DNA of 64,000 bases from Beroe forskalii. Its lineage: Eukaryota > Ctenophora > Nuda > Beroida > Beroidae. Made by a program: the position numbers and the translations under genes. Under the pieces are notes generated by a model that was not told the DNA's origin, did not search any database, and was given only the letters and a program-made list of their open reading frames with translations. Where the stretch lies: positions 124,001-188,000 of the forward strand of contig WFMF01000179.1 in assembly GCA_011033025.1 (NCBI GenBank). The letters run 5' to 3'. Below are positions 1 through 64,000 of the stretch, one piece after another (within the stretch, counting starts at the first letter, position 1; each line of letters opens with the position of its first letter).

Positions 1-3000
1 GTAGTCGGGGTGCTCCGTAAAGTTAACTGGGTACAGGAACTCCTGGGCTTCAGGGACCTCCATCATCTGAAGGAAGTATTGGTATACTCAACAATTCGGA
101 GAGAGAAGTTGAGACATATTCGAAATTATGATGAAGTAGGACATATCGTGAAACAGAGCTGAAAGCACTGAAAAATTTACGTAGAACAGAAGAAAGCACC
201 AAATAAAGAATGCTGTCAATGCGCAAGGTATACCTGAAGGAGACCAGCGTCTAGTCGCTCCTTGAACTCCTCCCTCGTCTCCCCGTCCCCCCAGGTACCG
301 TTGGCATGGTAGTAACTCAGGATGTAGGGATCCAGGGGACCCCCAACTGCAGGGTTCTGAGCCCCGAAGTTGAAGTGCTGCTGTCTGCTCGAACCCGGGC
401 CATCCTCGTCTTGTTGGGACGAGTGCTTCTTGGAGGAGCTGCGACCTTTAGCGGACCTGGCAATGGTACACTTTTACTCCGGTAGTGCCAGGGCTTGTAA
501 TCGGTAAGAATCAGTTTTGTGACAGGGCGAATAGTCCTTCAACTTTCATATCAAACTACTTTTTTCTTTCTTTTCCATTTATCCTTAGGCAAGGGCTCTA
601 TGTTCTACTGTTAAGTTTTTACCTTTTATCTTTAGGCAAGGGCTCAATGTCCCAAGCGCTGAGTCTCTCAGTGTCAGGTTCGTTGTCCCACTTCACGTAG
701 ATCCGTTTCCATGGAGACTTGGGGTACTCCTCATCCACTGCAGACATGGACAGCACTGACCCTGAAGGTTTTTTTTTACTAAGTTGTTGTTGTATTTGGG
801 GACGCTCCAATGTAGGTACATACTTCATGGTATTACTAAGGGCATAGTTAGGCAATAATCTGGGCCAATGAAACATTGAGGAAAATATGAAAGTGAGAAA
901 CTACTGAAGTGACTCTCCCAGATCCCCCTTCGGCCTCCCAATATATATTAAAGTACTAACCCTCCCACCACGCGTCGTCAATAAGGCTCCTGAACTTGTC
1001 TCCTTTCATCCACTTGTGATTCATACTGTCCTCGTAGTGGCGTTTTAGCACCTGACACGATTATTTGCTGTTATATAATAAGTTTCTAGACCGAGGTCCA
1101 GAGGAGAATTATCTCCAATGAGGGATAGTGCCTGGCTCTGAGGCCTGAGCAGAAGGGTCTGATTGAGTGGAGGTAGTGTGGGTGGGGTGGGTTGGAGTTA
1201 AAGTGAGGGAGTGTTTGTGAACTTCGTGACATTCATGCACATACAAAATAAGAGTTTGGAAAGGACAAGGGATATGTAGAAGGTGGGTAATAGGTAGGAG
1301 GTGGGTACAATTATTAAAATTGTAATACAAGCAGATCCCAAACATACCATAAAATCAGGAATGTTCGGAGCATCGTGGTATCTGAAGAGGAAGGTATCGT
1401 CCACTTCCCCCGTGGTGTCTAAGACCCCCAACTTGACTTGGCACAAGGTGGGAGGCCCAGTGAAGAAGCTGAGTGCGAGGACCTTGCAGAGCACAGCGTG
1501 AGGGAAGTGGTGCTCCTCCCAGGGCCGAGTGTTCCTCAGCTCCGGGGGGCAGTGCTCGGAGTTCACGTAGTCTATGTGGCCCTGCACGAAGTAGTAGATG
1601 AGGTCTGTAATCTGAGGTAGGTAGGGGGATCGCACGGGGGCTATCTGCGTCAGCCACCGAGGCGGTTTGTAGGACTCAATCAGCTCCGACATGTCGACAT
1701 CTTCCTTGTCGGAGGAGCCGTCACGTGACGACACCAGGAGACTGGGGAGGGGAGCGAGGTTTGGGAGGGGACAACATGCACTTCACGCTCTTCAGTGCAC
1801 GCTGTCGACTGGGGGTGCTCCGTTTAGGGCGCCGCACAGACCGCGCCATGTCGGGAGACAGGACGGTTTCGTCTGACGACACCTTGATGGGTTCCCTCAC
1901 ACACCGACGTTTTCGAGGGTTTTTATTCGACGACAAGGGTGCCGTCTTGCCTGACGACTCCTCGCTGGAATGAACGCGTTTCATAGTCTCTGCGTCCGAG
2001 GACTCTCTGGAGGACGCCTCACCTCCGTCCTCCTCACCTCCGTCCTCCTCTATGATCTGTGATGGCTTCCGCCTCTTCTGCTTCACCTCCCAGTCCACAT
2101 CGCTAGAGTGGTCTCCGTCCGTCCCGTTCTCCTCCTGATCCTCCTCAACGACTGAAGAGTCCGAGGAGGAGTCTATGACTACCTGGGACTGTCTGGTGAG
2201 TCTGGCAGGTTCCTTGTTAGCAGGCTGTCTCCTCCTGGCCCTCCTCCCCTTCTCAGCCAGCACCTTCACTTCCCCCACCTCCCCCAGCTTACTCAGCTCC
2301 TCCTCTCTCAGCAGCTCCTGACCCGCTTTGTTGATCTGCAGCTCTGAGATGCGCGGCACTAGCTTCCTCCGCAGCCACAGCTCACGTGACCGCTCGGAGC
2401 TGATCATGGCGATAGAGTTAGCCATGATCCCGTCGAACAGGTTGTAGTTTGCCATGGGCGGAATCACGGCGGGGATGTGCTCGTAGTTCGTATCCTCCTC
2501 GGCCTCGACCACGAAACTTCTCTGGAAGTCGGCCAACTCAGGGATATCCTCGCTTGGTGCGCTTACTCGCTCACTGGACAGGATCCGCTGCGAAGGTGAC
2601 AATCTCAAACCATGCGGTAAATGAAAAAAACAGCCTAAATCAGTCAACGTGTTTTATGATGTGAAGGCGTGACGAATATCGTTCATCTCTTCAGTCCTCA
2701 CAAATCATACCTCTCTTGGAATAGCAGATCTTTCAACGAAATCAAACTCTTTCTTCTTTTTCTTCTGTTTTTCTGAAACCATATGATAATTGTTTCATTG
2801 TTATATTCGATTGAAAATCAATATCAATGGACACTGAATAAAAATCCGCGTAAAATTACAAATGAATACTCTATAACCACCATAGCATAAGTTTTGAGTA
2901 CATATCATCTCTATTCCTCTAAATCATCTAGAAATAATACCCTTCGCTCGATGTCCTCTGCTGATAGGAAGTGTCGGCCAGGCACCAGGGCTTGGACTTG

Positions 3001-5697
3001 AGGAGGCTGTGCCATGCCTTGCTGATCCACCATGTAGGGGGGTCCCACCAGATGGGGAGGCAGTTCCGTCTGAGATATGTTAGATTTGAATAGAAATGAA
3101 GAGTGGAGGCTGGATAACCTAGGTCAGTGAGCAGTTGTTTTGTTTAGCACTTTGAAGGGCAAGGGTACTCAGGAAAGGTTTCAAATGTCTGTATCATGGA
3201 GAGGAACATGACAAAAGGGCCGACCAGGCAAGGGACAAGGGTCTCTGTATGATACACACTAATTAAAATGTCAAAGTGCTCTGTGAAGTAACCTCCTCGT
3301 CGAGGACGTTGCTGAATCGGTCCCTGATGAGGACCACGTAGTCCGTGCTGAAGAACTGCTCCCGCGGAACTGACACGCACTCCTGCAACGTCTCGTGACC
3401 TGGAAACACGCTCTTATTACAAGGGTGTCGGGACTTCGAGAAATGAGTTCGAGAATCTCTAGAAAGTTTCTGAGTTGCACAGCTTGGGCTATAATTATAC
3501 TTTTAAAATGGAATTACCAAAGTAAAATGGCGGTCATGCGGAAATTTCAGAAAGCGTTCTCACTTCTCAGAACTCGCGACATCTACACAACTACGTCATG
3601 GTTCTCATTTACGGCTTCAATTTAAAGTAATATATTTTGGAAGGGCTACACTATCTGTGGAAAACTGTTTATAATATCATGATGAATGAACGGTTACAAA
3701 CCGAAGATAGTGATGTGCCCGTTAGCGTCCACTGTCAGCATCGACTCTCCGTCTGGCGTGAAGATGCACTCGTAGATGCTGGCTCTGCCCTCCCCCTCGA
3801 TTACGTTGAGGAAGTCCCCCACCACTTGCCCAGAGTCCATGGACCAGCTGATGATGCGGCTGTCAAGTCCACACGACACCAGCACACTGGGGAGAGGTGG
3901 AGTAATCAGGGCAGATTAGACGTGGCAAAGTTAGCAGAGGATTTCATTTAGAATTTACTTTTCACAGAAAATACATTTTTTAATCGATCGATCCACGTTC
4001 ACACATATCCAGTAAAACACTGATAATTGCAACTCGTACTCGGAGACGACGGGGTGCTCCTGGACGAAGTAGACCAGGTCATCGTGTCCCAGGAAGGTCT
4101 GGATTAGGTCCCCGGATAGGTTCCACATCCGGAGACTCGTGTCACTGCAGCTCGCTATAACGCGGGATTCGTTGCTATTCCACTGCGAGATAAGGGGGTG
4201 TTGAGGGGAGCGAGGGGTGGAAAGGGAGGGGTTGAAAGGGATTGGCGGTGGAAAGGGAGTAGGGATGAAAAGGTAGTGAAGGATGAAAAGGGTATAGAGG
4301 GGAGTGAGGGGGGAGGGAAGGGAGTTAGGGGTGGAAAGGGAGTAGGGTTAGAGAGGAGTGAGGGGCGGACAGGGGAGAAGGGTCGAAAAGGGAGAAGTGG
4401 TGAAAAGGGAGTAGGGGTGAAAAGATAGCAAGGGGTGAAAAGCATCAATCAGAAGACTGACCTGAGCGACTATCACATCTATGTTCTCCTTTGGGTCCCT
4501 ATCAGGGACTACAGGGCTAGTTGCTGAGCACTTCACGTGGTCCCAGGCGCCCTCAGTCCGAGTCCAGATGCGGACTGTGCCGTCCTCACTCCCGGATAGA
4601 AGCCTGCAATATGGTAATTATCAGGGCTCAAACCTGCGGTGGTTTCAGAGCCCAAGGGCGAGCATTGGACAACGACTACCGAGTACGATTATACAACGGC
4701 GCAGCGCTCGAATAAGCCGCGCACGTAGGAGTTCAACATGTCATCGTAAAGCGGGAAATAACGGTTATACTAAACAGTAAGCCTAAGGGATCGTTTAGCG
4801 AAGGTGAGAGTGATGACCATCGCAGTGTGACCTTCTAGCGTAGCGTCCTTGACAGGCAGGCCGAGCTTCCTGGGAAAGGGGCGTTGCATCAAACGTCTAT
4901 TGTATGAATATAATGAATAATCGCAACTTTCTGTGTTGGAACTTTAAGTTTTCGAACATTCTAGCAATGATTTTTTCATGGCTCTGAAGAATCGAGAATA
5001 GCAGAAAGTTTCATAACTCTGAAGAGGAGGAGAGAATATTGAGAAATTCAAGAAATGGATCATGAATCATTGAAAAGACTCTCACCCCCTCACGGTATAA
5101 GTGAATATGTCACCATCTCCACTTCCAACAGCCAGCACCGTTCCTCCAGCACTAAAACTACTGCACATCAGCTTATTGGAAGCCCTCACTCTGTTCGTGG
5201 AAAGGTATCGGGTCATCACTGAAAGTAATAGGGTCATCACTGAAAGGTATCGGGTCATCACTGAAAGATATAGGGTTCTGGGTCATCACTGAAAGATATA
5301 GGGTTCTGGGTCATCACTGAATGGTAGATGGACATCACTGAAAGGCATAGGGACATCACTGAAAATTATAATAGTGTTCACTGAAATACCTGACTGCTTT
5401 GAGACCGGTGACGGGCCAGAAACAGACGAGACCATCACTGGAGGAGGTGGTCAGGTAGTCGCTGTTAGGGGAGAAGTGGAGGGAGTTGATGGAGGCCCTG
5501 TGTCCCGTGAGGACGGTGAGGGTGCGGGAAGTCTGCAGACACCAGATCCTCACCTCCTTGTCGCAGCTCCCTGACGCCAGCATGGTGTTCTCAGCGTTGA
5601 TGGACAGGTCGGATATCTCCTTCTTGTGCCCTCGCAAGGTTACCAGAAGCAGGCACCGCTCAAGAGACCAGCCTTTCACCAGCCCGTCATCCGCACC
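1..5697 (-). CDS. PHIP: BRWD/PHIP family WD40-bromodomain protein, exons 5-19 (gene continues past the left edge)
   Basis: Main body of a BRWD1/BRWD3/PHIP-type chromatin protein. Exons in transcription order: 5697-5390, 5190-5086, 4869-4783, 4603-4462, 4182-4040, 3886-3702, 3399-3293, 3069-2941, 2764-2711, 2587-1782, 1741-1348, 1051-961, 761-623, 456-234 and 66-1 (open). All phases join. Exons to 3702 encode WD40 repeats (for example GADDGLVKGW, LASGSCDKEVRIW, LLSGSEDGTVRIW). The 806-nt exon is an acidic, Ser-rich linker. 1741-623 encodes the conserved BRWD region with WLTQIAPVRSPYLPQITD, YYFVQGH, FRSLIDDAWWEG and AWDIEPLP. The last exon enters the first bromodomain. The family binds modified histone tails, and BRWD proteins also serve as CUL4-DDB1 substrate receptors. 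Oddities: a GC donor is needed at 4782-4781 and a 40-nt intron at 1781-1742. Which of the three vertebrate paralogues is closest cannot be settled here. Confidence 0.93.
4186..4445. repeat. Purine-rich GGGGTGAAAAGGGAGTAG-type minisatellite
   Basis: Degenerate tandem units of about 17-20 bp, G and A only on the plus strand, fill most of the BRWD intron between the exons at 4182 and 4462. The open reading frames seen across it are Gly/Lys/Arg-rich or Pro/Phe-rich repeat translations and are not genes. Confidence 0.8.
5200..5380. repeat. GGGTCATCACTGAAAG minisatellite in a BRWD intron
   Basis: About seven degenerate copies of a 17-30-bp unit with core TCATCACTGAAAG lie between the exons at 5190 and 5390. 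This is an ordinary intronic minisatellite. Confidence 0.75.
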
Positions 5698-5859
5698 CTG
5701 AAATGAGGTGGTGATTTGGCCGCCCAGAGGAATATCATGGTGAATATGGGGATTAAATTCCCAGTCAAATTGTAACACGAAATAGGTACCTATAGGTATA
5801 GGTAAAATTTTCTCGTGTGATTTCCTAGATGTTTGTCTTCGTGTTTAAATTATCTTGTC

Positions 5860-6857
5860 TTGTACTCAAATTTGAAGAAATTGATATTTACACGGGATTT
5901 TCGACATGATCACGTTGAAACGAGTTTAAATACGACTATTGACTAATGCAGGTGAAATTAGACCTGATTGCTACATTTCAGCACGTGAGTTCAAGCGGAC
6001 CGTTTGTAGAAATAAGGGGATTCGAAGAAATTGATATTTACACGAGATTTTCGACTTGATTATGTTAAAATGAGTTCAAATACGACTTATGCACGTGAAA
6101 TTAGATCTGGTTGCTATATTTTAGCACGTGAGTTCACGTGGACGATTTGTAGAAATTAAGAAATATATCAAGTATTTCCAAGTTAGAATAACGTAGTTTG
6201 GGACTTCGTCTGGGTAAGTTGCGTGGGTTAGACTTGCGCGTGGGCTAGTAACGTGGGTTCGGACTACGTGAGGGCAAGTTACGTGGGTCCAAACTGCATT
6301 TGGGCAAGTAACATGAGTTCAAACTAGATACATCTGTCAAGATATCACCACCAAAACCGTTGGACGGTTGGTCTAGTAACCCCCCGCGGGTTTGGATGTG
6401 ACAACGGAACCTGAAAAGAGACAAAATGGGCTGATCACATCCAAACCAGCGGGGGGTTACTAGACCAACCGTCTGGTTGCTATATTTTAGCACGTGAGTT
6501 CACGTGGACGATTTGTAGAAATTAAGAAATATATCAAGTATTTCCAAGTTAGAATAACGTAGTTTGGGACTTCGTCTGGGTAAGTTGCGTGGGTTAGACT
6601 TGCGCGTGGGCTAGTAACGTGGGTTCGGACTACGTGAGGGCAAGTTACGTGGGTCCAAACTGCCTTTGGGCAAGTAACATGGGTTCAAACTACATACATC
6701 TGTCAAGATATCACCACCAAAACCGTTGGACGGTTGGTCTAGTAACCCCCCGCGGGTTTGGATGTGACAACGGAACCTGAAAAGAGACAAAATGGGCTGA
6801 TCACATCCAAACCAGCGGGGGGTTACTAGACCAACCGTCCAACGGTTTTGGTGGTGT
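5860..6857. repeat. Foldback repeat family, two hairpin-terminated copies in tandem
   Basis: Two direct copies of about 364 bp (about 6112-6475 and 6476-6857) follow an older related unit (5860-6110). Each carries the segment AGCACGTGAGTTCACGTGGA, a run of degenerate GGGCAAGTTACGTGGGTCC units, and a palindrome with arms starting ACCACCAAAACCGTTGGACG. In the first copy the right arm is cut short at about 6473, where the second copy begins. In the second copy the palindrome is complete (6712-6857). Two more copies of the same palindrome lie at 22745-22891 and 24568-24713. No transposase gene is visible. Confidence 0.75.
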
Positions 6858-7301
6858 ACAAATGGTATGGAACACTACGATATTCACAATCTGTACGCCT
6901 GGTATCAGACTCAGCGGACACATCAGGCTTTGAAAGCAATTGATCCGGATAGGAGATGGATGCTGGTGAGCCGGGGAACTTTCTTAGGTTGGTGTGAAGG
7001 AATATCCTACTCCATTATTTGAGATAGCTGACAAAAATATTACTTACATTAAAGGCAAAATATCCATGCGTTCTTTTGCACATGGAACTTTTCACAAATC
7101 TACAGTACTTTGCTTTTTGAATCTTCAGAACTTTGCTTTTAAAAAATAAATCTACAGTAAGTTGCTTTTAAATCTGTAAATTTCCAGGCAGTGGGAAGTG
7201 GGCCGGGCACTGGACTTGAGACATAAGTTCGTCCTGGGATCACCTCAAACAAACCATACCTCACATCCTAACTCTTGGACTGGTGGGACTTCCTTTTGTA
7301 G

Positions 7302-8251
7302 GTAAGTACATTTACAAATGCAAAATTTATCAGTTCTTACTTTCTTAGATGGATTTCACCCATCCTTAGCGCGCAACACTCCGAAATTTGGAGAGTCGTG
7401 TTGCATACTAGTGTGCAAAAAGCGTGCAAAAAAGTGCGCGTGGCGGAGGGTAGGGTAAAATCCTACTATCAGTTCTTAGTAGCAAGGTATTATGATCAAT
7501 GCTCAAGTGAAGCAATTGCTTTATCATCAGCTAGTCTCAGAATGATAGTGAACGGAACTTCTTCCCATCCGTTGGGCGACCCCCCTCTAAAACAAGAATT
7601 GCGCCTGCACCGACACAATTATTGTAGTTCCCGTAGGCCGTATGCAGGCGCTTAATTTCCCTCCCCCACGGTGCTTGATGTAACCTTAGCATCATAATAA
7701 GATAATACAAAACGCAGTCGTTTTAAATTAATAAGAGTAAGACTCTGAGTATGAATATTGTATTTGTTCCGATGCGGGTGCTGCGCGCAACCACCGAGAA
7801 TACGAATTGGCACGTGCCATTTCTTCTAAAATTCCTGCGCGCGCGTTCGTTGTTGTACTCAGTTCGTTGTAGATTTCGCGCCATTTTGTTGAATTGGTTT
7901 ACGTTTCACATCAAATTGTGTCACCGTTTATTCACGCGATGTATTTTCTTGAATGTTTATACTAAGTTGATATCACTTTTTATATGATTTTCAAATTTCG
8001 TGCTTTTGTTTTCTGTTTCAATGCTGTCTCTTGTTCCAAAAAGCAATATTCGTCTTTCACAGCGAATAGTATTTCTCAAACTTAGTCGAATCCAGCAGAA
8101 AGTCTAATAGTTTTGCAGTTTGGTACTAAACCTAGTACAAAACCGAAGCCTTTTCCTCAAATCCACCACCCAACTCACACCTAAGATTTTAACTTTTTAA
8201 GACACGAATTCTTCAACAGTCTAATTAAATTTAGAACTTATCATAATTTAG
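7302..8251. other. Unassigned sequence between GH31 exon and repeat array
   Basis: The region starts with the GTAAGT donor of the GH31 exon. I see no conserved coding exon, RNA gene or clear repeat here. Short open frames at 7398-7655 and 7751-7987 have no recognisable domain. Confidence 0.4.
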
Positions 8252-9027
8252 GAGTTCGAGCATGTGGCACGGATGGGCCAGATCAACCTATAAGATTTAT
8301 ACTTTTGACAACCGACAGCTCCATGAATTAAGAAATTCGTTATTTTGAAGATGTATGTGATATGGGGGGGGGGGGGACGGACGGAGGGACGGAAGGACGG
8401 AGGGACATTTTCGCGACTGATATTATAAAGGAGCAATCCGGGCACTTTCCAATACAGTAGTTGTATTGCAAAACTGGACCTGATATACACATATCCTATT
8501 TCTCACCCTCCCAGACCACGATCTCTGCCAACCCTCTCATTGGCCTTTTTGTATACACAAAAAGGCCAATGGGGAGGGAAAAAATAACCTGCACTTCTAA
8601 CACCCTTATTTTACCGAGGATCCGATCTCTACAGGAGCTAGTATCTGCGGGTACCGCGACCAAGCCACCCCGGAAGTCTGTGTGAGATGGCACCAGTTGG
8701 GGGGCCTATACCCTCTATCCCGCAACCACAACCGGTATTTTATACTGTCGTGGTAATTCCTCTTCTTGAGCCAAGCTAGTTTGTAGATATCTTCACAGCG
8801 AGAAGGTTGACAAGAGACGGATATTTCACGCATTAATAAACCATGATAGTATCTTAGTTTTTATTTAAGTATTTTGTTTCATCTTAGTTTTTACTAGAAT
8901 ATCCCTAACCAGGTACACGGCACCCGACCAGGATCCCACGGCTTTTAGCTCAAGAGAGACGGACTTTATCAGGTGTTTGAGGGCTTTTATTTTTAATGAC
9001 GATCATCAAGGCTTCCTGGAATCTAGT
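8252..9027. repeat. Repeat A, left copy (about 776 bp)
   Basis: This segment, from GAGTTCGAGCATGTGGCACG to TTCCTGGAATCTAG, recurs at 13109-13872 in the same orientation at high identity. Copies differ mainly in a G/GGAC tract (8367-8405 versus 13220-13248). A palindrome (GGCCTTTTTGTATACACAAA) sits at about 8541-8567. With its partner it brackets the B array like long terminal repeats. No TG...CA ends or primer-binding site are evident, so an LTR identity is not claimed. Confidence 0.8.
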
Positions 9028-12000
9028 GTACGCAGGGAACCTTCCATTAGCGTTTTAGTAAGTCGCATTAACATTTTTAATATTTCAATATGCGGGTGAA
9101 ACATCATAGAAGACGATACTTCATGCTTTTACGCTGTGGGAAAATGCTGTGAGTAGTGCGAACTCGAGAGTAGTGCAGCTGCTGTAGAATAATGAGGCGA
9201 AGCGAGGCGTTAACTTAGTATAAATGAGGCGAAATTTAGTATAGTATTATCTTTTATCTTTTATCATTTCTCTCTGTCTTTCATTCACCATCTACTCTTT
9301 TCCTTATATCTCTTCACTCGGCCAATAATCCGCGTACAATTGCGCGTTTGGCATCGAACTTCGGCGAGCAGAGCCCAACCCTATTCCAGTGAAGAAGAGT
9401 CAGAGGAAGCGGTGACATCGGGGCAGATCCTGTGGAGAAGAGACAGACAAAGCACGGACAAGTACAACGTTGTCTGACCCCTTCGCCTTCGGCGGGCGCG
9501 AAAGAGACGTACCTACGAGGAGCACACAGAGGAGCTACGCACTACGCAGAGGTGGTAGAACTAGAAAGCGAAGTGACTGGCGAAAAGAGCAGGCAAAAGG
9601 ATTGGATGACAGTACGAGTAGGAGATGAGAGGGAATGCAGTTGCGTTAAAGGTTGTTTAGTTTAAAAGATTGCTTTGGGCCTTAAGGAAATATATGATGT
9701 CGTGATACAGAAAACGAAACTGCAAGACAGATACGGAGGGATAAAGGATATCAATTTTGGATTTGGAACTCAGATGAAGATGGCTAGGTGAAAATGCTGA
9801 TTGCTATTTCTGTGGTCTGCTGGGCACAAGACGCCTATAACTGATAGAGTTAAGTGGAAGATGATGGAAGAAACACTTATCATGTTAGGAAGCTCTGTTT
9901 GAATTCAAGAGAAGTGTACGATGAAGAAGTGATAGCAGATTGTATGAGAAGAATTACAGAGTGTTTAATAAAGTTTTAGCAGATTAATTAATGAATAATA
10001 TCACATGAAGAAATATAAAGAATAACGTACAATCTGGGGAAAATGTATTCAGAGAACATTTTGAAGTACTACAAAGAGAGAAGTCTGGCTGATAGGGGTG
10101 GAAACATCATCGGATACTTTACTCCTGATGTACAGTGGATAGTCAAGGGAACAAGACTGCGGACGTCCAGGTGTCCCGATGACGTAAGTTTCATCACATC
10201 TTCATCATTGAGGAAAGTTGGAAAGAAAGGGGAGAATCAAGAACATGTGATGAAACCCATGTTTATTAGCAGTAACGTGAAGTGAATTACTGTTTAGATT
10301 TAAAGTTTTACAAAGATTAAAGATTACGAAGTTTATCATGATTACAGAATATGAAGATTATGATAAAGAATCACGACAGAGAAGTGAAATTGGTTAGAAC
10401 CTGTTGAGCGACTTCATAATTTGGGCAAATGGCGTGTGGTGACAGATGCAACGGACTGCTACGAGAAATGGAAGACGGGTAGTCGGGTACTGGTGGCGAG
10501 GGATTGCGGCCTAGTGGGTGATGGCGGTCACACTGATGGAACTGAGCTCGATAATCGAGAATAACAAAACTCATGTCGATACTTTGAAAGGGACAATAGG
10601 TACTCAATCAGTGAACTGAAAATTAATTTGATCTTGCAGTTATAAATCATGCAATTATGTAGGATGATAAATTTTTAGCAGCTACCTGATTTAATAAAGA
10701 ATGATAGTTTAGTTCTAATTTGACATTTTTAAATCACGGCATGTACGCAGGGAACCTTCCATTAGCGTTTTAGTAAGTCGCATTAACATTTTTAATATTT
10801 CAATATGCGGGTGAAACATCATAGAAGACGATACTTCATGCTTTTACGCTGTGGGAAAATGCTGTGAGTAGTGCGAACTCGAGAGTAGTGCAGCTGCTGT
10901 AGAATAATGAGGCGAAGCGAGGCGTTAACTTAGTATAAATGAGGCGAAATTTAGTATAGTATTATCTTTTATCTTTTATCATTTCTCTCTGTCTTTCATT
11001 CACCATCTACTCTTTTCCTTATATCTCTTCACTCGGCCAATAATCCGCGTACAATTGCGCGTTTGGCATCGAACTTCGGCGAGCAGAGCCCAACCCTATT
11101 CCAGTGAAGAAGAGTCAGAGGAAGCGGTGACATCGGGGCAGATCCTGTGGAGAAGAGACAGACAAAGCACGGACAAGTACAACGTTGTCTGACCCCTTCG
11201 CCTTCGGCGGGCGCGAAAGAGACGTACCTACGAGGAGCACACAGTGGAGCTACGCACTACGCAGAGGTGGTAGAACTAGAAAGCGAAGTGACTGGCGAAA
11301 AGAGCAGGCAAAAGGATTGGATGACAGTACGAGTAGGAGATGAGAGGGAATGCAGTTGCGGTAAAGGTTGTTTTGTTTAAAAGATTGCTTTGGGCCTTAA
11401 GGAAATATATGATGTCGTGATACAGAAAACGAAACTGCAAGACAGATACGGAGGGATAAAGGATATCAATTTTGGATTTGGAACTCAGATGAAGATGGCT
11501 AGGTGAAAATGCTGATTGCTATTTCTGTGGTCTGCTGGGCACAAGACGCCTATAACTGATAGAGTTAAGTGGAAGATGATGGAAGAAACACTTATCATGT
11601 TAGGGAAGCTCTGTTTGGATTCAAGAGAAGTGTACGATGAAGAAGTGGCAGCAGATTATATGAGAAGAATTACAGAGTGTTTAATAAAGTTTTAGCAGAT
11701 TAATTAATGAATAATATCACATGAAGAAATATAAAGAATAACGTACAATCTGGGGAAAATGTATTCAGAGAACATTTTGAAGGACTGCAAAGAGAGAAGA
11801 CGAGCTGATAGGGGTGGAAACATCATCGGATACTTTACTCCTGATGTACAGTGGATAGTCAAGGGAACAAGACTGCGGACGTCCAGGTGTCCCGATGACG
11901 TAAGTTTCATCACATCTTCATCATTGAGGAAAGTTGGAAAGAAAGGGAAGAATCAAGAACATGTGATGAAACCCATGTTTATTAGCAGTAACGTGAAGTG

Positions 12001-13108
12001 AATTACTGTTTAGATTTAAAGTTTTACAAAGATTAAAGATTACGAAGTTTATCATGATTACAGAATATGAAGATTATGATAAAGAATCACGACAGAGAAG
12101 TGAGGAAATTGGTTACAACCTGTTGAGCGACTTCATAATTTGGGCAAATGGCGTGTGGTGACAGATGCAACGGACTGCTACGAGAAATGGAAGACGGGTA
12201 GTCGGGTACTGGTGGCGAGGGATTGCGGCCTAGTGGGTGATGGCGGTCACACTGATGGAACTGAGCTCGATAATCGAGAATAACAAAACTCATGTCGATA
12301 CTTTGAAAGGGACAATAGGTACTCAATCAGTGAACTGAAAATTAATTTGATCTTGCAGTTATAAATCATGCAATTATGTAGGATGATAAATTTTTAGCAG
12401 CTACCTGATTTAATAAAGAATGATAGTTTAGTTCTAATTTGACATTTTTAAATCACGGCATGTACGCAGGGAACCTTCCATTAGCGTTTTAGTAAGTCGC
12501 ATTAACATTTTTAATATTTCAATATGCGGGTGAAACATCATAGAAGACGATACTTCATGCTTTTACGCTGTGGGAAAATGCTGTGAGTAGTGCGAACTCG
12601 AGAGTAGTGCAGCTGCTGTAGAATAATGAGGCGAAGCGAGGCGTTAACTTAGTATAAATGAGGCGAAATTTAGTATAGTATTATCTTTTATCTTTTATCA
12701 TTTCTCTCTGTCTTTCATTCACCATCTACTCTTTTCCTTATATCTCTTCACTCGGCCAATAATCCGCGTACAATTGCGCGTTTGGCATCGAACTTCGGCG
12801 AGCAGAGCCCAACCCTATTCCAGTGAAGAAGAGTCAGAGGAAGCGGTGACATCGGGGCAGATCCTGTGGAGAAGAGACAGACAAAGCACGGACAAGTACA
12901 ACGTTGTCTGACCCCTTCGCCTTCGGCGGGCGCGAAAGAGACGTACCTACGAGGAGCACACAGTGGAGCTACGCACTACGCAGAGGTGGTAGAACTAGAA
13001 AGCGAAGTGACTGGCGAAAAGAGCAGGCAAAAGGATTGGATGACAGTACGAGTAGGAGATGAGAGGGAATGCAGTTGCGGTAAAGGTTGTTTTGTTTAAA
13101 AGATTAAA
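9028..13108. repeat. Tandem array of a 1.72-kb repeat B (two full units plus a 5' part)
   Basis: Unit 1 is 9028-10741, unit 2 is 10742-12460 and the partial third is 12461-about 13106. Each starts TGTACGCAGGGAACCTTCCA. Units are near-identical (a few substitutions such as GAGGAGCTACG/GTGGAGCTACG and small indels), so the amplification is recent. Each carries small open frames of 77 and 80 codons at equivalent places (9432 and 10043 in unit 1) without known domains; conservation there is no higher than in the rest of the unit. A GGCGAAGCGAGGCG motif and an ACTTCGGCGAGCAGAG motif occur in each. Confidence 0.9.
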
Positions 13109-13872
13109 AGAGTTCGAGCATGTGGCACGGATGAGCCAGATCAACCTATAAGATTTATACTTTTGACAACCGACAGCTCCATGAATTAAGAAATTCGTTA
13201 TTTTGAAGATGTATGTGATATGGGGGGGACGGAGGGACGGACGGAGGACATTTTCGCGACTGATATTATAAAGGAGCAATCCGGGCACTTTCCAGAAATT
13301 ACAGTAGTTGTATTGCAAAACTGGACCTGATATACACATATCCTATTTCTCACCCTCCCAGACCACGATCTCTGCCAACCCTCTCATTGGCCTTTTTGTA
13401 TACACAAAAATGCCAATGGGGAGGGAAAAAATAACCTGCACTTCTAACACCCTTATTTTACCGAGGATCCGATCTCTACAGGAGCTGGTATCTGCGGGTA
13501 CCGCCACCAAGCCACCCCGGAACTCTGTGTGAGATGGCACCAGTTGGGGCCCTATACCCTCTATCCCGCAACCACAACCGGTATTTTATACTGTCGTGGT
13601 AATTCCTCTTCTTGAGCCAAGCTAGTTTGTAGATATCTTCACAGCGAGAAGGTTGACAAGAGACGGATATTTCACGCATTAATAAACCATGATAGTATCT
13701 TAGTTTTTATTTAAGTATTTTGTTTCATCTTAGTTTTTACTAGAATATCCCTAACCAGGTACACGGCACCCGACCAGGATCCCACGGCTTTTAGCTCAAG
13801 AGAGACGGACTTTATCAGGTGTTTGAGGGCTTTTATTTTTAATGACGATCATCAAGGCTTCCTGGAATCTAG
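13109..13872. repeat. Repeat A, right copy (about 764 bp)
   Basis: Direct repeat of 8252-9027. It begins where the third B unit breaks off and ends at ATCTAG, next to unique sequence leading to the GH31 exon at 14027. Confidence 0.8.
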
Positions 13873-14499
13873 CCAGTGTTCATATTTTAGTTTTATTTGT
13901 GTCTTATCATCACCAGATAATCGAAAGTTTGCGCGGCTTAAAGATATAAGTAACATGTATGAATAACATGTCTATACGCCGCGCAAACTATTACGCAGCG
14001 TCGCCGCGCACACAAATTATCTGCAGTTTGAGTTGCCACTGTTATCTCAATATATTCCCAGACAGGCGCTACGAGTACGTTACCAACTCCTGCGTTACCT
14101 CTACACCCTATTTTTCACCACTAGCAGGGACGGTTTACCCATCATGCGACCCCTCGTGCTGGAATTCCCAGGTGATGAACCACGTTTTGCTCTGACAATT
14201 GATATTTACGTTTATGTTGATTGTGTAAAATTAATTTTCTTGAAGATGATAATCACAAGATTTTCGAAAGCTTCTGATTACAATCCTCTCCTATTGACAG
14301 TAATATCGTTCAAACTTCAATCTCTTGAGTTAAATTTTCACCAAAAAATTCTTGTTTTTCTCAGGTGATGTGGGAGTTAGAGCCCTAGACACGCAGTTCA
14401 TGGTGGGGAGTGGTGTGATGGTGTGTCCGGTGCTGGAAAGAGGGGCGAGGGGTAGAGAGTGTTACTTTCCAGGAGGGGGGAGTGAGTGGTATGAGTATC

Positions 14500-14785
14500 A
14501 TTCTATGGAGATGGTGGATGGCAGAGAAGGAGGGAGAGAAGGGGGAGATAGGAGAGGAAGGAAAGAGGGGTACGTACAGAGGACGGCAGAAGGAGGAGGA
14601 CAGAGGAATGAAGGAGGAGACAATGGAACAAGGAGAGAATGGATGATGAGAGGAGGAGATGCAGGGAGGTATGAGGGAGTAGAAGCAAGGAATGGAAAAG
14701 AAGGGGAAGGAAGGAGAGGAGGATCAGAGACACGAACACAATATGGGAGAGAAGAGAAGGACGAAAGAGGACGAAGTCTATGGGT
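14500..14785 (+). repeat. Purine-only coding tract in GH31 remnant
   Basis: About 285 bp almost purely A and G on the plus strand, encoding a Gly/Arg/Glu-rich stretch of about 90 residues between the conserved WYEYHS and VPAPLSTLP segments of the GH31 C-terminal region. The family normally has a loop of 10-25 residues here. The tract keeps the frame open and offers no pyrimidine-rich acceptor, so it reads as an in-frame expansion, not an intron. Confidence 0.7.
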
Positions 14786-15314
14786 TCCAGCCCCACTGAG
14801 TACCCTCCCACTCTTCATCCGATCCGGAACAATTCTACCCTTCGTTTCTGACCCTGGACTTCAAACAGCCCCACAAATACTGAGTGGTGAAAAGGTTGAT
14901 TTGGGGGTATTTTTAACGAGCAATGGGACAGCAGAAGGAAAGCTGTTTCTTGATGACGGTGACACGATCCTTTCGAAAGGCAAATATTCGGTGACAGAAC
15001 TCTATTTCCGGGACAACAGTTTGATAATTCGACCAATTCGGAGATCGAAGAAATTTTGTAAATTAATCGGAGAAATTATAATTGTTGGACTAGGCAAAAA
15101 CGTTCCGGTTCAAAGTGTTTCTCTTATGGGATTAGGACAAATAGGAAGGAACTTCTGGTCTTATGATCAGGAATATCAAAGACTGGTGATTCGAGATATG
15201 CGGGATCTTTCCACTTGTCATCACAATCGGATTAGTATTGGATTCTAATGAAATGGGTTTTAAATTATCTTACTATCTTAGTCACAAAATATTTATTATT
15301 GTGCTTTTATAATA

Positions 15315-16087
15315 AAAATGGTTTTAAATTATTGCATTCGTTGTTGAAGCATTTTGAGTGTATAAAATTTTTAAACAAATATGTTTTAATTTGCTATTGA
15401 GATTACGTCACGTTACTTTCCCGGTTTCATCAATGATATTTGATGAACATGGAATGAGGGATACGTGGTTCAGGAGTAGATTTCATGAATTGGAAAAAAT
15501 AATATCTTTACATTATTTTCTTGAGAGTTTAGACGCCCAGCCCCCTGATTCCCATAGCCAACTCTCACTTCAAATCAATGTAAATTTAAAAAATCTCACT
15601 TTAGGCAGCATTATACATTCCGAACTCTCGATAATCAAGAATCTCTGGCCATTATATTATTAAAACCAGGCACACCAGGCACAGCACGGAAAATTGAGCA
15701 TCTGTATGATCTATCATATTTCTGAAAATCACAGAGCTCGATATACTGCACGTATTCCTTGCAAATCAGAGATCATGTGCAAAAGCAGCACATTTTTGTC
15801 AGAGAGAGAGCTGATTATATAATATCGTATCTCTCTCAAATCCCAGAATCCCATGATTGATACCTACGAGCTCAAATGTAACTAAGCAGCATAGTACGAG
15901 TTTCCATTTTTAATGCAACATTGAGCAAAAATCACATCGCAGATGATTTTGAGAGAAATCGTAGAGCTCTCCTATTTATAATAATTGCATGTTCCTTGCA
16001 AATATCAAATGTTCACACATCAGCAGACTTTTTCCTCACAAAACAGCACACTTGTTCCTCACACCAGCGACAAATAGCAATATACGC
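15315..16087. other. AT-rich intronic spacer
   Basis: This region follows the AATAAA of the GH31 remnant. I see no gene here. The 101-codon frame at 15358-15663 has no recognisable features. Confidence 0.4.
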
Positions 16088-16221
16088 TTAGAGCATGGCT
16101 TGGGATGCGCTAATAAAAATTATTGCATGAGGCGAAGCCGAGTGCAAATAATTTGGGTTATCGTCACGAGGCGAAGCCGAGTGCAATAACTGTAATTAGC
16201 GTATCCCAAGCCATGCTCTTA
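16088..16221. mobile_element. MITE with TTA target duplication (128 bp)
   Basis: The element is 16091-16218 with terminal inverted repeats starting GAGCATGGCTTGGGAT (one mismatch over about 24 bp). It is flanked by TTA at 16088-16090 and 16219-16221. The interior holds two copies of GAGGCGAAGCCGAGTGCAA. A 3-bp TTA duplication is typical of PIF/Harbinger-type elements; the superfamily assignment is an inference. Confidence 0.8.
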
Positions 16222-16366
16222 GTGTATTAGCCCATGTGAGGAAAACGATATTAAAACTTATTTGCATGAGCATTTTAATTGCAAAATGCTCTATTATAAA
16301 TTATTGCACTTTCGATTCAACTTATTTGCATGAGCATTTTAATTGCAAAATGCTCTATTATAAATT

Positions 16367-17065
16367 ACTAGAAATGCCCGTTGGGCCTGCTAGATAATAC
16401 AGAACCAAATAATAAGCTCACAAAAAGTTTATGAAGGAGCAAAATTTAACATAATTGTTGGTTACTTTTAGTAATGCTGGACCGGGCAAGTTTTGATTAT
16501 TAGAATTTGCTTTTGTGTGATGAAGTTAAATCTGAAAATTAAAACCGAGTATCGTACTTATACTGAACGTTGGATTAAGCATTGATTCACGCCAAGAGCA
16601 GTCTTCCAAATTTGCAATGTGCTATGCCCAAATTCAATACAATTTGATTTTGCTTTTGGTCAATCTTAAATTGCCCTAAATTCACATTTTTCCGTTATTA
16701 TCAACTCAGCATTGATTTAAATCAACCGACATCTGCCACAGATTTATGAAGAGATGCTATTGGAAATAACCTCCACGATGCTAGCCATACCCGTCCTCCA
16801 TGACTATCTTCAGATCTTGAACTTCAAATGAAAAACAGTAAACACACCGTTCTTTCAAACGCTACATTGCAGCAGTCAACAACGTATCAGAAAGCACTCG
16901 CATAGAACTGATCATAATCTGCACGTGCACAAAAATCTGTTTCCATAGCAACGGTACCATTATGCGCATTTTAGCCTTCATTTTCTTGATATTTTCTTGG
17001 CAAGCTCAAATTTAATTGTGTACGGGAGCACAAACAAACATTATTCACGTGCTCTTACGAAATTA
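16367..17065 (-). mobile_element. Helitron-like non-autonomous element
   Basis: On the minus strand the left edge ends with a decayed hairpin (GCAGGCCCAACGGGC) and CTAGT, the layout of a Helitron 3' end. Interior blocks such as GCACGTGCACAAA, TTCCATAGCAACGG and TTCTTGGCAAGCTCAAATT are shared with 18675-19450 and with 52510-53301. The 5' boundary is approximate. Confidence 0.55.
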
Positions 17066-17310
17066 TAATTAAGACGAGGTGTCCCGAAGTGGCACCGAGT
17101 GAGCTTTGCACGCCCCCAAAAATTCTGGGCTGGATCCATACCGGCAGGAACTGGAGGTAGATCAGAAATATTTCTCAAGAGGCTTCCAAGTTGAGGCAAG
17201 AAGTGACATGTCAGTCTTGATTTGAATGCTTCGAAGGATTGAGGACTTGATTGTCTTTTGGAACAGCATTCCAAAAACTCTGACCAAGGACAGCAAATGA
17301 GTGATTGGTC

Positions 17311-18571
17311 TAAGACCTGTTCTAGACAGGAGCTCTCAGGGGCTATAGCCCGAGCTATAGCTCGGGTCAGAGTTACTTTCTATACAGGGTGACCCTTTAC
17401 TCTGACCCGGGTTATCGTCCGATACAATATTCTTTCTAGACAGAGCTGTTCGAACTATAGCTCCTGCCAGCTTACGCCTAGTGTCACGTGTGCAAAAAGG
17501 TGTAATGTTACAATAACAAATGATATGATGCGTAACTACGATCTGCTTCCTATTTCGCGTTGTTTTCATGACGCGCACCACGTGACAGGGTCACTTGTAT
17601 CAGAGAGAGAGAGCTATAGCTGGGGTCAGAGTGCTTTCTAGACAGGAGTCAGGAATGATGACCCGAACTATACTGCCGTGATTTGGAAAAAGGAAGTAAC
17701 TAGCATGACCTTCGTTTCGAGATAATCGCACTTTTGCGTTTCATATTTTTTCGACAATATATTTTCGGATAAATATGGTGAAATTCATATATACTGAGAG
17801 ATGAATGATCATAAATTCTCGCTAGCTAATTTTCATTTCTATTCAATAATCAGTGCATCCACGGTAATGGGTTAATTGCTAATGATTTGAAAGAAATTTC
17901 GACTAAAACTGCAGTTACTTCCTTTTTCTGGGACATTTGTTAGTTACTTCCTTTCATCCTGAAACAGCCCACCAAACTATGTCCAGTAAAGGAAGTAACT
18001 ACCACATTTTCAAGATTTATCTGGAAAAAGGAAGTATCTATGTAAGATACTTCCTTTCAATTCTGGCCTTTATGAGAGTATTACCTAGAAAAAAGAAGTA
18101 AAAGCCACAATGATCGGCAAGTTACTTCCTTTTTAATTTTAACCCACTTGATGAAACTGTCTCAAAAAGGAAGTAAGTGCCCAATTTTCAAGGATTATCT
18201 GGAAAAAGGAAGTATACTTCCTTCTTCCAGATAACAAAATCGCAAAATCCCTAAAATGTTCTCAAAAATGACAGTTACTTCTTTTAAAGTTTTTTTCAGG
18301 AGTATTTCCCATTCAAATGACCTAGCTCATCTTGTAGAGCTCAACGAGCTGAAAATTTTGGTACCCATATCTCCAAAACTTCAAAATTTGCAGTTACTTC
18401 CTTTTTCCAGATCACGGCAGTATAGCTTGAGCTATAGCCGGGGTAATACCTCCAACTACCTATTACCCCTCCTATAGCCGGTACTATAGCCGGGGTCATC
18501 GAAAAATCCCATTCTAGACAGGCTTGCTCGAGCTATAGCCCCTCAAAAATCCCTGTCTAGAACGGGTCTTA
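17311..18571. mobile_element. 1.26-kb TA-flanked DNA transposon, non-autonomous
   Basis: Terminal inverted repeats start AGACCTGTTCTAGACAGG at 17313 and end in the matching inverse at 18569, with TA on both sides (17311-17312 and 18570-18571), as in Tc1/mariner insertions. The subterminal zone has repeats of GAGCTATAGC-type palindromes. The middle (17685-18415) holds about a dozen AAGGAAGTAACT motifs in both orientations. No transposase frame is visible. Confidence 0.78.
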
Positions 18572-18674
18572 TAGAAGCCCGATAGCCATGTTACATACCA
18601 CGGGGAAAATTGAGAGCAGTTGGCTGCCGGGAAAATTGAGAACAGTAAAATCGCTTGTATGCTGAGAGGGTAAC

Positions 18675-19450
18675 ATTATATTGGGCTTTCAAACACACGG
18701 CTCTCTTGACACTAAGCTACGCAGCACCTCGTTCGCAAAATTCAAATTGATTGAATACTTTTTTCGCATCAAAAATTCCAATTAGATCAGAAATTATCTG
18801 TTATTAGCAACGAATTCAAATATTCAACTTTATGAAGGAGCAGAGTGGAAAATAGAAATAAGTTGGTTAGACTTAAATAAGTCGTGCTAAACTATATCAT
18901 TTTCGTCCGTTTTGATTGCAAGATGATGTTAATTGCCATAACTGATTCTCAAACTGACATTGGACAATTTTTTCACACCGATCCAGGCCAGCTATAACTG
19001 TTTTCATTTGATTTGCTAAACTCGATTAATTTAAAAATTTAAAATCGCAGCTACTGTTATTAGCGACTCAGCATTGATTATAGACCGACCTATGCCACAC
19101 TTTTATGAAGGCAATCCATCTATAAGGGGGGGGGGGGGGGGGTCACCCTTCATATTTCCATCCGTTATTCAAGTTATCTTGAGATCTCGGATTTGAATAT
19201 AAGGAAATTTCAAATTGTCAAAAACTACAGCAGAGTATTTAACATTAGTAGCGTAATGGAAAGCACTTGCATAGAACTGATTATAATCTGCACGTGCACA
19301 AAATCGGTTTCCATAGCAACAGCAACTCTTTTCTCCCTTTTGCCTTTGTTTCTCTTGATAATTTCTTGGCAAGCTCAAATTTAATTGCGTATCAGTATGG
19401 CGGCACATCCAAACATTATTCACGTGTGACTTTATATATATAAAGTAAGA
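18675..19450 (-). mobile_element. Helitron-like element with 5' TC terminus
   Basis: Read on the minus strand it starts TCTTACTTTATATATATAAA at 19450 and ends near 18675 in a degraded relative of the GCAGGCCCAATGGGCC hairpin. A poly-G run lies at 19127-19142. The 5' end sits directly against the CTAGT end of the next copy at 19451, the head-to-tail arrangement common for Helitrons. Confidence 0.6.
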
Positions 19451-19620
19451 CTAGCAGGCCCGTTGGGCCTGCATATACACAGCTCACTCGGCGCTGCTAC
19501 GCAGCACCTCCTTTGCAAATTTTAAATAATACAATTTACATTAGAATACTTTTTACCGCATCAAAAAATTCCAATCATATCAAAAGTTATGAATCTCCGA
19601 AATCAAAACAACATTAATCA
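19451..19620 (-). mobile_element. Helitron-like 3' end fragment
   Basis: On the minus strand the copy ends in a perfect hairpin (GCAGGCCCAACGGGCCTGC) followed by CTAG and then T. Inward it shares GAGGTGCTGCGTAGCAGCGC with other family members. Its 5' part is lost near 19620. Confidence 0.6.
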
Positions 19621-19629
19621 GAAATGACC

Positions 19630-19715
19630 GCGCACGGTAGGCAAGGCCGGGAATCGAACCACCAACCTCGCGATTGAAAGTACGACGCCCTAACCACTGC
19701 GCTACCTGATTGCGT
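19630..19715 (-). repeat. tRNA-derived sequence, probably a SINE head (Glu-TTC-like)
   Basis: On the minus strand a pol III A-box-like TAGCGCAGTGGTTAGGGC is followed about 35 bases later by the B-box GGTTCGATTCC. The anticodon loop would be CTTTCAA. The T stem does not pair well (only the two inner pairs form), so this is a tRNA-derived repeat or decayed tRNA, not a clean tRNA gene. Confidence 0.55.
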
Positions 19716-20156
19716 GGAATCATTGTCTTAATGTATAATGTACTATATCAACAAAACTTAGAGAGCAAGTTTAAATGGGAATCACTTGATAATGCTCACC
19801 GCCGCACAAAACTCAAAAGGAAACAACCAAGAATGAATGCGTTCGCGCGCGCAACCAGGTGGGCAAGTGTTAAACTAAATTGCGCGCGCGATAAAATGCA
19901 CGTGCAACTTGCTATCACGTGACACGTGCAACCTTAATTGTTAAATGGGAGAGGGAAATTTAAGCTTGCTAGTTCAACTCTGGCCCCATCAAAAGGTAAT
20001 TTATATAAAGGAGAAGATACATATTTTAATTCATGTGCTGTAAAAATTGATGTCATTGTTTTATCATATGTGCATGCAGATCACTCAATTGACAAAGGGA
20101 CTGATAAAGGGATTGAATGAAACTTACCATTCTCAAGTCAAATTTCAATATACATT

Positions 20157-20480
20157 CTATTTCCCGCCCTGGCCAGGGCGGTAACCCCCCGCGGTAAAAA
20201 GAAAACTGGCCAGGGGTATAAGTTAGAGATTTGAGTGTCACAGGGTGATAGTATAATAATAAGATTCCCGCCCTGGCCAGGGCGGTAACCCCCCGCGGTA
20301 AAAAGAAAACTGGCCAGGGGTATAAGTTAGAGATTTGAGTGTCACAGGGTGATATTCCCTCCCTGGCCAGGGAGGTAACCCCCCGCGGTAATAAAAAAAC
20401 TGGCCAGGGGTATAAGTTAGAGATTTGAGTGTCACAGGGTGATATAATAATTCCCGCCCTGGCCAGGGCGGTAACCCCCT
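20157..20480. repeat. Four tandem copies of a CTGGCCAG-hairpin repeat
   Basis: Units of about 90-105 bp begin TTCCCGCCCTGGCCAGGGCG and continue through AACTGGCCAGGGGTATAAG and GAGTGTCACAGGGTGATA. A decayed part recurs at 20605-20660, and a separate single copy lies at 49303-49383. The inner palindrome GCCCTGGCCAGGGC is perfect in most copies. Confidence 0.85.
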
Positions 20481-22496
20481 GCATATCAGAAAAATAAAAA
20501 GAAATAGAGAGTCAGGACCTATCTAGAACGATTCGTCGTAAAATTTTAGGTCTAGAACAACCGTTCTTATAGATACGCGTATACTTAAATCGCACGCTAC
20601 AGTAACGTAACTGGCCAGGGCTATATATGAGAGAATTCAGTGTCACAGGAGTTGATACATATAATAATAATAAGATAATTTGTGACCCAATTTAAATCGA
20701 TGAGATCTCAAGTTCTACAAATGGTAGAGACATGATCGAGGTCACGTTTTGTAGATCTAAGATGGGGAATTGCATTAGGCTATAAAATAAGTTCTGGTGA
20801 CGTCATTATGACGTCATTATGACGTCATCAACTTAGCGAAATTTTACTGCTTTTTAGCGAAAATAGGTCGTTTTCGAGCGCATTTTTCACCAAGAAGGAA
20901 TGGAGATAGCTCAAAAATTTTGAAAAATCGTTGGTTGGAAATTTAAAGAGCTTTCAGAAAATCATACTGATCATTGGGTTATCTCGATTTTCATCGAGAT
21001 ATACGCGATTTTCTAAGGTGCGGTGAAAAATCGATGTCGAAATTTTAGGACAAAACTTTAATGAGTGAGATGTCAAGAACTACTACTTATCTTGAGATGA
21101 GATCGGCCAAAGTATGTTGTACTAAGGCGGAATTTCTTATAGGCTATATGGGAAGATGGTTTGAGCCTATTCGGGTGCTGTGATGACGTCATCAAAATCG
21201 CGTAAAACCACTAAAATAGCGTATTTTGCGATAAAATGCTATTTTGCGCCATTTTGAACATCTCTAACTGAGAGAGTTTTCATCGGAATATGTTTTACTT
21301 CGATATTTTGCTTTAGACCTCGAGATTTAGCTATAAAACGAGTTTCAAGGTGATCGGTCGAAATATGTTGTCATGCGAAGCCTCTAAAATTGAGCCGCAA
21401 AATGGTTGAAATTACGTTAATGATGAAAAATTGAACTTTAGCCTTATTCTGTGTTACGATGACGAACTAATAATGGTTTCTTCATGTCTCGCAGTTACTA
21501 AATGTGGGAAATATACGATGAAATAGTGAATCACGTGAGTTCACGTGGACGTTTTGTAGAAATTAGGTGATTTAAATAAATTGATATTTACACGCGATTT
21601 TCGACTTGATAACGTTGAAATGGGTTCAAATACGACTGATGCACGAAGAATTAGATCTGGGTGCTACATTTCAGCACGTGAGTTCACGTGGACGATTTGT
21701 AGAAATTAGAAATTGGTCAATTCTAGTAATTCCAAGTTAGAATAACGTTGTTTCGGAATGCGTGAGGTTTAGTTACGTTAGTTCCAACCGAAAGAAATGG
21801 ACTGACGTCACCAAATCAGCAGGGGGTTACTACGACAACCGTCTCGGTTTTGGAGAGCCTATATAATAATAATATATAATATATAGCATGATAATTGGGA
21901 GCAAATTTGAAACGCTGAGATCTCAAGAACGGGAAATGGTAGAACCATGATCGAGGTCAGGTTTTGTTGATCTAAGATGGGAAAATGTTATAGGCTATAA
22001 GAGAAGTTCTGGTGACGTCATTTTCACGTCACTATGACGTCATCAACTTAGCGAAATTTTATTGCTTTTTTAGCAAAATAGGCCATTTTTGAGCGCATTT
22101 TTCACCAAGAAGGAAAGGCGATAGCTAAAAAATTTTGGAAAATCGTTAGTTGGAAATTTAAAGAGCTTTCAGAAAATCATACGGATCATTAGGCTATCTC
22201 GATTTTTCATCGAGATATACGCGATTTTCTAAGGTACGGTGGAAAAATCGATTTTCAAATTATAGGACAAAACTTAAACGAGTGATATGTCAAGAACTGC
22301 AACTTATCTTGAGATGAGACCAGTCAAAGTATGTTCTACTAAGTTGGAATTGTCTTATAGGCTATATGGGAAGTTGATTTGAGCTTATTTGGGTGCTGTG
22401 ATGACGCCATCAAAATTGCTTAAAACCACTAAAATAACGTATTTTGCGATAAAATGCTATTTTGCGCTACTCAAAGAGTTTACATTGGATTATGTG

Positions 22497-22716
22497 GGTC
22501 GGAATAACGGGGGTCCGAATAACGGGGGTCCGAATAACGGGGGACCGAATAACGGGGGACCAAATAACGGGGGTCCTAATAACGGGGGTCCGAATAACGG
22601 GGGTCCGAATAACGGGGGTCCAAATAACGGGGGTCCGAATAACGGGGGTCCGAACGGGGGTCCGAATAACGGGGTCCGAATAACGGGGTCCGAATAATGG
22701 GGGTCCGAGTAACATG
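22497..22716. repeat. 15-bp satellite array, GGTCCGAATAACGGG unit
   Basis: About 14 units of 15 bp with single-base variants. Because the period is a multiple of three, all frames stay open (NNGGP, ITGVR and similar peptides); these are not genes. Confidence 0.95.
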
Positions 22717-24013
22717 GGTTCAAACTACATACATCTGTCAAGATATCACCACCAAAACCGTTGGACGGTTGGTCTAGTAACCCCCCGCGGGTTTGGATGT
22801 GACAACAGAACCTGAAAAGAGACAAAATGGGCTGATCACATCCAAACCAGCGGGGGGTTACTAGACCAACCGTCCAACGGTTTTGGTGGTATAGATATAA
22901 TAATAATATCATGATAGTTGGGAGCAAATTTAAAACGATGAGATGTCAAGAACGGGAAATGGTAGAGCCATGATCGAGGTCAGGTTTTGTTGATCTAAGA
23001 TGGGAAAATGTTATAGGCTATAAGAGAAGTTCTGGTGACGTCATTTTCACGTCACTATGACGTCATCAACTTAGCGAAATTTTGTTTCTTTTTAGCGAAA
23101 ATAGCTAATTTCGAGCGCATTTTTCAAGAAGGAAAGGAGATAGCGGTCTGATTTTTCGGAACAATTTTAGCAAATTTAAAGAGCTTTCAGAAAATCATAC
23201 GGATTATTGGGCTATCTCGATTTTTCATCGAGATATACGCGATTTTCTAAGGTACGGTGAAAATCGATTTCCAAATTATAGGACAAAAGTTAAATGAGTG
23301 AGTGTCAAGAACTGCAACTTATCTTGAGATGAGACCGGTCAAAGTATGTTGTACTAAGGTGGAATTGTCTTATAGGCTATATGGGAAGTTGGTTTGAGTC
23401 TATTTGGGTGCTATGATGACGTCATCAAAATCGCGTAAAACCACTAAAATAGCGTATTTTGCGATAGAACGCTATTTTGCGCTACTTTGGACATCTCTAA
23501 CTCAAATAGTTTTCATCGGATTATGTTTTACTTTGATATGCTGCTTTTAAGGCCTTAAGATTTAGCTATAAAATGAGTTTCAGGGCGATCGGTCGAAGGT
23601 TGTTGTCGTGGGAGGCTTCTAAAAATTGAACTGCAAATTGATTGAAATTACGTTTATGACGAAAAATTGTACTGTAATCCTATTCTGTGATACGATGGTC
23701 TACTGATAATGGTTTCTCCATGTCTTGCAGTGAATAGGGATGGAAATATACGATGAACTAGTGGAGCACGTGAGTTGACGCGGACGTTTTGTAGAAATTA
23801 GGGGATTTAAAGAAATTGATATTTACACGGGATTTTCGACTTGATTACGTTGAAATGAGTTTAGATACGACTAATGCACGTGAAATTAGATCTAGTTGCC
23901 ATATTTCAGCACGTGAGTACACACGGACGTTTTGTAGAAATTAGGGGATTTGAAGAAATTTATGTTTACACGGGATTTTCGACTTGATTATGTTGAAATG
24001 AGTTTAAATACGA

Positions 24014-24540
24014 CTAACAGCGGTCTGAATAACGGGGGTCTGAATAACGGGGGTCTGAATAACGGGGGTCCGAATAACGGGGGTCCGAATAACGGGGGTC
24101 CGAATAGCGGGGTTTCGAATAACGGGGGACCGAATAACGGGGGTCCGAATAACGGGGGTTCGAATAACGGGGGTCCGAATAACTGGGGTCCGAATAACGG
24201 GGGTTCGACTACCGGGGTTCGACTAACGGGGTTCGACTAACGGGGTCCGAATAACGGGGTTCGACTAACGGGGTCTGAATAACTGGGGTCCGAATAACGG
24301 GGGTTCGACTACCGGGGTCCGAATAACGGGGGTCCGAATAACGGGGGTCTGACTAACGGGGGTTCGACTAACGGGGGTCCGAATAACGGGGGTTCGACTA
24401 ACGGGGGTTCGACTAACGGGGGTTCGACTAACGGGGGTCCGAATAACGGGGGTTCGACTAACGGGGGTCTGAATAACGGGGTCCGAATAACGGGGGTCCG
24501 AATAACGGGGGTCCGAATAACGGGGGTCCGAATAACATGG
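24014..24540. repeat. 15-bp satellite array with GACTAACGGGG variants
   Basis: About 35 units of 14-15 bp, mixing GGTCCGAATAACGGG with GGTTCGACTAACGGG forms and joined to the same foldback palindrome at 24568-24713. The mix of two unit types points to local unequal exchange. Confidence 0.95.
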
Positions 24541-24832
24541 GTTCAAACTACATACATCTGTCGAGATATCACCACCAAAACCGTTGGACGGTTGGTCTAG
24601 TAACCCCCCGCGGGTTTGGATGTGACAACGGAACCTGAAAAGAGACAAATTGGCTGATCACATCCAAACCAGCGGGGGGTTACTAGACCAACCGTCCAAC
24701 GGTTTTGGTGGTGTAGAACTGGGAGATTGCTCATCTTTTAATCCATTTATCAATTGAGAACTCTGCTCATATATAACAACCTGCTTCATGAGTTTAAAAC
24801 CCTTCTAATTTTGGTTTTTATCTAGCCTCATA

Positions 24833-27800
24833 ATGTTAGAGTCAAGTGAAGTGGAAGGTGATTTTCCCCTGCCAAGCAATTATACAACAGAAATCAATGC
24901 TCAGTACATGCAATCATTGGAGGAACCATATACATACCAGGCACTAGCAGCTGGAAAAGAAGTAAGTGACCATATAGTATTTAAACTAGTGAATACTTTA
25001 TTATCAGTTCCGCACAGTTTCCCCAACTTAAATTATCATTTGCTTAAATTACTGTTCCATCTACCTTTTTAATTTGGCAATTGCAATCTTCCCAGTATAG
25101 TAGATACTTCCAATACATTTTTATACTATAGTAGTCTCACGAAAAGGTTTTATAACGATTTAAATAATAATAATAATAATAATAAACTATGGTGGCTTAA
25201 AGACAGCAACGAAAGAAGTTAAAACTAACCCTTTATGCACAGCTGTCTATTAGAGCTGGAAAGAAACATTTAAATAACGATTTAAAGGCTAGTACTATTT
25301 GTTATTACTCGCATATCTTATTATAACGTTCAACTGAGTGAGTGAGTGTTGCGTATAGTTCATTGATTAGGGATCGTTCACATATTACGTAATCAATTTT
25401 TGGCCGATTTCAACCCCCCCCCCCTCCCCCTCGTAATCAATTTTACAGTAGTTATATTTGTTAAAATAACATGTAACGTAATCATTCGGAAACCCCCTCC
25501 CCCCCTCTAGGTGATTACGTAATATGTGAACGATCCCTTAAGAAAAATAAACATCGACAGCTTGTATTTTTTAGAACCACGTCATACAGTAGTGCACCAA
25601 AAATTTGAAGTTTCTAGCTCAAAAAATGACAGTTATGCACGAAAAACGGTTTTTCGGCCGTATCTTTTTTATGTGTTAACAAAAAATTTTGCTTATTACC
25701 ATATAAGGTAATTGTAATGTGTGCTTTTTGTGTACAGGGTGTGTTGTGTGTACACCGTTCGACTAATATAGTGCTTTAGAGGCACAAACTCATCGCAAAA
25801 ATTTGATTTAGAGAAGTGGTCGTACTACAGCGTTGCTGTCGACATTTAATAATATACGCCAATCTAACGACCCATAGTGGTATTGTTGCTGTAATTGCAC
25901 GAGGCATTGTCGAGTGCTGATTAAAGCACTAACCACACATAGTAATTCCTTGTCAGTAAGGAATACCTACCTTCGCATGGAGATATTGCACTCAGTGCAT
26001 ATTTAGATATTTGATATTGCACTCTGTGGTATAATTTCCTGCTCTCGCAGGCAATTATATTTTCTAGGTGCTTTCGTCTCATTACATGCCTCTAAAGTAC
26101 ATAATAGTATAATATCTTGATATTGAATATCTTGAATTGATATCCTGACTTGACATAAGAAGTCTAGCAGAATGATGTCTTGAAGAGTTGAAGAAAGCAT
26201 TTATTATAATTAATGAAATAAAAAGATATAATATAAGAACATGTTTTGTTAATATTCTGATTTTGTAACAGTAACCTTATCTCAACACACATTATTGTAT
26301 TATGACGAAGGAGAAGGCCAGAAGGCTCAAATTGATTCATTTTAACCCATTGTGATTTTTTGTGAATTAAGTTCATTCCAAGTTACCTATAATGTGATGT
26401 CTCAACCTTTTCATGGTTGTTTTTGCAGCATGCTCAGTACATGCAATCATTAGAGGAACCGCACACATACCAGAAACTAGTAGCTAGAAAAGAAGTAAGT
26501 AACCATATAATCTTTTAAACTTCTTTCTACATTATCTCTTGTATAAATGTGCCAACCTAACTTGGGTAGCTCACTTTTCCGATTTGCAGGACTGTAGGTA
26601 TCTGTCAGCCTGATAGCGTGTATTCTAATGCACTGCATGAGTTCTACCGTCCACCTCTCAGCATCTCTTGCTTAATTACTATGCTTCGTTGACCTTTTTA
26701 AATTTAGCAATTGCAATATTCCCAGTATAGTTTATACTTCCGAGACACTTTATCTCATCATCTTCTACTCTTTTAGAAACCCTGAATTGACATAAGACAT
26801 TTTATATCCTGGCTTGACATAAAAAGTCTTGCAGATTGATGTCTTGAAGAAAGTTTTCTTTATGATTAGATTCTTATAATATTCTCAGTTCTCTAGATTT
26901 ATTGCAATCCATTTATCTTTACATGCTCATTGAAATATTGCTAATTTAAAATATGGAACTTAATTTCAGATTCGAGATCAAATGATTGAAGCTATGAACT
27001 TTTGGCTTAAAGTTGATGAACCAGTTTTACAAAAAATTAGAGATACGGTTAAAATCCTCCATGAATCTTCTCTCCTCATAGACGATATACAGGATAGCAG
27101 TAAAATGAGAAGGGGTCAGCCTGCTGCTTATCTTATCTATGGAATATCTCAGGTATGTAGTATATTGGTTTTACACATAGCTGAACATCATTTAAGTATA
27201 CTTTACCATTAAACTGCTCTACCTGCCAGGTTACAAGATCTTAGTAAGTCATAGTTAGGTAATGAGAGGTTTTGTAACTAGAAAAAATTGCAAACCGCGA
27301 TATTATGCACCGAGCGCGAAGCGCGAGGGCATAATAACACATTAAGACCGAGGCCGAAGGCCGAGGTTTTAATGGACGGTTTGCAGTTTTTGCGAGTTAC
27401 AAAACCAAATTATGCATCGACAATACCTTTTATTGTAGGTTTCTGAGTATATTTCTGAATTATGTATAATTCAAGCAAGAATATAAGAATATGTTTTGTT
27501 ATTGGCTTGTCTAGTATTTGAGCTATTGCAGCTACTGTATCCTTCAGTGTGAAATCTGCGGTCTGTCACCCAAGTGTTCATTTATAACACCTCTTCCTCC
27601 TATAGTAAGGTCACGTTTTGAAAAACACTAGAGCATAATGCCAAAATGGTTTTATTATCAACTGTAGTTCCACTTTTTTGGCACTGTAGTTCCACATTTT
27701 TATGGTGTAACTGTTTTAGCGTGCATAATGGGTATAAAGGAGCACTGCATAAACCTCCTTAGAAGTTGCATAATGAATGTTACATCCGTCATTATGTTCT

Positions 27801-30800
27801 CAAGTCCCTACTCCATTCTGATAGAAATTAACTGCCAGTTACAAAACTTATAAACAACAAAATTAAGGAAACAACAAAATTCTATCTAACTCAAACAATT
27901 CATAAATATTCATATTTAAATATACCATGCATTTGCTGTGTTATTGATAAATAGTTTTTGTAATACATTATTTTCTCGGATTAAAGATTATAATATATAT
28001 CATGAAATTTACGGAATAGTATTCTATATAATACATTCACTTTTTCATTTGAAATCAAAATAGGGTGAATAATATACACTTACCGAAAAATGCCAAAGAA
28101 ATTTGCAAATCGTTTTCAATTAAATTTTAGGTTACATAAAAGTTCAATTTTATAACTTATTAATAGAGCAAGATTCTGATAAGTTAGATGTCTCATTAAT
28201 CCATTTGATACAATGTGTCATATTTACTAACAAAGTACTGTTATCCGTTACTTATTAATCCAACCCTGAAGAAAACCGCCCAATCTTTCCAGACAGAATA
28301 AACGGTGCATTGTACAGGTTACTTGATTACAGGCTACTTGATTACAGAAGATGCATACAGTAAATTGTATTTACTGCTCGCGCATCAACTTTCTACATAA
28401 ATTCCATCGAAAGCACGAAATTTTGGTTATTGAGCGGTCAGCACACATATGTGTAATTTGTAAACCCTTTTCATTTATTGTTACACCAGATTGACCAATC
28501 AGGCTGTTCCCTTTACTTTCGAAAATACATGCACAATCCAGTTGCCTACTCGATTATTTTGATTCACAGATCATATTTTTTTCTCAGGTGATAAACATAG
28601 CTAATTTAAAGTACTTTGAAGCTGGTAAAATTGCTCAAGAACTTGATGCTATTCCAACACATCACAGAAGCGATCCATCACAAAAAGCTACAGTTATATT
28701 CCATGAATCTATGATTGCTCTTCATATTGGCCAGGTAATACACTCTCATGTGGAAATATATCGTATATGCCAAGGACCCATTTGCAGCTTTGTACATTCA
28801 TTTACATTTTGATACATTTTGAAGGGTTTAGCTTGTGCGAGGAAGTCTCCAAGGGCTACTTTGAATGCCTCTAGGACTGTTGCGGAGTTGGCTGGTTTAG
28901 GAAGTTATAGTTCCAGAGACAAGCTCAGATTTTACTGTGAATTATATGTCGTAAGCAGTTGAGACTGAACGTTGTGCCTCGTAGTTGAATGGCAGGATCT
29001 TAGGGGCCATCCAGAAATGAGCTCATCACTTGGGTATGTATGTATGTTTTGAAAATGATGAGGTAGTGATGAGGTAGTATGTATGCAGGTTTGCAAAATG
29101 ATGAGCTCATCTCTTGGAGGCGAAATTTTGACATCAACCACTCGTTGTAAAATTGGACCATACCGGTACACTGAATCAAGGCTCGAAGAAAACTCTTCAA
29201 TTCAAAATTAACATCTAAGTTGGATGATCCAACTTGAATAGCAGTAGTAAGTGATGTCACTTCCGCCTTTCGTATTGAATGAGTGACGTAACATAAATCT
29301 TGAAATGATGAGATGAGGTTGGGGTATGTATGTATCATTCCCAAATGATGAGGCAGCGATGAGGTAGTATGTATGTATATTCAAAAAAGGCCGATTTTTG
29401 ATGAGCTCATTTCTGGATGGCCCCTTAGCCCGTATTCCAAGACGTTAATTACTGTAGAACTCTAAACCAGTGCTATTTGGAGCCTTGATCTGCAGGAGGA
29501 TTTTCCAAGTATGCTGGAGAGACTACGCTGGAGAGACATCTAATCGCAGCTTCTTAAGCTTATCCCAATAGTCCATAGCTTTGGTGCCAACTATGCGCTT
29601 AGTGAAGTACCGCTGGATAGACTCCACTGCCTGGGCAACCCGCACTGGGCAACAGTACTCCAGTCTGCTCCGTATTGAGGACTTGAAGAGGGTCAGCATT
29701 GTCACCTCAGACCAGTCCCGGAAAGTCCCAAGGACCCATGATGCGATCTTACGTGAATCTCTTACAACATTATACACTTGTAGGGTCCAGCTACAGTCGT
29801 CAGTGATGTAAACATCAAGGCCCCTGACACATGAAGTTGGCTAAAGGATATATTCGTTGGGTGTTGTGTACTGCCTCAGGTCTGCAGTGAAATGGAGGTT
29901 TCTTAGGAGGTACGAATAGTTGAGACAGAAGTTCATTACCTCGAACTTATCCTGGTGGAGCACCATGTTGTTGTTCAAGGACTTACTGACAGATTGATGG
30001 AGGTCTATCTGTGACAGGGCCTTGCATAACATGGTGATGATCTGACGCATAAGATTCATCATCAAATCCCAGTGATTTTGACGAAGCAATTTTAATAATC
30101 ATGTCTATCAAGAATGAAGAAGATGGGACCGAGAACAGTTTCTTGGGGAAGCATCGACAACCACGGCCTGACGTCTGTTGGCGAGGAATTCCTCTATCCA
30201 TCTCAGCTATTTGCCTTTGATAGCATAGTTTTCTAGCTTTGCAAGCAGAATATGGTGATCTACTTTCTTGAAGGCTTTGCTATAAGACAGAAAGATTATA
30301 TCCATCTCATTACATCTTTAGAATGAAGTCAAAATGTTCCAAGAGTTGAGTTAGGCAACTTCGTGTCTTCCGGAAACCATGCTGATTGCCAGGAAGTATG
30401 CCATTACATTTTAAGTGGTCCACTAGACTGTTGTGAATGACTCTATCGAAGAGTCGAAGATCTGAATAATGTGAGATGTTATGGACACTGGGCGGTAGAA
30501 TCTGGAAGTGGTGTTCTTGTTGGAGGAAGAATGTCCACAATATCCTCCTATTTTTGGGGACATTGTGTCAACAAAAGGTTAAATTTAAATCTCCAACTCA
30601 TTCTTGCAAGTTGTAATTATGATAAAATCTATCTCCCCCACTGATCAGGGCTTGGACATTCACTGGAGAGATCACAACAAATGTCCCAGTGTGGACGAGT
30701 ATGTTGACATGGTCGTTAAGAAGACCGGCGGCCTCATGATGTTGTCTTACAACCTCCTCTACCTCTTCAGGACTAAAGACACTCTCGGTAATTAGCACTG

Positions 30801-33634
30801 CTTGAATTGTATTATATTTGTTTTAAACTTTACAACACTAATTTATACAATCAAATTTGAGAATTCTGATGATATGTAGTATGAAACTTAGAACATGTTA
30901 ATTCTTTCTAAGTGGTCTCTTACTGTGTGGAACACCGCCAGTCTCCTCTGGGTTTTAAAAACTTTCCTACATTTCAATCATTGTTTTCTAAAGTCTCCAG
31001 TTACAAAATAAAGAAGAAAGGCTGCAGATGATGTCAATTATGGTACTTGGAACACCGTAATTATACAGCCAAGATTTTGATTCTCATATTTTGTTATTAC
31101 CCAGCCTTAATTTGCACCTAAGTATTTTCTCCTGTATGGGAGGGATTTTGATACCCTACTACTTTCAGATTACCAGGCAGGTTACGACTTTCTGGTCCTC
31201 CTCTCCAAGTATTTCCAGATACGGGATGATTTCTGTAACTTGTGGGATGTGAGGTACGCAGCAAACAAGAGCTACTGCGAGGATCTGACAGAGGGCAAGT
31301 TCTCATGGGTCATTATCCACGGGATTTTGAGAGGTATGTAGATCAATGAAACACTTGATTTATGAAGTAAGTGTTTGGTGCACCCGATTTAAACTTTTAC
31401 AGGATTTATTTCAGTGCCATAGACAAAGATGTCTATCAAATTAATATATTCTTTAAGATTAAATTGAATAATGATATAGAAATGGGTCCTGATTGGTGTG
31501 GCAGGTGGTCATCAGGGGCACTCTGAAGCATATAGCAATTGTGTCCTCCTTGTTTTCCAAAATATTATGATTGACCCCCCCGCCCCTTACACTAAGCCTT
31601 TTTCCAAAACAGGGCACATATTTCATTATCCGTCACAGCAGCATGCGATGACATGAATGCGATATTATTCGCGCAGCACGTGTGCTTTATTAGCGTGCGT
31701 TACAGATTTCACAGCTGATTTAGGGATAGTTTAATTTAACGGAGGAAGATCTAGATCGGCCTATAAAATGCATCTGTTTGCATCGGTCATATCGCTTCAA
31801 AAGTCGATAATTAGTCGATAAAAAGCGACTAAGGGCTTTGAAAATATATACATAAATCTGAAATCATTCTCCAAAAGTAATATTTGAAAATCTCACCCAA
31901 CGAAAACTAAATAGTATGAAAAAATATGCGAAAACATTCATTAGTTTTGTGTGATATTTGTATCAAACTCATGTAACACTGTGCAACAAAACCTAGACGA
32001 AAGAGGAACAATATTAAATTCACATCATGCATTCGCGATCGACCAATAATAGGCATCGTGTTGAAATGATCACGATCCGTTAGAGTTGACCACAGTCACT
32101 ACAGAACCGAATTTGATGTAATGTTTTCTGCTAGGATCACCGTCACGTTTCTTCTTCAACTCCTCAATAAGGAGTTTATGTGCCGAGCGTTCGTCCATAG
32201 TCCTATCCGGTCTAATAAAGACTGAACTGAACTTCTGTGAGTTCCGCAGCTTCTTGGCCTGCACTAAGATGTGTCTAGATGTGCTCGTACACGACAACAT
32301 AACCTTCACTGGTCTTGAGCGCTTCTGGTCCCCGGTCTTGCCCACACGACAAACCTCAGCAGCAGGTTTGATTCCCAGCTCTCCGAACACTTCCAGCACC
32401 TTACCAGACAAGTCCTCATCCTTTTCTTCAGGCACACCGAACAACATCAGGTTCCTACTCCTATCTTCTTCCTGAACAACATCCTTCACTACGCTTTTCA
32501 GCGTCTGCTGACTGATCTGCGCTGATTCACCCGTGCTTTTTACAGCCTCGCTGTATGTCTTGATCTGCTCTTCAACAGTCTTTGTTACTGATTCCGTCAC
32601 CGCACTCTGTACTGAGTTCAACATCTTGTCCTTGCAAATAATCATCTCATGCTGTTGAACAATAACAAGTTTCTGCGACTTCACGAGGTCTGATTTAGTA
32701 GTCTGAAGATCTGACCTGGCATGTCTGAGACTGTTGTTCTGAATTCGCACATACTGAAACGCTTCACAACACATTGTGACAAGCTTTTCCTTGCTCAATT
32801 CTCGGCACTTTGACGGCGTAACATGGGTCGGATCGTCGCAGGTCAACTCCACCATTGCCCTCCCGAGCCAAAGACTTGCCCTTCCCACCAAATCGTCAAT
32901 TTCTCTGTCATTAGAGGGCTTTGTAGAAGTATTTGCAGCCATGGTATTCAGGAATACACACAGCCACAATAACGGTGTTGTGCGATTATCAAGCAACTGA
33001 TAACAGAGATAAAATCAACACGCACACAAATATCCTGACCCTTATTAAAGCGCTAAATGCGCTTTAGTATATTTTTCTGAGTGACGTCATTATCGAATCA
33101 TATATAATGAAGGCTCTCGATTCGAGAGCCTTCATTATCTTCATTGTCTATCTCGAATTACATGGGACACTAGCCAGATTTTCCACCTAATTAACAATTA
33201 ATACAAATTGCAGGTTTCCTCAATCTTGCAGCAAATTCTTCAAATCGTTTTGATTTCAGAGAATAGCATGGGAACAAGCCGCATCATGTCTATTCTAAAA
33301 CAGCACACAACGAGTGACCACCTCAAAAAATTCTGTTGTCAAGTTTTGGTAAGATACTGTCCCAAGTTTTAACGACTATGATATACAGCATAGTGACATT
33401 AGAATCCGAAAATGCGTCTGTGCACAAATTTGATCGATAACCATGGTTATATCTTATGCATCGGTAATGTTCCAGGAGTCCCTTGGCGTGAAGAAAGATA
33501 CGTTCAGCTATTTGGAGACATTAGAAAAGCAGCTCACCCAACAAATAGCAGATTTGGGGGGAAATGATCAATTTTCACGGATTGTAAAGGCACTTTCCCC
33601 ATCAAAAATCGAAATAGATGTGGTAAATTGTTAG
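24833..33634 (+). CDS. GGPS1: Geranylgeranyl diphosphate synthase
   Basis: Trans-prenyltransferase that makes C20 geranylgeranyl diphosphate for protein prenylation. Coding exons: 24833-24961, (26429-26494 alternative), 26970-27152, 28588-28734, 30649-30787, 31169-31333, 33260-33348 and 33476-33634. Phases fit, giving 336 residues without the alternative exon (human about 300). The first Asp-rich motif is [15 protein letters not shown] (about residues 78-92) and the second is [12 protein letters not shown] (about 216-227). [10 protein letters not shown] and GLDIHWRD are also family signatures. Start: the ATG follows a TCTAG acceptor at 24825, so a 5' UTR exon is likely upstream. The gene lies entirely inside the BRWD intron on the opposite strand, and its own introns carry MITEs and LINE pieces. 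Confidence 0.94.
25162..25186. repeat. (TAA)n microsatellite
   Basis: Run of eight AAT/TAA units in GGPS1 intron 1. Confidence 0.85.
25367..25540. mobile_element. MITE with TTA target duplication (168 bp)
   Basis: The element is 25370-25537 with perfect 26-bp inverted ends beginning GGGATCGTTCACATATTACG, flanked by TTA on both sides. Poly-C tracts lie inside. The 3-bp TTA duplication suggests a PIF/Harbinger-type origin. Confidence 0.85.
26429..26494 (+). CDS. GGPS1: Duplicated alternative exon of GGPS1 (66 nt)
   Basis: AG at 26427-26428 and GTAAGT at 26495 bound a 22-codon phase-0 exon, [22 protein letters not shown]. It is a close copy of the 3' part of exon 1 ([22 protein letters not shown] at 24896-24961). 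Flanking intron sequence is duplicated too (TTGCAAT.TTCCCAGTATAG at about 25080 and 26709), so this was a genomic duplication of about 350 bp or more. It could be a cassette, an alternative first coding exon, or unused. Confidence 0.75.
27268..27406. mobile_element. Palindromic MITE-like element (139 bp)
   Basis: Inverted ends GGTTTTGTAACT...AGTTACAAAACC enclose two short hairpins (GAGCGCGAAGCGCGAG and GAGGCCGAAGGCCGAG). No clear target duplication. It lies in GGPS1 intron 3. Confidence 0.7.
29000..29427. mobile_element. MITE with TTA target duplication (422 bp)
   Basis: The element is 29003-29424 with perfect inverted ends of at least 26 bp beginning GGGGCCATCCAGAAATGAGC, flanked by TTA on both sides. 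The interior repeats GATGAGGTAGTATGTATG near both ends. It lies in GGPS1 intron 4. Confidence 0.85.
29510..30560 (-). mobile_element. Degenerate LINE reverse-transcriptase fragment (CR1/Jockey-like)
   Basis: On the minus strand broken frames give RT-like segments: [20 protein letters not shown] with [20 protein letters not shown] (30540-30310), then the post-catalytic region [13 protein letters not shown] (29823-29780) and [15 protein letters not shown] with [20 protein letters not shown] (about 29700-29530). Frames are interrupted and the catalytic segment is damaged. It sits in GGPS1 intron 4, 3' part of an element only. Confidence 0.8.
32070..32942 (-). CDS. LINE ORF1-like protein, intact 290-codon frame
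   Basis: Single open frame from the ATG at 32942. The N-terminal half has a long, Gln/Lys/Ser-rich, probably coiled-coil segment (about residues 60-150). It is followed by an RRM-like region starting [20 protein letters not shown] and ending in [20 protein letters not shown], the layout of LINE ORF1 nucleic-acid chaperones. It lies antisense in GGPS1 intron 6. No ORF2 (endonuclease or RT) follows in the about 700 bp available, so this is a half-element or a solitary ORF1. Upstream 5' sequence runs to about 33060. The frame is uninterrupted, which suggests a recent insertion. Confidence 0.75.
   Translation of the reverse strand: MAANTSTKPSNDREIDDLVGRASLWLGRAMVELTCDDPTHVTPSKCRELSKEKLVTMCCEAFQYVRIQNNSLRHARSDLQTTKSDLVKSQKLVIVQQHEMIICKDKMLNSVQSAVTESVTKTVEEQIKTYSEAVKSTGESAQISQQTLKSVVKDVVQEEDRSRNLMLFGVPEEKDEDLSGKVLEVFGELGIKPAAEVCRVGKTGDQKRSRPVKVMLSCTSTSRHILVQAKKLRNSQKFSSVFIRPDRTMDERSAHKLLIEELKKKRDGDPSRKHYIKFGSVVTVVNSNGS
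33104..33137. repeat. Perfect short palindrome
   Basis: The sequence GAAGGCTCTCGA is followed at once by its inverse in the intron upstream of GGPS1 exon 7, making a hairpin of about 15 bp per arm. It may be the end of the adjacent ORF1-bearing element or a small foldback. Confidence 0.6.
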
Positions 33635-33989
33635 ATATAACGTTCTTAGCCCGCATAAGTGTACTCGCCGCGCGCTTCCCTGCGTGCTGGAGAAGGGCTG
33701 CGCGCGAGCCACACAGGGATATACGTGTTTAGCGGAGTTAAGTGTAGTTTTGTTTAGGACAATTTGAATTTACATTTCATGAAATTTTTATTCACATTAA
33801 AGACGTGATGATGAAGGCCTCATTTATGTTAATTTATTTTAATTACTTGATCATATTTCGTCTAAAATATTTATTTGCTTTCTTCCATGGTTTTATACCA
33901 ATTAATGGCGAGGTTTTCTCGATAAATATTAGGTTATTATTCGACTCATTGCCAATGTCAATAGTTACCCATCCTACGAAGGATAGGTA

Positions 33990-34650
33990 ACATCGCTCAC
34001 GCCTTCGGCGTCAACTTTGCGCCTTCGACGTCACCTGCAAATACATTGCTCACTTGGCGCTGCAAAACAGCACCTTGTTGACAAAATTTAAGCACGAAAA
34101 TTCAAATGGTTGAATATTCTTTATTTTCTACCGCATCAAAAATTCCAATGACCAATAAGATCAAAATTTAAGGCCAGCAGTGTATATCGCAAGAGATGGA
34201 AAAAAATAAAATACGACAAATGGATGATTTCGGAATTCTGACTTCACAAATGTTTTTCTTGAGTCTTCCATGAATGGCGAGCAAAATTTCAGTGCAATCG
34301 GCCCAACTTTAAATTCCAGCTCTAAAAAATAAATCATATCACAGCTGGAGAGGTAGAAATAGGATCCACACCGAAAAAGTTTCCGATAGTTCAATTACAC
34401 AGTGATGATGTGAAGACACGGAAAAAATTGGAAAATTGTTTGAAATTATGGCTTTGGAAACTTTTTCCGTGTCATCCCGATGTCATCCCGATGTCATCAT
34501 ACTGTGTCATTGAACCATCTGAAGACAGAATACTAAAAATGTACCCTAAACACGGATTTCAGCTTTGTTTCATTTTGTTACAAGTGTCGGCAATTTGAGG
34601 ATTCATCTTCTTCTTAACAAATGATTATCGATATTGGTTTATAGTTTTGA
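33990..34650. repeat. Decayed Helitron-like and other repeat sequence downstream of GGPS1
   Basis: The stretch 34040-34160 (TGCTCACTTGGCGCTGC, CAGCACCTTGTTGACAAAAT, CCGCATCAAAAATTCCAAT) matches the 3' portion of the Helitron-like family in minus orientation, without its hairpin. A short palindrome, TTACCCATCCTACGAAGGAT, lies at 33963. No gene is seen up to the BRWD exon at 35078. The frame at 34682-34993 has no features. Confidence 0.45.
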
Positions 34651-35077
34651 AAATAAGATAATCGCCTAAATTTGGGACAAATTGTACAGCGCACGCAGAA
34701 AAGTGACTTTTGCGCGCCGCGGCACGCGCAAAATGTCCCAAACGTGGATCAACTTCGCGGAATCAGCTGCAGTCCCTTTCGAAAATACTTATCCGATTAT
34801 TGCTATTTTGGCAGAGTGCCAAAAAGCTAGAGAGGCGCAAATTTCAGCAAATCCAATCAGCCTCGGCACACGTGGCGCACATCAGCTGCAGTTGGCACAC
34901 TCGGGAGGGGAGGTGCGTGAGGCCCCAACTGCAACAACCAGTTCCCTAGCCTCCACACAACCCTTATTAACCACCGTTTCAGTGCCCTTGTAAGTTTTTA
35001 ACTGATGATTGTGAACATCAGACCGCTAGAATATCTGTAAGTTTTTAAAGTGACTAGTTACAGTAAGCACTACTCAC

Positions 35078-36579
35078 GGTGAATGCCATGGACCCTGTCC
35101 TATCGATAACAATGCAGTAAATGGGCGCCAGATGTCCTAGGATACGTGTAACCACGGTTGGGGACTTAGCAGTCTTTTCAATCATCTGCTTCTTAAGCCG
35201 GGAGCTTCCATACTGTCGTTTGTACAGGTTCACGACTGAGAAATAATACGATGAAGGGAATGAGAAAATGCAGATGATATGGGGAAAGGAATTGAATGAC
35301 CAGATGAATTAGATGAGAAAACAACCGAAATGGGAAATAAATTACGCAGGATATTAGCAATTAAATGAGAAAATGTTCAAAATGAGAAAATGAATTAAAT
35401 GATAAAATGACCGAATGAGAAGATGAATTACCCATGTTATTGGAAGTGGTTGAGATGGCTTTGCCGAGCTCTGTGTCTGGGTCCCCACTTCTAGCTACAA
35501 GAGCTGGAAGGGAGTACTGGGAGTGTCCCAGGATGGTAGGCAACCCAGGGGCCGGGCCCTTGTTGACATTGCTCTTCACAGCTCGCAGCGTGTCCAGTAG
35601 GTAGGAGGGGGTGATGTGGCTAAACTCTGACAGCTGAGAGGGTACGGGTGTTAGTTGTTACACACCAGGATACATGCTGAAGGTGACAAAGCAGTGAAAA
35701 TTGAACAATGGCACATTTTACAAAGTTATTTTGCTTCAGTGACTAAAATTCAACAACGAATGCCATCCGTTTAACTATGAATTGCGCGGCACGACATGTT
35801 GTGCGCGCGGCAACATTGCGCGCAAGTCACAAAAGTTATCGCGTAAGAAAATGCAAAGATGTCGCAGCGCGTTACGAACATGTTGTGGCAAAAATGCCTA
35901 TTTTTTAACATAGCAGTTTTTCAATGCGAAGGCGAGGGCAGGTGGGGCCAGCAGTCGTGGAGGGCAACTCAAGGGCCTGTAAAGTATAGAATTAATAACA
36001 CAGAATTCGGGGTATCTGGTATAAGTGTAAAACAATTTACACAAGAATTTAGAAATGGAAAGCAGAGCCTGGTGACCTTCGGTCAGGACAAAGCATGACA
36101 AGTCCTACTGTTATCTATTAATCATAATCTGTGCTCACTCCTCTATCAAACATCGCTACTGACTGGCAGGAACATTTCGATATTCGTCATACTTGAATGA
36201 GTGCCGAGTGGTGTAAAACGTTCACGTGTTGTAAAAACGTTCAATCCTATACCGCAGACTTCCAAGTAAAATAAAGAAATATACCAATACTCACGCTATC
36301 ATCCCGCGATAGACTGCTCACAAACTCTCTATAAGCATTCTCCAACCCAGGCTGACTTAGAAACTTTAGGACCAGGAAATTCAACTCTGAAATAATGGAC
36401 AATCATTATATCTTTAGTACACATAGCATTAGCTCTACAACAATTATTATCTAATACACCCCATTATGAAACAAAATAATAGATCATACATACATCAAAT
36501 TCGCCACATTACGTCACTGAACAGGTATGTTTGTAGTTGTGTTCTGACCTTTTTTTAACCGTTCATCTTGTGATGACAT
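35078..36579 (-). CDS. PHIP: BRWD/PHIP family protein, N-terminal exons 1-4
   Basis: First four coding exons of the gene that resumes at 5697: 36579-36549 (ATG, starting MSSQDERLKK), 36386-36295, 35633-35432 and 35235-35078. Splice phases are 1, 0, 1, 0 and the last exon ends in phase 0, matching the phase-0 acceptor at 5697. Joined, the junction reads ILGHLAPIYCIVIDRTG...AFT followed by GADDGLVKGW, the first WD repeat of PHIP-type proteins. Exon 1-2 sequence (ELNFLVLKFLSQPGLENAYREF) matches the N-terminal helical segment of the family. The start is chosen because its short exon ends one base into a codon, exactly as the acceptor at 36386 requires. The SLC7A6OS gene ends about 650 bp upstream on the same strand. 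Confidence 0.88.
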
Positions 36580-37228
36580 GCCTTGAATACATCCGGGCGA
36601 TAGCTTTCATACATTCATCTTAAAACGTAACGGCTAATTGTGGGAGATGATGGTTATTTCCTTTTAACAGACTTTGAAATCGATATATCAATTATCATCC
36701 GATTTGTAAAGCTAATATTGAATAAGCCAGGTAAGAGTTTTTGCCAGGGAAAACTTGTGAAACAATCAAACCAAGTAAATAATAAATACAATAATCAGGA
36801 TCGTACAGTACAAATAATCTATCAAACTATTCAATAAATAAATAAATAGCAGTAGAGTGTAGGACTCATATCAGCGGCATATTAGCTTTACCATAGGATC
36901 TAGAAATTGCCATGACATCGACCAATCAGCGTGAGACTTATGGTCAACTCTGGTGCTGATTGGTTATTAATGACCATGGAGTTATGAGTCTGTGGGTACG
37001 CCGTCGAAAATACAGACAACTACAAATTCTCAAGAATTCGGATTCTTTCTTCAGAAGGATCGAGTCAAGAGTGTGTATTAGATAACCAAAATTCTTTTTA
37101 ATTCCTTAGAATAGAAAGCTAGATAAGCAGTTAAAAACATTGAGTCTTTTAATTTTATCACAACCGAACAAGAGAAAGAAAAGAATAAGAAAATTTTTAA
37201 AAAATCGTAAGAGGAGGGTTGTTGATTG

Positions 37229-38152
37229 TCAGTCAGAATCAGTATCACTGACAAGATACTTATCCAGATAATGTGACCTATCCAACAGATCCCCATCATC
37301 AAAGTATTCGTTAGAATAACGCTTGCTCCTTGCCACAGACTCAGAACACTCTGACTCCCCGGACTCACTAGAAGTGTCCTCTTCGTCAGGGTAATCATTA
37401 GCCCAGTAGTTCTCATCGTTAGAATCCTCCTCATACTCATTAACATACCTCTCCTTGGTTACCGGCTCGAAGTCACACTGGATGTCAGCTATCTCACCCT
37501 CACAGGGGTTGTCACACACATACACGTCGTACACCCACTCCTCACTACCGTTGCTTACAAACGGCGCAGTCCGCTCCGATAGGGACAGTTTCTGAGAAAA
37601 CATCCTCGTCGCGTTACACACAATGTCGTCTTCATCAATGTCGTCTGCAATGTCGTCCGGAAAGTCGTCAGCAGGGTCGTCTGTCAAAGCAGCAGAAAAC
37701 ACAGCCCCACCACCCCCTCCCCGCGCAGTAGACAAGATGTCGAACCTGTGCTTCTGACGACTGAGCTGCACCTCCCTACGACAACGTTCTTTGATACTGG
37801 ACACAGTGTTCTCATGCTTGTACTTCCGTAGCAAGTCCTCTCTGTCGTGTTTCAGGGGTTCCTCAAGGGTTGAGGTAACGAATTTAAACTCTTGGAAGGT
37901 TTTCTGCCGTTTAGCGCTCAGTTGAACGAAAAGAGATGAGTTTGTGGGGTGGTCGGTTCTCTTTCGTTTGATGTAAAGCAAAGAAACATTGTCGTTGGGT
38001 GCAGAGTCTAGGGTGTCAGTGTCATTGGGTGCAGAGTCTAGGGGGGCAGTGTCATTGGGTGCAGAGTCTAGGGGGGTATTGCCGTTCTGTGCAGAGTCAG
38101 AGAATGGACGAATAATCGGGTTGGGTGGAGGTAGGTCACAGTGGACTGACAT
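37229..38152 (-). CDS. SLC7A6OS: Iwr1 / SLC7A6OS homologue, RNA polymerase II nuclear import factor
   Basis: Intronless frame of 307 residues with ATG at 38152. The N-terminus has tandem LDSAPNDT units (about residues 27-56) followed by LLYIKRKRTD, equivalent to the basic start of Iwr1-family proteins. The diagnostic C-terminal Iwr1 region reads EEWVYDVYVCDN, then EYEEDSNDENYWANDYPDEE and an acidic tail ending SDTDSD. In yeast, Iwr1 binds the assembled Pol II and carries its nuclear localisation signal; the same role is inferred here. The metazoan protein is usually about 300 residues, so it is full length. It lies about 650 bp upstream of the BRWD start on the same strand. Confidence 0.9.
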   Translation of the reverse strand: MSVHCDLPPPNPIIRPFSDSAQNGNTPLDSAPNDTAPLDSAPNDTDTLDSAPNDNVSLLYIKRKRTDHPTNSSLFVQLSAKRQKTFQEFKFVTSTLEEPLKHDREDLLRKYKHENTVSSIKERCRREVQLSRQKHRFDILSTARGGGGGAVFSAALTDDPADDFPDDIADDIDEDDIVCNATRMFSQKLSLSERTAPFVSNGSEEWVYDVYVCDNPCEGEIADIQCDFEPVTKERYVNEYEEDSNDENYWANDYPDEEDTSSESGESECSESVARSKRYSNEYFDDGDLLDRSHYLDKYLVSDTDSD

Positions 38153-39400
38153 GATAGCTCATCCTGATTGAGAATGGAATGAGATTAGAATATCATCACT
38201 AATTATTAATTATTCCCAAGTATGCCCTAAATATGCCCCAAGTATGCCTAATCTATGCCGCAAGTATGGGTAGTTACTTCGCAACTAACTCCCTTGTTTT
38301 ATTTTTCAAAATAGTCATTAGTCACACGGAATTATGATTTTAAAACACTGTACTAATTTACCAACTTACCAAATAATTGAAACAATCGATGGTTTAAACT
38401 TGGTATTATTTACAAAGTCATCGAGCGAAATATGACGAAGAATTATGATCATGGACTGGTGCATTTCAAATATATATTTTTTTTCATTAAAACTTAATTT
38501 TAAACCATTTTAAAGTTAAAAGGTCAAAACTTTGAGCTTAAATTGAGATATTTTGTAATAGAAGCCCGCGCTATGAAATAATTAAAATAACTACACAATC
38601 AATGTGATGACTACAGTTTGTGATGGAAGTGTGGCAAAAATATCAGAAGATCAGGCAATCTACCGTTGCCGGACAAAAGCGCACACATTCCTGCATAATT
38701 TTTCAGTGATAGGGTTAGGGTGTGGGTTAGGGTGTTGGTTAGGGTTGATTATGTGAATATCCCAAAAGTGTGCGCTTATGTCCGGCAGCCCAATCTACAT
38801 CTAACTTATAACTACTTTACCTACATCAAACTACTATTCTGAGTTCATGTCATGTTGAACACTGTACTGAATAGTAAATAACTCGGTCTAAATAAATTAG
38901 GTAAAGTTTGGATAAAATATTCTCCACAGTAAAGTTAAGGTAAACGACCAATAATAAATTGCAACTTAATTTGTGTACGTTTATATGCAATGATTTTCAT
39001 TAATTTTCACGTTTAAATCTTCGGAATTTAATATTCAATGGACTAATAGGCTTATCGTCACCTAATTGTTAAGTCAAATTGTTGAATTTATGTAAAAACA
39101 GCTGTGTTAATAATTGTAAAACAGCTTAATAATTTCCGTATCGTAACAAATAAACCTTTAAGCAAAAATTTATCTTTTTAAATATCAGAAACGCACAACT
39201 TAAAATAATGATTCCTTTAAACTTGTAAAATCATTTAAACCAATAAAAATTGTGCTCTGTAGCTCTCAAAAAATCAAATTAAATTACTTGAATCACACTT
39301 GAAATGTTACCGAACAAAGCTTGAATTAAAAAAACAGCAGGAAATGTTGAGAATAATTTGTGAATTTTCCTACAATAAACACCTACAATAAATCTGGCAA
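38153..39400. other. AT-rich intergenic region with telomere-like tract
   Basis: No gene seen. At 38708-38748 there are several TAGGGT/TTAGGGTG units resembling the metazoan telomere repeat. The rest is AT-rich unique sequence separating the Iwr1 gene from the SEC62 3' end. Confidence 0.6.
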
Positions 39401-42242
39401 CTAAATGTCTTTCTTACTCTCTGGAGGCACCCCCTCCACCTCCTCCTCCTCCCCCTGAGCCTCGTCATTGCCTCGTGATAAACTGCTGCGCGAGGCGCCG
39501 CGCTTCTCCTCCGTCGCGCTCGTCACCTCGCTGCTCGAGACTTCGCCGCGTTCGCGCGCTAACCGGCGCTTCTTTCGCTGCTCCTTGCGTTCCTTCTCGG
39601 CGTAGTAGTCTTGCAATCTGGGATGAGGTGAAGTAATTCTTAGCAACGATGAAATTTAAAAGGGTAATTATATACAAGTTATATGGATTTGAGTGTCGCG
39701 GGGTGAAATTTCACGAGTTTAAATGTTTTCAAACATACACAAGTGACAATATATCGTATACTCACGAATAAAGAGGTTTGAAAGTCTCAATAATCCCGAG
39801 TTTATCATCGTTGATATTGGGTAGTAACCAAAAGTGATAGACACCGCGAGAGGAGCCCCAAACGATCACAAACAGAATCAACCTTACTGAAATTAATTGC
39901 AAGTCAACCCTTTCATGTCCATTGTCCAGTATGTGACATTGTTACAATCATTCAGCTTACCTACTTATTAATATATCTTGACAGGCTTTAACTGTGCCTA
40001 CCATGAATTAAACTTTGAACTTATACTGTGACCTTTGTGAAATTAATATTTCCAAAATTCATTAGTGATCAACGATCATTTAAAAAACTTGTGATAGCTA
40101 GTCGTAAGGCGACCAAAAAGTAGGGTAGCTTTACGAAAAATCTACCAAGTTAGTTACTTGTAAATTGCCAAGAAAAACACTCTGACCTTTAACCAATGTA
40201 AACTTTTCACAAGTTGCTGGTAATAAGCTTTAGCAACAATACACTTCACTGCAGCATACCTATCATTAATGCGAATAGTAGTCCCACCAAAATGCCCGAG
40301 CCATTTGTGATGTACTGGAACGCAATCTGAGCTTCCCCTGGCCACACAGGAACCAAGGCCATGGCTATAACTCCCAGAAGCAAACCTCCCCCTGGAACAG
40401 GGGACGTGCAAAACAGGGGGTAAGACTTACAAAACAGGGGGTAAGACTTACAAAACAGGGGATATGACTCACAAAACCGGGGATATGACTCACAAAACAG
40501 GGGATATGACTGCAGTCTGCAAAAAAGGGGATATGACGTGCAAAACAGGGGATATGACTTACAAAACAGGTTTAATATGAATCACAAAACAGGGGATGTG
40601 ACGTGCAAAACAGGAGATATGACTGTACAGAACAGGGGATATGACTGTACAGAACAGGGGATATGACTGTACAGAACAGGGGATATGACTCACAAAACAG
40701 GTTTAATATGACTCACAAAACAGGGGATATGACGTGCAAAACAGGGGATATGACTTACAAAACAGGGGATATGACTGTACAGAACAGGGGATATGACTCA
40801 CAAAACAGGTTTAATATGACTCACAAAACAGGAGATATGACTGCAAAAAGGGGATATGACTTACAAAACAGGGGATATGACTGCAAAAAGGGGATATGAG
40901 TCACAAAACAGGGGGCTCACAAAACAGGGGGTATGACTTACGAAACAGGGGATATGACTCACAAAACAGGGGATATGACTCCAAAAGTGGGGTATGACTT
41001 ACAGAACAGGGAATACTGAATATGGCAGTACAAAACGAGGGATGTTACTATACAAAACAGGCTACGTGACAATGACTGAACAAACGCAGGGCAGTTTGGC
41101 AGTCAAATTTCTAATTGAAATCGAAATATCACAACGTCAACAAGAATTCGAAAGAAGAGTCAAATTTAATCTTTACCAATTACGTAGGCCCATATACCCA
41201 TGGGGCTGTATTTCCACATGTAGAACTGCTCTGGACTGTCAAGAAATTCATCTGCGTCAAAAATTACATCAAATCTCAGTGGCTTGCCCTTCTTTTTGGT
41301 TTTAGATGTTTCTGTAAAAGAATAATTATAATTTGGAAACCAATCATTAATCGTGACTCCAAAGTTTTTAACAGTGCTGTGCATGAGTTTGATAGCAGGA
41401 ATCATGCCAAGTACATGCTGTTTGAACATCAGCGTATGATTTCAGGTAATGATAAGATCATAAGTTACCAGTATCTCCTTTTTTCTTCTTAGATTTCTGC
41501 TTGAGAGCAATGAAGAACTCGTTGGATAGCAGACCAGTACAGAACTCCACTGCGTCTTCCCTGGTCTCCAGGTGAAGGTCCTCATTGGGGTCATTCCAAC
41601 TGGAGCACATGAGAGTGTCAACCAAGGCAGCACCTGAAATCACAGTCATGGAATTAATAATTCTACATGATGACCTTACATTTTACATTGGCTTTGATAG
41701 AGCCAGTGTTACACAAGTATTTACCCTCTTTGGTAAGATCGCAGTGTCATGTCAAGTCCTGGAGAGGGAAATTAAATGACCACAAACAAGGGACAATGGG
41801 CACAATTATTTTGTTTGATAACTCGGGATTATAATGTAAACACAGTAATGAATCTAAAAAAGATTCACATTTATATTTTCAAACTACAGTAGATTTGATT
41901 ACCTGAGAAGTATTTGATAGAGCTCTCTTTCGTTTTACCTTCAGTGGTTTTGATCTCATTTTGCAGATACTTGCTAACTTCGTTCATTAACCTTTTTATC
42001 TTTTTAACTTTTTCTTTCTGCGATCATAAACAAATTTATAATTGACAGATCAAGAAAGGTTTGAAATAGGTACTTATGTTACTGTGAAAATGAAACATTG
42101 ATTAGGTATTGTTTAACTGGAAATTTAAAATCGATTAAGTCCTCAAAATATTTACAGAACAATCAACCAATTTATTCAAAATAGAGGTCAGACTAACATT
42201 AGCTGCCTCCTGCTCTTTCTCTTCCTTTGTTGCTCCAGCCAT
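39401..42242 (-). CDS. SEC62: SEC62, ER protein translocation component
   Basis: Seven exons: 42242-42198 (MAGATKEEKEQEAAN), 42017-41903, 41633-41469, 41311-41177, 40391-40260, 39886-39766 and 39617-39401 (stop). All phases join to a 309-residue protein. Cytosolic N-domain: KVKKIKRLMNEVSKYLQNE, YFSGAALVDTLM and TREDAVEFCTGLLSNEFF. Then FYMWKYSPMG, two membrane segments (GGLLLGVIAMALVPVWP... and ...RLILFVIVWG), the signature VYHFWLLPNIND with FKPLYS, and a charged Lys/Glu-rich tail. SEC62 assists post-translational translocation at the SEC61 channel and, in animals, ER-phagy. I cannot point to a LIR motif in the tail. The fifth intron boundary region is swollen by a minisatellite. Confidence 0.95.
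40405..41060. repeat. Minisatellite, ACAAAACAGGGGATATGACT unit
   Basis: About 28 units of 20-24 bp with variants (TGCAAAACAGG, TGTACAGAACAGG, AACAGGTTTAATATGA) fill the SEC62 intron between the exons at 40391 and 41177. Higher-order blocks are visible, such as a four-unit set repeated at 40560-40700 and 40690-40830. The open frames across it (DMTYKTG peptides) are repeat translations. Confidence 0.92.
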
Positions 42243-43279
42243 GAGAAAAAGATTCTGTAAAAACCTTCAACTCAAAGAAGTTATTTATTAAGAGGGGAAT
42301 TTTCACAACAACCAACCAGAACTAATACAGATTTTCCCTTTTAAATGTAAAACATTGTAAGAGAAATCCTAGATTAGTCATTATAACTTTATAAGGGACA
42401 ATGGTCTCAATTTCTTAGTTTCAATTCATCTATCATTATGTATCATACTAATCAAAGCTATTTAACTTAGTTCAAAATCAAATGAGTGATCATTGATATA
42501 AATATTTTTCATTAATGCTATGAAGCAATCATAATTTTTTTAAATTCGTATACTAAAATTGAATGCTATCTAACCAGCAAAAAAGTAGGCAATTTGAGTC
42601 AAATGGAATTGAATAAAGAGAATTTTGAATACAACCAAAGAAACAGTCAAAGAAAAGATACATCCAAAGCTCCCAACATTAAAATTGAATTGGTCCTTGT
42701 CATTATCAACAGCTATATAATTACAATTATTTAATTATGGAACAATTCAAATTGACTGATTCAAATTGACATATCAGAAATGATTATGATGATTTGATCA
42801 TTGGCTTCAATTCAATTATATTTTTTCAAGCCTAGTTTGGGCATAGATTTAGAATTTATATGAAACTTGACATAGAAAAATTGTACAATTGATATTTTAT
42901 TTTTATCAGTTCAAGAAATTCAATCTTTACATAGTTCTTGAAAATACATTGCAATCTCTGCTTGAAATCGGTGCAGTGCTTGTTGATCCAGGCCACTGCC
43001 TCTCATGTGATCTTCTTTGCATACAACACCAAATGGACCAACCCCATGGTCTAACCTGACATTGGGAATGTCAGATTCAACCACCTGATTGGTTCATTTG
43101 TAACTGTAAACTATAAAAGATCATGTGAGATGTAGTAAATTTACTGAGAACCACCAATTTTGAATGCATTAAGAACTTTAGTTTATCCTTGAAGCTATTG
43201 ATTTCAATAGGTATATCACATCACAAAGCCAAGTGATAATAATGGGTCAAATCCAAGCAGCCTGTTTTCATTTTACTAA
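42243..43279. other. AT-rich intergenic region between SEC62 and EMC4
   Basis: No gene seen. On the minus strand a possible AATAAA lies at about 42897-42902, downstream of EMC4. The SEC62 promoter must lie in the half nearer 42243, but no specific element can be named. Confidence 0.4.
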
Positions 43280-44113
43280 TCATGACATAAGAATTGTTCC
43301 ACCAGAAGCAAATTCTGTTCTTTCCTTGGGCAACTCAAAAGCAATCCAGTCAGAAGGATGTATTGGGAGCAGTCCCATTGCATTGCACTTCCACAAAGCC
43401 ATTGCTATCAACAGCAGGTGAGACAAAACATATACCAATTTTTGTAAAATGTGATGGCTTCCTGAAATGATAATATTGTTCAGCAAAGCCGATTTAATTG
43501 ATGATCTACATAGGTTAATTTGAATTTGAATATAAGGTAAGTTTACATGCTCAGATGTTTATCAAATGAGGGGATATTCATGAGGGGATATTCATCATTA
43601 CCTTCAAGTTTCTGGAAGGTTGTTTTGTATGAGAGAAGTGAAGTAAGAGGTGTTTTAAACATCATAACTGTCATGATGATTGGAAATAGAGACAAGGTAT
43701 TTCCAGTCATCCACATAACAAACATGTTCATAGGAACCTGGGGGAAATCAAATTGATTTGTATTAATACCCATATCTGATAAACTGAAAAAAAAACAAAA
43801 AAAACTTATGAATCTAGCAACTTGCTGAAGAAACAAGGGTGAGCTTAAAAGTGATTTCAATTTGAATCTTGAAGTTCCTTATGTCCTTGCAATACTTTAC
43901 CTGTTTTATTGGTACAAGAGCTATATCCCAGGACCGCTTAACAATTAGATGGGCATTGTTGTCATCCTGTTCATGATCTGGAACTCTTTCAAAGTCATCA
44001 CAGTAACCAATAGGGTTTGCTAAGTTGGGAGGATTGTGCCAAGAATGTTTTGCTCTTCCATTGAAGTCAATCTTCCATCTATACCCAACAGTTTTCTCAG
44101 TTTTTACAACCAT
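43280..44113 (-). CDS. EMC4: EMC4, ER membrane protein complex subunit 4
   Basis: Three exons: 44113-43901, 43737-43602 and 43461-43280 (stop), phases 0 and 1, giving 176 residues (human 183). The first exon ends VKRSWDIALVPIKQ, the second starts VPMNMFVMWMTGNTLSLFPI, and the third carries LVYVLSHLLLIAMALWKCNA and MGLLPIHPSDWIAF, all hallmark EMC4 segments. It has two clear hydrophobic segments. The EMC inserts tail-anchored and multipass proteins into the ER membrane. Start: the ATG at 44113 gives a normal-length N-terminus; an AG just upstream could be the acceptor of a 5' UTR exon. Confidence 0.94.
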
Positions 44114-45281
44114 GAAAATCCCTATGAAAGATACAGAATCATAAAGCCATGCAAGCAAATTGGAATTCATTATCATATGATAAATCAAACTAGCAATTTG
44201 TTACCTAAGGCCCAAGAGTATAAATGTCCATTGTCCATTAAGCCCCCCCCCCCCCCATAAAGGACGTCTACAAAATTTAAGCCATTCAAGACCCCTCCCC
44301 CCTGTCTGCTAACATCTGCAATCCAAAAAAACACTTCCTCCCCTTGATTTCTGTACTTTTGCAGTTATCTCATAAATAGCTAATAAATAAATATATAAGT
44401 AGCATCTCAGCTTCTTTATAGAAAGAACATTGTCATCCTTGTGAGTCAAGCCACAGAACTCTCTTACAGCTCCAACTGTAGTCTTTGATGGGATCCATGA
44501 AAGAAATACCTTCATGAGAGAGCTAGGTAGATCCAAATAAAGTATTGGATCTACCTATAAATAATACCTGTCACCCATGTTTGAAACATGTCAAAATGTC
44601 ACTTAATAAAACAAGTAATTTTAATAAAACAAGTAATTTATATTTTGTAGCCATTACACCAAAGTCTTAACATATTAATTCTTTTCAATGCTATAGCAAT
44701 TATGATTCAGATTTCATTGTCAATAGGCATAGAACATATTCAATAATTTAAACTAGAACATATAAAAATCAATTGAGAATATTCTAGATAATATAATATT
44801 AAGCTAATTAAAAACAATATCTACCTTTTTATACATTAAAAACGGTATAATATTAAAACGATAGCAATGGCATATGAAATACCTTGACCAATTATCAATA
44901 TTAACATAATAAGCAGCAAAAATAAAACTGTAGAAGATAAGAGCAATTGAGTTGTGCTGCGGCTACAGGAAATACTTGTGGGAACTTGAGTACCACCCTT
45001 GGTACAACACTAAATAAATTCAAGAAAAATTTATCAAGAACGTGTTATAAATTTCAGCTACTTGCTGCTGGTCACGAACATTTTTTTGAATAATTTAGGT
45101 ATTAATTTAAGTTATTCTAACAAATTGTCAGTTAAAGGCCCCACAAGCTCTAGGTCGAAATTTCAAATTATGTCACAAAAGTACCGTATACATGTACTGA
45201 GTCGATCTAGCGTAAAATAACAGTACATAAATAATCCAATTAGCGACAGGGCGTAATCTAATACACTAATACACGCGATTG
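44114..45281. other. Intergenic, AT-rich, with poly-C tract
   Basis: No gene recognised. A poly-C run lies at 44244-44256. The EMC4 upstream region lies here, and the plus-strand transposon begins at 45282. Confidence 0.4.
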
Positions 45282-45755
45282 GAGAGGGCCAGCATGTACC
45301 GGCAAGAATAACAAACGTATCTTACATATCTACTGTGTTTAGCTGTTCGTTTCTCTTGTTTTGTTCCATTTTATACATTCAATACAAGCAACCGTGGATT
45401 AAATATTCGCATATTGCTTTTGCAATGTTTTTGAAGTCAATCTCATCGTCTTAGTCAAGTATAATTATGTCATAATAACGTAATAAATAGGGTCATAAAT
45501 GAGAATCTATAACAGTATCATTCAATATCCCGAATTTTTGAGTTCTAGAGTTCTAGGAAGCTTGATTAGACGTCTGAAGTTACTCACCATAATTTGGTAT
45601 TCAAATTCTAAATTTTCCTATTCGTTGATTTAATACTAATAGACTTAACATGGTTTTGAACTTAAAACTATAATGAATTTAATCGTCATAAACCACACAA
45701 ATTTAGCCAAGTATCAAGTACTCCATTTATTGGTTTGTCTGCGATCACTGCCCAC

Positions 45756-48014
45756 ATGGATGCTGAACCATCCTCTTCTTCGGAGCCTTTGAAGAAGAAG
45801 CAAAAGTCTGGTGGTTCGTTTTGTTCATATGCATCATGCTCAAACAGAAGCCATCGCAATAAGACAAGCAACTTACCAAATCGTGGGTTTCTAAGGTTTT
45901 ACAAACTCCCTAAAGATGCAGATAGAAGGAAACGATGGGTTTCGAGGATGAAGCGCCAATTTGGTTGGCAACCATCAGATTATACAAAAGTTTGCTCAGA
46001 CCATTTTCATGATATTGATTTTGTGGAAACTGATGTCACCAAATATAGAGAAAATCCTGGGCAGGAAAAGGTCATGATACGTCTGAAAAAGGACGCAATC
46101 CCTTGCACTGATCGACAAACTGGAGAGTATCTTGACCCTGCTCAATCAGCTACAGCATCTTCTCGACTGCCACGAAAAAGGAAGGTTCATTTAGCAAATC
46201 CTCCGTGTGATGGAAGTTCTACTAATATCTCTGGCAGTGACATAGTTATTGAGATCCCGTCAGCAACAGTATCTACAGAAGGGGAATCTGAGCTTGAGGC
46301 CGAGGTAGATTGTGACTTCATCAATGAAGTGGATGAAAGCTCTCAGGACTCAGCTTCTGAATATGATCCGTCTGAATCAGATCCAAATGAAGATGTTGAA
46401 ACAGACTGGGAAGAATCCGAGAATGACAACGGGGCTGAGGATGAAGTTGTATGCCACGATATAAATCCATTCTTAGCTATGTTTCATTGGACTTTTGTGG
46501 CGATTCCATTGCTACTGTCGCTGTTTAATTTCTGTCCAAAGTGTGGGTCTACATGTCGTGTATTGAATGTTAAAACCAAGGGATTTGCAATTGCCATTGA
46601 GTACAGATGTCTTGGAATATCACCCCACCATGACGTTTGGCACAACTCACCATTTACAAGGCGGTACTTTGACATTAATCTAAAAATACCAGCCATGGCA
46701 ACCATGTGTGGACTTGGATATAGTCTATTGGAGAATGTGATGAGTGGTTTGAAAATGCCTTATATATCCAGTGCCTGCTTCTTCAAAAACATTCGAGTAA
46801 ATCTCTATCCTGTAATAGCTGCAAAATGGAATGTCATGCGTGATGGTCTCATTCGGGGTCTTGCATCCAAAGGTGAATGTGATGTTTCAGGCGACGGGCA
46901 TTTTGATAGCCCGGGTTGGACGGCTAAATTTTGCTCGTATAGTATCATGGACATCGATTCTGGGGCAATAATTGATTTTTTCGTCTCCCAACGTGCGATG
47001 TATGATGGTGACCTGGAGACTGAATCTTGTAAGGAGGTATTATCTAACATTACACAGAAAGGTTTGAAGATACGCAATTTTGTGACTGATGAAAATTCGA
47101 AAGTTTCAAAAATGGTAAGGGAGAATTTTCGGTCCATTACACACTGTCTAGATGTTTGGCACAAGGCTCGTCTGATTAAAAAGAAGTTGTTGAAGATGGC
47201 TAAGAAACATTCTGAAATCTTGAAATTTGTGCCTAAAATCGTCAATCATTTTTGGTATGCCTGCCAGTCATGTAACAAAGACCCACGAGTCCTTTTAGAA
47301 ACTTTCCATGGATGTCTATTGCATATCTGCAACAAACACGCATGGGTGACAGATCCACTCATTGAACTAAAATCTAAAATCCAAACAGAGAAAGACAAAC
47401 AGAGGAAAACAACGCCTACAGCAGCCGAAAAGCAGAAACGAGGACCAGGCTTGCCTTACTTCACCAAAATCAGAAAGTGTTCTCATTCGTCCAGGATGCG
47501 TCATAGAAGGTACAGAGGAACTTCATGGATGGATGTGGATAGTGCAGCATTCAAAAGCTTGTTTCAATACCTGACGGACACGAGGTTCTGTAATACAATC
47601 CAGAAATGCTGCCAGTTCTTACATACTGGTGGATTGGAGACGTATCACAACGTCAGGCTGAAACTCCTGCCCAAGAGATCGTCTTACAAACTACTCCGTA
47701 TGATTATCTCTGGAATGTTAGTCGCAATTGATGTCAATAGCAACCTTGAGAGCAACACTAACGTGAAACGGAAGCAGTATTGGAAGTGGAGCCGTGCACA
47801 GAAGAAGTATGTTGCCAAGCAGAGAATACTGAAGAAGGACTACAGTTTCAGAGAGGAAATTATGCAGTTCATGATGGATTGTTTGAAAAACAACCAGGAT
47901 TTACCACGAGTGGAGGACACGTTGGGTGGTTATTATATCAAACGTGATGTACCTGTCAGGATTGTTGACGCGGACTTTCCAACAACTGCTCCAACTTCAC
48001 GAACGCGATTTTGA
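45756..48014 (+). CDS. THAP-domain DDE transposase (ISL3EU-like)
   Basis: Intronless, 752 residues from the ATG at 45756. THAP zinc finger: Cys23, Cys28, Cys80 and His83, with FLRFYKLPKD and WVSRM between them and a DAIP box at about 113-116. A long acidic Ser/Asp/Glu linker follows (about 150-235), then a CPKC zinc-ribbon motif (260-263). The catalytic core shows GDGHFDSPGWTAKFCSY (candidate Asp380 or Asp384), FVTDENSKVS (Asp445), CLDVWHKARLIKK, and GGLETYHNVRLKLLPKRSS (Glu628), the D-D-E order of an RNase H-fold transposase. The frame is intact, so the element may be recently active. It could instead be a domesticated THAP protein, but terminal repeats argue for a transposon. Confidence 0.85.
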   Translation: MDAEPSSSSEPLKKKQKSGGSFCSYASCSNRSHRNKTSNLPNRGFLRFYKLPKDADRRKRWVSRMKRQFGWQPSDYTKVCSDHFHDIDFVETDVTKYRENPGQEKVMIRLKKDAIPCTDRQTGEYLDPAQSATASSRLPRKRKVHLANPPCDGSSTNISGSDIVIEIPSATVSTEGESELEAEVDCDFINEVDESSQDSASEYDPSESDPNEDVETDWEESENDNGAEDEVVCHDINPFLAMFHWTFVAIPLLLSLFNFCPKCGSTCRVLNVKTKGFAIAIEYRCLGISPHHDVWHNSPFTRRYFDINLKIPAMATMCGLGYSLLENVMSGLKMPYISSACFFKNIRVNLYPVIAAKWNVMRDGLIRGLASKGECDVSGDGHFDSPGWTAKFCSYSIMDIDSGAIIDFFVSQRAMYDGDLETESCKEVLSNITQKGLKIRNFVTDENSKVSKMVRENFRSITHCLDVWHKARLIKKKLLKMAKKHSEILKFVPKIVNHFWYACQSCNKDPRVLLETFHGCLLHICNKHAWVTDPLIELKSKIQTEKDKQRKTTPTAAEKQKRGPGLPYFTKIRKCSHSSRMRHRRYRGTSWMDVDSAAFKSLFQYLTDTRFCNTIQKCCQFLHTGGLETYHNVRLKLLPKRSSYKLLRMIISGMLVAIDVNSNLESNTNVKRKQYWKWSRAQKKYVAKQRILKKDYSFREEIMQFMMDCLKNNQDLPRVEDTLGGYYIKRDVPVRIVDADFPTTAPTSRTRF

Positions 48015-48354
48015 CTTTCGTAGTTCCTCACAGACTTTTGGGTACAGTTATCGGTATACTATAACTCTGATTATATATGTTTATGTCCGCAATACCAGCT
48101 GTCAATCTGTCATAATTTCAGTTTCAATTTCTATACTATCAACTTATACCAGGTCCATTTCGTCTATCATTATCTATTATAGTATAATTTCCTTGCTAGC
48201 TCACACGACGTATGAATTATCATGATGTTACAATTATTTTCGAATTGTTAGTGCCAAGACTAGTCATAACATTTTTGATGAAGATAAGTTTGATAAGACA
48301 CCTGATAGGAACTTCTTTATCTAACATACTCACCAAAAATAATTTCTTGTCAGT

Positions 48355-48963
48355 ATGTCAGATCAAGGGAGTGATGATGAAAGCTTTCCTGTGAGAGAAG
48401 ACTTTGAGGATGACCCATACACATCTCCAGATGACGCTAGTGAAAATGATGACGACTTAATTGATCTTGATTTTTCGGAATTCTCACAGGCGAGGGATAC
48501 GGAGCATTCAACTTCAAGTGATAACTACACGGATTCACAAACTGTCTCAAAAGCATCATTTTGCGAATGTGACAAATGTTTCGACAGTAAAGTTCAGGAA
48601 GCTGTATGTTGTAGGAAGTGTGATGAACTCTCTGACCTTATATCTGAGCTATACAATTGCGTAACAGAAACGAATATATTTGACGGTTTGGTCTCGCAAG
48701 GACTAGAGTACACCCGTTTCATACACGGTTCATCAATCAAGGATTCTAAGAAAAGGGATGAGTATCTTTCTAAGCCCTTGAATAACGGCCTAAAACGTCA
48801 TTTACTTTATCGTACCTTCGTGATAATGGCCAACAAAGGACATCCATTAGGCAAAAATAATCGAACTGTTATCCCAAGCTGTGTTGTTGGCAAGATCAGA
48901 GTAAAATACCCGCAAGAAGATGGTTCCTATGAGGGTTATCATGATGTACGGGTGATAGAATAA
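48355..48963 (+). CDS. P2X7 ballast-domain-like cysteine-rich protein
   Basis: Intronless frame of 202 residues starting 340 bp after the transposase stop. An acidic, Ser/Asp-rich N-terminus (1-66) is followed by a Cys cluster: Cys70, Cys72, Cys75, Cys85, Cys86, Cys89 and Cys102. The C-terminal block has LKRHLLYRTFVIMA, then NRTVIPSCVVGKIRVKYPQE and DGSYEGYHDV. This order (CxCxxC, CCRK, YR, IPSC, IR.KYP, G.Y.G) is that of the zinc- and GDP-binding intracellular ballast of vertebrate P2X7 receptors, also known from stand-alone genes in animals. There is no membrane segment. Its position inside the terminal repeats makes it an accessory gene of the transposon; its function there is unknown. Confidence 0.8.
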   Translation: MSDQGSDDESFPVREDFEDDPYTSPDDASENDDDLIDLDFSEFSQARDTEHSTSSDNYTDSQTVSKASFCECDKCFDSKVQEAVCCRKCDELSDLISELYNCVTETNIFDGLVSQGLEYTRFIHGSSIKDSKKRDEYLSKPLNNGLKRHLLYRTFVIMANKGHPLGKNNRTVIPSCVVGKIRVKYPQEDGSYEGYHDVRVIE

Positions 48964-49206
48964 CTACATGAGGGATATGTTATGTCATGTATTAATATGT
49001 GTCCTAATTACTATAATGGATGTTTCAGGCATGTTATATTCATAGAAACATATTGGTAATTTGAACTAATTAGTTCCATCACCTGCCCAAACATTCTATA
49101 TTGTACTAATTACATAATAAGTTCACATAAAAATAAACGATTACCATTGTACTATTGTATAACACGTATCACACATTACACTATATCGCAACATGCTGGC
49201 CCTCTC

Positions 49207-51555
49207 GGATACAAGCAACCACGCGCCCTATATCTCGTAATCCAATTAACTCTAGAGGTGGGACAAAGCGCATTCTCTACATCAAGCTAATATCTATGCA
49301 TTCCCTCCTGGCCAGGAGTAACCCCCACGGAATAAAAAACTGGCCAGGGATATAAGTTAGAGACGAGTGTCACAGGGTGATATAACTAAGGGCCCAAAAT
49401 TCAGGTGAATCCATTCTTTAAAATCCCCTCAAAATCCCCCAAAAACGTCAATTTCAAATTTTGGGCTGCCAGGTATAGTATTTTCGGGGGGAGAGCTACT
49501 GGTAGGACCACATGCCAGTTAATAAGGGTGGGTGACCCAGCAGGCTCGACCAGTTAGGGTCTAGACCCTTACTGGTAAAATTTTTCTGCCAAAGGGTCCA
49601 CCCAACCATCTGACCAGTTAGATTTTGTTACCTAAGTGGCTATTTTCAGACCTAATTATTGTAATAAATTTAAATCGAAATTGAAAGAGATTCATTCTAC
49701 CAGAAAACGCATGATACAAGAAATCACTCTGCTAATCTATCATCCTGCTGTCCTTTTTATGAGCCTGCTATCCTATCGCCCTGCTATTCATCCCTCTCTT
49801 AACATTTGATGCCTCTTTTCATCTCTGAAAAAATCATGCAACCTAAAATGGTTCTTCGTCAGGTTGCTCAATGCAATGACAAATGCACTGTTTCACACTT
49901 GAGTCTGCTTTAGCCTGTTAGCTAGCTAGTACCCATTACACATAACAAATGCGGTAACCTTGAATTATTTGCTTGTGCATAAAAATGGAACAGCTTTGCT
50001 GTGTTAGATGAATGTAAGACATCAAGATAAGCTCAAGATAAGGGTATGTAGTGGTACTTTGTAGACTCCGGTGTTGACGTGACATGGCTGTAAGACGCTG
50101 TGTAGATTGTAGACATATCTCAAGAGAGATGCAGTGATCTTGCTCTGATCTACAGCACAGACGTATGTCACACCGAATGCTGACTTGGAATATTCTGTAT
50201 GTGGGAAGATTCGTTCGCCAATATACTGAAGTTATGAGAGTGCAAAGTGCACCCAGTCTCAGATCTTTTGGGGTTCAGATTTTGCATGGAAAAGTTTACC
50301 ATCATAGTACCATTGAGAAACTTCAAACACAGTCAAAGTTTTGAGGCTTCACTTTTGTCAAGCCCTTTTATTGGGAGTATATTCTGGACATTAATAATCA
50401 ATATTCATTGTGTACTTATTGATATGTTATGGACTTGAACTGTATTTTTAACTCTTTTGTCAATTGATAAAAAGGTTTATCGTCAGATATTTTTTGAGAA
50501 TGCAATGCAGCAGTGTTGTCTACGTTTGTCAAATATCTTAAAAATTATACCTCGATTTTTTTGTAGCAAAATCAATTTATTATGGGCTTAGTCTGTTTAT
50601 ATGCGGAATCCTCCCATTTTCAGCTCTTTGGGATTATCTTGAAAACGGACCGAGGTACAGTCTTGAAACTGTTATCCATTCCACCTATCCACCCTGCCAA
50701 CATATACCGACAATTATTTATCTTTTTTAAGAATTTAATTGGAAAACAGAATAACAACCATTTAATCAGAATTTCGTCAGCATGCCAGGTTTCATCAGGT
50801 GACAAACATAAATCATTACCTACTGTCATACAGAAATAAATTGAACAGTTTATATTAATTAAATGAAAATCAGTCTATATATTATGAAATGAACAAAAAT
50901 TGGTATAAAACTGTTTTGAAAACCCATCAAAACTCTGAAGAAAGCTTCCATCACCTGTTATGAACATCACGGTCAAAAAGCGCCGATAAGCAGTGTTTAG
51001 GCGGTTATCGGCGCCTATAGGCACTGATTATCGTTGATTTTCGGCGCCTAAGCAGTGACAGAAATCGGCGCCGATTCGAAGCCTATAGGAAATTATAGGT
51101 GCTGAATCGGCGCCGAAGCGGTGGTTTGCATCAATGGGATTAGCCCACTTAGCAGTGGGGTCATTATCACAAAATCATCATAATATACCAATGTCATTGA
51201 CATGCCGAATTGTATGTGAGGTCTGTATAAAAATGCTTTTGTTACAAAAATACAAATTTCATTTGAAAATGAAAATTCCAGAAAATTTCTCATCAGCCTG
51301 CTGCAGTCTTAGAAGCTTATTACTTTATTAAGACTCCATGCGACTTGCAAACAGGGTGTTTTTGGCTAGTGGTTCATAAAGCACAAGTGACATTGTTATT
51401 GAGTATTATATCTTATCGTGAACAAACAGAGAATGTAAAATAAAAAACTTAAAACTCCTAGGGTGCACCAAAAATTTTGAATATTAAGCGCTCAACACTG
51501 GGCTGATACTGATATGTCTCAGTAAGACATGAGTTTAAATCTAAAACCTCCTCAG
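49207..51555. other. Intergenic repeats before the Ig gene
   Basis: 49303-49383 is a single copy of the CTGGCCAG-hairpin repeat found in tandem at 20157. 49739-49800 has a few CTGCTATCCTATC units related to the array at 61412. 50985-51120 is rich in ATCGGCGCC palindromes (about eight GGCGCC cores). Elsewhere I see no gene. An upstream exon and signal peptide of the Ig gene might lie here but were not recognised. Confidence 0.5.
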
Positions 51556-54500
51556 CTTACGATGTGTCAATAGAAAACATCACGTTCATAAACGATGCGT
51601 CGTACGTCACTCTGACGTGCTCAGTGACAGAAGAACCTAACGACACGCAGATAACCTTCTACAGAAACGAGACAGGAGCATCTGAGGAGTGTAAGTGCTA
51701 AAATGGGTCAAAAAGGGACGTTTTTACCCATATATAGATATATTGTGGGCACATGCATTGATCGATATAACCACACAAAAAATGACAATGAAATCCTATT
51801 AAAGGAAATCATCAATCGATGCATGTGTACTCATATGGGTTATTTAAAAGAGAAGTTTTTTGCTGATTGGGTCCCACGAACTCACGAAAGCATATAGCTA
51901 TACGGTGAACATTATTGAATAAGCTTGAAAAAGCGTCTCATATTTAGGAAAACACAAATTTGAGATATGAATTGTTCAGGATGGCCTGGGCGTTTACCAA
52001 AATTTTGACAGTGGTCTTGTGTCCGTAGGTCCAGCATTGCCCATATCAGACCTCGGAGCAAAAATGACGTACAAAAATCGAATAGTACTACAGAAAAATC
52101 CACTGGAATTGTTGCTCTGATGGCCAAAAAAATTTGGGGATACAACTCAAAATTTCGGTCATAAAAATAAGTTCGAATTTAAGTTACAAAGCGATTCTGA
52201 AAATTTCATGCAGAAATATTTCAAAGAATAGCGAAGTAGAAGAGAAAGTGTAAAGTCTCACTTGGGCAAAATCACAAACTGAGATAGGTATAGAATTATA
52301 AGCGATTGAGTGGATTTTGAAGGTTTTTACGGGCTTATTAAATGGCCAAATATGGTCTAATTCACTTATCTCTTATATAAAATCGCAGATCGTGTTTTTC
52401 CGTACGTCACGCCCCATGGCAACGTGGTAATTTTTGGATTCGAAATGCTGCGTAGCAGCGCCAAGACGAGCTGTGCATTTGCAGGCTCAAAGCCCAACTG
52501 GCCTGCTAGTCTTTAATATAAAATGAATTCACGCGTTTTTCCCGTTGCTCAGTTGCTGTAAGTTTTTTTGATATTGCCAAGAAATTAGACATGATTAACG
52601 AAGGCTAAAGATGCATATTGGTGCCGTTGCTATGGAAACCAATTTTTGTGCACGGAAAGATTATAATTAGTTCTTTGATATTTCTCTCTATTACGCTACG
52701 ACTGTTAAGTGCTGTGCTGTAGTTTTCGAAAATCTGATGTTTTCTTAACTTCCAATTCAAGTTCTCAAGATGGAGAATGCACATAACTTGAATAACAGAG
52801 GATATTTCTGATGGATTGTTTTCATAAAATTGTGGCCGAGGTCGGCCAATAATCAAGACTTAGTCGGTGATAACAGTAGTAAATGCAGTTGTGAAATTAA
52901 CCATTAAGATCAATTTAAGGTTTGAAAAAGTTTACAATTAAATAGAATCGAATATAGGTGAAGCAGGTTACGAAGACAGTTCTTTGCCTGGATCAATGTG
53001 AACAAAACAAAAGTGTCCAATGTCAGTATGAGAACCAGTTGTCAGAATTAACATCATCTTGCCCACAAAACGGAACAAAAATCACTCGGTTAAGCACGAC
53101 TAAGATTTACTGACAAACTTTTTCCACTCTGCTCCTTCATGAAATTGAATATTTGATTTCGTTGCTTTGGATCTGATCGGAATTTTTTATGGGGTAAAAA
53201 TATTCAATCAATTTGAATGGTAATGTCTAAAATTTGCAAACGAGGTGCTGTGTAGCAGCACCCAGTAAGCTGTGTGCTTGCAGGCCCAATGGGCCTGCTA
53301 GTAAATGTATAAATTGGTTTGCCCATTAATTTTGACCTAAGCGATGGGCAATGTTGGACATAAGGACCATTGTCAAAATGTTGGTACACGCCGTGGCCAT
53401 CCTGGTCAATGTATATCTAAAACTCGTGTTTTCCCAAATAAGAGGGTGAACCCCCGGGCTTTATGCAAGTAATAATCAAATAACCAATGCTGCCACAGCA
53501 ATCGGATCTACCAACACGACCCTCAACACTGGGGACAGCAAGTACTACGCATACCGAATCCAGCAGACCAAGAACTTGGTGAATGCCACGTATGCGTGCG
53601 AAGCCAGCTTCACCTCCGGAGGAGTCCAGAAATCAGATATCATGACACCTGAGGAACTAAGTTAGTGTGATGTGCTCTGCATCTGCTGATCTCAATCTGT
53701 TCATCTCTATGTTTATTCGTGTCGATATATATAATGTTTATCTCACCATGTTTATCTCATATCTATATCGCTTAGTCTATCTCGCGCCATGTTGGTGACA
53801 CCCTGATACAATTCCAGCTATCACGGAGCACCCCTCCACTACGATAGCGTTTGAGGGAGACACGGTGTCGCTAAGCTGCAATGCTACGGAGTCTCACACC
53901 ACAACCACCATCATCTGGCATGACAGCGAGCACCACACCTTCGAGGGTGGGTACAAACCTTAACAATCCCAGTCGGAACCCAAGCTCAATGTGATCACTG
54001 TTTTGATTGTTCAGATGATTTTACACAAATCACGGTCATATTAAGCTCTCTATAGCCTATCTAAAGAAACTCACAGTAATGTTTGATATAAAGAATATAA
54101 CACCTGCACCTCTGACATCGGTGTCTGATATTTCCACAGAAACGTCCTTATTTGTTCGTCCGTTATACTCATTTAATAACACCACCTCATTTCCCCAAAC
54201 ACGAAACCTGTTTAAAGAATATTTTAAATTGTCAATTATTCTCTACTTCTCTAATCGTGCACGCTGAACGCTCCTCCTCCAGAGGGTGTGTCTAATTTCG
54301 GGGACAATATCACCGTGAACAGCACTGGGGGCGTGAGCTACCTCGTCTTCGATCCTGTGGCGTTTGACACTGTCGTGGACGGTCCTCTCAACTACTCCTG
54401 CACCTTCATCTACGAGGATGTAGGGGAGCTGGAGTCCAATTCTGCCAGGCTTACTGTCAGGGGTAAAACTTTTTACATTATGTCACGATAGGTAATAGTT

Positions 54501-57500
54501 AGCGTCAGGGCTTTTGACTGTTTGAAAGCAGCTCTTACATACACAGATGATAATGATAATATCCAATTTGGCGCTATCTATACCATGTGCACTATATTGG
54601 CTCGAAAATCGTTACATTGAGCTGCTTAGCCATTTTTCAATGATCAGTGAGATGCACTGTAAAATTGGAATACTACTGTTTGAAGTCCTACTACTCCTTA
54701 CACAATGTTTTCAGCTTTGATCAACTACCCGACCCAAGAGATCGCGGTAATTTACGGTGATCCGATATCCTTGAACTGTACCTACGCTACCAACACCTCT
54801 GCTGACGTGTACTGGAAGCAGGTTAATTCCACACAATCATTTTGGATCCGTTTGCCACTTTGTCAAGGCGCCAGTCAATAATAGTATTTTGCAGGTCTTG
54901 TGCCAGTCTAATGCAGGTTTGGCGCCAGTTTGTTGCACAAGACGTCGCCATTATCACAGCGCAGTACTACGTTGGCTGAACTGACTGTTTCGCAACTTCC
55001 CGCAGGACGGCACCGTTCTGACAAGCTACAGCAACACGACCACCTACGACGGAGTCTACAAGAACTTTGGAACCTACAACACCAGTTCAGCTGTGCTGGC
55101 CGACTCAGGGGTGTACCACTGCGCTGCAACCGAGGACGGAACGGAGATAGTGTCCACGAACAATGCTACTGTCACTGTCTACGGTAGGTGCAGGGGCATA
55201 TAATGAGGGCATTTCTCATGTCGATATTCGAGCTTTTTAATGCGTAAGGAATACAGAAAAAAAATCTTTTCCGTTCTTTTTTTCTTTTCATGCCAAAAAA
55301 CTACCTATGATAAGATGATATTATGTTACACGTGCATTTGATGTGCTTATCTGGCACATTTCTTTTTGTGCCATGCTAACTCAACACGCCACGCATATAA
55401 CACAATGCTCAGGGGTGGCTACGGACCCGACCTCCGGGGACTTCATGAGCGCTGCATCAGTTACACTGACTTGTGGCATAGTTCAATCAGACTTCGTGGC
55501 CAATGTTACTTGGTATAAGGATTCGGTGAGTAGCTGTCCTTAATTTCCAAGCCGAAAATTCCAAGCAATCATATTTGATTAGAACTTGCATCGGTGAAAA
55601 ATTCATAATAAAGGTTTCAGTGGGCCAATCGCATCAAATGGGTCCCTAGAGTCACCAAAAATATTTGTCCAAGTAACGATTCAAGCTTATTATATCAAAT
55701 CTGATATTACCCATGATCTTTCAAACATGCTGCCGCGCAATGAAAGTTGAAACGAAATTTTGAGATAATTCGATAACTATTCTCGAGAATTCTATGTATG
55801 TTGTAACTTTTTCAAAGATCAAGGTTCCAACATTTGGTGTGGTGAAACAGCTAATACCAATGAGGGGTCGAAGTTGGTAGCTACTTCTCAGCAGAATTGA
55901 CCACTGCAGTCAATCTTTAAGTAAAATCTGGAACGGCCAGTTCACCTGAGGTGTAACTGAATACCACAGAGGCTCGAAGTTTGAATTCATGCTTCCCCAG
56001 CGAAAGGACGGTACTAATGGTCATAGTTCATACCACCCCATAGTAATTGGAGGGGGGTCCAGGTAACTGCGGGATATCGGCGAGACGCGTAAGGAAAAAA
56101 GTAGACGTGGCCAATATAATCCGAAATGTGGTTTTCGGGCTTAGGGAATACTTACAATCGATTTCTCGTACCAAAAAAACATATTATGTTTATCCCAAAA
56201 CCAAAAAGGATTTGGTTGTGATGTTCCGCGGCGGTTTTAAGGCGTTCTTTACTGTAAAACCCATGATATGAGAAAGAACGCGACGGTTAAAACTGCTGCA
56301 ACGTCACTTATAAAATATACAGCATTCACGTAACTTAAATGCATCAAATAAGTGCCGTTGCGGCAGTTTTAACCGTCGCGTTCTTTCTCATATCATGGGT
56401 TTTACAGTAAAGAACGCCTTAAAACCGCCGCGGAACATCACAACCAAATCCTTTTTGGTTTTGGGAAAAAATATCACCCTTTTTCTGTGCCGAGATATTG
56501 AAATTTGGCGTCAAATCGCGCGTAAAAATTCGCGTTACCTAGCATTACTGATGACGTCACAATTACGTCATAAAATTAGATGAACTATCTGAGACCCATT
56601 CATTAACACAATTGGGACTATGACCGACAACATATCCAAAGATGAAGTTCTGGGGTGGTCCCGTTCTCTCTCCACTAGCTTCACAAGTTTTGCAATTTTT
56701 TGGTATTTTTTTCGTGTCAAAGTGTTTCAAACAATCGCATATATCTCAATGATGCCGGGGAGCCCAGAACTTTTCGACCACATTTTGAAAAGTACATTAA
56801 ATTTCCTTTCTACGCTAGGAGGAGCATTTTTTCCTATCTCGAAAGCTTCATACCGAAAAATTGCGTTAAAAAACGCCTATTTTTGGGAAAATCGACATTT
56901 GAAATTCTTAGTTTTGTGACGTCATTATGACGTCATTATCATGACGTAAAATAGTTTTTAAGGTCACTAACTGCAAGTTCTATCTTTCTACTTTCCAACG
57001 CTGGGTCGATGAGCTCTGTATCTTTCATGGTTCCCGAGATATCGCCGTTTAAATAGGGTATACTTCTTGCACTAAAGCGTCATCTCTCTATATGTATATA
57101 CCTCTATATATCTGTATATATATTTTTTCCCAAAACCAAAAAGGATTTGGTTGTGATGGTCCGCGGCGGTTTTAAGGCGTTCTTTACTGTAAAACCCATG
57201 ATATGAGAAAGAACGCGACGGTTAAAACTGCTGAAACGTCACTTATAAAACATACAGCATTCACGTAACTTTGATGCATCAAAAAGTGCCGTTGCGGCAG
57301 TTTTAACCGTCGCGTTCTTTCTCATATCATGGGTTTTACAGTAAAGAACGCCTTAAAACCGCCGCGGACCATCACAACCAAATCCTTTTTGGTTTTGGGA
57401 AAAAATATCACCCGCACTGCTGTGCCGTGATATTGAAATTTGGCGTCAAATCACGCATAAAAATTCGCGTTACATAGCATTACTGATGACGTCACAATTA

Positions 57501-60500
57501 CGTCATGAAATTAGATGAGCTATCTGAGACCCATTCATTTACACAGTTGGGACTATGACCGACAACATATCCAAAGATGAAGTTCTGGGGTGGTCCCGTT
57601 CTCTCTCCACTAGCTTCACAAGATTTGCCAGTTTTTGGAATTTTTTTCGTGTCAAAGTGCTTCGAACAATCGCAAATATCTCAATGATGCCGTAGAGCCC
57701 GGAACTTTTTGACCACATCTTTGGAAAGTACATTAAATTTCCTTTCTGCGCTAACAGGAGCATTTTTTTCTATCTCGAAAGCTTCATACCGAAAAATTGC
57801 GTTGAAAAACGCCTATTTTTGGGAAAATTGACATTTGAAATTCTTAGTTTTGTGACGTCATTATGACGTCATTATCATGACGTAAAATAGTTTTAAGGTC
57901 ACTAACTGCAAGTTCTATCTTTCTACTTTACAACACTGGGTCGATGAGCTCTGTATCTTTTATGGTTCCCGAGATATCGCCATTTAAATAGGGTATACTT
58001 CTCGCACTATAAAGCGTCATCTCTCGTATATGTATATACCTCTATATGTATATATATGGTCGTAACCCAATTTAACAAGAACACCCCCGATTTTGGCAAT
58101 ATTCAAGTTGTAATAACTCGGTCATTTTTCATCCGATTGACCTGAAATTTTGACAGTTGCACCTTTGACCCCTAAACATGTGATGTTCAAATTTTACTGC
58201 GATTTCGGCAACGGGAACTTGCTCAAATTTCAACGTGAAATATGGTGAATCCATGAAAACATATAGTTGGGGGCTGGCAGGCAAAGTTAAGAAAACTCAC
58301 TCCCGATGCTCAAAACTATTAAAATAGCTCAATGCTCGCCCTCGGACCCCGGAAGTCTCGGGCTCACGTCACTGGCCTCGCACTATTGGGTCCGCCGTCA
58401 ATGCTCGCCCTCGGACCCTTCGGGTCCTCAGGCTCGCAGCTCTGGCCTTCGGCCTCGCACTGTTTGGGACCGCCGTTCAATGCTCGCCCTCGGGCCCTTC
58501 GGGCCCTCAATTATAAAACCGCCGCGGGGGCTTGCCAGCCCCTGATCTGTATGTATATATATATGTGTATATATATGGTCGTAACCCTATTTAACAAGAA
58601 CACCCTCGATTTTGGCAATATTCAAGTTGTAATAACTCGGCCATTTTTAATCCAATCGATCTGAAATTTTGACAGTTGCACCTTTGACCTCTAAATATGC
58701 GATGTTCAAATTTTGGTGCAATTTCGGCAACGGGAACTTACTCAAATTTTAACGTGAAATATGGCCAATCCATGAAAACATATAGTTGGGGGCTGGCAAG
58801 CAAAGTTAACAAAACTCACTTCCGATGTCCGGAAGCTCATTTACTGTTAGGATCGCCGTTCAATGCTCGCCCTCGGACCCTTCGGGTCCTCGGGCTCGCG
58901 CTCGGGCCTTCGGCCCTCGCACTGTTAGGTCCGCCGTCAATGCTCGCCCTCGGACCCTTCGGTCCTCTCGGCTCAGGCCTTCGGCCCTCGCACTGTTAGG
59001 ACCGCCGTCCAATGCTCGCCCTCGGGCCCTTCGGGCCCTCGGGCTCGCAAACCGCCGCGGGGGGCTTGCCAGCCCCCTGATAGTATAATCATACCCTATC
59101 TTCTATTTCCATCGTAACATTAACTTTTATTAACAATTTAATCGAAAAGAGGGTGTAGACAAAAAGGGGTATGGCCACCCAGAGTTTTCCAGACACCAAA
59201 AAATTTAAACAAAAATTTTTGGTGACCCTAGGGACCCATTAGAGTCAATTGACACACTGAAACCTTTGTCAAGAATTTTAAAGAGTTATGTCAGACTATT
59301 CCCTTATTGTGAACTCACATTTTCATTGAGCTGCGTTCCATCTTTCTTTTTCTATCGAATTCGTGTTACTCGTAAGCGATATAAAGATTGTCCTCTGTGA
59401 TTGACCAAGTTTTGTATAAGAATATCCTACCAGCACTATTCACCACATCCTCAGTCGCTGATTGGCTCGCCGAATATCACGACCTCGTCGACTACTGAAG
59501 TCACGTACTCAACTTTCACGAGCTACACGGACAACGGCAACTACTCCTGCGTCGTGCACTACGATGAGCAGACGGTGGGGGGCGTCACCTTGGAAGAGGG
59601 CAACCACACCAGTGCACAGGCAGAGATCCTCATCTGGGGCATGTTGTTAGGGTTAGAGTCGAGGATTTGGGTAAGGTTGGGGTTATGGTTATTAAGGTCA
59701 GGGCACAACAATACAGTGTCGTGCGAGGTGAAATGTCGCTGATGAAATGTCGTGCTTCCCTTCAGTATGTTGTAATGTCTTTACCATTCTGACTGCAGGG
59801 CCTGTCCTTGCATATAGTTATCTTGCCTCCAACCCACTTATACACTTTCCATGATTGAATGATATAACACCTCACAACTTGATGTCTCCCATTCTCCAGG
59901 CATCGAGACCACTGAAGAGCAGGTTGAGATCGGCACCAATGGCACCCTGACCTGCGTGGCTTACGGGCTGTCCAGTGCCACCACCTCCAGCATATGGACA
60001 GGCAACTTGACGTCCACCTTTGCTTATGACACGTACGATGGTACGGCCTTCTCCGAGACACGGAAACTAGAAATCGACACGAGCGGCCTTACGGTGGCTG
60101 CCCATACGTACTCGTGCAATATCTCAGCCGTCGACACCCCGGTCATGCTGTACACCTATTGTGAGTAGAGGATATACCTTATCAGCTTATCTGTTTTCCG
60201 CTTATCGGTTATCAGTTGTTTGGTGAGAAATGTTGGCAGACTGATCAGATTACCGTTTAATGGGTGCTCAAATTATTCGTATCGGTAGAATGCAGCTTTT
60301 TCCCAAAATTCATTTAATATACTTAGATACGTAGCTTCTTCTTGTTATTTTCTAAATCATAATAAAATCTTCTGCAGCGGTTGATGTGGAATCAGATAAG
60401 AATATCGTGACGGGAAGCGACCAGACAGTTACCTGTGTAGTGACTTACGACACAAAAGCACCAATATTAACGTGGAAAGATCCGTCCAGCTCTGACATAA

Positions 60501-62954
60501 CGAGTGACGGGGCAATTATACCATCAACACTACTGCCACCTCGACACAACTGTCGTCCACTCTGACGATCCACCTGCCGATATTGTCGGCAATGTCGTCC
60601 CCATCGGAGTATTCATGCGTGGTGGACGCAAACTCTACTGTCTCCAGCAATTCACCTACGAGCTACAACAACGTTACTCTCACTCCCATGACGTTAGGTA
60701 ACCAAAAAATCAGCTATTTTGCTGCTATAATAAGTGAATTATCAAACATAACATGAAAATTTTTGTTTGTATTAATTTTTTATTCACGGAATGGGTTCTG
60801 GAAAATGTCGTAAAACTGACTTTCAACTCTATTCTTCCATTTTTATTTCGAAATTTCAAATACAGATATGTATCCAAACTGGATCTAAAGTTAAACGATT
60901 GATCTTAACAGAAATCGAAATAAAAATATTACTATTAGTTACAGTCCAATTACTGTCTGACCGCGAAGAGGTTTGAGACAAAACTAGAAAATATAGTTTT
61001 ATCAACTACAGCATATCAACTCGAAAAGTATCAAAAATTATGGTTTAATTAAAGTTTAAACTGGCCCCCTCATAATCTAATCCCAATGTGATTTCTCATG
61101 AGATCTCTTGCAGACATCATCACAACTGGGTCTGAAGTAATGGAAGGCATGGACGCAACGCTCACCTGTCAGATCAGCGGAATAAGCCAGACTCTGAACG
61201 CAGTGACCTGGAAGGACTCGACTGGTAGTGCAGTATCGGGCGCAGAATATCTGCCCAGCCCCGGAACTTACTCCGCCAACAACCAAACCACCACCCTTGA
61301 AATTAACGGTAGTGCTAACACTGCCGATGCTAACTTCTCCTGCGTGTTTGATTCTTTGGAGTGGGCTATCACTGGAAACAGCACTACTGTGTACTCGGAT
61401 GTCTTTGGTAAGTACTGCTATCCTACCACCCTGCTATCCTATCACCCTGCTATGCTATCATCTGGCTATCCTATCAATCTGCTATCCTATCACCTTCTGT
61501 CGGGTGGGCGACATCTCATCTCACGACATTTCATCTCAGGACACTTCATCTCCATGTCCTGACCCTAACCATAACCCAAACCCTAACCCTGGTCCCTGAC
61601 CCTAACCCTAACCCAAACCCTAACCTTGACCCTTACCCACACCCTTACCTTTGCATAGAGCTGACTGCTGACATATTGCGAGATAAAGTGTCCTGAGATG
61701 AAGTGTCCTGAGATGAAATGTCTGTTCCCCCTTCTATCCTATCATCTTGCTATCCTATCACCCTGCCATCCTATCACACTGCTATCCTATTACTCTGCTA
61801 TGCTATCACCATGCTATTCTATCACCCTTCTGTCCTATTACTCTGCTATCCTATCATCTTGCTTTCCTTTCACCTGCTATCCTATCACTCTGCTATCCTA
61901 TCACCCTGCTATCCTATCACCTGCTATCCTATCACTCTGCTATCCTATCACCCTGCTATCCTATCACCCTGCTATCCTATCACCCTGCTATCCTATCACA
62001 CTGCTATCCAATTAAACCGTTGTGCTAGCACCTCGCTAAGAGGGGTGATGGTTTTTGGGCTGTTATCCAACTTCTTGTGCTGCCATGAATTTAATTGGTA
62101 ATAGGAATATGATTGATCATTGAACACTATCTGTCTCTCACCATGTAACTATCTCTCCCCACCAGCTATAAACGTCGCTGATAAGAACATAGTAACGGGG
62201 ACTGATCAAGACATAGATTGTCCTATCACCGGTTTGGCCGGTACAAACGCCACCGTTACCTGGCAAGATCCCGATGGTAGTGCCATCTCTAACGGTGCCA
62301 ACTACTCGATGGACCCGGGGTCGATTAGTGGTGGAAGCCAAACAGCCACCCTCACCATCAAGGAACCAGTTCTCTTGGAGATGACGAGCCCCAAGACCTA
62401 CACCTGTACTGTCAAGTCCACCCATTACACCAGCAGTTCGAGTTCTGCCTCAGCTAATATAACGCTGACTCCCCTAGTTTTAGGTAGGTGTTTTGTTTAG
62501 ATTCCGTGGCAATTTTTTGTTTCAATTCATCTTATTGCTTTGAAAAGGTTGGTATGTATCATTCTTTGACGTCTATCGAGATAACAACTCGAAATATAAT
62601 AGATGGTATTATCATTTGAAAACACAGTAAGATACATCCCTTTTCAAGGTGTGACCGCTGTTGAGAAGGAGGTTGAGAACAACACGCTAGCCACCATCTC
62701 CTGTGTGATTACCGGCATCAGCCAGCAGCTGGACAAGGTGACCTGGAAGTTGGGTGGAAGTGACGTGCTGGGCATCTCCAACACCTACTACACCGTGGAT
62801 AACGGCACTTACAACGCCACCGACAACTCCCAGACGACAGTGCTGACAGTGGCGGCAGCCGACAACCTGGCCGACACCACTTACCAGTGTGTGTTCTCCG
62901 CCAACGAGTGGAAGGAGTACGATAGGATCACTCAATGCGTCCTCCAAGTCTTCT
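51556..62954 (+). CDS. Ig-superfamily protein, nine Ig domains, open at both ends
   Basis: Exons: 51556-51690, 53499-53660, 53818-53946, 54283-54462, 54715-54821, 55006-55183, 55413-55525, 59455-59638, 59900-60160, 60378-60697, 61114-61407, 62166-62483 and 62649-62954. All domain-boundary introns are phase 1. Domains show the Cys-B / Trp / Cys-F pattern (for example VTLTCSVTE, VYWKQ, VYHCAATED; ATLTCQISGISQTL, AVTWKDS, NFSCVFD). Domains 1-4 are split over two exons, 5-9 are each one exon. Many N-x-S/T sites suggest an extracellular, glycosylated protein. No signal peptide, membrane segment or cytoplasmic tail is in the window. The exon at 60378 has a one-base frameshift, and the exon at 59455 needs a GC donor. 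A cell-surface recognition or adhesion role is plausible but unproven. Confidence 0.85.
52371..52509 (+). mobile_element. Minimal Helitron-like element (139 bp)
   Basis: It starts TCTTATATAAAATCGCAGAT and ends in a hairpin region (GCAGGCTCAAAGCCCAACTG) plus CTAG. Both ends match the larger copy next to it, and almost all of the interior is deleted. It lies in the first intron of the Ig gene. Confidence 0.65.
52510..53301 (+). mobile_element. Helitron-like element (792 bp), complete ends
   Basis: It starts TCTTTAATATAAAATGAATT directly after the CTAG of the previous copy and ends in a perfect hairpin (GCAGGCCCAATGGGCCTGC) with CTAG followed by T. There is no terminal inverted repeat and no coding capacity, as expected for a non-autonomous Helitron. 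It shares interior blocks with the copies at 16367 and 18675 in opposite orientation. Confidence 0.7.
56040..58055. repeat. Tandem duplication of a 0.95-kb foldback unit with giant hairpins
   Basis: Unit 1 is about 56040-57100 and unit 2 about 57125-58055, near-identical. Each begins with a hairpin of about 103-bp arms and a 66-bp loop (56194-56465 and 57129-57399; arms start CCCAAAACCAAAAAGGATTT). Each continues through AATTACGTCAT, GTGACGTCATTATGACGTCA and TAAATAGGGTATACTTCT. No transposase is visible. It lies in the Ig gene intron 55526-59454. Confidence 0.85.
58056..59085. repeat. Two tandem copies of a repeat ending in GC-rich palindrome clusters
   Basis: Units start TATATGGTCGTAACCC at about 58056 and 58570 and end in clusters (58325-58545 and 58855-59080) of CAATGCTCGCCCTCGGACCC with inverse TTCGGGTCC hairpins and a terminal CCGCCGCGGGGG. 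The frames there (NARPRTLR and LALGPFGP peptides) are repeat translations. Confidence 0.85.
61412..62020. repeat. Telomere-like tract and CTATCCTATCACCCTG minisatellite
   Basis: 16-bp units CTATCCTATCACCCTG occur at 61425-61495 and 61735-62010. Between them, at 61558-61650, is a run of CCCTAA/CCCAAA/CCTTGA variants like the complement of TTAGGG. All lie in the Ig gene intron 61408-62165. Confidence 0.9.
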
Positions 62955-63490
62955 GTAAGTACCCAATGCGTCCTCCAAGTCTTCTGTAAGTACTCAATGC
63001 GTCCTCAAAGTCTTCTGTAAGTACTCAATACGTCCTCCAATTCTTCTGTAAGTACTTAATGCGTCCTCAAAGTCTTCTGTTAGTACTCGATGCGTCCTCC
63101 AAGTCTTCTGTTAGTATTCAATGCGTCCTCAAAGTCTTCTGTAAGTACCCAATACGTCCTCCAAGTCTTCTGTAAGAACTCAATGCGTACGCCAAGTCTT
63201 CTGTAGGTACTCAATGCGTCCTCCAAGTCTTCTGTAAGAACTCAATGCGTACGCCAAGTCTTCTGTAGGTACTCAATGCGTCCTCCAAGTCTTCTGTAAG
63301 TACTCGATGCGTCCTCAAAGTCTTCTGTAAGTACCCAATGCGTCCTCCAAGTCTTCTGTAAGTAATCAATGCGTCCTCCAAGTCCTCTGTAAGTACCCAA
63401 TGCGTCCTCCAAGTCTTCTGTAAGTACTCAATTCTTCTGTATAGTAAGTATCCAAGTCTTGCATAAGTCTTCTGTAAATACTCAAGCCGT
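62930..63490. repeat. Minisatellite derived from an exon-intron junction
   Basis: About 18 units of 30-31 bp, consensus ACTCAATGCGTCCTCCAAGTC plus TTCTGTAAGT. The first unit is the 3' end of the Ig exon (62649-62954) with its GTAAGT donor, so every later unit carries a copy of the splice donor. Confidence 0.92.
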
Positions 63491-64000
63491 CCTGCAAGTC
63501 TTTTGTAAATACTGAAGTATTAGTGATCCAATCATTCAGTAAAGAACATTTTTTTTGAAGTAATTGAGTCATTTGAAAGTTCTCAAGTCTTCTTTTGCTA
63601 CGCTTGGATAGGTATTTGATAGAGTTTTTTTTTCAAGATGCTGATTGCTGAATCAAATCCCAAAATCGGTTTTCCGTTATGCCGTTATTCTAGCAGGTGT
63701 ACCATGCATTCACTTTTTTTTAGATTTGTGAGCCACTATTACCTTAAAGTAAACATATTCGTCTGAACCATTATGTCTTGAAGAAATCCGTAGAACTATT
63801 CAGTGGTCAAATTTTAAATCTAACTTATTTCAGTAAATCAATAGAAATGCCACATTGTGACCACTGACCAGTTGTTAGGATTTCTTTTTGATGAAACGGC
63901 ATAATATAAGCTGGAATAGAAGATAAGTGGACTCAGTTCTGCGGCAGGGCAATTCAAGTTGGTGTCATGGATTTCTGAGGGGGGGGGGGGCAAATTCTCA
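63491..64000. other. Intronic sequence to the window edge
   Basis: No exon recognised. A poly-G run lies at 63979-63990. The Ig gene presumably continues beyond the window, since the last exon ends in a phase-1 donor. Confidence 0.4.

What the first reader, a model, noticed from the sequence alone, without database searches (positions are those of the whole stretch)
45282..49206. Two-gene transposon pairing a THAP-DDE transposase with a P2X7-ballast-like protein
Perfect 16-bp inverted repeats (GAGAGGGCCAGCATGT) lie outside both genes, which are intact, intronless and on the same strand. The second gene has the cysteine pattern of the P2X7 cytoplasmic ballast. The ballast is known as stand-alone genes captured by an ancestral P2X gene. 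A mobile DNA element carrying such a gene would offer a route for its spread and its capture by the receptor gene. What an accessory ballast protein does in transposition is open: a zinc- or nucleotide-binding targeting factor is one guess.
Basis: partly seen in the sequence, partly recalled or inferred. Interest (0 to 1): 0.9.

Follow-up and report, generated by a model that had tools for sequence, protein, structure and literature searches.

The report
Two-gene Kolobok jumping gene
This is a copy of a known kind of animal jumping gene (Kolobok) that carries, beside its transposase, the small zinc-type protein from which the tail of the P2X7 receptor is thought to have come; that link was already in print, and this genome adds that the two genes descend together while one related element does without the second.

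Summary
In detail: two intact, intronless, same-strand ORFs (THAP-DDE transposase; P2X7-ballast protein) lie between perfect 16-bp inverted repeats. But the 16-mers are subterminal. 38 of the 39 exact genomic 16-mers belong to one family whose true ends are TTAA|AGG(C/G)CCCACAAGCTCTAG. The window copy starts at TTAA 45132 and has lost its right terminus to a nested insertion. TTAA duplication, AG..CT ends, D/D/E with DxxH, and a ballast-type second gene make it a Kolobok transposon of the two-gene 'Kol0' kind. Kojima & Bao 2022 (PMC9587614) already reported that the Kol0 accessory protein KolX has the P2X7 ballast fold and proposed it as the source of P2X7's tail.

Added here: 23 of 26 long transposase places have KolX within 6 kb, always tandem or divergent; the two genes co-descend; KolX dN/dS is 0.07-0.13 in the four usable pairs of 12; three TTAA-bounded sister elements enclose both genes, and one (C370) has an intact transposase but no KolX. 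In short copies KolX is close to neutral. A single-copy 724-codon frame ending in a ballast (C697) may be a separate host use. How KolX works is inferred.

The parts
45132..45135 (.). TTAA target site at the left end of the element
   Evidence: family alignment of left ends, 16 of 18 with TTAA; genome search
45136..45153 (+). left terminus AGGCCCCACAAGCTCTAG, inverted partner of the family's right terminus AGGGCCCACAAGCTCTAG
45282..45297 (+). subterminal 16-bp inverted repeat, left copy; candidate transposase binding site (inferred)
45756..48014 (+). transposase: THAP zinc finger, DDE core (D380, D445, E628 counted from ATG 45756), DxxH (D466-H469), 752 aa
48355..48963 (+). KolX: acidic N-terminus and P2X7-type ballast domain (aa 68-196), 202 aa
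49191..49206 (-). subterminal 16-bp inverted repeat, right copy
49207..49302 (+). remaining right end of the element, up to the break; about 33 bp of terminus and the TTAA are missing
49303..49723 (.). start of a foreign repeat inserted in the right end; the same junction is present in the copy on C159, where the right terminus lies beyond the insert

Best explanation
A cut-and-paste DNA transposon of the Kolobok superfamily, of the Kol0 type, that encodes two proteins. The THAP-DDE transposase binds the ends (inferred: THAP domain on the subterminal 16-mers), cuts, and inserts at TTAA. KolX, a small protein with an acidic N-terminus and a zinc-cysteine ballast domain, is a dedicated accessory factor of the same element, most likely a partner of the transposase complex. 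Shown by sequence: TTAA at the ends, family termini, two open genes, repeated pairing in sister elements, co-descent, and low dN/dS of KolX between elements in the pairs that could be used. Inferred: that KolX acts in transposition, and how. The window copy still encodes both proteins but no right terminus was found, so it is probably a source of protein for shorter copies rather than itself a mover.
For: Family of ends with TTAA. Pfam domains (seven further proteins). Conserved catalytic and DxxH residues in 22 rows. KolX within 6 kb of 29 of 48 transposase places, and of 23 of the 26 that span at least 1,200 nt, against about 0.005 expected per place. Distance matrices of 21 pairs agree (Mantel r 0.89, 0 of 20,000 permutations as high); thinned to 14 pairs r 0.75, 0 of 20,000; tandem-only 7 pairs r 0.86, 24 of 20,000; divergent-only 7 pairs r 0.77, 74 of 20,000. 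8 of 9 well-supported KolX branches recur in the transposase tree and the ninth is unresolved there; tandem against divergent is one split of the transposase tree, 99/96 (branches compared by eye). KolX dN/dS 0.07-0.13 in the four usable pairs of 12. TTAA-bounded sister elements with both genes: C694, C254, C1042 (for C694 the best of 500 shuffles scored 8 against 15 observed).
Against: C370, the closest sister transposase (52% identical), is a TTAA-bounded 4,010-bp element with an open 750-aa transposase and no KolX, so KolX is not always encoded in cis. Two further long transposase places (C914:258571 and C271) have no KolX hit within 6 kb. Of 12 pairs tested for dN/dS, six were saturated for KolX, two young pairs gave 0.75 on 10 and 6 changes, and three of the four usable pairs come from one clade. 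The window KolX sits on a long branch (1.38). The window copy is the only one of its family found with a complete transposase. Neither structure prediction finished. No expression or activity data.
Confidence: 0.8

Rival explanations
1. KolX is not part of the transposition machinery: it is an accessory that helps the element persist in the host, for example by blocking silencing or repair responses, or a self-regulator that limits copy number.
For: C370 has an open transposase and TTAA ends without KolX. KolX tolerates head-to-tail and head-to-head placement. Co-descent and purifying selection would look the same under this reading.
Against: Nothing here points to a host target. The pairing in 23 of 26 long transposase places suggests a role close to the basic cycle but does not prove it.
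Confidence: 0.2
2. KolX is a TTAA-related factor (target choice or clean repair of the TTAA on excision).
For: Kolobok and piggyBac both use TTAA, and PMC9587614 (passages) reports KolX-like proteins in a few piggyBac families.
Against: 0 of 15 piggyBac places in this genome lie near a KolX place (contigs compared by eye).
Confidence: 0.1
3. The two ORFs are a host gene pair that happens to lie between chance repeats.
For: None beyond the loss of a right terminus in the window copy.
Against: A family of ends with TTAA, reversed-pattern control 0; TTAA-bounded sister elements.
Confidence: 0.01

Closest known systems
Kolobok superfamily, Kol0 (Kolobok0) lineage, represented by Kolobok-1_XT: transposase + KolX
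   Same: TTAA duplication, 5'-RR/YY-3' ends, DDD/E with DxxH, second gene with P2X7-ballast similarity (PMC9587614, sections 3 and 10 and passages of sections 12 and 16)
   Different: A family not compared with named Repbase families here; right end interrupted by a nested repeat; relatives in this genome include a head-to-head arrangement and a KolX-less element, which I did not see described in the parts of the paper I read
P2X7 C-terminal ballast, Nanor and other stand-alone ZCD genes (PMC7016195, section 11 and passages)
   Same: Zinc-type cysteine pattern, PF20478
   Different: No P2X channel part; carried by a transposon; of the five GDP-contact residues named in that paper two are invariant here, one is frequent and two are absent
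P element transposase / THAP9
   Same: THAP domain and DDE catalytic core
   Different: P elements make 8-bp duplications and carry a GTP-binding domain inside the transposase (PMC7776569, passages)
piggyBac families with a KolX-like protein (reported in PMC9587614)
   Same: TTAA target
   Different: Another transposase; not seen beside KolX in this genome (0 of 15 places)

Membership tests
Kolobok superfamily | TTAA target site duplication | tested here: met
   TTAA at 16 of 18 left ends (not L040, L045) and 18 of 20 right ends (not L041, window). The right end of the L041 copy does have TTAA, beyond its nested insert. For the window copy only the left TTAA exists
Kolobok superfamily | termini 5'-RR ... 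YY-3' | tested here: met
   AG ... CT at the family ends and in C694, C254, C1042, C370, where the search itself required RR/YY
[quoted passage not shown]
   D380 and D445 in 22 of 22, E628 in 21 of 21, D466 and H469 in 21 of 22 rows; the triad is assigned by motif and conservation, not by structure
Kolobok superfamily | zinc finger between C/DxxH and the last E (almost all Kolobok) | tested here: inconclusive
   Conserved H498, H518, H523, H528, C575, H577, C618 lie there; not matched to the published finger
Kol0 lineage | accessory KolX with the ballast fold | tested here: met
   PF20478 1.1e-14; the seven cysteine columns hold C in every row with a letter there, 18 or 19 of 19. By sequence only; the fold was not modelled
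Kol0 lineage | place among named Kolobok families in a transposase tree | not testable with these tools
   No Repbase or animal sequence collection on hand
   Their features are recalled, not read; the TTAA ends and KolX fit Kolobok. Pfam DDE_Tnp_ISL3 scores below its cut-off (15.8 against 23 bits)
P2X7 receptor | P2X channel domain fused to the ballast | tested here: not met
   P2RX7_C is the only Pfam family in the 202-aa protein at E up to 1

The most novel reading that the evidence does not exclude
KolX supplies a guanine-nucleotide-sensing, zinc-stapled module in trans to a THAP-DDE transposase: the two-protein counterpart of the GTP-binding domain that P element transposase carries inside itself. 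The nucleotide site of the P2X7 ballast, whose purpose in the channel is unclear, would then be a relic of transpososome control. A second thread: the single-copy 724-codon frame at C697 would be a ballast taken up by a host gene independently of P2X7.
Probability: 0.1. Interest if true: 0.75.

Novelty: new member of a known kind. Interest (0 to 1): 0.33.

Why it matters
The P2X7 ballast is a drug-relevant receptor part of obscure function. That it comes from a transposon protein is already proposed in print. What this genome adds is a reason to think that the protein does a job for the transposon: it travels with its transposase through deep divergences, in two fixed arrangements, and changes slowly at the protein level. 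It also adds a natural counterexample without KolX. That makes the question 'what does a ballast do?' testable in a simple transposition assay.

Tried and rejected
A search for the P2X receptor family in the genome gave 0 matches, but the control genomes rang nowhere either and the gene has many exons, so it says nothing. The tree with two P2X7 ballasts leaves P2X7 and C697 unresolved (forks under 80). The copy-by-copy dN/dS values of the short copies are spoilt by frameshifts and were replaced by the base-by-base count. Inverted repeats of C370 by the repeat finder and a first search for ends in four sister pieces found nothing because the fetched pieces were too short, with more flank, found them. 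PDB search with the N-terminal part of C697 gave only weak hits, best E 0.93.

Limits of the pairing count: the transposase search scored 59 of 149 candidates; the KolX places are those with overlapping fragments left out, plus 42 of the 76 rows; three of the 29 linked places (C178, C458, C680) are short copies of the window family and not independent.

Full report
WHAT IS THERE. The two 16-bp repeats and both reading frames are as described. The upstream gene is a THAP-DDE transposase (THAP 7.7e-14, Mutator-like PF20700 7.4e-11) and the downstream gene matches only P2RX7_C, PF20478, at 1.1e-14. Against solved structures the only meaningful matches of the second protein are P2X7 chains, weak by sequence (best E 0.023).

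THE ENDS. The 16-mer occurs 39 times in the 216-Mb genome, reversed control 0. 38 of the 39 are in one family context; the exception is L058. Aligning outward shows that similarity continues about 146 bp beyond the left 16-mer and stops at TTAA: 16 of 18 left ends read TTAA|AGGCCCC, 18 of 20 right ends read (in reverse complement) TTAA|AGGGCCC. Exact searches for the two termini give 19 places each. The 16-mers are thus subterminal. The window copy starts at TTAA 45132. On the right, family sequence ends at about 49302 and a foreign repeat follows. The copy on C159 has the same junction, and there the right terminus with TTAA lies beyond about 4.6 kb of inserted DNA. In the window only about 420 bp of the insert are shared and no right terminus was found. 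The left flanks of the two copies differ. The simplest reading is that an insert-bearing copy moved once and that the window copy later lost its right part; that history is inferred.

COPIES. The window copy is the only one of its family for which the search shows a complete transposase; the next (C469) covers residues 1-274 in two pieces. Most others are 1.1-1.6 kb deletion copies. Of 20 mapped copies (19 loci, L053 holding two), 12 share one junction, window 45845|48529 within a few bases, which joins the start of the transposase gene to KolX codon 58; two share 45881|48286 and keep the whole KolX gene; L039 and L049 share a third; L048, L041, L042 and L051 differ or show one piece. In 15 rows the KolX part shows 58 missense, 30 synonymous and 2 stop changes against 64.1, 22.0 and 4.0 expected without selection: close to neutral, with a slight synonymous excess (by hand chi-square about 4.5, 2 degrees of freedom). 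There KolX is a passenger.

SISTER ELEMENTS. Searching the genome with both proteins gave 48 transposase places and 93 KolX places after merging. 29 of 48 transposase places have KolX within 6 kb, and 23 of the 26 that span at least 1,200 nt; about 0.005 would be expected per place. 13 are tandem (transposase, then KolX), 16 divergent, none otherwise. Adding flanks to four sisters showed TTAA-bounded elements: C694 (4,671 bp) and C254 (4,072 bp), both genes open and a perfect 15-bp inverted repeat; C1042 (4,409 bp, 15 bp perfect) with stops in the transposase; and C370 (4,010 bp, 17 of 20 bp) with an open 750-aa transposase and no KolX, even when all 21 KolX rows are used as queries (best E 0.045). 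For C694 the best of 500 shuffles of the flanks scored 8 against 15.

CO-DESCENT AND SELECTION. For 21 pairs the protein distances agree (Mantel r 0.89, 0 of 20,000 permutations), also after thinning near-copies (14 pairs, r 0.75, 0 of 20,000) and within each arrangement (7 tandem, 24 of 20,000; 7 divergent, 74 of 20,000). In the trees 8 of 9 well-supported KolX branches recur among the transposases and the ninth is unresolved there; I compared them by eye. Arrangement is a single split of the transposase tree with 99/96 support and of the KolX tree with 66/77. Of 12 pairs tested, KolX dN/dS is usable in four: 0.126 for C558/C403 and 0.069-0.076 for three pairs within C691, C914 and C592. Six pairs are saturated, and the two young pairs give about 0.75 on 10 and 6 changes. 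Transposase values are 0.085-0.123 in six pairs, 0.36 and 0.75 in the two young ones, and saturated in four.

THE BALLAST. The cysteines line up with the seven described for P2X7; each of the seven columns has C in every row that has a letter there (18 or 19 of 19). Of the five GDP-contact residues named for rat P2X7 in PMC7016195 (passages), R546 and R578 are R in 19 of 19, H547 is H in 12 of 19, R574 and K583 are 0 of 19; Y550 is Y in 19 of 19 (positions matched by me on the alignments). This agrees with what that paper reports for invertebrates (section 11). So a nucleotide site is possible, not shown.

WHAT IS KNOWN. PMC9587614 (Kojima and Bao 2022; abstract and outline, sections 3 and 10, and passages of others) states that Kol0 Kolobok elements encode a transposase and KolX, that KolX resembles residues 476-595 of P2X7 with the seven cysteines, and that P2X7 arose by fusion of a P2X4-like gene with KolX. 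'KolX' as a whole word occurs in that one paper of the library; Kolobok together with P2X7 in it and one review seen only in a listing. I did not see co-descent, selection on KolX or a KolX-less sister discussed in the parts I read; the supplements were not available.

HOW IT PROBABLY WORKS. The transposase is the catalyst and TTAA the target (TTAA shown by sequence; catalysis from family knowledge). The subterminal 16-mers are probably bound by the THAP domain (inferred). KolX is probably a partner of the transposase (inferred from pairing, co-descent and slow protein change). P element transposase, another THAP-DDE enzyme, needs GTP to pair its ends and position them (PMC7776569, passages), and the P2X7 ballast binds a guanine nucleotide (PMC7016195, passages). 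That makes a nucleotide-binding role in trans the boldest reading left open. C370 shows that at least one lineage lacks KolX in cis.

VERDICT. A real two-gene transposon, a new member of a known kind, with the proposed P2X7 link already in print. Interest 0.33.

Noticed in passing
L065/L060, contig C697 about 22420-24594 (+): A 724-codon open frame ends in a well-kept ballast (PF20478 1e-17 for the 629-aa part given). Its N-terminal part is single copy in the genome (1 match, itself), no transposase place lies within 6 kb, and it lies between two WD40-type exons, apparently inside an intron of another gene. Candidate host use of a ballast independent of P2X7.
   Followed up: partly
L074/L085, contig C370 669277-673286: TTAA-bounded Kolobok-like element with an open 750-aa transposase and no KolX.
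   Followed up: yes
window 49303-49723 and C159 (L041/L059): The same foreign repeat sits at the same junction in the right end of two copies at different sites; parts of the C159 insert resemble repeats elsewhere in the window (about 5.9-6.9 kb and 20.2-24.7 kb).
   Followed up: partly
L053 (contig C514): Two short copies of the family lie head to tail, only a few bases apart (TTAA-bounded ends at 475219-475243 and 475240-475265).
   Followed up: no
window 20264-24653, 40403-41015, 61729-62009, 62930-63432: Several tandem-repeat arrays with periods of 15 to 108 bases.
   Followed up: no
contigs C281, C643, C331, C987, C426: Matches to only the C-terminal half of the ballast (about residues 131-195, 41% identical in four of them), without a transposase place nearby; nature unknown.
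   Followed up: no
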